Shown: in pieces, positions 1 to 32,633 of the stretch
How positions within the stretch are numbered: position 1 is the first letter of the stretch
Layout: every line of letters begins with the position of its first letter
Origin: Nocardiopsis alkaliphila YIM 80379
GTDB lineage: Bacteria; Actinomycetota; Actinomycetes; Streptosporangiales; Streptosporangiaceae
Assembly: GCF_000341005.1 (NCBI RefSeq)
Contig: NZ_ANBD01000068.1
Span: 1-32,633 of the forward strand
DNA length: 32,633 nucleotides
Direction of reading: 5' to 3'
Program-made: the position numbers and the translations under genes
Notes under the pieces: generated by a model
Told to the model about the DNA's origin: nothing
Seen by the model: only the letters and a program-made list of their open reading frames with translations
The model's database searches: none

Positions 1-835
1 CCGAGACGGAGACCCCGGTGCGCAGACCACTGCGGTGCAACAGGTAGAGCAAGTCCTCGGTGGCGATGTTGCCGGTCGCGGCGGGCGCGAAGGGGCAGCC
101 CCCGAAACCACCCAGGCTGGAATCCAACACCCGCACCCCCGCCTCCACCGAGGCCAACGCGTTGGCGTAACCCGTGTTGCGGGTGTTGTGGAAGTGACAG
201 CGCAGCGTCCGCCCAGGCGCGGCCTCCTCGGTCAGCCTCAGCAGCTCACGGACCTGGAAGGGCACCCCGACCCCGATGGTGTCGGCCAACGCGATCTCCA
301 CCGCACCGGTGTCGGCGACCCGCCGCACCACCTCGGCGACCCGTTCGGGGGCCACCTCACCATCGAAGGGGCAGCCGAAGGCGGTCGAGATCGTGACGCT
401 GAGCGGCACTCCCGTGCCTTCCAAGGCCTTGTCCATGTCGACCAGGGAATCCAGCATCTCCTCGACCGTGCATCCCTGGTTGCGGACACAGAAGCCGTCG
501 GTGGCCGGAACCGCCACGTTCACCTCGGACACACCGGCCTCCAAGGCGCGGTCCAGGCCCCGCCTGTTGAGCGCCAACCCGATGAAGGACACCCCGGGTT
601 CGCGCCGGACGCCCGCCATGACCTCCTCGGCCCCGGCCATCTGCGGCACCCGCTTGGGGTTGACGAAGCTGACCGCCTCGATGCGCCGTACCCCGGTAGC
701 GACCGCCCGGTCGATCAGTTCGATCCGATCCTCGACCGACAGCACGGTGGACTCGTTCTGAAGACCATCGCGCGGCCCCACCTCCACGATCTCCACGTGC
801 TCGCCGCCCTCGGGCCCATGGTCGTTCGCGGTCAT
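1..835 (-). CDS. Hydroxymethylglutaryl-CoA lyase, 3' end cut by window edge
   Basis: Predicted to cleave 3-hydroxy-3-methylglutaryl-CoA into acetoacetate and acetyl-CoA, a cytoplasmic TIM-barrel step of leucine breakdown. About 278 residues are visible; the family is usually near 300, so only a short C-terminus is missing. Near the N-terminus is VGPRDGLQNE, the DRE-TIM metallolyase substrate and metal motif. Further on are NVAVPATDGF and then HFHNTRNTGYANAL, whose HxH binds metal. Near the visible end is GGFGGCPFAP, the HMG-CoA lyase active-site cysteine loop. The start is ATG at 835, with a purine-rich AGAGGG upstream. Homocitrate or isopropylmalate synthases share the barrel, but the GGCPFAP loop favours HMG-CoA lyase. 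It lies downstream of a GNAT gene, beyond a hairpin, so it is probably transcribed separately. Confidence 0.9.
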   Translation of the reverse strand, partial: MTANDHGPEGGEHVEIVEVGPRDGLQNESTVLSVEDRIELIDRAVATGVRRIEAVSFVNPKRVPQMAGAEEVMAGVRREPGVSFIGLALNRRGLDRALEAGVSEVNVAVPATDGFCVRNQGCTVEEMLDSLVDMDKALEGTGVPLSVTISTAFGCPFDGEVAPERVAEVVRRVADTGAVEIALADTIGVGVPFQVRELLRLTEEAAPGRTLRCHFHNTRNTGYANALASVEAGVRVLDSSLGGFGGCPFAPAATGNIATEDLLYLLHRSGLRTGVSVS

Positions 836-923
836 CGAATCCACCCTCTTTCACGCCCCGTCGCGCTGACGCGCCCAGGCTAGTGGAGGGTCGGAGTGGG
901 GTCCTTCAGCGGGTCGGGCCAGT

Positions 924-946
924 CCCCTCCTCCACGGGAGGAGGGG
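924..946 (-). terminator. Hairpin after the GNAT gene
   Basis: A perfect 10-bp stem, CCCCTCCTCC (924-933) pairing with GGAGGAGGGG (937-946), closes a 3-nt loop. It lies about 80 nt past the stop of the GNAT gene and 90 nt before the HMG-CoA lyase start, both on the minus strand. No T-run follows, as is common in high-GC actinobacteria. Its role as a terminator is inferred from position. Confidence 0.6.
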
Positions 947-1027
947 AAGGTCCTGGCCTGAAACCCTTGATGGTCTCGACTCGACTCCGGGAAGCCCACG
1001 GCTTCACCCACTTCGTGCCGCCCGCCG

Positions 1028-2023
1028 TCAGCGCAAGGCCAGGGCCGGGCGGATCTCCCAGGTCGTCCAGACCGGGCGGTAACCCATGCGATGCCAGAAG
1101 GGCCCCGACAAGGGGTTCATCGCCGCGTAGTTGAGCACGGACACCCCCACCCCATGGCTGTCCAGTGCTTGATGGGCCTGACTGACCAGGGCGGTACCGA
1201 TCCCATGACCACGCTCGGCGCCGGTCACCACTCCGTAGCCGATGTGCGCGATCGGACGCGCTCGGACCAGGGACCTGGCCCAGCGGGAACGCTCGGGCGG
1301 GGAGACCCACAGCAGACCGACCGCACGGCCACGGCGTTCGGCCAACCAGATCCACGAACGCGAACGATTCAGGGCCCGAGCCGCCACCTTACGGGTCTGT
1401 TCGGCGGTGTCGGGTTGCAGGAACACTCCACCGAAATGCTGTTCGTAACGGTGTTCCTCCATCAACAGGCCCACTACCTGGGTCAGGTCGCTGATGTCGG
1501 CCAGCCGGATCGCCACGTCACGCGGAGGCAGTGAGGGCGGCACCCCTCGACGGCGTTGACGAGCCGCGAGCACCGTGTAGGGCTGTAGACCATGGCGTTG
1601 CAGCGGGATGATCCCCGCCACGTCCCGGGCGGGCCAGCTGACCAGGGCCGCCGACTCCGATCCGGTACCGGTCGGCAGATCCTCCAGCTGATCGCGCCAA
1701 CTGGTGAGCAGCGAGTCCAGGGCACGGGCCGGATCGGGGCCGCCCACGATGGGGGTGAGCCAGTGCTGGTCGGGCACGCCCCATATGCGGCCGACCTCGC
1801 CCGGCTGGTACCAGGTGTAGTGCATGCTGCCGGCGGCGACGGGACGGCCGTCCTCATCGCTGACGGTCAAAAGCGGGTAGGAATCGGGGGAGAAACCCAC
1901 GGGTTCGGGCAACAGGGGGTCCGACTCGGCCCAACGTTGGGCGGCCGAACGCACCAACGGGTCGAGTCCGATGTCGCCCCCGGGCGACTCATCATGTCGC
2001 ACCCGTGCGACATAACCGCTCAT
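1028..2023 (-). CDS. GNAT family N-acetyltransferase
   Basis: Predicted acetyl-CoA-dependent N-acetyltransferase of unknown substrate, 331 aa. The C-terminal half holds the GNAT core: a central beta strand followed by the pyrophosphate-binding loop ERGHGIGTALV (R/Q-x-x-G-x-G/A signature). It ends in NPLSGPFWHRMGYRP, which fits the GNAT beta-6/7 region with its Tyr. The N-terminal 170 residues look like a second, degenerate acetyltransferase-like domain without a visible pyrophosphate loop, which explains the double length. I chose ATG at 2023 because GGGGAGGGGTGG lies just upstream. The open frame continues to 2212, but that extension reads as low-complexity translated leader. The gene stands alone between a hairpin at 924-946 and a 381-bp gap. 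Confidence 0.82.
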   Translation of the reverse strand: MSGYVARVRHDESPGGDIGLDPLVRSAAQRWAESDPLLPEPVGFSPDSYPLLTVSDEDGRPVAAGSMHYTWYQPGEVGRIWGVPDQHWLTPIVGGPDPARALDSLLTSWRDQLEDLPTGTGSESAALVSWPARDVAGIIPLQRHGLQPYTVLAARQRRRGVPPSLPPRDVAIRLADISDLTQVVGLLMEEHRYEQHFGGVFLQPDTAEQTRKVAARALNRSRSWIWLAERRGRAVGLLWVSPPERSRWARSLVRARPIAHIGYGVVTGAERGHGIGTALVSQAHQALDSHGVGVSVLNYAAMNPLSGPFWHRMGYRPVWTTWEIRPALALR

Positions 2024-2404
2024 CCACCCCTCCCCTAGCGGGTCCTTGTCAAGCGAACACCCTCGGTCCCACCTCGCGTGGGCCGGACCGCGAGGTGCCA
2101 TCGCGTCGCCTTCCCACGGTCGTCGTGTCCATACCGTGGAAGGACGTACCTGTGCGATGGGGGACCAGAACGACCGTACCGCCTCATCGTGGTACAGGTA
2201 GACGGAAATCAAGAATCACGCCGATGCTCCGGCTCCTCCCGATTCCGTTCCCTCATACCCCGCGCGAGTGCGGATGAACGGGCACTACGGTAACGGATCG
2301 AAGATCACTCTCAGGTGGCGGGGCGGTGAATCCGACGGCACGAAGTCGTCTCCATCGCCAGGGCCGCACCCTGAGGAGGGAACGGCCGACGCCCGAGAGG
2401 TGGT
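2024..2404. other. Gene-free gap with an inverted repeat
   Basis: I see no convincing gene in these 381 bases. The gap lies between the GNAT start and the stop of the DUF3060 gene. It contains an inverted repeat, CACCTCGCG (2070-2078) and CGCGAGGTG (2089-2097), separated by 10 nt and about 50 nt upstream of the GNAT start. That position suits an operator or a leader hairpin. The rest shows nothing I can name. Confidence 0.4.
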
Positions 2405-2854
2405 TCAGCCCTGAGCCTGGCCACCTTCGTGGACACTGGTGTTGCGCCCCTGGTTGATCACCTCGGGGTCGCCTCCCGCGAAGGAGATCTCGTTGTCCAC
2501 TCCCGCCAGGATGATCTTCTCGGCGCTGCCCACCTCGACCACCGACCCGCGTCCGGTCGCGCGTACCAGCCCACAGTCGCCGTCCAGGACCACCGTGGCG
2601 CGGTCCGCGGACACCACGACCTCTCGGTTCGCGCAGTCGATGCGAACGTCGGTCTCGTCGTCGATCACCAAGATCACCTCGTCGGTGAGAAGGTTGCCCT
2701 CGGGCTCGGTCGAGTCCTGCGCCGCGCCTTGACCCTGGCCTTGTTCTGGGGGCAGGTCGATGCCTCCGGAGGCCTCCCGGCCCATTCCACAGCCGATCAG
2801 CAGGGAGCCGAGCAACACCACACCGCCCATGGCCTTCAGCACCCGAGCACCCAT
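2405..2854 (-). CDS. DUF3060-type lipoprotein
   Basis: A small exported lipoprotein of 149 aa with unknown function. The N-terminus has a short basic region, a hydrophobic stretch and the lipobox LLIGC with the lipidated Cys near residue 22. A Gly/Gln/Glu-rich linker follows (about 25-55). The remainder is short beta-strand repeats of the DUF3060 kind, such as VVVSADRATVVLDGDCG and GSVVEVGSAEKIILAG. In that family the repeats are thought to form a small beta solenoid on the cell surface. I chose ATG at 2854 because GGGGGAG precedes it by a few bases; an in-frame start 10 codons upstream lacks this and would spoil the signal peptide. It lies downstream of uvrB, past a hairpin, so it is probably an independent unit. 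Confidence 0.75.
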   Translation of the reverse strand: MGARVLKAMGGVVLLGSLLIGCGMGREASGGIDLPPEQGQGQGAAQDSTEPEGNLLTDEVILVIDDETDVRIDCANREVVVSADRATVVLDGDCGLVRATGRGSVVEVGSAEKIILAGVDNEISFAGGDPEVINQGRNTSVHEGGQAQG

Positions 2855-2994
2855 GGAACTCCCCCAACGGAAAACGGCAATCACGACATAGCCCCTTGGC
2901 CGAACCCCAAGACTATGTCACGCGAAGGTAACCATGCGACCCAAGCGTTTTGCGATCGTTCCCCTTCCGAGACCCACAGGGGAGGTGAAAGCCA

Positions 2995-3023
2995 CCGAGG
3001 AGACGCGGAAGCCGCGCCCTCGG
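2995..3023 (-). terminator. Hairpin after uvrB
   Basis: CCGAGG (2995-3000) pairs with CCTCGG (3018-3023), and CGCGG (3004-3008) pairs with CCGCG (3012-3016), around a 3-nt loop and an asymmetric internal bulge. It begins 10 nt after the uvrB stop codon on the minus strand, which suits a U-tract-less terminator. Confidence 0.55.
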
Positions 3024-3033
3024 CGGCGATCGG

Positions 3034-5124
<2,091 letters not shown>

Positions 5125-5355
5125 TGCTACCCCATCTCCCCTCGAAGCCACGGACCGCCCGTCCGCACCCTCTCCCCAACGCTACAGACCGTCTACGACA
5201 TCCCTGGCCGAACCGACCCTCCCATCCCGGCACCCGCACCGCCGGGGCCAGGGAAGGCCTCCTCGCCGAACCTTTGTCGGATGCACTCGTTATCTTCGTC
5301 CCATCGCCCGCACCCGCTTCCCCGGCCTCCGGGCACTGATGACACCAAGGACCCC

Positions 5356-5967
5356 ATGGACACCTACGGCCTCACCTTTCCCGAAGACCTTCCCCCACTG
5401 GAGACTCTGTGGGCGCGCGCCGCCCTGGTCACCGTCCTGAGACCCGAGCTGCAACAGCAAGAAGACGGCCGAATCCACTACGACGACGGTGGCGGCAACG
5501 AATGGTGGCTGCTCCGTGTCGAAGGCGGGCGCGCTCTCCTCATCGGTCAGGACCACGAAGCCGACAGCGTCTTCGCGCACGAGGAGGGCGACCGGTTCGA
5601 GGACGGACCCGACTGGCTGCCCTGGGACTGGATGCTCGACCTGGAGGCCGAGGAGAACATCGGCTTCGCCTACTGGTGGGACGGGCACCGCTGGGCGCAC
5701 ACCCCCTACCCGGAGGACGTGAGCACGGACGGAGTGGGCCTGCTCCTTTCCCACCTGTTCGACGTGGACGATCCGACCACGTGGCTCGACGAGGAGGACC
5801 CCGAGCCCGCCCTGGCCCGATTCCTCTCCGAGGCACTGCACGCGGCCCGATCCCGCGAACTGACCAAGGAACGGCTCGCCCCCCCTGGTGCCCCTCCTCC
5901 CCCGCCTGGAGGACCCCGCCACGGCGATGACCACCGCATCCGCCTTGGGGCTGACTCCCGGCAGTAG
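5356..5967 (+). CDS. Unrecognised acidic Trp-rich protein (possible 5' part of a split gene)
   Basis: I do not recognise the family. The frame encodes 203 aa, acidic and rich in Trp, with no signal peptide or membrane segment, so it is probably cytoplasmic. Marks that could help a profile search are HYDDGGGNEWWLLRVEGGRA (about 35-55), LPWDWMLDLEAEENIGFAYW (about 90-110) and many Asp-Glu pairs after residue 130. From about 5879 the frame becomes a Pro/Gly run with A/T-ending codons (APPGAPPPPPGG), whereas the +1 frame continues with GC-rich third positions into the next ORF. A run of seven C (5879-5885) marks the switch. It may therefore be the N-terminal part of one longer protein ending at 7000. 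It is divergent from uvrB. Confidence 0.6.
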   Translation: MDTYGLTFPEDLPPLETLWARAALVTVLRPELQQQEDGRIHYDDGGGNEWWLLRVEGGRALLIGQDHEADSVFAHEEGDRFEDGPDWLPWDWMLDLEAEENIGFAYWWDGHRWAHTPYPEDVSTDGVGLLLSHLFDVDDPTTWLDEEDPEPALARFLSEALHAARSRELTKERLAPPGAPPPPPGGPRHGDDHRIRLGADSRQ

Positions 5968-7000
5968 CCCCACCCTCCACCCCAGCGGTCACCGCAGACC
6001 CCTGCGCCCGGACATGATCGGAGGCTTCGGGAACGAGCGGGACCTACGTCTGGGGGACACCCTGCGCCGTACCGAGGAAATCCCGGGCCGCCCCACACCC
6101 GAGGACGGCCCCGAACTGGCCCGCCTGGTGGACTGGGCCCGGCGTGAGCGGTCGGGACCCGACGGGCGCGCGATCCTGGTCCACGACGCCGTCACCGCCG
6201 ACTGGCCCTCCGTCCCCCCAGGCCGAGAGCTTTCCGAGGAGCAGGCACTCTGGCGATCCCTGGTCGAGGCCGAGTCCCACCCCGAGCACGGTGGCTGGCT
6301 CTACGCTCGGCTGGAGGTCACCGAAGACGGCCACACGCTCCAGCGCGCCTACGACCACTGGCCACGCTGGTGGAGTGAGCACGCCGAACGCGTCGGTGCC
6401 ACCGGGCTCCTGCATTACGGCCTGGTGAGGTGGCTCCTCCAACGCGACCCACGCTGGCAACCCGCCTGGCTGTCCCAATGGCACTACGTGGACCCGCCCT
6501 TGACAGCGCCCGAGGGCTGGGACCAGCCCCATGGCCCAGAACCCGGATTCCCCTGGCGACCGCTGACGCCGACCGAACACGACGCCCTTCTCGGGGAACT
6601 ACGTGCGAGGATGGTCGACAGCGTCGAGGGTGAGTGGACGTCCCTGAGCCTGGAGGTACGGTGCCTGGTCGGGACCGCCGGAGCCGTGTTCCACGCGGTA
6701 CGCCCCCAGGGAGGGCGCGAACGCCTCACCGTCCCGGCCGGGATCACGCTCCCCGTGAATCGACTGCGCTCAGGCATGTACGAGCGCGGCACCGGCACCT
6801 GGTACCGCGCCATCTTCACCCTGCACCGTGACGGAGACGTGGAGACCGAATACGACCACGACACCGAACCCGACTTCGGCCGCCGTATCGCCGACCTCGA
6901 ATACCAACTGGACTTTCGGTACTTCCCACGCGAAGTCGCCCACCTCCCGGCGTGGATGCTCCACAGGATCGACCCGGACGCCTCGCACCACCCAGGGTGA
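5927..7000 (+). CDS. Unrecognised protein, possibly continuous with the upstream ORF
   Basis: Product of 357 aa from ATG at 5927, with GGAGG about 12 nt upstream; the open frame itself begins near 5885. No signal peptide or membrane helix is visible. The C-terminal 130 residues contain WYRAIFTLHRDGDVETEYDH and DFGRRIADLEYQLDFRYFP. This layout (a 'strand, DG, acidic strand, then final helix' arrangement) is faintly like YezG-type immunity proteins of polymorphic toxins. That is an impression only. The start overlaps the upstream ORF by 41 nt. It converges with coaE, with only 7 nt between stops. Either this is a separate, translationally coupled gene, or it is the 3' part of a gene interrupted at the C7 run. 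Confidence 0.6.
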   Translation: MTTASALGLTPGSSPTLHPSGHRRPLRPDMIGGFGNERDLRLGDTLRRTEEIPGRPTPEDGPELARLVDWARRERSGPDGRAILVHDAVTADWPSVPPGRELSEEQALWRSLVEAESHPEHGGWLYARLEVTEDGHTLQRAYDHWPRWWSEHAERVGATGLLHYGLVRWLLQRDPRWQPAWLSQWHYVDPPLTAPEGWDQPHGPEPGFPWRPLTPTEHDALLGELRARMVDSVEGEWTSLSLEVRCLVGTAGAVFHAVRPQGGRERLTVPAGITLPVNRLRSGMYERGTGTWYRAIFTLHRDGDVETEYDHDTEPDFGRRIADLEYQLDFRYFPREVAHLPAWMLHRIDPDASHHPG

Positions 7001-7007
7001 GCGATCC

Positions 7008-7610
7008 CTATCGGGCGTGCTCCACGAGTTCGTTCCACAGCTCCTGGACCCGGCGCGCCAGGTCCTGCCGGGTCCCGGAGTTGTCCACCACGAAGTCGGC
7101 CGCGGCCAACCGGGTCTCCCGGTCGGCCTGGGCGGCGATCCGGGCGCGCACCTGTTCACGAGGCATGCCCCGATCACGGGAGACCCGTTCCACCCGTACC
7201 TCGTCGGGGGTGTCGACCACGACCACCACGTCGTAGAGCGACTCCAGCCCGTTCTCGACCAGCAAAGGAACGTCGTAGACCACGATCTCGGCGTTGGAGG
7301 CCAGAGCCTCCTCCATCAGCCGACCGCTGCGTTCGCCCACCTTCGGGTGGATGATGGCGTTGAGACGAGCCAGCCGGGACTCGTCGGCGAACACCAACTC
7401 GCCCAGTCGGGGCCGGTCCAGCCGTCCCTCGGGGGTGAGCACCTGCTCACCGAACTCGGCCACGACCTCGGCCAACCCGGGTGTTCCCGGCTCGACCACT
7501 TCCCGGGCGATGGCGTCCGCGTCGATGACCACCGCTCCATACGAGGCCAAAGCGGCCGAGACCGCGCTCTTACCCGAACCGATCCCACCGGTGAGTCCCA
7601 CTTTCAGCAT
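7008..7610 (-). CDS. coaE: Dephospho-CoA kinase
   Basis: Catalyses the last step of coenzyme A synthesis, ATP-dependent phosphorylation of the 3'-hydroxyl of dephospho-CoA. The product is 200 aa, the size of a single-domain enzyme. The N-terminus [15 protein letters not shown] holds the P-loop (GGIGSGKS, about 8-15). [13 protein letters not shown] fits the conserved substrate-binding Asp region, and IIHPKV and [10 protein letters not shown] are typical of the family. Some actinobacterial CoaE proteins carry a C-terminal UPF0157 domain; it is absent here. I used ATG at 7610, with AGGG upstream, rather than TTG at 7616. It lies 33 nt downstream of a GNAT gene on the same strand, in the familiar rpsA-GNAT-coaE neighbourhood. 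Confidence 0.95.
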
Positions 7611-7643
7611 GGGCAAAACCCTAGAGGTCCTACGGGCACGACG

Positions 7644-8141
7644 TCACATCGGCCCTGTGGGCACCTGGTCCAACTCCTTGCGCATGTGCACCATCACCAG
7701 ATGCTCGGCGACACGCTCCCGATGCGTCTCGGCGTATCCGAGCCTGCGGTAGAGCCGCTGGTTGTCGGGGCTCTGCGCACCCGTGAACAAGGTCAACGCC
7801 GCCAACTCGGGACGGCGTTCACGCAACTCGTCCTCGACCCGAGACAGCAGGGCCCTGGCGATGCCGCGACCACGCATGTCCGGGGCCACCACCAGGCGAC
7901 CGACCACCCCGGTGGTCTCGGTGACTCCGGCACGCACCGACCCGACCACCCGATGTCCGACCACCGCTTTGAGTACGAGGGCGTCATCGTCGACGAGCAG
8001 CCTCTCGATCCGGGACAGGCCCTCGGTGAGCGCCAGGATGAACGGATCCCCATAGGCCTGGGCCTCGTCGACGTAGGCGGCGCGTTGGAGGGTGAAGATC
8101 TCCCCCGCGTCCTCGGGGATGGCCGGGTGGATTTCGAACAC
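7644..8141 (-). CDS. GNAT family N-acetyltransferase
   Basis: Single-domain GNAT of 165 aa, substrate unknown. It begins VFEIHPAIPEDAGEIFTLQR, a normal GNAT first strand and helix. The acetyl-CoA pyrophosphate loop is VVAPDMRGRGIARALL, and NQRLYRRLGYAET near the C-terminus supplies the conserved Tyr region. Translation is most likely from GTG at 8141, since GGAGG lies 4 nt upstream; the longer open frame to 8510 runs through the rpsA terminator hairpin and is not credible. It sits between rpsA and coaE, probably co-transcribed with coaE. Confidence 0.85.
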   Translation of the reverse strand: MFEIHPAIPEDAGEIFTLQRAAYVDEAQAYGDPFILALTEGLSRIERLLVDDDALVLKAVVGHRVVGSVRAGVTETTGVVGRLVVAPDMRGRGIARALLSRVEDELRERRPELAALTLFTGAQSPDNQRLYRRLGYAETHRERVAEHLVMVHMRKELDQVPTGPM

Positions 8142-8265
8142 GTCGCCTCCTTGAACGGGTTCCCACTCCAGGAACACATCAAGCACCCTGGTGAGTGCTT
8201 CGGTGTTGCTTTTCTCCTCCGCGGAATCTCGCCGTCCGCGGCACGTGCCGGCCCGCCCGCACGGC

Positions 8266-8302
8266 GAGGGGCCGCCTCCACCCATGGTGGAGACGGCCCC
8301 TC
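8266..8302 (-). terminator. Strong hairpin terminator of rpsA
   Basis: GAGGGGCCG (8266-8274) pairs with CGGCCCCTC (8294-8302), and CTCCACC (8276-8282) pairs with GGTGGAG (8286-8292). One C-A mismatch interrupts the stem and the loop is 3 nt, giving a stem of 16 pairs plus the mismatch. It lies 36 nt past the rpsA stop. Confidence 0.8.
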
Positions 8303-8337
8303 GAAGCATCACTCGGGCCGGAGCCCGGCGAAGAGGC

Positions 8338-9831
8338 CTAGGCCTCGCCGCCCGCGAGCTTCTCGCGCAGGGCGGCCAAGGCCTCGTCCGAGGCCAGGGC
8401 GCCGCTACCGGCGGAGTCGGAACCGGTCGAACCGGAACCCTGACCGCTCTCGGTGTACTCCTCGGTCTCCTCCGGAGCAGGAGCGTTGGCGGCGTCGGCC
8501 TCGGCCGCACGCGCCTCCTCGACCTGCTTGCGGTGAGCCTCGAAGCGGGCCTGCGCCTCGGCGTAGCTGCGCTCCCACTCGTCCCGCTGAGCCTCGAAGC
8601 CTTCGAGCCATTCGCCGGACTCGGGGTCGAAGCCCTCGGGGTACTTGTAGTTGCCCTGCTCGTCGTAGTCCGCGGCCATGCCGTACAGGGTGGGGTCGAA
8701 GTCCACCTGGTCGGGCGAGACGGCCTCGTTGGCCTGCTTCAGCGACAGGCTGATACGGCGACGCTCGAGGTCGATGTCGATGATCTTGACGAAGATCTCG
8801 GTGCCGACCTGGACGACCTGCTCGGGCACCTCCACGTGGCGCTCGGCCAGCTCGGAGATGTGGACCAGACCCTCGATGCCCTCTTCGACGCGCACGAACG
8901 CACCGAAGGGGACCAGCTTGGTGACCTTGCCGGGAACGACCTGGCCGATCTGGTGGGTCCGGGCGAACTGCTGCCACGGGTCTTCCTGGGTCGCCTTGAG
9001 CGACAGGGAGACGCGCTCGCGCTCCATGTCCACGTCGAGAACCTCGACGGTGACCTCCTGGCCGACCTCGACGACCTCGCTCGGGTGGTCGATGTGCTTC
9101 CAGGAGAGCTCGGAGACGTGCACCAGGCCGTCGACGCCGCCCAGGTCCACGAAGGCACCGAAGTTGACGATCGAGGAGACGACGCCCTTGCGGATCTGAC
9201 CCTTCTGCAGGGTGTTGAGGAACGTCTGGCGAACCTCGGACTGGGTCTGCTCGAGCCAGGCGCGGCGGGACAGGACCACGTTGTTGCGGTTCTTGTCCAG
9301 CTCGATGATCTTGGCCTCGAGCTCACGGCCCACGTAGGGCTGCAGGTCGCGAACACGCCGCATCTCGACCAGGGAAGCGGGCAGGAAGCCGCGCAGGCCG
9401 ATGTCGAGGATGAGACCACCCTTGACGACCTCGATGACGGTGCCGGTGACGACGCCGTCCTCTTCCTTGATCTTCTCGATCGTGCCCCAGGCCCGCTCGT
9501 ACTGAGCACGCTTCTTGGACAGGATCAGACGGCCTTCCTTGTCCTCCTTCTGGAGGACGAGGGCTTCGACCTGGTCGCCGACGGCAACCACTTCACCGGG
9601 GTCGACGTCGTGCTTGATCGACAGTTCCCGAGAGGGGATGACACCCTCGGTCTTGTAGCCGATGTCGAGCAAGACCTCGTCTCGATCGACCTTCACGATG
9701 GTGCCCTCGACGATGTCACCGTCGTTGAAGTACTTGATGGTCTCGTCGATCGCTGCGAGGAAGGCTTCCTCGGACCCGATGTCGTCGACCGCTACCTGGG
9801 GTGTCGAGGTGGCCTCGGTGCTGCTCGTCAT
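8338..9831 (-). CDS. rpsA: 30S ribosomal protein S1
   Basis: mRNA-binding protein of the small ribosomal subunit, 497 aa. It has four S1 (OB-fold) repeats in tandem, roughly residues 39-109, 126-190, 208-276 and 293-362, each with a DxG...VEG(L/V)VH(V/I)SELS-like signature, for example GVDGLVHVSELSW and GIEGLVHISELAE. The C-terminal 135 residues are an acidic, Ala/Glu/Ser/Gly-rich tail. Four repeats, rather than six as in E. coli, is normal for actinobacteria. ATG at 9831 is supported by the usual MTSS start; the open frame to 10029 is translated leader. The gene has its own promoter (10050-10078) and terminator, giving a monocistronic transcript with an approximately 210-nt leader. Confidence 0.96.
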   Translation of the reverse strand: MTSSTEATSTPQVAVDDIGSEEAFLAAIDETIKYFNDGDIVEGTIVKVDRDEVLLDIGYKTEGVIPSRELSIKHDVDPGEVVAVGDQVEALVLQKEDKEGRLILSKKRAQYERAWGTIEKIKEEDGVVTGTVIEVVKGGLILDIGLRGFLPASLVEMRRVRDLQPYVGRELEAKIIELDKNRNNVVLSRRAWLEQTQSEVRQTFLNTLQKGQIRKGVVSSIVNFGAFVDLGGVDGLVHVSELSWKHIDHPSEVVEVGQEVTVEVLDVDMERERVSLSLKATQEDPWQQFARTHQIGQVVPGKVTKLVPFGAFVRVEEGIEGLVHISELAERHVEVPEQVVQVGTEIFVKIIDIDLERRRISLSLKQANEAVSPDQVDFDPTLYGMAADYDEQGNYKYPEGFDPESGEWLEGFEAQRDEWERSYAEAQARFEAHRKQVEEARAAEADAANAPAPEETEEYTESGQGSGSTGSDSAGSGALASDEALAALREKLAGGEA

Positions 9832-10243
9832 TTGTGGGTGGACTCCGGATACGGACAGGTTCAGAAAATGGGCACGCTGGGGGTTCGGGCTTTCGATCCG
9901 TCGTCCAGAAGCAAGAGGCAGGGTCACATGTACGGGACGAGCCGTCCGTGACCGCGACTTACCGGGTCCAGAGTGGTGACCGAGGCGGTGCAACCCTTCG
10001 CCTCCACCGGAGACGACAGACGCCCGCACGAACCCACAACGCTGAGCCCAGAGTATGAGACATGGGCGTCCTGGTCAATCGGAACCCAGGGCTGCCAACC
10101 CGACGAAGGGCATAACGGCCGCAATTTACCCGAGTGTGGCGCTGAAGATCAACTGGGCTCCACCGCACGTCCCCCGGGGTACCAACGGGCGGCTCAGGCG
10201 GTCCGACGCCTTCACCGCTCGTTCAAAGGAACGCGGGGTCCGT
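9832..10243 (-). other. rpsA leader and intergenic gap
   Basis: This 412-nt stretch without a gene separates rpsA from the ArfB-like gene. It holds the rpsA promoter at 10050-10078. From the expected start near 10043 the transcript would have about 210 untranslated nucleotides before the rpsA ATG. I could not define a specific leader structure or a known riboswitch. I see no confident terminator for the polA-ArfB unit at the high-coordinate end. Confidence 0.5.
10050..10078 (-). promoter_or_regulatory. Housekeeping-type promoter of rpsA
   Basis: On the minus strand, TTGACC (-35, 10073-10078), a spacer of exactly 17 nt, and TACTCT (-10, 10050-10055). Transcription would begin near 10043. It is the best sigma-70-type promoter match I found in the window, and it lies upstream of a highly expressed gene. 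Confidence 0.75.
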
Positions 10244-10687
10244 TCAGTCCACCGGGGGGCGCGAACGTGAACGCTTGATCTCACCACGGCGTCGTTTGGC
10301 CTCGACCCGCCGCCGCTGGGCCCTCTTGCTCGGCTTGCGCGAACGCCGCTCCGGCGGTGGGGGCGCGATCGCCTCGGCCAAGAGCCGGGCCAGCCTCTCC
10401 CGGGCCTCCAAGCGGTTGCGCGTCTGCGACCGGTGGGACTGAACCGACACCGTCAGCACCCCGCCCACCAGTCGCCCTCGCAACCGTTCCACCGCACGGG
10501 CCCTGTGGGTGGCCCCCAGCGCACGGCAGGCCACCACGTCCAGTGAGAGCGAGACCCGAGTGTCGGAGGTATCGACGTGCCGGCCTCCCGGTCCCGAGGA
10601 CCGGGAGAACCTCCACCTCAACTCATCGGCGGGAACGGTCACCGGCCCCGCGACCAGAGCCTTCGTGGTCTCGTCCCGCCCCACCAC
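10244..10687 (-). CDS. ArfB/YaeJ-like release factor homologue with GGR in place of GGQ
   Basis: Small homologue (about 147 aa) of class I release factor domain 3, the ArfB family that hydrolyses peptidyl-tRNA on stalled ribosomes. The core matches closely: LRWRFSRSSGPGGRHVDTSD, then RLRGRLVGGVLTVSVQSHRSQTRN cut by basic residues. A Lys/Arg-rich C-terminal tail (KPSKRAQRRRVEAKRRR) is the kind that sits in the empty mRNA channel. The catalytic tripeptide, normally GGQ, reads GGR: the codon is CGG where CAG would be expected, at about 10578-10588 on the minus strand. HVN is also HVD. I prefer GTG at 10687 (AGGGA 9 nt upstream) to GTG at 10696, which abuts that sequence. It lies 26 nt downstream of polA and is probably in its operon. 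Confidence 0.85.
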   Translation of the reverse strand: MVGRDETTKALVAGPVTVPADELRWRFSRSSGPGGRHVDTSDTRVSLSLDVVACRALGATHRARAVERLRGRLVGGVLTVSVQSHRSQTRNRLEARERLARLLAEAIAPPPPERRSRKPSKRAQRRRVEAKRRRGEIKRSRSRPPVD

Positions 10688-10713
10688 CGTTCCCACTCCC
10701 TCACACGTCGGTC

Positions 10714-13473
10714 CTAATGCGCGGCGTCATGCCAGTTCGCTCCGCTGCCGACCGAAACGCCCAACGGAACACGCAGATCATAGGCCGAACCCATCTCGTG
10801 GGTCACGAGCTTTTCCACCGCCTCACGCTCTCCCGGGGCGACCTCCAACACGAGTTCGTCGTGGACCTGCAACAGCACGCGAGAGTCATGCCCGCCCTCG
10901 GTGAGCGCTGCGTCCACTTGGAGCATCGCCACCTTGATGATGTCGGCGGCCGACCCCTGGATGGGCGCGTTGAGCGCCATCCGCTCGGCCATCTCCCGAC
11001 GCTGACGGTTGTCGCTGGTCAAGTCCGGCAGGTAGCGTCGCCGGCCCAGGATCGTCTCGGTGTAACCGACCTTGCGAGCCCGCTCCACCACCTCGTTGAG
11101 GTAGTCGCGCACCCCGCCGAAGTTCGCGAAGTAGTCCTCCATCAGCTTCTTGGCCTCGTCCGGAGTGATGTCCAACTGCTGGGAGAGTCCGTAGGCGCTC
11201 AACCCGTAGGCCAACCCGTAACTCATCGCCTTGATCCGCGAACGCGCCTCACCGTCGACCTCGGTCACGGGGATGTCGAACACCTGCGCCGCCATCTGCG
11301 CGTGGAAGTCGTAGCCACTGTTGAACGCGTCGATCAGCGCCTGTTCCCCGGACAGGTGCGCCATGATCCGCAGTTCGATCTGGCTGTAGTCGGCCGTCAA
11401 CAACTCGTCGAAGCCCGAACCGACCACGAACGCCCGCCGGATCCGCCGCCCCACCTCGGTACGCACCGGAATGTTCTGCAGGTTGGGCTCGGTGGAACTG
11501 AGCCGCCCCGTGGCCGCCACCGTCTGGTTGAACGTGGTGTGGATGCGCTCATCGTCGGCGATCGTCTTGATCAGACCCTCGACCGTGGTCCGCAACTTGG
11601 TCTGGTCCCGGTGGTGCAACAGCACACCCGGCAACTCGTTGTCGGTCTGGGTGGCGAGCCAGGCCAACGCATCGGCGTCGGTGGTGTACCCGGTCTTGAT
11701 CTTCTTGGTTCGAGGTAGCCCCAGGTCCTCGAAGAGCACCTGCTGCAATTGTTTGGGCGAGCCCAGGTTGAACTCACGTCCCACGATCTCGTGCGCCCTG
11801 GCCACCGCGGCGCGCCCGGCCGCGGCGAACTCCTCCCGCAGCTCCTCCAGGTAGGGCCGATCCGCGGCGATCCCGGACCGCTCCATCCGGGCCAACACGT
11901 CCACCAGTGGCAATTCCACCTCACGCACCAGGTGGGCGCCCCCGCGCTTGTCCAACTCGGCGGCGAGCACCACCGCCAGGTCCCGGGTCGCGGCGGCGCG
12001 CAACGCCAACCCGCGTCCGCGGCCTCCGCCCGCACCCTCCTCCCCCAGGTCCAAGGCGAGCTGGTCGCCATCGGTGGCTTCCTCCAGCTCCCGGCCCAGG
12101 TACTTGCGGCACAGGTCCGCCAGATCGAACCGGCGCTGTCCGGGCTGGGCCAGATAGGCGGCCAAGGCGGTGTCACTGATCACACCGTCCAGTTCCCAGC
12201 CGTGCGCGCCCAGGGCCAGCAGGGCGCCCTTGTACTCGTGCACCACCTTGGGGCGTTCGGCGTCGGACAAGAAGTCCGTCAACGCCTCGGTGTCGGACGC
12301 GTCCACCCGGGTGGGGTCCACGTACAGCGAAGCACCACCGGCCACGGTCACGGCCAGCGCGTCCACTCGGCCGGTCCCCCGGCCCCAACCCCCCTCCACC
12401 GCCAGCCCGGCCGGAGCCTCCAGGGTGATGGTGTCGGCGGCGGCGTGCTCGGTCAGCCAGGCCGCCACCTCACCGGTGCCCGCGACGGTCACCTCCACCT
12501 CGAACCCCTCACCCGCGGCATCGCCGCCGGTATCGGTGCTCTGGGCGGTGCGCACCACCGCGTACAGGCGCTCACGCAGGTTGGAGGCGAACTCCAGGTT
12601 GTCGAAGAGGGCGTCCACCCCCGCGCGGTCGGTCTCGCCCAACCCCAAGGCGCCTACGTCCACGTCCAAGGGCACATCGGTGACCAGCTTGTTGAGACGT
12701 TGGTTGCGCAGCACGTCGGCCAGATGGTCCCGGAAGTTCTGGCCGGCCTTGCCGGTGACCTCGTCAGCGCGCTCCACCAGCGACTCCAGGGATCCGAACT
12801 TGGTGATCCACTTGGCCGCGGTCTTGGGACCCACCCCGGGCACGCCCGGAAGGTTGTCGGCCTTCTCCCCCACCAGGGCGACCAGGTCGCGGTAACGCTC
12901 GGGTGAAACCCCGTACTTGTCCTCGACCGCCTCGGGGTCCATCCGGCGTAGATCGGACAGGCTCTTACCCGGGTAGAGCACCGTACAGTTCTCGTTCACC
13001 AGCTGGAAGGCGTCACGGTCTCCGGAAGCGATCAGCACCTCCATGCCCGCCTCACAGCCCTGGTGGGCCAAGGTGGCGATGACGTCATCGGCCTCGAAAC
13101 CGGGAGCGGACAGGTTGGTCACCCCGATCAGCCGCATCAGGTCCTGGGTCAACGGCACTTGGGAGGGGAACTCCGGCGGGATCTCCGAACGCCCCCCTTT
13201 GTACCCTTCGTATTCCTCGTCCCGGAAGGTGGGACCGGACAGGTCCCAGGCCACCGCGACGTGTGTGGGTTCCTCCTCCCGCAACAACTTCACCAGCATC
13301 GAGGCGAACCCGTACACGGCGTTGGTCGATTGCCCGGTACTCGTGCCGAAGTTCTCCACCGGCAACGCGAAGAACGCGCGGAAGGCCATCGAGTGGCCGT
13401 CCAGGAGGAGCAGGCGGGCTCGCCCACCATCGGACGGGGCGGTCTGTTCGGGGGTCTCTCGCTTGGTCACCAC
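10714..13473 (-). CDS. polA: DNA polymerase I
   Basis: Repair and Okazaki-fragment-processing polymerase, about 919 aa. The N-terminal third is the 5'-3' flap exonuclease (LLLDGHSMAFRAFFAL near residue 25; GFEADDVIATLA; GEKADNLPGVPGVGPKTA). The middle domain aligns with the 3'-5' exonuclease, but the DxE motif reads DTITLEAPAG, and other acidic ligands seem absent. Proofreading is therefore probably lost, as is usual in actinobacteria. The C-terminal polymerase has motif A (ADYSQIELRI, Asp about 695), motif B (RSRIKAMSYGLAYGLS) and motif C (VHDE, Asp about 872). There is no Shine-Dalgarno; TAAGAT at 13481-13486 stands 7 nt before GTG 13473, which suggests a leaderless mRNA. GTG at 13470 is the alternative start. 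Confidence 0.96.
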   Translation of the reverse strand: MVTKRETPEQTAPSDGGRARLLLLDGHSMAFRAFFALPVENFGTSTGQSTNAVYGFASMLVKLLREEEPTHVAVAWDLSGPTFRDEEYEGYKGGRSEIPPEFPSQVPLTQDLMRLIGVTNLSAPGFEADDVIATLAHQGCEAGMEVLIASGDRDAFQLVNENCTVLYPGKSLSDLRRMDPEAVEDKYGVSPERYRDLVALVGEKADNLPGVPGVGPKTAAKWITKFGSLESLVERADEVTGKAGQNFRDHLADVLRNQRLNKLVTDVPLDVDVGALGLGETDRAGVDALFDNLEFASNLRERLYAVVRTAQSTDTGGDAAGEGFEVEVTVAGTGEVAAWLTEHAAADTITLEAPAGLAVEGGWGRGTGRVDALAVTVAGGASLYVDPTRVDASDTEALTDFLSDAERPKVVHEYKGALLALGAHGWELDGVISDTALAAYLAQPGQRRFDLADLCRKYLGRELEEATDGDQLALDLGEEGAGGGRGRGLALRAAATRDLAVVLAAELDKRGGAHLVREVELPLVDVLARMERSGIAADRPYLEELREEFAAAGRAAVARAHEIVGREFNLGSPKQLQQVLFEDLGLPRTKKIKTGYTTDADALAWLATQTDNELPGVLLHHRDQTKLRTTVEGLIKTIADDERIHTTFNQTVAATGRLSSTEPNLQNIPVRTEVGRRIRRAFVVGSGFDELLTADYSQIELRIMAHLSGEQALIDAFNSGYDFHAQMAAQVFDIPVTEVDGEARSRIKAMSYGLAYGLSAYGLSQQLDITPDEAKKLMEDYFANFGGVRDYLNEVVERARKVGYTETILGRRRYLPDLTSDNRQRREMAERMALNAPIQGSAADIIKVAMLQVDAALTEGGHDSRVLLQVHDELVLEVAPGEREAVEKLVTHEMGSAYDLRVPLGVSVGSGANWHDAAH

Positions 13474-13490
13474 AGGAGGAATCTTAGGAT
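13463..13490 (+). promoter_or_regulatory. Candidate promoter of the thioesterase gene
   Basis: TTGGTC (13463-13468) and TAGGAT (13485-13490) are separated by 16 nt on the plus strand. The -10 overlaps the opposing polA -10 (TAAGAT, minus strand, 13481-13486) within the ten bases ATCTTAGGAT. The -35 would lie inside the first codons of polA. The expected start near 13497 leaves a leader of about 95 nt. Confidence 0.4.
13481..13486 (-). promoter_or_regulatory. Candidate -10 element for leaderless polA
   Basis: TAAGAT on the minus strand ends 7 nt before GTG 13473, the spacing expected when transcription starts at the first base of the start codon. No ribosome binding site precedes the start (the upstream bases are CCTCCT), which agrees with a leaderless transcript. 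No convincing -35 is seen. Confidence 0.45.
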
Positions 13491-13592
13491 GCCCTGCGGA
13501 CACTCCGCGGCCATCACCGCGGGAACACCGCCCGCACCCGGCCGGTTCGACCGGGTACGAGGCCACCTGAGCGGATCGGAAGGCACCCCACC

Positions 13593-14021
13593 ATGAGCAC
13601 AGACGCGCAACGACTCCAGGAACTGGTGGACTCAGGCGCTCTCAGCGAAGGTCTGGGCAAGACCATGGGCATCGAGATCACCGAGGTCTCCACCGAACGC
13701 GTCGTGGGCCGCATGCCGGTCGAGGGAAACCGCCAGCCCTTCGGCCTCCTCCACGGTGGTGCCTCCTGTGTCCTGGCCGAATCCCTCGGCTCCATCGGCT
13801 CCACCCTGCACGCTCAAGCCTTCGGGCGTATCGCCGTGGGCATCGAGATCAACGCCACCCACCACCGTTCCGCCACCGAGGGCCACGTCACCGGAGTCGC
13901 CACCCCCGTCCATTTGGGGCGCACCCTGGCCACCTGGGACATCACCATCACCGATGACGCCGGCAAGAAGGTGTGCACTTCCCGCCTGACCTGCATGTTG
14001 CGCGACGCCCCCAAGGGCTGA
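13593..14021 (+). CDS. Hotdog-fold thioesterase (PaaI/YdiI-like)
   Basis: Predicted acyl-CoA thioesterase of 142 aa, probably a cytoplasmic homotetramer acting on aryl- or acyl-CoA. The signature is NRQPFGLLHGGASCVLAESLGS: HGG at about 54-56 on the hotdog helix, and the catalytic Glu at about 63, which places it nearer to the Arthrobacter 4-hydroxybenzoyl-CoA thioesterase/YdiI type. GIEINATHHRSATEGHVTG is the second conserved block. ATG at 13593 follows GGAAGGCACCCCACC. The gene is divergent from polA; this pairing is, from memory, common in actinobacteria and does not by itself reveal the substrate. Confidence 0.88.
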   Translation: MSTDAQRLQELVDSGALSEGLGKTMGIEITEVSTERVVGRMPVEGNRQPFGLLHGGASCVLAESLGSIGSTLHAQAFGRIAVGIEINATHHRSATEGHVTGVATPVHLGRTLATWDITITDDAGKKVCTSRLTCMLRDAPKG

Positions 14022-14029
14022 GCCACCAC

Positions 14030-14067
14030 ACGAGCCCCACTTGACAAGCCTGACTTCATGGGCTCGT
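14030..14067 (+). terminator. Possible terminator after the thioesterase
   Basis: ACGAGCCC (14030-14037) and GGGCTCGT (14060-14067) form an 8-bp stem closing a 22-nt loop, starting 9 nt after the stop codon. The long loop weakens the case. Confidence 0.35.
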
Positions 14068-14080
14068 ACAGCCGAGCTAC

Positions 14081-14146
14081 CGAAGCTCCGAACCGGCCGT
14101 CGACCCCTTCCACCAGCACACCAAGAGGTTCGACGGTCGGGCTTCG
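14081..14146. other. 66-nt composite imperfect hairpin of unknown role
   Basis: Nested arms can be read as one long interrupted stem: CGAAGC (14081-14086) with GCTTCG (14141-14146), CCGA (14088-14091) with TCGG (14137-14140), and CCGTCGA (14097-14103) with TCGACGG (14130-14136). A further weak pairing near 14104-14109 with 14123-14128 closes a 13-nt loop. It sits in a 416-nt gene-free gap (14022-14437) between the thioesterase and the first receptor gene. It may be a second terminator, a structured leader or a small RNA. The rest of the gap is less GC-rich than the genes and contains the direct repeat at 14309-14339. Confidence 0.4.
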
Positions 14147-14308
14147 GCCTGCCCTCACCCCATGACACATTGCACAGGAGCGCCAAATATCAGTCCTATT
14201 CGTCCAAACACCAGGCCCCACCGGCCCCACCTTGACCACAGGTTCATAACGGCATGAAAGCGAGTCGGACGCAACGTCCCCCTCGCACTTCCCGTCGGCG
14301 AACTTCCA

Positions 14309-14339
14309 TGATTAAGCTCCCCTAACGCTCCTGATTAAG
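14309..14339. repeat. Direct repeat TGATTAAG, two copies 23 bp apart
   Basis: TGATTAAG occurs at 14309-14316 and 14332-14339, about two helical turns apart. It lies 99 bp upstream of the first substrate-binding protein start. AT-rich octamers are rare in this sequence, so the pair may be a regulator site or part of the promoter. Confidence 0.4.
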
Positions 14340-14437
14340 TCATGCCACACATCGCGGACTTGCAGGACGCATCTGCACCATCGGCACGCTGCGGCACGCA
14401 AGACGTGCACCGCCGCTTGAACGGAGTGACCACGATC

Positions 14438-15685
14438 ATGGCAAGCAAGAAGGTCCTAGGACTCACTGCCGCGACCGCGGCCCTTGTGCTGGGGCTCACC
14501 GCGTGTGGCAACGGCGACGGTGGCGACGGCGGAGGCGACTCAGCGGGCGAAGAGTTCACCTACGGCATCATCTATCCGCAGACCGGCGCCCTCGCCTTCC
14601 TCGGCCCGCCCCAGATCGCGGCGGCCGAATACGCGATCTCCGAGATCAACGACGCCGGCGGCATCTTGGGCACCGAAGTCCCCGCCATCGTCGAAGGTGA
14701 CGAGGCCGGCGACGGCGCCCAGGCCAACGAGGCCGCCAACAGCCTCGTCAACAGCGACGTCAACGCCGTCATCGGCGCCGCGGCCTCGGGCATGACCCAG
14801 GCGATCTACGACACCATCACCGGTTCCGAGATCGTCCAGTGCTCCGGTTCCAACACCGCACCCGACCTCACCGACATCGACGACGGCGGATACTTCTTCC
14901 GCACCGCGCCCAGCGACCTGATGTCCGGCCCGGTCATGGCCCGCCAGATCGTCGAGAAGAACCAGCTCAGCGTCGCCATCGTCGCCCGCGCCGACGACTA
15001 CGGCAACGGCTACATGCAGGCCGTCCAAGACGAGCTGGAGGCCTTGGGCGCCGAAGTCGTCCTCACCGAGACCTACGACCCCGACGCCACCAACTTCGAC
15101 AGCGTCGTCAACGCCGTCTCCGGGGAGGAGCCCGAGGCCGTCGCCCTCATCTCCTTCGAAGAGGGCGCCCAGGTCATCGCCGAGCTCCTCGAGAGCGGCG
15201 TCGAAGGCGACCAGCTCTACATCACCGACGGCCTCAACAGCCCCGAACTGGGCAGCACCGTCAACGAGGACGACCCGAGCATCGTCGACGGCATCACCGG
15301 GGTCGCCCCCGGCGCGGACAACCCCGAGTTCAACGAAGGACTCCGCGAGTTCGAGCCGGACCTGGACGCCTTCCAGTTCTCCCCGCAGGTCTTCGACTGC
15401 GTGACCGCGATCGCCCTGGCCGCCGAATCCGCCGAGTCGGTCGACCCGAGCGTCTACGTCGAGCACCTGCCCGAGATCAGCCGCCCCGAGGGCACCGAGT
15501 GCTCCTCCTTCGAAGAGTGCCGTGACCTGCTCGCCGACGGTGAGGACATCGACTTCCAGGGCACCAGCGGCAACATCGACTTCGACGACAACGGCGACCC
15601 CACCGCCGCCACCTTCGAGATCTTCGGTTTCGACGGTGAGACCCACGGGGTCACCGCCTACGAGGAGTACTCCGCCGACGAGTAA
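14438..15685 (+). CDS. livK: Branched-chain amino acid-type ABC substrate-binding lipoprotein, copy 1
   Basis: Extracytoplasmic receptor of a HAAT-family ABC importer, 415 aa, predicted to deliver branched-chain amino acids or related amides to the LivHMGF complex encoded convergently downstream. The signal peptide MASKKVLGLTAATAALVLGLTAC ends in an LTAC lipobox (Cys about 23). A Gly/Asp-rich linker follows, then a type I periplasmic-binding fold beginning FTYGIIYPQTGALAFLGPPQ. INDAGGILG and the ligand-loop regions IGAAASGMTQ and VQCSGSNTAPDLTDIDDGG are typical of Peripla_BP_6. ATG at 14438 has GGAG 12 nt upstream. The exact ligand cannot be read from sequence. A closely similar paralogue follows at 16104, and each copy has its own terminator. 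Confidence 0.9.
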   Translation: MASKKVLGLTAATAALVLGLTACGNGDGGDGGGDSAGEEFTYGIIYPQTGALAFLGPPQIAAAEYAISEINDAGGILGTEVPAIVEGDEAGDGAQANEAANSLVNSDVNAVIGAAASGMTQAIYDTITGSEIVQCSGSNTAPDLTDIDDGGYFFRTAPSDLMSGPVMARQIVEKNQLSVAIVARADDYGNGYMQAVQDELEALGAEVVLTETYDPDATNFDSVVNAVSGEEPEAVALISFEEGAQVIAELLESGVEGDQLYITDGLNSPELGSTVNEDDPSIVDGITGVAPGADNPEFNEGLREFEPDLDAFQFSPQVFDCVTAIALAAESAESVDPSVYVEHLPEISRPEGTECSSFEECRDLLADGEDIDFQGTSGNIDFDDNGDPTAATFEIFGFDGETHGVTAYEEYSADE

Positions 15686-16103
15686 CACCATAGGACGACA
15701 CATCCTCAGGTAGCGGTGTCTTCACACACGCATCCACCGGGGGTGCGGGGCCTGGCCCCGCACCCCCGAACCCATGTCCCCGCCACACCCCATGCCACGT
15801 CCGTACCTCGTCCACGACGGACACCGACGGCGTTGTCCCATCCCCCCGTGCACGAGACGCCGCCCCGGACCCCACCGGCACGGCCGCCTCCCGCACGCCG
15901 TGCCTCCGTACATCCCAAGGAAGTGGCGCTCAAGAAAAGTACGTCCCCCGAGACCGACACCATCCCGCCCCGGCCCCTGATTGGCCCACCCGTGGAACCG
16001 GCGCACACCCACATACGCTCCGGACCACCACATCCCCCGACCGTCCAGCACCCACGGCCTCTGTCCCCTCTGGGCCGAACACCGCCTTCGAACGGAACGA
16101 CCC
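15686..16103 (+). other. Gene-free gap between the two receptor genes
   Basis: This stretch of 418 nt holds the terminator of copy 1 (15739-15767) and about 335 nt of leader or promoter sequence for copy 2. I see no gene, no copy of the TGATTAAG repeat and no clear -35/-10 pair. Confidence 0.4.
15739..15767 (+). terminator. Terminator of receptor gene copy 1
   Basis: A perfect 12-bp stem, GGGGGTGCGGGG (15739-15750) with CCCCGCACCCCC (15756-15767), closes a 5-nt loop. It lies 54 nt past the stop. No U-tract follows. Confidence 0.8.
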
Positions 16104-17348
16104 ATGTCCACCCGACCCACCCTGACCCTTCCCGCCGCCGCACTGGCGGCCGCCCTCACCCTCACCTCGTGCGCCGACGCCACCGGTGACGACGACGGCG
16201 CCTTCACCTACGGGCTTCTCTACCCACAGACCGGTTCCCTCGCCTTTCTCGGTCCCTCCCAGATCGCGGCCGTCGAATACGCGATCTCCGAGATCAACGA
16301 CGCCGGCGGCATCCTGGGCACCGAAGTCCCCCCGCCCATCGAAGCCGACGAGGCCGGTGACAACGCCCAGGCCAACGAAGCCGCCAACACCCTCGTCAAC
16401 AACAACGTCAACGCCGTCATCGGCGCCGCGGCCTCGGCCATGACCCAGGCCACCTACGACACCATCACCGGTTCCGAGATCGTCCAGTGCTCCGGAACCA
16501 ACACCTCACCCGACCTCACCGACATCGACGACGGCGGATACTACTTCCGCACCGCGCCCAGCGACCTGCTCGCCGGTCCCGTCCTCGCCCGCCAGATCGT
16601 CGACGACGGCAACGAAAGCGTCGCCCTCATCGCCCGCGCCGACGACTACGGCACCGGCTACCTCCAGGCCGTCGAGAACGAACTCAACGCCCTGGGCGCC
16701 GAAGTCGCGCTCAGCGAGACCTACGACCCCGACAGCACCAACTTCGGCGCCGTCATCACCGGAGCCATCGAGATCGAGGCCGACGCCATAGCCCTCATCT
16801 CCTTTCAAGAAGGCACCCAGCTCATGGCCGCCCTCCTCGAAAGCAACATCCCGGGCGAGGACTTCTACCTCACCGACGGCCTCAACGACCCTGGTCTGGC
16901 CGAAACCGTGAGCGCCGACCGCCCCGGACTCATCGACGGCACCACCGGCGTCGCGCCCAGTGCCGACAACTCGAACTTCAACGAAGGTCTGCGCGAGTTC
17001 GCCCCGGACTTGGAGGTCTTCCAGTTCGCCCCCCAGGTCTTCGACTGCGTCACCGTCATCGCCCTGGCCGCCGAATCCGCCTCCTCGTCCCTTCCCGCCG
17101 ACTACGTCTCGCACCTACCCGAGGTCAGTCGTCCCGACGGCACAGAATGCTTCTCCTTCGCCGAATGCCGCGACCTGCTCGCCGAGGGACAGAGCATCGA
17201 CTACCAGGGCGCCAGCGGCGACATCGACTTCGACGACAACGGCGACCCCACCTCCGCCACCTTCGAGATCTTCCACTTCGGCCCCAACGGCTACGAAATC
17301 CTCGACTACGTCGACTACTCCGCCGAGCAGAACACCGACCAAGGCTGA
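16104..17348 (+). CDS. livK: Branched-chain amino acid-type ABC substrate-binding lipoprotein, copy 2
   Basis: A paralogue of the preceding receptor, 414 aa. The signal peptide ends in the lipobox LTSC (Cys about 20), followed by FTYGLLYPQTGSLAFLGPSQ. Large parts agree with copy 1 almost base for base, including the stretches around 16282-16330 and 16455-16570, whereas the C-terminal half is more divergent (for example SSSLPADYVSHLPEVS against ESVDPSVYVEHLPEIS). The ligand-contact loop VQCSGTNTSPDLTDIDDGG has two substitutions compared with copy 1, so specificity may be similar but not identical. ATG at 16104 was chosen because it gives the signal peptide; AACGGAACGA upstream is only a weak ribosome binding site. 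It converges with the liv permease operon, with a shared terminator between. Confidence 0.9.
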   Translation: MSTRPTLTLPAAALAAALTLTSCADATGDDDGAFTYGLLYPQTGSLAFLGPSQIAAVEYAISEINDAGGILGTEVPPPIEADEAGDNAQANEAANTLVNNNVNAVIGAAASAMTQATYDTITGSEIVQCSGTNTSPDLTDIDDGGYYFRTAPSDLLAGPVLARQIVDDGNESVALIARADDYGTGYLQAVENELNALGAEVALSETYDPDSTNFGAVITGAIEIEADAIALISFQEGTQLMAALLESNIPGEDFYLTDGLNDPGLAETVSADRPGLIDGTTGVAPSADNSNFNEGLREFAPDLEVFQFAPQVFDCVTVIALAAESASSSLPADYVSHLPEVSRPDGTECFSFAECRDLLAEGQSIDYQGASGDIDFDDNGDPTSATFEIFHFGPNGYEILDYVDYSAEQNTDQG

Positions 17349-17409
17349 GCACGCTCGGGTGAGCACGAAGAGGTGCCGCACCCCACACGAGGAACCCACA
17401 CGACGACGA

Positions 17410-17444
17410 GGGGGCGAGACCCGGTTCCCCGGGCCTCGCCCCCC
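17410..17444. terminator. Terminator between receptor copy 2 and livF
   Basis: GGGGGCGAG (17410-17418) pairs with CTCGCCCCC (17435-17443). Inside, CCCGG-type pairing (17420-17424 with 17429-17433) closes a TTCC loop. A short T-run (CCTTTCT) follows on the plus strand. It lies between convergent stops and may serve both strands. Confidence 0.8.
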
Positions 17445-17463
17445 TTTCTACGCTCGAACCGAC

Positions 17464-18318
17464 TCAGGCCTTGGCGAGCGTCCCCAGGTACAGCTCGATC
17501 ACGTTCGGATCCTTCAACAAGTCCCGGCCCGTGCCCGTGTACGCGTTACGACCCTGGTCCAACACGTAGCCACGATCACAGATCTGCAGGCAACGCCGTG
17601 CGTTCTGTTCCACCATGATCACCGAGACACCCGTGGAGTTGACCTCCTTGACCCGCTGGAAGACCTCCTCCTGGTAGATCGGCGACAATCCGGCGGTCGG
17701 CTCGTCCAGCAGCAACACCGACGGATCCATCATCAGGGCCCGTCCCATCGCCACCATCTGACGCTCACCACCGGACAACGAACCCGCCTTGGCCCGACGC
17801 CGCTTCCCCAACAACGGGAACAGCTCCGAGACCACCGCGAACCGCTCACCGAACGTCCTCGGCCGCAGGAACGCCCCCATTTGGAGGTTCTCCTCGATCG
17901 TCAGGGAAGGGAACACGTTCCGCGTCTGCGGAACGTAACCCACGCCCCGCTCCACCAGATTGTGCGCCGCCAGACCCGCGATACTCACGCCCCGCAAAGT
18001 CAACGAACCCTCACGCACCGGGATCAGCCCGAAGATCGTCTTGATCAACGTCGACTTACCCGCACCGTTGGGACCGATGATCGCCACGACCTCACCTTCG
18101 GTGAGTGTCAGGGTGCATCCATTGAGGATGTTCACCCCCGGCACGTAACCGGCCACCATGTCCTTGGCCAACAGCAGGTAGTCCCCCGGACCACCCACCT
18201 CTACGGCACCGGCCCGCTCCAGGAGCTCCTCACGGTGCCCTTGGACGGCCGCGGCCTCCTCCGCCTCCACCGGAATCTCCTCCGGCTCCGGACGCAGCCC
18301 GCCGTTCTCCTCACTCAT
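17464..18318 (-). CDS. livF: ABC transporter ATP-binding protein LivF
   Basis: One of the two cytoplasmic ATPases of the HAAT importer, 284 aa. It has Walker A GPNGAGKST, Q-loop YVPQTRNVFPSLTIEENL (the LivF type), signature LSGGERQ, Walker B VLLLDEPTAGLSP and the switch region VEQN. The usual length is near 235 aa; the excess is an approximately 50-residue acidic N-terminal extension (EEIPVEAEEAAAVQGHREEL) before the first strand, of unknown use. The start is ATG at 18318, overlapping the livG stop by 8 nt, so translation is coupled. It is the last gene of the livHMGF operon. Confidence 0.95.
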   Translation of the reverse strand: MSEENGGLRPEPEEIPVEAEEAAAVQGHREELLERAGAVEVGGPGDYLLLAKDMVAGYVPGVNILNGCTLTLTEGEVVAIIGPNGAGKSTLIKTIFGLIPVREGSLTLRGVSIAGLAAHNLVERGVGYVPQTRNVFPSLTIEENLQMGAFLRPRTFGERFAVVSELFPLLGKRRRAKAGSLSGGERQMVAMGRALMMDPSVLLLDEPTAGLSPIYQEEVFQRVKEVNSTGVSVIMVEQNARRCLQICDRGYVLDQGRNAYTGTGRDLLKDPNVIELYLGTLAKA

Positions 18319-19189
18319 CGCCACTCTCCCCGGACTCGCCCTCGACCTCCTGGGCACCCAGGTAGGCATCGATCACCTGCTGGTCGGAACGGATGTCCGA
18401 AGGTCGACCCTCCGCGATCACCTGACCTTGGGCCAGCACCACGATCCAGTCACTGATCCCCATGATCACGTCCATGTCGTGCTCGACGAACAGGACCGTC
18501 TTGCCTTCGTCCCGCAACGACGTGATGTGCTGCAACAACGACTGCACCAACGCCGGGTTCACACCCGCCATCGGCTCGTCCAACATGATCATGCTCGGAT
18601 CGGTCATCAGCGCACGCGCCATCTCCAGCAACTTGCGCTGACCACCCGACAACGAACCGGCCATGTCCTGACGCTTGTCGATGAGCTTGAACCGCTCCAA
18701 CAGCTCCATGGCGCGCTCGGTGTTGGCCCGCTCCTGGGAACGCCACAACGGCCGCAGGAACGCGCCCGCCATCCGCTCACCCAACTGGCCCTGAGCGCCC
18801 AGCAACATGTTGTCGAGCACCGTCATCCGGGTCAGCGCCTTGGTCAACTGGAAGGTCCGCACCATTCCGGCCCGCGCCACCTGGTGGCCACGTCGGCCGT
18901 TGATCCGTTGCCCCTCGAAGGTCCACCGGCCCCCATCGACCCGGTCGAAACCGGTCAGCAGGTTGAAGAACGTCGACTTACCGGCACCGTTGGGACCGAT
19001 CAGCGCCGTGATCGTCCCCCTCTGCACCTCCAGATGGTTCACGTCCACCGCGGTCAGGCCACCGAAGGAACGCTTCACGTCATCGGCCACCAGGATCGGA
19101 TCCGACTTCGACGAACCCGGCTCGGGCAACGCGTCCGCCATCCGGTCGACATCGACCGCCGCGGAGGTGTCCACCTCGTCACTTGACAT
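18311..19189 (-). CDS. livG: ABC transporter ATP-binding protein LivG
   Basis: Second ATPase of the importer, 292 aa. It shows Walker A GPNGAGKST, GMVRTFQLTKALTRMTVLDN (the LivG Q-loop region), signature LSGGQRK, Walker B MIMLDEPMAGVNP and the switch VEHDMDVIM. As in LivF there is a short acidic N-terminal extension (about 30 residues) before the core. ATG at 19189 overlaps the livM stop by 11 nt and the gene overlaps livF by 8 nt, indicating a tightly coupled operon. It would pair with LivF beneath LivH and LivM. Confidence 0.95.
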   Translation of the reverse strand: MSSDEVDTSAAVDVDRMADALPEPGSSKSDPILVADDVKRSFGGLTAVDVNHLEVQRGTITALIGPNGAGKSTFFNLLTGFDRVDGGRWTFEGQRINGRRGHQVARAGMVRTFQLTKALTRMTVLDNMLLGAQGQLGERMAGAFLRPLWRSQERANTERAMELLERFKLIDKRQDMAGSLSGGQRKLLEMARALMTDPSMIMLDEPMAGVNPALVQSLLQHITSLRDEGKTVLFVEHDMDVIMGISDWIVVLAQGQVIAEGRPSDIRSDQQVIDAYLGAQEVEGESGESGDE

Positions 19190-20168
19190 TGATCAGCATC
19201 TCCTTGCGGTCGCCGATGAGACCCTGAGGTCGGAAGACGATCAGCAACACCAGCATCAGGCCCGCGAAGGCCAACTGGATCGCACCATAGTCCGGTCCCG
19301 ACAGGAAGGGCAGTAGACCCTCACGGCCCAGACCCTTCAAGAACCCGTCCGTGAAGCTCATCAGGAACCAGAACGCCATCGAACCCAGGACCGGACCGAA
19401 CACACGGCCCGCGCCACCCAGCAGCAGGATCACCCATAGGAAGAACGTCACCTGCGGCTTGAATTGGTCCGGCTGGATCGCCCCTTGGTGCACCGCGAGC
19501 ATCGCACCCGCCAACGCGCCGATCAGACCACCCAGCACCAGCGCCTGCATCTTGTAGGCGAACACGTTCTTGCCGAGGCTGCGCACCGCATCCTCGTCCT
19601 CACGGATGCCCTTGATCACACGCCCCCAAGGGCTGTGGATCAACAACCACGTGATCAGCAGGAACAGCGCGACCAGACCCCACGTCACCGTCATCAACCA
19701 CATCTGGTTGCCGGTGAACGTGATCGCCCCGACCCCGTAACGCCCGCCCGCGTCGAACGGGTTCACCTCACGAAACCCCGACGACAGGTTCTGTAGACCG
19801 TACACACCCTTGGTCAACGGCTCGGCGAACCCCGCCCGGTACACCAGGCGCAGCACCTCCGCCGCCGCGATCGTCGTGATCGCCAGGTAGTCGGCGCGCA
19901 AGCGCAACGTCGGGATACCGAGCAGCAGCGCCAACACCACCGCACAACCCAGACCCACCAGGAAACCGACCGCCACCGGCAGATCGAACACCGCCACGCT
20001 GATGCCCACGCCATAGGCGCCCACCAGCATGAACCCGACCTGACCGAAGTTCAACAGGCCCGTGTAACCGAAGTGCAGGTTCAACCCCACGGCGGCCAGC
20101 GCGTAGATCGCCGCGATCGGACCGACCGCGGACCGGGCTGCCTCGGCGAGGATCATGAAAATATCCAT
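19179..20168 (-). CDS. livM: Branched-chain amino acid ABC permease LivM
   Basis: Integral membrane permease, 329 aa, forming the channel with LivH. Hydrophobic helices run throughout. Family marks are GLNLHFGYTGLLNFGQVGFM near the N-terminus, IPTLRLRADYLAITT, and the cytoplasmic ATPase-coupling loop SPWGRVIKGIREDEDAVRSL (EAA-like). ATG at 20168 follows GGAGAGG in the 11-nt gap after livH. It lacks the long N-terminal extensions seen in the other three transporter genes. Confidence 0.95.
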   Translation of the reverse strand: MDIFMILAEAARSAVGPIAAIYALAAVGLNLHFGYTGLLNFGQVGFMLVGAYGVGISVAVFDLPVAVGFLVGLGCAVVLALLLGIPTLRLRADYLAITTIAAAEVLRLVYRAGFAEPLTKGVYGLQNLSSGFREVNPFDAGGRYGVGAITFTGNQMWLMTVTWGLVALFLLITWLLIHSPWGRVIKGIREDEDAVRSLGKNVFAYKMQALVLGGLIGALAGAMLAVHQGAIQPDQFKPQVTFFLWVILLLGGAGRVFGPVLGSMAFWFLMSFTDGFLKGLGREGLLPFLSGPDYGAIQLAFAGLMLVLLIVFRPQGLIGDRKEMLINVK

Positions 20169-20179
20169 CGTTACCTCTC

Positions 20180-21751
20180 CTAGCCGACCCGCTCACGCGA
20201 ACCGAGCAGGCCCTGAGGCCTGAGCAGCAGCATGAGGATCATCAGGGCAAGAGCCCACGCGTTCATGAGCTGTGCGGGGAACCACAGGGTGGACAACATC
20301 GCCACCAGACCGACGGCCAGACCACCGACCATCGCACCGTAGGCCGTGCCCAAGCCACCGAGGATCACCGCGGCGAACATCAGCAGCAACAGACGGAAGC
20401 CCATCTCGTAGTCCACGACCTGGTTCAAACCGAAGAGCACACCACCCAGGGAGGCCAGACCACCACCGAGCAGCCACACGTACAACGTCACCCGGTCCAC
20501 GTCGATACCCGACGACTCCGCCAGGTCCCGGTTGTCCGAGACCGCGCGCATCGCCTTACCGATGCGGGTGAACTGCAACAGGCACGCCACCAACACCAGG
20601 ACCACCACGGCCACGGCGATGATCACCAGGTCACGCGGCGGCATCGACACCGGGCCGATGTGCACCAACTCCTGCACCTGGTAACCCGCGTAACGCGTCC
20701 GGTTCGCACCGAACAACACCAGGATCACGTGTCGCAGAACCAGCGCCACACCGATCGAGACGATGAACATCTGGATCAGGGCCACGTTGCGCTTACGCAA
20801 CGGACGCCACAGGTAACGCTCCATCGTTCCGCCCAGCACCGCGCCCATGACCACCGCGATAGCGGCCGCCGCCCACAGCGGCACCCGCCAACCGATGTCG
20901 TCCCCGAGCACACCCAGCGCCGTAGCCAAGGCGATACCACCCAAGACCGACGACCACTGCAGGACGATCAGCGTCGTCCGGCCGAGCCTGCCCTCCATGA
21001 AGGCGCCCAACAGGATCGCCACACCCAGACCGGCGAAGATCGCCAGTAGGGAGTTGCCCATCCCGGCCGCGCCGCTACTGAAGAGCAACGCCATCATCGC
21101 ACCGAAGGTGACCATGTCACCGTGCGAGAAGTTGATGATCTGCGTGGTCCCGAAGATCAGCGACAGACCGATCGCGGAGACCGCGATGACCAAGCCGAAC
21201 AGCACACCCGCGGCGCTCAGCTGAACGAAACGTTCGCCGAAGCCACCACTGACGCCCTCGACCTCCACCGCCTCGTCGTCGGAGGGGGCCTCCTCGGCGT
21301 CGGTCGGGGTGGCCTCACCACCCTCCTCGGCGGCCTCCGTCTCGGCCTCCTCCTCAGCGGCGGCCCCGGCCTCGGTCAGAACCACGATCAGCATTCGCCG
21401 ATCATTGCTCTCGACCTCGACCTCGGCCTCACCATCGACGAGGAGGGCCGTCTCTCGGACGGCGTACTCGCTGGGGACGGACTCCTGGTCCACCACTACG
21501 CGGTAGGTGCCCGGTTCGGGCAACTCCACTTCCCAAATTCCATCAGAGTCGGTCGTCACCGCTTCGATCTCGTCATCACCCTGGAAGACCGTGATCCCGA
21601 TGCCCTCGACACCTTGATCCCGATCATCCGGCTGACCGATCTGACCGTGCAGCGACTCACCGCCCTGTTCGTCCGCCGTAGCCGCCGCCCCCGGGATCAC
21701 CAGGAATGCGGTGATCAGGGCGAGCAACACGGTCACGAGGCGTGTGCGCAC
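20180..21751 (-). CDS. livH: LivH permease fused to a secreted Ig-like N-terminal domain
   Basis: The C-terminal 345 residues are a normal LivH permease: GLSLIFGTTQIINFSHGDMVT, the coupling loop GKAMRAVSDNRDLAESSGID and FGLNQVVDYEMGFRLLLLMF. The total is 523 aa instead of about 290-310. The extra N-terminus has a cleavable-looking signal peptide (1-26, ending ATA). It continues with a beta-sandwich of the carboxypeptidase regulatory/CnaB kind (about 34-125), containing GIWEVELPEPGTYRVVV, and then a Glu/Ala-rich linker (126-170) before the first permease helix near 179. The added domain would lie outside the membrane, where it could meet the receptor lipoproteins. GTG at 21751 has AAGGAG 7 nt upstream. 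First gene of the operon. Confidence 0.92.
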   Translation of the reverse strand: MRTRLVTVLLALITAFLVIPGAAATADEQGGESLHGQIGQPDDRDQGVEGIGITVFQGDDEIEAVTTDSDGIWEVELPEPGTYRVVVDQESVPSEYAVRETALLVDGEAEVEVESNDRRMLIVVLTEAGAAAEEEAETEAAEEGGEATPTDAEEAPSDDEAVEVEGVSGGFGERFVQLSAAGVLFGLVIAVSAIGLSLIFGTTQIINFSHGDMVTFGAMMALLFSSGAAGMGNSLLAIFAGLGVAILLGAFMEGRLGRTTLIVLQWSSVLGGIALATALGVLGDDIGWRVPLWAAAAIAVVMGAVLGGTMERYLWRPLRKRNVALIQMFIVSIGVALVLRHVILVLFGANRTRYAGYQVQELVHIGPVSMPPRDLVIIAVAVVVLVLVACLLQFTRIGKAMRAVSDNRDLAESSGIDVDRVTLYVWLLGGGLASLGGVLFGLNQVVDYEMGFRLLLLMFAAVILGGLGTAYGAMVGGLAVGLVAMLSTLWFPAQLMNAWALALMILMLLLRPQGLLGSRERVG

Positions 21752-22045
21752 GCGCGCTCCTTGCGCATATGAGGTCCGTGACACCCGAACTGTGAACATT
21801 CAGGGGTCACTGTCCATTAGCTGTTCGGTGCGGCGAGTTTAGCCCGATTTAGGCTGGTCATTCAGCATAGCTAAAGCCACGTGACCCAACCGTCACCCCA
21901 TTGTGCGCTAACGAGACCAAACCGGTATCAGATCCGAGTTGACCCTGAACAGGTGTCTAGGTTTTCCCGGCCACAATGATCTGATTTGTGAGTTCATCCC
22001 ACTTTTGGTTACCGGATGACCACACCCGAGGCGACCCGGACACGC
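21752..22045 (-). promoter_or_regulatory. AT-richer upstream region of the liv operon
   Basis: There is no gene here. This is one of the lowest-GC stretches in the window and must contain the livH promoter. A TATGCT hexamer near 21865-21870 on the minus strand could be a -10, but I see no correctly spaced -35. Several short TTTAG/CTAAA words (21838-21880) could be regulator half-sites. None is assigned. Confidence 0.35.
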
Positions 22046-22078
22046 GAAGAGGGGCCGACGATGGATCGGCCCCTCTTC
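22046..22078 (-). terminator. Terminator of pdtaR
   Basis: A perfect 13-bp stem, GAAGAGGGGCCGA (22046-22058) with TCGGCCCCTCTTC (22066-22078), closes a 7-nt loop 22 nt after the pdtaR stop. Confidence 0.82.
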
Positions 22079-22099
22079 AGCTTCGCTAACGGTCGGTGA

Positions 22100-22690
22100 T
22101 CAGCCCGACTGTCCGCCCAGTGTCTCGACGACGGTCTCGGCGACCTTGCGCATGGTCAGCCGACGATCCATGGAGTTCTTCTGGATCCATCGGAACGCCT
22201 CGGGTTCACTCATCCCGTGCCGGCTCTGCAACAGCCCTTTGGCCTGCTCCACCAGTTTGCGCGTCTCCAAGCGGTCCTGGAGTCCGCTGACCTCCGCCTC
22301 CAGCGCCGACAGTTCGGCGTAGCGGGAGGTCGCCATCTCGATCGCCGGCACCAGGTCCGCCTTACTGAAGGGCTTGACCAGATAGGCCATGGCACCGGCC
22401 TCTCGGGCCCGCTCCACCAGCTCACGCTGAGAAAAAGCGGTCAGGATCACGACCGGGGCGATGCGCTCCGCCGCGATCCGCTCGGCGGCCGTCAGGCCAT
22501 CGAGCACCGGCATCTTGATGTCGGTGATCACCAGGTCGGGCCGGAGTTCCCGGGCAAGCCTGATGGCGGCCTCGCCATCACCGGCCTCCCCCACGACGGC
22601 GTAACCGTCCTCTTCGAGCATCTCCTTGAGATCCAGGCGGATCAGGGCCTCGTCTTCCGCGATCACCACACGGCTCTGCGTCCTCGTCAC
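22100..22690 (-). CDS. pdtaR: ANTAR-domain response regulator (PdtaR type)
   Basis: Two-component response regulator that acts on RNA rather than DNA, 196 aa. The receiver domain (about 7-120) has the acidic pocket EDE at 12-14, the phospho-acceptor Asp about 57 in LVITDIKMP, Thr in LTAFSQR and Lys in YLVKPF. The C-terminal ANTAR domain (about 136-190: KLVEQAKGLLQSRHGMSEPE, then a second helix pair) binds tandem-hairpin RNA to prevent termination. The closeness to Mycobacterium tuberculosis Rv1626/PdtaR is striking from memory. The start GTG at 22690 has no ribosome binding site; TAACCT ends 7 nt upstream, so the mRNA may be leaderless. No cognate histidine kinase lies in the window. Confidence 0.93.
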   Translation of the reverse strand: MTRTQSRVVIAEDEALIRLDLKEMLEEDGYAVVGEAGDGEAAIRLARELRPDLVITDIKMPVLDGLTAAERIAAERIAPVVILTAFSQRELVERAREAGAMAYLVKPFSKADLVPAIEMATSRYAELSALEAEVSGLQDRLETRKLVEQAKGLLQSRHGMSEPEAFRWIQKNSMDRRLTMRKVAETVVETLGGQSG

Positions 22691-22697
22691 GTACACG

Positions 22698-22703
22698 AGG
22701 TTA
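22698..22703 (-). promoter_or_regulatory. Candidate -10 element for leaderless pdtaR
   Basis: TAACCT on the minus strand stands 7 nt before GTG 22690, the same geometry as at polA. A second possible -10, CATACT, lies about 12 nt further upstream. No -35 is evident. Confidence 0.35.
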
Positions 22704-22818
22704 CAGAAATCAGCTAGTATGCTGTGCGTTGGCCCCGGCAATGCCGGTCAATCGTGACCCCACCGTTGATCGAGCAGCTCCACCCATGGAGGGACAGTCG
22801 GGCAAAACGGACAAATCA

Positions 22819-22901
22819 GCCGGAATGATGGAATGGCAGACATAGGGGACTCAAAATCCCCCGTCCTCACGGACGTGTGGGTTCGAATCCCACTTCCGGC
22901 A
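22819..22901 (+). tRNA. tRNA-Leu (anticodon CAA)
   Basis: A cloverleaf can be folded by hand. The acceptor stem is GCCGGAA (22819-22825) with TTCCGGC (22894-22900), followed by discriminator A. The anticodon stem GGGGA/TCCCC (22845-22849 and 22857-22861) frames the loop CTCAAAA with anticodon CAA at 22852-22854, decoding UUG. The long variable arm (CGTCC/GGACG) is that of a class II tRNA, and the T arm is GTGGG-TTCGAAT-CCCAC. The 3' CCA is not encoded (the genomic bases are CCG). Confidence 0.97.
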
Positions 22902-22903
22902 CC

Positions 22904-22945
22904 GAACAACGAGAAGGGCCGCCGCGGCGGCCCTTCTCGTTGTTC
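22904..22945. repeat. Perfect 42-bp palindrome next to tRNA-Leu
   Basis: Bases 22904-22923 are the exact reverse complement of 22926-22945, around a central GC, so all 42 bases are palindromic. As RNA it gives a stem of about 19 bp with a 4-nt loop. It starts 2 nt after the tRNA discriminator base and would be a strong terminator. However, neither side has a T-run, and the perfect symmetry also fits a protein-binding or cleavage site. Confidence 0.9.
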
Positions 22946-22995
22946 AAAGCTCGCACGACCGAGGGATGTCCGAGGCGTGAGCGAACATACACCCT

Positions 22996-23793
22996 ATGTA
23001 TTCACGCGAGATCGTTGACGAAGCCCTGAAACCGCGTGCCCTCGGTTGGACCCGACAACGCATCGCCTCGACGTGCGGAGTATCCCAAAGAGCAGTCAGC
23101 CGTTGGCTCAACGAGACCCGACGTAACTCCAGGGCCGAGGCCGATCGGACCACCTACTGCCCCCGACGTTCGGATGGGGCCCTCCGTGAAGAGGCGTACG
23201 CCTATGTCCTGGGTACCTACTTGAGCGACGGCCACATCGTCGAGATCCGGCACAAGCCGGGCCTGCACACACTGTCCGTCTTCTACGACAAGAAATACCC
23301 GCAGCTGATCGCCTACTGCCAGGTCGCGATGGAGTCCGTCCTTCCGGTCAAGGCATGCAGGGTCAAGCGACCCGGTTGTATCGAGATCAAGAGCTACTCC
23401 AAGCACTGGACCTGTGTGTTCCCCCAACACGGCTCCGGGAAGAAGCATGAGCGGCCCATCCTCCTGCAACCTTGGCGGCAACGCATCGTGAAGGAGCATT
23501 CCGAAGCGCTGATACGAGGGCTCATGCACTCCGACGGCTGCCGAACCATCAACCGAACAGCCAAGAGGCGGCCCGATGGCGCGGTGGAGTACCACGAGTA
23601 CCCGCGCTACCACTTCACCAACGTCTCGACCGACATCATCGGCGTCTTCACGCATGCCTTGGACCGGTTGGGAATCGCCTGGAGGGTCCACGTCGACAAG
23701 AGGGAGCCCCGCGGCAGGGACGCCCACATCGTGTCCATCTCCCGCAAGGACGCGGTCGCGGTGATGGAACGCGTCGTGGGGCCCAAGTACTGA
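22996..23793 (+). CDS. Free-standing HTH plus LAGLIDADG-type endonuclease-like protein
   Basis: Protein of 265 aa. Residues 1-45 form a helix-turn-helix of the Hin/homeodomain-like kind (GWTRQRIASTCGVSQRAVSR). The remainder resembles a double-motif LAGLIDADG homing endonuclease: motif 1 YVLGTYLSDG (70-79) and motif 2 LIRGLMHSDG (172-181), about 102 residues apart. Each ends in the Asp (78, 180) that would bind the catalytic metal. YHFTNVSTDIIGVFTHALDRLGIAWRV is cut here into a typical last-helix region after motif 2. No intron or intein surrounds it; it lies 50 nt past the palindrome behind tRNA-Leu. ATG at 22996 has no ribosome binding site. It could cut or bind DNA at the tRNA locus, or be a regulator built from this fold. 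Confidence 0.75.
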   Translation: MYSREIVDEALKPRALGWTRQRIASTCGVSQRAVSRWLNETRRNSRAEADRTTYCPRRSDGALREEAYAYVLGTYLSDGHIVEIRHKPGLHTLSVFYDKKYPQLIAYCQVAMESVLPVKACRVKRPGCIEIKSYSKHWTCVFPQHGSGKKHERPILLQPWRQRIVKEHSEALIRGLMHSDGCRTINRTAKRRPDGAVEYHEYPRYHFTNVSTDIIGVFTHALDRLGIAWRVHVDKREPRGRDAHIVSISRKDAVAVMERVVGPKY

Positions 23794-23811
23794 GTCCGCC
23801 TACCTTGTGGC

Positions 23812-24714
23812 TCACAGGGTCCGCAGGTGGTCGCGCAGGGTACGGGCGACGCGCCCCAAGAGGGCTTCGGTCTCGGGCTGGTGACGGGCCGGAACGCGCG
23901 AGGCACTGAGAGCGGCGATGGCGTAGGCCTCGCCGCTCTTGTGTTCGACGACACCGATCTCGTGGCGGTGGTTGAGGACCGTGCCGGTCTTGGAGGCCCA
24001 GGTACTGGCGTCGGTGGTGAAGTCGGGGGCCAGGCGGTGACGGATGAGGTTGTCGGCCATGAGCTCGCGGACGCCTTGGGCGACCTCGGGGTGGATGTGG
24101 GTGGGTTTCCAAAGGGCCTGGAGGAGGTCGACGTGGGCCCGCGCGGAGCCGGAGTTGGCGAGGGTGACGTCGAGTTGGGGGATGTCGTGGCCTCGACCGT
24201 CGGTGCCCGCCTGGATGGCGAGGGTGTGGGCCAGGTGGGTTTCGTCGGGGTCGAGGCGTTCGGCGGGGGTGCGGTTGAGGTCGTGGATGCGGTGCCTGAC
24301 GGTGATGCCGTGGATGTGGTGGTCCTTGAGGACGCGGGCGACGTGGGCGGGTGGGGTGAGGTCGAAGAGGGTGTCGGCCGCGGTGTTGTCGCTGAGGCAG
24401 GTGCTGAGGTGGAGGAGGTCTTCGATGGCGATGGTGATGGGGTGCCGGAATTTACTGATGCCGAAGGGGCCGGTGCCGGGTGGGCCGGTGTCGGTCTTGG
24501 TGGGGGTGACGCGCATGGGGGTGGCGCCGTCGAGTTCGCCTTGGTGAATGCGGTGGAGGGTGGCCAGGGCGAGGGGGACTTTGACCAGGGACGCGGTGGC
24601 GTATTCGGTGTCGGGGTCGATGCCGATCTCGTGGCCGGTGTGGAGGTCGCGAACGAGGAAGGAGGCGTGCAGGCCCGCCTCGTGGAGTTGGTCGCGAAGG
24701 TGGTGGGTGATCAT
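23812..24714 (-). CDS. Serine beta-lactamase-like protein without signal peptide
   Basis: Class A beta-lactamase-like fold (COG2367), 300 aa. The motifs are S42-L-V-K45 (ATASLVKVPLA), S108-D-N110 (CLSDNTAAD) and K242-T-G244 (SKTGTV). I cannot find the omega-loop E-x-x-L-N that holds the deacylating Glu166; the corresponding region reads HDLNRTPAERLDPDETH. There is no signal peptide and the first residues MITHHLRDQL are polar, so it would stay in the cytoplasm unless exported another way. It may be an esterase, amidase or penicillin-binding sensor rather than a resistance enzyme. ATG at 24714 overlaps the LysR stop (ATGA), so the two are translationally coupled. Coding-strand bases are C-rich, unlike the G-rich divergent gene. 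Confidence 0.8.
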   Translation of the reverse strand: MITHHLRDQLHEAGLHASFLVRDLHTGHEIGIDPDTEYATASLVKVPLALATLHRIHQGELDGATPMRVTPTKTDTGPPGTGPFGISKFRHPITIAIEDLLHLSTCLSDNTAADTLFDLTPPAHVARVLKDHHIHGITVRHRIHDLNRTPAERLDPDETHLAHTLAIQAGTDGRGHDIPQLDVTLANSGSARAHVDLLQALWKPTHIHPEVAQGVRELMADNLIRHRLAPDFTTDASTWASKTGTVLNHRHEIGVVEHKSGEAYAIAALSASRVPARHQPETEALLGRVARTLRDHLRTL

Positions 24715-25574
24715 GTGCGGGCTCCGAGGCAGCGGGCGATGTGGGTGTGCAGGTGAGTGTGGAGGGTGTGGGCGTGTTCTCCGATGGCGGTGTGGTCGCG
24801 GGTGGGTTGGATTTCACCGATGGGACGCCAATGGAGGTCGAGTGATTCGGCTTGGTCGGGGGTGCAGAGGAGGAGGTCGTCGTTGGTGAGGACTTCGGCG
24901 GTGGCGGTGGTGAGGCTACCGGCGAGGGTGATCTGGGTGGGGTGGAGTCCGAGCGCGTGGCCGGTGCGGGTGAGTGGGTCACGGATGTGGGGGGTGTCGT
25001 CTTCGGGTTGGATCCACACGCGTCGACGTGGGGTGGTGTCGGTGCGGCCGTTACGGAGTGTTTCGAGGTAGGTGATGGGGGCGCGGGGCGGTTCGTGGGT
25101 GGCCAGGCCCAGGGGTGCGGTCCAGTGGGCCTGGTCGGGTGGTGCGCAGACGAGGGCGGCGCGGACCTGGTGTGTATGGAGGAGGTGGGTGCGTTGGGCG
25201 GGTGGTGCGGGGTGGGGGTCGAGGTTGAGGTCGTGGTGGCGGGCGTGGGCGGTGAGGTGGGCGAGGTCGTGGGTGGTGCAGGTGGTGGGGACGGCGATGC
25301 GTAGCGGGGCCAGGCGTGCGGTGGCGGCGTCGTGTTCGAGGGTGTGGGCGAGTTCGATGAGGCGGCGGGCGGCGGGGAGGACGGCGTGTCCGAATTGGGT
25401 GAGGGTGGGGTGGCGTCCGGTGCGGTCGAAGAGGGGCGCGCCGAGGTGTTTTTCGAGGGCGGCGATGCGCCGGCTGGCGACGGGTTGGGGAATGTGGGCG
25501 GCTGCGGCGCCGTGGGTGAAGCTGCCGCGGTCGCTGACGTGAACGAAGGCGGTGCAGGCTCCTACGAGGTCCAT
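24711..25574 (-). CDS. LysR-family transcriptional regulator, His-rich
   Basis: DNA-binding regulator of 287 aa. The N-terminal winged HTH is clear (AFVHVSDRGSFTHGAAAAHI, then VASRRIAALEKHLGAPLFDR), followed by a LysR effector-binding domain. It is upstream of and overlaps the beta-lactamase-like gene by 4 nt, and is divergent from a second, class A beta-lactamase gene. This resembles an AmpR-type arrangement but with lactamase genes on both sides. Composition is odd: by hand count about 30 His and a single Lys, with an HxH cluster at the C-terminus (HAHTLHTHLHTHIARC). No ribosome binding site precedes ATG 25574; TAGCCT lies 6 nt upstream and suggests a leaderless start. Confidence 0.88.
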   Translation of the reverse strand: MDLVGACTAFVHVSDRGSFTHGAAAAHIPQPVASRRIAALEKHLGAPLFDRTGRHPTLTQFGHAVLPAARRLIELAHTLEHDAATARLAPLRIAVPTTCTTHDLAHLTAHARHHDLNLDPHPAPPAQRTHLLHTHQVRAALVCAPPDQAHWTAPLGLATHEPPRAPITYLETLRNGRTDTTPRRRVWIQPEDDTPHIRDPLTRTGHALGLHPTQITLAGSLTTATAEVLTNDDLLLCTPDQAESLDLHWRPIGEIQPTRDHTAIGEHAHTLHTHLHTHIARCLGART

Positions 25575-25701
25575 GGGGTGAGGCTATGTCGAAAAGGCAT
25601 GGGAGTGGCCGTTTTCGTCTTGGACGGCATGGGTGGTGGGGGGTGAGACTGCGGGTGCGGGCCGGTCGTGGTTCGTTCTCTCGAAGTCATGGAGGTTTTC
25701 G
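25575..25701. promoter_or_regulatory. Divergent promoter region of lysR and the class A beta-lactamase
   Basis: A gap of 127 bp. It contains the candidate LysR -10 (TAGCCT, minus strand, next to the ATG) and an imperfect dyad, ATG-N9-CAT (25586-25600), that contains a T-N11-A pattern as in LysR boxes. Such patterns are frequent by chance, so the operator is tentative. Confidence 0.35.
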
Positions 25702-26619
25702 GTGAGGTTCGTGGTGCCTGGGTTCGTGGCGGCGGCGATGTTGGTGCCGTTGGTGGGGTGTGCTTCCTCGGAGGGAACGCCTCCCGAAGGCGCGGCCGTT
25801 GCGTCTTCGTCGGTGGAGGCGACGGAGTCCGTGGTGGACCTGTCGGTGGAGTTCGAGGCGTTGGAGGAGGAGTTCGACGCACGGCTCGGGGTGTACGCGG
25901 TGGATACGGGTTCGGGTGAGGTGGTCGCCTTCCGGGAAGATGAGCGATTCGCGCTCGCGTCGACGTTCAAGGCCTTGTTGGCGGGGGTGGTGTTGTCGGA
26001 GAACTCGTTGGAGGAGATGGAGCGGGTGGTGACCTTCGATGAGGAGGTGTTGGTGCCGCATTCCCCGGTGACGGAGCAGCATCTGGGGGTGGGGATGTCG
26101 TTGTTGGAGTTGTGTGACGCGACGGTGCGCTTCAGCGACAACGCGGCGGCGAACCTTTTGTTGGACGAGGTGGGCGGCCCTGAAGGGTTCACCGAGGCGT
26201 TGGGTGGGTTGACCGGGGATGAGGTGACGAACCTGGTGCGGTACGAGGTGGAGATGGCCGAGGGGGTGCCGGGGGACGAGCGGGACACGAGCACCGCCGA
26301 GGCGTTGGTGGGTTCCTTGGAGGAATTCACGCTCGGTGACGTGTTGCCCGAGGATCGTCGTGAGGTGTTGGTGGATTTGTTGGAGCGCAACACCACGGGG
26401 GACGCCCTGATTCGAGCGGGGGTCCCGGAGGGATGGGTCGTGGGTGACAAGACCGGCGCCGGTGGTTTCGGGACGCGCAACGACATCGGGGTGTTGTGGC
26501 CGCCGGAGGGGGGTCCGATCGTGTTGGCGGTGTTGTCGAGCCGGGATGAGTCCGGCGCGGAACACGATGACGCGTTGATCGCTCAGGCCACGGAGGTGGT
26601 GGTGGAGGCCCTGGACTGA
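25702..26619 (+). CDS. Class A beta-lactamase, lipoprotein, with atypical residue 170
   Basis: Secreted serine beta-lactamase, 305 aa. The signal peptide VRFVVPGFVAAAMLVPLVGC carries the lipobox LVGC (Cys 20), so the enzyme is probably membrane-anchored. Motifs are S87-T-F-K90 (Ser70 box), S145-D-N147 (SDN) and K250-T-G-A-G (KTG box). The omega loop reads YEVEMAEGVPGDERDTST, which aligns with WEPELNE...NDERDTT of TEM: Glu166 is E182, but Asn170 is Ala (186). Asn170 helps position the deacylating water, so the spectrum or rate may differ. GTG at 25702 has GGAGG 6 nt upstream; the frame opens earlier at 25633. It is divergent from lysR, which may control it. Confidence 0.92.
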   Translation: MRFVVPGFVAAAMLVPLVGCASSEGTPPEGAAVASSSVEATESVVDLSVEFEALEEEFDARLGVYAVDTGSGEVVAFREDERFALASTFKALLAGVVLSENSLEEMERVVTFDEEVLVPHSPVTEQHLGVGMSLLELCDATVRFSDNAAANLLLDEVGGPEGFTEALGGLTGDEVTNLVRYEVEMAEGVPGDERDTSTAEALVGSLEEFTLGDVLPEDRREVLVDLLERNTTGDALIRAGVPEGWVVGDKTGAGGFGTRNDIGVLWPPEGGPIVLAVLSSRDESGAEHDDALIAQATEVVVEALD

Positions 26620-26844
26620 GGTTCGGGGGTAGTCCGCCCGGAACCTTGGTAAACACCCGACCATTTCCACCACGAATAGGTCTTTTGTCACTTTATGACG
26701 GTGGAAGCGGGCTGAGCCGATCACATCACGGCCACAACCTGAGTACAACACGTGGGTTCGGTCGCTGCGCGGGCCCGGTGTCCCTGATCCTTGACTGAAC
26801 AAGAACGTGCCCGAAGGGGTTTGTTTCGAGGAGAGGGGCATCGG

Positions 26845-27798
26845 GTGTTGACCGCGGTGGCCGGGGTGATCGGCGCGTTGGTGATCGGGTCCTGGGTCGT
26901 GGTGGCCTGGGGTTCCCGCCGGCGTCGGCCTTGGCTGTGGGCTCCGGTGGCCCTGCTCGCGGTCGTGTTGGTCGCCCTGGACCTGCCCGGGTGGTCGTTC
27001 CTTGCCCTGTTGGCCTTGGCGTCCGGTTCCTTCGCCGAATTGGTGTTGGGGTCGCGTGAACATCCCGCGATCCGGACCAGGTCACCGGATGCCCCGTTGA
27101 GCACCGAGCGATGGGCGGCGGCGGTGGCGGCCCCCTTCCGGGTGGCCTTGGCCGAACCGTGGGACGTGGTGGCGCGGCCGAGCCTGCGGCGCCGTTACCG
27201 GAGGATGATGGAGCGCCAGTGGTCGGTGGTGGATCGGGAGTCACTGCTGGCGACGGTGGACCGGTTGTTGGAGGAGCTGCACGGTGGGCCGAGCCTGGAC
27301 CTGGCCGTTGATCTGCGCTCGGGTACGGCGCGGTCGCGTCTGCCCGAAGGCGGTGAGGACACCGGCGCGATGGTGCGGTTGTCCCCGGAACAGGTGATGC
27401 GGTTGCGTTCGGTCACGGGGGTGGCCGAGGGTGACAAGACGTTGATGATCGGCGCCTACCACTGGTGGAAGTCCGTACACGTCATCCGGTTGGTGTGCGG
27501 TGGGGCCTCGCTGGACTGGTTGAGTCCGGTGGAGACGCAGGCACTGTTGCGTCGGGTGGCTTCGGATTTGCAACGTCGTTATTCGTCCTGGGGGCAGTTG
27601 TCGTCGGCGTTCCACGCCGGTTACCTGTTGTGGCCGGACAAGGGGGTGGAGGGCGACGACGGAGATTCCTCGGATCGGGTGTGGGTGGCACTGGGGTTGT
27701 TGGACGAGGATCCACGTAGTCCCTGGAACCTGTTGCCGTGGGACATGCCGTTGGAGCGGGCATCGTTCGAGGGCGGAGTCTCTTCCGCCCAGGACTGA
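26845..27798 (+). CDS. DUF1266 membrane protein
   Basis: Protein of 317 aa with two N-terminal membrane helices (about VLTAVAGVIGALVIGSWVVV and WAPVALLAVVLVALDL into FLALLALA). A cytoplasmic domain follows. Its second half matches DUF1266: GAYHWWKSVHVIRLVCGGAS, then LQRRYSSWGQLSSAFHAGYL, and finally SPWNLLPWDMPL. The function of this domain is unknown. I chose GTG at 26845, with GGAGAGG upstream, over TTG at 26791, which has none. The 225-bp gap upstream is AT-richer than its surroundings and probably carries the promoter. It converges with pyk across a hairpin. Confidence 0.78.
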   Translation: MLTAVAGVIGALVIGSWVVVAWGSRRRRPWLWAPVALLAVVLVALDLPGWSFLALLALASGSFAELVLGSREHPAIRTRSPDAPLSTERWAAAVAAPFRVALAEPWDVVARPSLRRRYRRMMERQWSVVDRESLLATVDRLLEELHGGPSLDLAVDLRSGTARSRLPEGGEDTGAMVRLSPEQVMRLRSVTGVAEGDKTLMIGAYHWWKSVHVIRLVCGGASLDWLSPVETQALLRRVASDLQRRYSSWGQLSSAFHAGYLLWPDKGVEGDDGDSSDRVWVALGLLDEDPRSPWNLLPWDMPLERASFEGGVSSAQD

Positions 27799-27809
27799 GG
27801 GCACTGGTC

Positions 27810-27853
27810 GGCCCGGAGCGCTCCGGCGTGGCTCATCCGCCGGGCTCCGGGCC
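27810..27853. terminator. Bidirectional terminator between the DUF1266 gene and pyk
   Basis: GGCCCGGAGC (27810-27819) pairs with GCTCCGGGCC (27844-27853), and CCGGCG (27823-27828) pairs with CGCCGG (27838-27843), around a 9-nt loop with a 3-nt bulge. It lies between convergent stop codons. Confidence 0.75.
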
Positions 27854-27889
27854 GGACCTGATGTGGCTCCTGTGGTGGGGTCCTGTGCG

Positions 27890-29320
27890 TCAGGCGTTCA
27901 GAGCGACGGCGTCGCCGATGCGGTGGACGCGCAGGGAGTTGGTGGAGCCGGTGGTTCCGGGCGGGCTACCGGAGACGATGACGACCGTGTCGCCCTTGTT
28001 GTAGTCGCCGAGTCGGAGCAGTTCGCTCTCCACTTGGCGGACCATGTCGTCGGTGTTGTCCGCCCAGGGAACCAGGTTGCTCTCGACACCCCAGGTGAGG
28101 GAGAGACGTCCGCGGGTGCCGGCTTCGGTGGTGAAGGCCAGCAGCGGGATGGGTGAACGGTAACGGGCCAGCCGGCGGGCGGTCTCACCGGACATGGTGA
28201 AGGCGACCAGGGCCTTGGCTCCGACCGTGGCGCCGATCTCGGCGGCGGCGCGGGCGATGGCTCCACCGGTGGTCTCGGGCACCCGGTCGAGGATGTGCGA
28301 GGCGCGCAGGGATTCCTGTTCGGCGGCGCCGATGATGCGCGCCATGGTCTCGACGGTCTCGACGGGATAGTCGCCGATACTGGTCTCCCCGGAGAGCATG
28401 ACGGCGTCGGCGCCGTCGAGGACGGCGTTGGCGACGTCGGAGGCCTCAGCGCGGGTAGGGCGGGGCGCGCTGATCATGGATTCGAGCATCTGGGTGGCGA
28501 CGATGACCGGTTTGGCCTTGTCGCGGCAGCGTTCGACGGCGCGTTTTTGCACCATGGGGACGTTTTCCAGGGGCAGTTCGACGCCGAGGTCGCCGCGGGC
28601 GACCATGACGGCGTCGAAGACCTCGATGATGTCCTGGAGTCGTTCGACCGCCTGGGGTTTTTCGATCTTGGCGATGAGGGGGACGGTGACGCCCTCATCA
28701 TCCATGATGCGGTGGCACTCTTCGGCGTCGGCGGGGCTGCGGACGAAGGAGAGGGCGACCATGTCGACACCTTGGCGCAAAGACCAGCGGAGGTCTTCCT
28801 CGTCCTTTTCGGTGAGCGCGGGAACGCTGACCGCGACACCGGGGAGGTTGAGTCCCTTGTGGTTGGAGACGGGACCACCGAAGACGACGCGGGTGTGGAC
28901 GTCCGTGCTGGTGGTCTTGGTGCATTCCAAGACGACGCGGCCGTCGTCGATGAGGACGCGGTCCCCGGGGCGGACGTCACCGGGGAGCCCCTTGTAGGTG
29001 GTGGAGACGCCGTTCTGGTCTCCGGGGGTGTCTTCGGTGGTGATGGTGAACTCGTCTCCGGCGGCGAGTTCGATGGGACCCCCGGGGAAGGTGCCGACGC
29101 GGATCTTGGGCCCCTGGAGGTCGGCGAGGACACCGACGGCGCGGTCGGCGTCCTTGGCGGCCTGCCTGAGGTTGGTCAGGCTCGCGTGGTGGTCGTCGTG
29201 GGTTCCGTGGCTGAGGTTGATGCGGGCGACGTCCAGGCCGGCTTCCACGAGGCGTCGGAGGGTTTCCGGGCTCGAGGTGGCGGGGCCTAGGGTCGCGACG
29301 ATTTTTGCTCGACGTGTCAC
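27890..29320 (-). CDS. pyk: Pyruvate kinase
   Basis: Last step of glycolysis: phosphoenolpyruvate plus ADP gives pyruvate plus ATP. The product is 476 aa, of normal length. The N-terminus TRRAKIVATLGPATSS and INLSHGTHDDH carry substrate and K+ ligands. The active-site lid B domain follows, then KIEKPQAVERL (catalytic Lys), VMVARGDLGVELPLENVP (metal ligands) and ADAVMLSGETSIGDYPVE (conserved Thr/Glu loop). The C-terminal third is the regulatory domain ending in IVSGSPPGTTGSTNSLRVH. GTG at 29320 gives the usual start; another GTG lies at 29329. It is divergent from the MDMPI-like gene. Confidence 0.97.
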   Translation of the reverse strand: MTRRAKIVATLGPATSSPETLRRLVEAGLDVARINLSHGTHDDHHASLTNLRQAAKDADRAVGVLADLQGPKIRVGTFPGGPIELAAGDEFTITTEDTPGDQNGVSTTYKGLPGDVRPGDRVLIDDGRVVLECTKTTSTDVHTRVVFGGPVSNHKGLNLPGVAVSVPALTEKDEEDLRWSLRQGVDMVALSFVRSPADAEECHRIMDDEGVTVPLIAKIEKPQAVERLQDIIEVFDAVMVARGDLGVELPLENVPMVQKRAVERCRDKAKPVIVATQMLESMISAPRPTRAEASDVANAVLDGADAVMLSGETSIGDYPVETVETMARIIGAAEQESLRASHILDRVPETTGGAIARAAAEIGATVGAKALVAFTMSGETARRLARYRSPIPLLAFTTEAGTRGRLSLTWGVESNLVPWADNTDDMVRQVESELLRLGDYNKGDTVVIVSGSPPGTTGSTNSLRVHRIGDAVALNA

Positions 29321-29486
29321 GAGTATCACTCTAGAGCGTTCGTGGGATGGAGTGGTCTAAACCAGGTTGCGAATGGACGTATGAGAGGTGGAGTGGGAGC
29401 GAATTCGGTCACCCTTCGTGAGGAGTTCGGGAGGAATCGGAGTCGCTATCGTATGGGCGTTTCGTCGATGGATCGAGGGGGTCGTG

Positions 29487-30197
29487 GTGTTCGAGCGTGG
29501 CGCGGTGGTGGCGGCTCTGTCGGATGAGGTGGCGGTGTTGGCGGAGGTGTTGTCGGGAGTTTCGGAACAGGACGTGGTCCGCCCCACGCGGTGCGCGCCG
29601 TGGGACGTGGCGGCCTTGGCGGTGCACACGGTGGGCGCGTTGCATCGGGTGATGGTGGCTTTGGAGGAGGAACCGCCGGAGCCGGGACGTGAGCCGGTGT
29701 CGGCGGTGGAGTACTACGCGCCGGACGTGCGGTTCTCGGTGCCGGTGAACGAGGACCGGATACGAAGTGCGATGCGGGCGGCGGAGCGGCGTGCGGACGC
29801 GCGGGAGGCGGGGCGGGTGCTGCGTCGGACGTGGCGGGCCCTGGAGCCGCGTCTGGAGCGAGAGCCGAAGGACCGGATGGTGATGACCCGACATGGTGAT
29901 TCGATGTCGTTGACGGATTTCCTGGTGACCCGGGTGGTGGAGTCGGTGTTGCACGGGTTGGATCTGGCGGACGCGTTGGGGCGGGAGCCGTGGGCGTCCG
30001 AGCGGGGTGCGGCTCTGGTGTGGGAGGTGTTGTTCGGCGCGGCCGACCGGGAGACTTTGGAGAGGGTGCTACCGGGCGCTTCGGGGGGTGGCGCGGGTGC
30101 GTTGGCGGCCGTGCGGGTGGTGACGGGTCGTGCACCGGTGCGGGTGGGGCGTGAGGTGTTGGAGGGTGTGGGGGTGCGGGCTCTGGCTTTGGGGTGA
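29487..30197 (+). CDS. Maleylpyruvate isomerase-like (MDMPI/DinB) family protein
   Basis: Protein of 236 aa in the mycothiol-dependent maleylpyruvate isomerase N-terminal family, a DinB-like four-helix bundle. APWDVAALAVHTVGALHR supplies H47. TRVVESVLHGLDLADALG supplies E152 and H156 with the E-x3-H spacing of the zinc site described for the Corynebacterium enzyme, so the metal site appears intact. The C-terminal 70 residues are a short Ala/Gly/Arg-rich domain. No gentisate-pathway gene is nearby, so the substrate is unknown; many family members may use mycothiol for other conjugations. GTG at 29487 has GAGGGGG upstream; the open frame starts at 29388. Confidence 0.78.
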   Translation: MFERGAVVAALSDEVAVLAEVLSGVSEQDVVRPTRCAPWDVAALAVHTVGALHRVMVALEEEPPEPGREPVSAVEYYAPDVRFSVPVNEDRIRSAMRAAERRADAREAGRVLRRTWRALEPRLEREPKDRMVMTRHGDSMSLTDFLVTRVVESVLHGLDLADALGREPWASERGAALVWEVLFGAADRETLERVLPGASGGGAGALAAVRVVTGRAPVRVGREVLEGVGVRALALG

Positions 30198-30231
30198 GGC
30201 GGCGCTCCGCGCTGGGAGGCCATGGTTCGGT

Positions 30232-30255
30232 GCCCCACGAGTAGGTGCTCGGGGC
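30232..30255. terminator. Hairpin between convergent genes
   Basis: GCCC (30232-30235) pairs with GGGC (30252-30255), and CGAG (30238-30241) pairs with CTCG (30248-30251), with a 2-nt bulge and a 6-nt loop. It lies between the stops of the MDMPI-like and toroid genes. The stem is short. Confidence 0.4.
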
Positions 30256-30269
30256 GCTGCGTGTGGCCG

Positions 30270-31172
30270 TCAAGAGGTCCGACGTGGCCGAGGCAGGTCG
30301 GGTGCCAGGCGACCGTATACGCGCAGGATGCGTAGGCGTTGGATGGTGCGCATGCCTTCGCGCTCGATGGTGGCGGCGGTGTCCCAGTGGTCCCAGTGAG
30401 CGTCCCATCCTCCGTCGGGGCGTTGTTGCCGTTCGAAGGCTTCCAGGTTGCGTTCGATCTCGGCGTCGGTGAACAGTGGTCGGGCGATGTGATCGGGATT
30501 ACAGGCCAGGTCCAGTGGTGTGTGGACGTGTCCGGTGGCGCGCGGGTGTACGTCGATGACCGCGCGGATCATGGTGGACAGACGTTTCATGGTGGCCGTG
30601 GCTCGGACTCGATCGGGTACGTGTTGCAGGAAGGAACAGATGCCGATGGCTTCGTGCGGGTCGGTCCACTGGAGTGCGTCGATGTGTTTCCAGCAGTAGG
30701 CGGTGGCGTGGTCGCGCCAGGGGTGGCTGATGTTGTTCTTGTACAGCAGCCCGGTGATCATCGTGGTGATGTCCAGGGCGCTGGAGAAGTCATCGGTCTC
30801 TTGGTACCAGGGGGCGGCTTCGGTGTGGCGGACGTTGGGCAGCACGTGCGGTAGGCCGCCGTCGTCGTTGCTGACGCTGCTGAGGTAGCGGCAGGTCTGG
30901 TGGGCCAGGTCCGCGGGAATGGTGCCGAGTTCGTCGAGGTAGCGCAGGGCGAGTTCGGTGGCGACGGGTTGGCTTGAGCCGCCCCGCAGGTCAGGGTCGA
31001 GGGCGTTGCCGTATCCGCCGTCGAGGTTGCGGTAGGCGGCCAGGGCCGTGTGGACGGGGCCGGCGGTTCGGGTCTGGAAGTGGTAGGCGAAGCGGTGCCG
31101 GTCGATGAGCCGGGCACCGCGCATGATGAAGTGTTCGGCTGCGCGATAGGAGTCCCAGGTCATAACGGTCAT
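30270..31172 (-). CDS. Alpha/alpha-toroid (terpenoid cyclase/prenyltransferase-fold) hypothetical protein
   Basis: Protein of 300 aa whose repeats suggest the alpha/alpha-toroid fold of squalene cyclases and protein prenyltransferases. QW-like repeats carry Asp-Gly-Gly: NLDGGYGNALDPDLRGGSSQP is cut to the key part DGGYGN (about 51-56), SNDDGGLPHVLP (about 101-110) and RPDGGWDAHWDHWD (about 251-264). I see no DxDD or DDxxD cyclase motif, so catalysis of terpene chemistry is unlikely. The real function is unknown. No signal peptide is visible. Start ATG at 31172, with another ATG three codons in. It is downstream of a DUF2784 gene on the same strand. Confidence 0.6.
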   Translation of the reverse strand: MTVMTWDSYRAAEHFIMRGARLIDRHRFAYHFQTRTAGPVHTALAAYRNLDGGYGNALDPDLRGGSSQPVATELALRYLDELGTIPADLAHQTCRYLSSVSNDDGGLPHVLPNVRHTEAAPWYQETDDFSSALDITTMITGLLYKNNISHPWRDHATAYCWKHIDALQWTDPHEAIGICSFLQHVPDRVRATATMKRLSTMIRAVIDVHPRATGHVHTPLDLACNPDHIARPLFTDAEIERNLEAFERQQRPDGGWDAHWDHWDTAATIEREGMRTIQRLRILRVYGRLAPDLPRPRRTS

Positions 31173-31236
31173 GCTTCGACGGTAGGAGGAGTACGACCCG
31201 CCGGTGAAGGGTGTGGGCCGGATCCATTCGGGATCT

Positions 31237-31620
31237 TTACGTCTGGTTCTCTGGGTCCTTGCGCTTGCGGCGTAGGTGGAGGTAGAGCAGTCCGAGCCAA
31301 GAGACGGCGATGCTGAGGGCGACCAAGAGCCGGACGGTGACGAGGTGTTCGGCGGGGTAGATGACGCCGGTCAGGTAGTGATCGATGAATCCCGCGGGTG
31401 GAAGTCCGGCTTGGCCGGCCTGCTCGCGTCCCCAGTTCTCGACGTGGGTCAAAGGGCAGGCCCAACCGATGACGGTGATGCCGAGGGAGTAGAGGGCGCA
31501 GGCCAGGTGTGGCCAAAAGAGGACGGGCCAACGCCAGGCGATGTATCCGCCGATGACGAGGTAGATGAGGAAGGCCATGTGCAGGATCATGGCCCCTTCT
31601 CCGATCACCCGGTAGATCAT
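31237..31620 (-). CDS. DUF2784 membrane protein
   Basis: Small integral membrane protein of 127 aa and unknown function. It has three or four hydrophobic segments: AMILHMAFLIYLVIGGYIAW (about 10-29), ACALYSLGITVIGWACPL (about 40-57) and TVRLLVALSIAVSWLGLLYL (about 95-115), and a basic tail RRKRKDP. The family marks are ACPLTHVENW and FIDHYLTGVIYP. ATG at 31620 begins MIYRVIGEGAMILH. It starts 23 nt beyond the gltD terminator hairpin and is followed by the toroid gene 64 nt later, so these two may be co-transcribed. Confidence 0.82.
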   Translation of the reverse strand: MIYRVIGEGAMILHMAFLIYLVIGGYIAWRWPVLFWPHLACALYSLGITVIGWACPLTHVENWGREQAGQAGLPPAGFIDHYLTGVIYPAEHLVTVRLLVALSIAVSWLGLLYLHLRRKRKDPENQT

Positions 31621-31642
31621 GGGCTCAGCCTAGATGTGGGTC

Positions 31643-31669
31643 GGGCGCGGAGGGTAGCCCCCCGCGCCC
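31643..31669 (-). terminator. Terminator of gltD
   Basis: GGGCGCGG (31643-31650) pairs with CCGCGCCC (31662-31669), extended by GGG/CCC across one A-C mismatch around a TAG loop. It lies 27 nt after the gltD stop. A separate 14-nt perfect palindrome, GCGGAGCGCTCCGC (31683-31696), abuts the stop codon itself. Confidence 0.75.
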
Positions 31670-31696
31670 GGGCGTGTGTCCTGCGGAGCGCTCCGC

Positions 31697-32633
31697 TCAG
31701 ACGAGTGGGCGTTCGGTGGGTGGGATGGCGACCGGCAGGACGGTGTCCTGGGTGAGGTAGCGGTCGACGCCGGCGGCGGCCGAGCGGCCTTCGGCGATGG
31801 CCCACACGATGAGTGACTGCCCCCGGCCCATGTCACCGGCGCAGAAGACGCCGTCGACGCTGGTCCGGTAGTCGTCGTCGCGGACGACGTTGCCACGACC
31901 GTCGAGGTCGACGCCGAGGTCGTCGATCATGCCCTTCTTCTCGGGACCGACGAAGCCCATGGCGAGGGTGACCAGGTCCGCGGGGATCTCGCGTTCGGTG
32001 CCCTGGACCGGTTCGAAGCCCTTGTCGGTGCGTTCGACGTCGACGAGCTTGAGAGCGCGTACGTGGCCGTTCTCATCACCGAGGAATTCGACGGTGTTGA
32101 CGGAGTAGATCCGCTTGCCGCCCTCTTCGTGTGCGCTGGTGACCTTGTACAGCATGGGCATGGTGGGCCAAGGCTGGTGGTCGGGCCGCTTCAGCGGGGG
32201 CTTGGGCATGATCTCCAACTGGGTGACGCTCTTGGCGCCTTGGCGGTGGGCGGTGCCGACACAGTCGGCGCCGGTGTCACCACCGCCGATGACGACGACG
32301 TGCTTGCCCTCGGCGTGCAGGGGTGCGCGGTCGAAGTCGCCTTCTTGGACCTTGTTGGCCAGGGGCAGGTATTCCATGGCCTGGTGGATGCCGTCGAGTT
32401 CGCGGCCCTTGGCGGGTAGGTCGCGCCATTGGGTGGCCCCGCCGGTGAGGACGATGGCGTCGTTGTCGGCGCGGAGTCGTTCGACGGTGATGTCGACGCC
32501 GATGTTCACCCCGGTGCGGAAGGTGGTGCCTTCGGCCTTCATCTGGGCGAGGCGGCGCTCGATGTGCCGCTTCTCCATCTTGAACTCGGGGATGCCGTAG
32601 CGCAGGAGGCCGCCGATGCGATCGGCTCCCTCG
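31697..32633 (-). CDS. gltD: Glutamate synthase small subunit, 5' end cut by window edge
   Basis: Beta subunit of NADPH-dependent glutamate synthase, which passes electrons from NADPH through FAD to the large subunit for glutamine-to-glutamate conversion. About 311 C-terminal residues of roughly 480-490 are visible. The frame runs off the window and reads through RIGGLLRYGIPEFKMEKRHI, the conserved loop after the FAD fold. VVIGGGDTGADCVGTAHRQG is the second Rossmann nucleotide-binding motif (GGGDTG). SVDGVFCAGDMGRGQSLIVW near the end is the FAD-contacting ATG-like motif. The N-terminal iron-sulfur-linked region lies outside. gltB is expected upstream, beyond the window. Confidence 0.95.
   Translation of the reverse strand, partial: EGADRIGGLLRYGIPEFKMEKRHIERRLAQMKAEGTTFRTGVNIGVDITVERLRADNDAIVLTGGATQWRDLPAKGRELDGIHQAMEYLPLANKVQEGDFDRAPLHAEGKHVVVIGGGDTGADCVGTAHRQGAKSVTQLEIMPKPPLKRPDHQPWPTMPMLYKVTSAHEEGGKRIYSVNTVEFLGDENGHVRALKLVDVERTDKGFEPVQGTEREIPADLVTLAMGFVGPEKKGMIDDLGVDLDGRGNVVRDDDYRTSVDGVFCAGDMGRGQSLIVWAIAEGRSAAAGVDRYLTQDTVLPVAIPPTERPLV

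Follow-up and report, generated by a model that had tools for sequence, protein, structure and literature searches.

A probable tRNA-Leu-directed homing endonuclease of the HTH-LAGLIDADG type beside an exchanged tRNA-Leu(CAA) gene in Nocardiopsis alkaliphila and its relatives

We analysed a stretch of 32,633 nucleotides from Nocardiopsis alkaliphila YIM 80379 (contig NZ_ANBD01000068.1; hereafter the window), in which an HTH-LAGLIDADG gene follows tRNA-Leu(CAA). We consider it likely, though well short of certain, that the gene product is a free-standing LAGLIDADG homing endonuclease with the tRNA-Leu gene as its target, which replaces the tRNA block and then decays. Few genes are normally as constant as those for tRNAs; here the tRNA gene is the unstable, exchanged part of the locus, an exchange that the initial annotation missed because it is invisible in one sequence. 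The features of the locus are the following:

22100..22741, minus strand: response-regulator gene with an ANTAR-type C-terminus (named by eye), divergent from the tRNA; the conserved left flank, which marks the fixed locus
22819..22903, plus strand: tRNA-Leu(CAA), long-arm (class II) allele by its length and variable arm; the hypervariable, exchanged tRNA
22904..22945, no strand: perfect 42-bp palindrome, right flank TTCTCGTTGTTC, best read as the terminator hairpin of the tRNA
22975..23007, no strand: dyad GCGTGA...TCACGC across the start codon, a possible operator (dyad-versus-shuffle count)
22996..23793, plus strand: HTH-LAGLIDADG gene, predicted free-standing homing endonuclease, 265 aa, start ATG
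23005..23136, plus strand: N-terminal helix-turn-helix part, helices 4-16, 20-27 and 31-47 (HTH_23, AF2 model)
23188..23229, plus strand: LAGLIDADG helix 1, residues 65-78, catalytic Asp78 codon 23227-23229 (family alignment, AF2 model)
23500..23535, plus strand: LAGLIDADG helix 2, residues 169-180, catalytic Asp180 codon 23533-23535 (family alignment, AF2 model)

The tRNA scores 55.1 bits against the Rfam tRNA model and is contiguous, without an intron, and the neighbouring reading frame stands free, with no intron or intein enclosing it. The double-motif LAGLIDADG-like protein with an N-terminal HTH that had been recognized at first sight is upheld by Pfam, the family alignment and the AF2 model. 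Pfam alone sees one LAGLIDADG unit (LAGLIDADG_3, PF14528, residues 171-259; 31.2 bits versus a cut-off of 22.5, E 2.7e-7), and the alignment and the AF2 model give two, each with an invariant terminal Asp (78 and 180); HTH_23 falls slightly below its cut-off (residues 14-42; 23.3 versus 24.6 bits, E 5.3e-5). The HTH at residues 4-47 thus precedes the LAGLIDADG part at about 62-265, for which a two-fold alpha-beta-beta-alpha fold with two interface helices is predicted. Structure comparison returned the LAGLIDADG match that had been anticipated, and the WhiA chain aligns to the fold via WhiA residues 15-199; a sequence search of the PDB gave no relative (best E 0.35). A GIY-YIG domain is absent among the 13 Pfam matches and among the 25 of 26 PHROGs matches listed.

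Judged from its sequences, the family looks active as a nuclease. Both metal-binding positions, Asp78 and Asp180 at the acidic end of each LAGLIDADG helix, are not only present, as had been claimed, but invariant in all 103 intact-length homologs, an alignment of 103 of 112 loci from which eight odd-length loci and the duplicate L061 were excluded. Purifying selection is evident from a median dN/dS of 0.126 over 36 pairs at 80-99.5% identity. The window copy itself deviates at C58R, G77S (within the first LAGLIDADG helix) and Q161R, where the other 102 of the 103 keep C, G and Q, and may perhaps be weakened or in early decay.

It had also been suggested that the protein could be a regulator derived from such a nuclease. 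WhiA, which is conserved, has an N-terminal LAGLIDADG domain with a degenerate site, followed by a C-terminal HTH, and by analogy the present protein could be a domesticated HTH-LAGLIDADG regulator of the tRNA-Leu(CAA) gene and of itself, its nuclease activity lost. We regard this as unlikely: unlike WhiA, the family keeps both catalytic Asp residues and carries its HTH at the opposite end, so that the domain order is reversed, and it is patchy and decaying, with no match at E 1e-5 in 187 of the order's 345 genomes (at least one of which, G050, is a contig-end miss) and with broken or partly deleted genes in relatives; moreover, near-identical proteins stand beside different tRNA classes. A start-codon dyad score of at least 7 is reached at 30 of 98 loci versus 11.5 in simple shuffles, GCGTGA...TCACGC being kept in many relatives of the genus and TGTCG...CGACA dyads occurring there in some other genera; the excess makes the dyad a possible operator for self-regulation, with a single motif unproven.

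The perfect 42-bp palindrome is indeed present, as an inverted repeat of 21+21 bp with a spacer of 0, touching the tRNA and ending 50 nt before the reading frame. Its symmetry and its position adjoining both parts had led to tRNA, palindrome and gene being viewed as one module, with the palindrome as target or scar of the nuclease. Of that view the link between nuclease and tRNA stands; for the palindrome, a terminator-type hairpin of the tRNA is the best reading, and we give a palindrome-centred module hardly any credence. Among 40 genomes of the genus the sequence occurs in one, and the remaining 39 have a different best inverted repeat in its place (weak in G088 and G125); a hairpin occupies the position also in relatives without an intact gene (G090 and G114). 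Long hairpins also lie behind some other tRNAs of the window genome (Val, 20-bp arm; Tyr, 18; Trp, 17; Ala, 15). An intrinsic-terminator scan that requires a loop of 3-8 nt and five T in eight makes no call at the palindrome; same-place hairpins, often with T-rich tails, are found in nearly all 40 genus genomes.

Homologs of the window protein (E 1e-5) were found in 158 of the 345 genomes of its order and in 38 of the 40 genomes of its genus, generally with a single match each and with N. alba as the closest named relative; 'gene-free' is used below for genomes with no match at this threshold. A tandem second copy, with 37-48% identity to the window protein, is carried by at least four genomes (G088, G092, G125 and G317). 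The sample comprised 112 non-repeat loci (L004 and L061 being one genome) from 105 of the order's 158 carrier genomes and from six Streptomyces, better matches first, and the tRNA context was additionally taken for G100, G108 and G109. A same-strand tRNA-Leu(CAA) lies upstream at 117 of 118 homolog loci, the exception (L029) being a sequence that ends 98 nt ahead of the gene, and tRNA and gene lie 41-235 nt apart, with L078 (341) and L071 (1177) as exceptions. The divergent response-regulator homolog is found directly upstream at 111 of 112 carrier loci and at 58 of 60 non-carrier loci (among the latter one has no regulator gene, one has too little upstream sequence and two genomes are counted twice). 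The chromosomal locus is fixed across carriers and non-carriers. By eye, a conserved right-hand gene lies within about 700 nt after the tRNA in L124, L144 and L149.

The tie to a tRNA gene extends to distant members of the family. A profile search of 396 genomes of the phylum gave a match in 30, the window genome included, and a tRNA adjoins the gene at all 29 distant loci, at about 6-109 nt, with that of L387 overlapping the reading frame; by rough estimate, the chance of any tRNA being this near is about 1% per locus. The neighbours are 21 Leu(CAA), four Leu(TAG), one (CAG), one (TAA) and two tRNA-Trp(CCA), located 5' or 3' of the gene and on either strand, and on a FastTree tree of 130 proteins kind, side or strand changes at least nine times, a count that is approximate because several branches are long. 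Five IMG/VR contigs with relatives, retrieved with an alignment query, likewise have the gene beside or overlapping tRNA-Leu in all five cases, with 4-10 tRNAs in the stretch read in four; three of the five proteins are near-identical. With the proteins tried, INPHARED and PLSDB gave no close phage or plasmid relative, and a single-sequence query of IMG/VR gave none either. From this repeated placement beside tRNA-Leu we infer that the tRNA gene itself is the target. One could instead propose that the protein acts on the tRNA molecule, as a maturase or a processing or repair factor, and must for that reason adjoin it; this appears very improbable, as tRNAs of this kind also occur where the gene is absent, the tRNA has no intron and an enzyme working in trans needs no chromosomal proximity.

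Several distant arrangements are worth recording in themselves. In L373, L375, L378 and L385 the homolog stands 81-90 nt from an opposite-strand tRNA-Leu(TAG), and the two beside tRNA-Trp(CCA) (L381 and L386) adjoin anticodon-loop DNA that resembles that of Leu(CAA). In L387, tRNA-Leu(TAA) lies immediately ahead of the nuclease part, and in the IMG/VR contig L393 (3001-3717) a predicted tRNA-Leu(CAA) at 3106-3179 sits in frame within the HTH-LAGLIDADG reading frame, where it forms the linker between the domains.

Two kinds of tRNA(CAA) occupy the chromosomal locus, the long-armed class II and a class I of 74-79 nt whose variable loop measures about 5 nt, and the 112 carrier loci divide into 73 class I and 39 class II. 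All 40 genus genomes have one tRNA(CAA) each, as found with a T-arm-fixed pattern, which would miss any copy whose T arm differs; 31 are class I and nine class II, and the 40 genomes hold 39 different sequences. On a UvrB tree of 39 genus genomes the nine class II genomes amount to nine changes, and the nuclease types A (window-like) and B, assigned from homology scores, to 13. In Mantel tests, which covered 31 of the 40 genus genomes (30 for the TAA control), tRNA distance is unrelated to UvrB distance (r 0.005, p 0.43) and related to nuclease distance (r 0.24, p 0.0002). Co-inheritance of nuclease and tRNA within the genus is weak (r 0.16, p 0.007; class I alone, r 0.10, p 0.065), and the idea that nuclease and tRNA allele are tightly co-inherited was accordingly given up. 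G120 and G112 have nucleases that are 90% identical and tRNAs of different class, and tRNA and gene must therefore sometimes separate.

The control tRNA-Leu(TAA), short-armed too, is 96-100% identical to the window copy in all 40 genomes, and in the 21 genomes with a class I tRNA(CAA) mean identity is 0.788 for CAA versus 0.986 for TAA. Variation peaks in the D arm and the anticodon stem, the T arm having two forms among the 31 class I genes of the genus. Of the five pairs of the anticodon stem, four are formed in 71-73 of the 73 class I genes and show four pair types apiece, and the loop-adjacent fifth is formed in only 46, from which it follows that a tRNA fold is retained. By tRNA identity rules we read the class I core as Leu-like, and the tRNA may be charged with leucine. 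The class is not exclusive to the nuclease gene, being common in non-carriers. Nor is the short arm as such a novelty, since tRNA-Leu(TAA) and tRNA-Leu(TAG) of the window genome, of 75 and 76 nt on contigs C120 (L299) and C124 (L308), lack the long arm as well; the long variable arm is present in its Leu(GAG) and Leu(CAG). A short-armed tRNA-Leu(TAG) has also been published for a mycobacterial tRNA cluster (PMC6582537).

Comparison among genera links turnover of the tRNA to the presence of the nuclease gene. Six gene-free genera (38 genomes) have one to three tRNA alleles each and zero class switches, whereas both classes occur in 10 of 11 genera with matches (Fisher p 0.0006). Carrier fraction and allele diversity correlate over 17 genera (Spearman 0.77, p 3e-4), these being genera with at least four sampled tRNAs, with non-carriers partially sampled and some membership taken from contiguous genome numbering. 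Divergence depth does not account for this link. At UvrB distances below 4%, alleles differ in 94% and class in 44% of 16 pairs from the gene-rich genus, versus 0% and 0% of 13 pairs from four gene-free genera; alleles differ in 92% of 49 versus 28% of 40 pairs at 4-8%, and in 99% of 429 versus 42% of 48 at 8-12%. All allele differences among gene-free pairs belong to one genus, g52 (31 of 55 pairs), with no change of class. Within the order, class II is found in 39 of 105 carriers versus 15 of the 77 non-carriers sampled (p 0.013, uncorrected for relatedness), and on the nuclease tree, which left out the partial genes L388 and L389, in 4 of 44 members of one clade (all four Streptomyces) versus 36 of 67 of the other (p 8e-7).

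These data also bear on an alternative in which the tRNA is diversified by attack at the RNA level, by anticodon nucleases or tRNA-Leu-cutting toxins, and the nuclease gene hitch-hikes at an exchange hot spot. The stem changes are mostly compensated, which indicates that the tRNA is under RNA-level constraint, and cleavage of a tRNA variable loop by a defence system has been described (PMC13096335). Against this, tRNA-Leu(TAA) is short-armed too and undiversified, diversity tracks the gene over the 17 genera and at matched UvrB distance, and distant family members stand beside tRNA-Leu genes in other arrangements, and we therefore hold the alternative to be quite improbable. Homing into the tRNA gene itself remains our preferred reading.

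Related occupied and empty sites differ by a block. The single carrier in genus g46 has a class II tRNA and the gene, and four relatives have class I and lack the gene; between flanks of 82-85% identity, homology ends 67 nt before the tRNA and returns between +910 and +922, past the end of the gene at +882. In g30, L060 has the same block relative to three empty sites, and for L049 a left break is seen in five class I comparisons, with right homology recovered in one. Left homology ends 43-93 nt before the tRNA in 23 of 24 class-swapped comparisons (the exception, L058/L353, has no left break), whereas it runs into the tRNA in 11 of 12 same-class comparisons (p 2e-7, the comparisons not being independent). 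It should be noted that the left break falls close to where the flanking gene begins and hence delimits the intergenic region, not a specific end. Right homology is recovered in six g39 comparisons and in five of them returns only 130-230 nt past the gene, and some same-class pairs differ in the nuclease region only (e.g. L046/L347, L095/L252 and L114/L357).

Decay of the gene is seen as internal deletions (G108 and G109), a C-terminal stub (G114), an empty site (G090) and a further stub (L206). Remnants are present at 5 of 59 non-carrier loci, 3 of 14 with class II, among which L257 rests on 12 residues, versus 2 of 45 with class I (p 0.08, not significant), by a criterion that misses the short starts or ends of the gene recognized by eye in L205 and L207; L203, initially taken for a start-only stub, was dropped, as its gene is truncated by the contig end. 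In L388 (1743-2010), next to a partial nuclease gene, an intact tRNA-Leu(CAA) is accompanied by a second copy that lacks the first 27 nt (57 nt, 88%), possibly the footprint of cutting and replacement and the sole clear case of a tRNA fragment in 238 loci scanned. The occupied and empty sites, the patchiness and the decay are compatible with mobility into gene-free alleles, which is the direction of transfer that we infer.

On this basis we propose that an element consisting of a tRNA-Leu gene and the adjoining nuclease gene would enter a cell with a different tRNA-Leu(CAA) allele. The nuclease would cut the resident tRNA gene, probably in the half encoding the D arm and anticodon stem, the N-terminal HTH perhaps adding DNA-binding specificity or self-repression, and the break would be repaired from the incoming copy via the conserved flanking genes. 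The nuclease gene and its own working tRNA allele, presumed to be resistant to cutting, would thereby displace the resident tRNA as a block. After fixation the nuclease gene would decay and be lost, leaving the foreign tRNA behind and the locus open to reinvasion, and the expected outcome would be a tRNA whose sequence turns over while fold and anticodon are kept, with repeated swaps between class I and class II. The loose co-inheritance of nuclease and tRNA, the class II tRNAs in genomes without the gene or a trace of it and the small number of remnants do not sit easily with homing; they could arise by crossovers between tRNA and gene and by clean, frequent losses. Also to be counted against it are the allele differences in gene-free g52, the pair L058/L353 with its missing left break, the late return of right homology in g39, the three residues lost by the window copy and the single footprint among 238 loci.

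A further step would be to regard the system as a natural cleave-and-rescue drive, in which the resident tRNA-Leu(CAA) is destroyed and the cell survives only via the linked, recoded tRNA-Leu, with repeated switches of class and with phage tRNA arrays as possible vehicles; this we put forward tentatively, as a serious possibility with somewhat less than an even chance. The yeast HO endonuclease, a nuclease with a DNA-binding extension, swaps alternative alleles at a single locus, and engineered cleave-and-rescue drives link a nuclease to a resistant working copy. The present system is natural and bacterial and differs in that no second donor copy was seen with the T-arm-specific pattern, each genome having a single tRNA(CAA); the donor would have to be external. 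To our knowledge, cleave-and-rescue has so far been an engineering idea only. I-DmoI, I-Tsp061I and the intein nucleases are double-motif LAGLIDADG enzymes as well; the window family differs from them in lying outside any intron or intein, in its extra N-terminal HTH and in standing next to an intact host gene.

The closest known system is SegB of phages T4 and T6, which, with other free-standing nucleases of T-even phages, is described as intronless, encoded among or beside tRNA genes and associated with co-conversion of the flanks (PMC2988022; PMC13096335); as the title of a cited study has it, SegB is needed for the T4 tRNA gene region to be inherited preferentially when phages co-infect. 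Free-standing homing is thus already known, and the likeness lies in a free-standing nuclease gene that adjoins tRNA genes. SegB is a GIY-YIG enzyme of phage genomes that favours no tRNA isotype and has a tRNA intergenic region listed as its target, whereas the window family is of the HTH-LAGLIDADG type, resides mainly in bacterial chromosomes, is tied to tRNA-Leu and is accompanied by swapping of tRNA class. In the open-access literature we found no chromosomal, tRNA-Leu-directed HTH-LAGLIDADG family with such class swapping.

If the proposed mechanism is true, it would constitute a new route by which selfish DNA reshapes the decoding apparatus, in a family that is present in more than 150 genomes and in viral contigs with tRNA arrays and that predicts, by its presence, hypervariability and class switching of the tRNA. 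The locus could serve as a direct test system for homing in bacterial chromosomes, for the tolerance of tRNA-Leu to loss of its long arm and for natural cleave-and-rescue, and the family may provide tRNA-directed meganucleases.

Two further observations concern the remainder of the window, both made by eye. The interval 23812-26619, which separates the nuclease gene from the following gene conserved in relatives, holds two class A beta-lactamase-like reading frames with a LysR-type reading frame between them. Further upstream, the neighbouring reading frames 14342-15685 and 15981-17348 are very similar to each other and resemble ABC-transporter substrate-binding proteins, an apparent duplication that adjoins a transporter set of the branched-chain amino-acid type.
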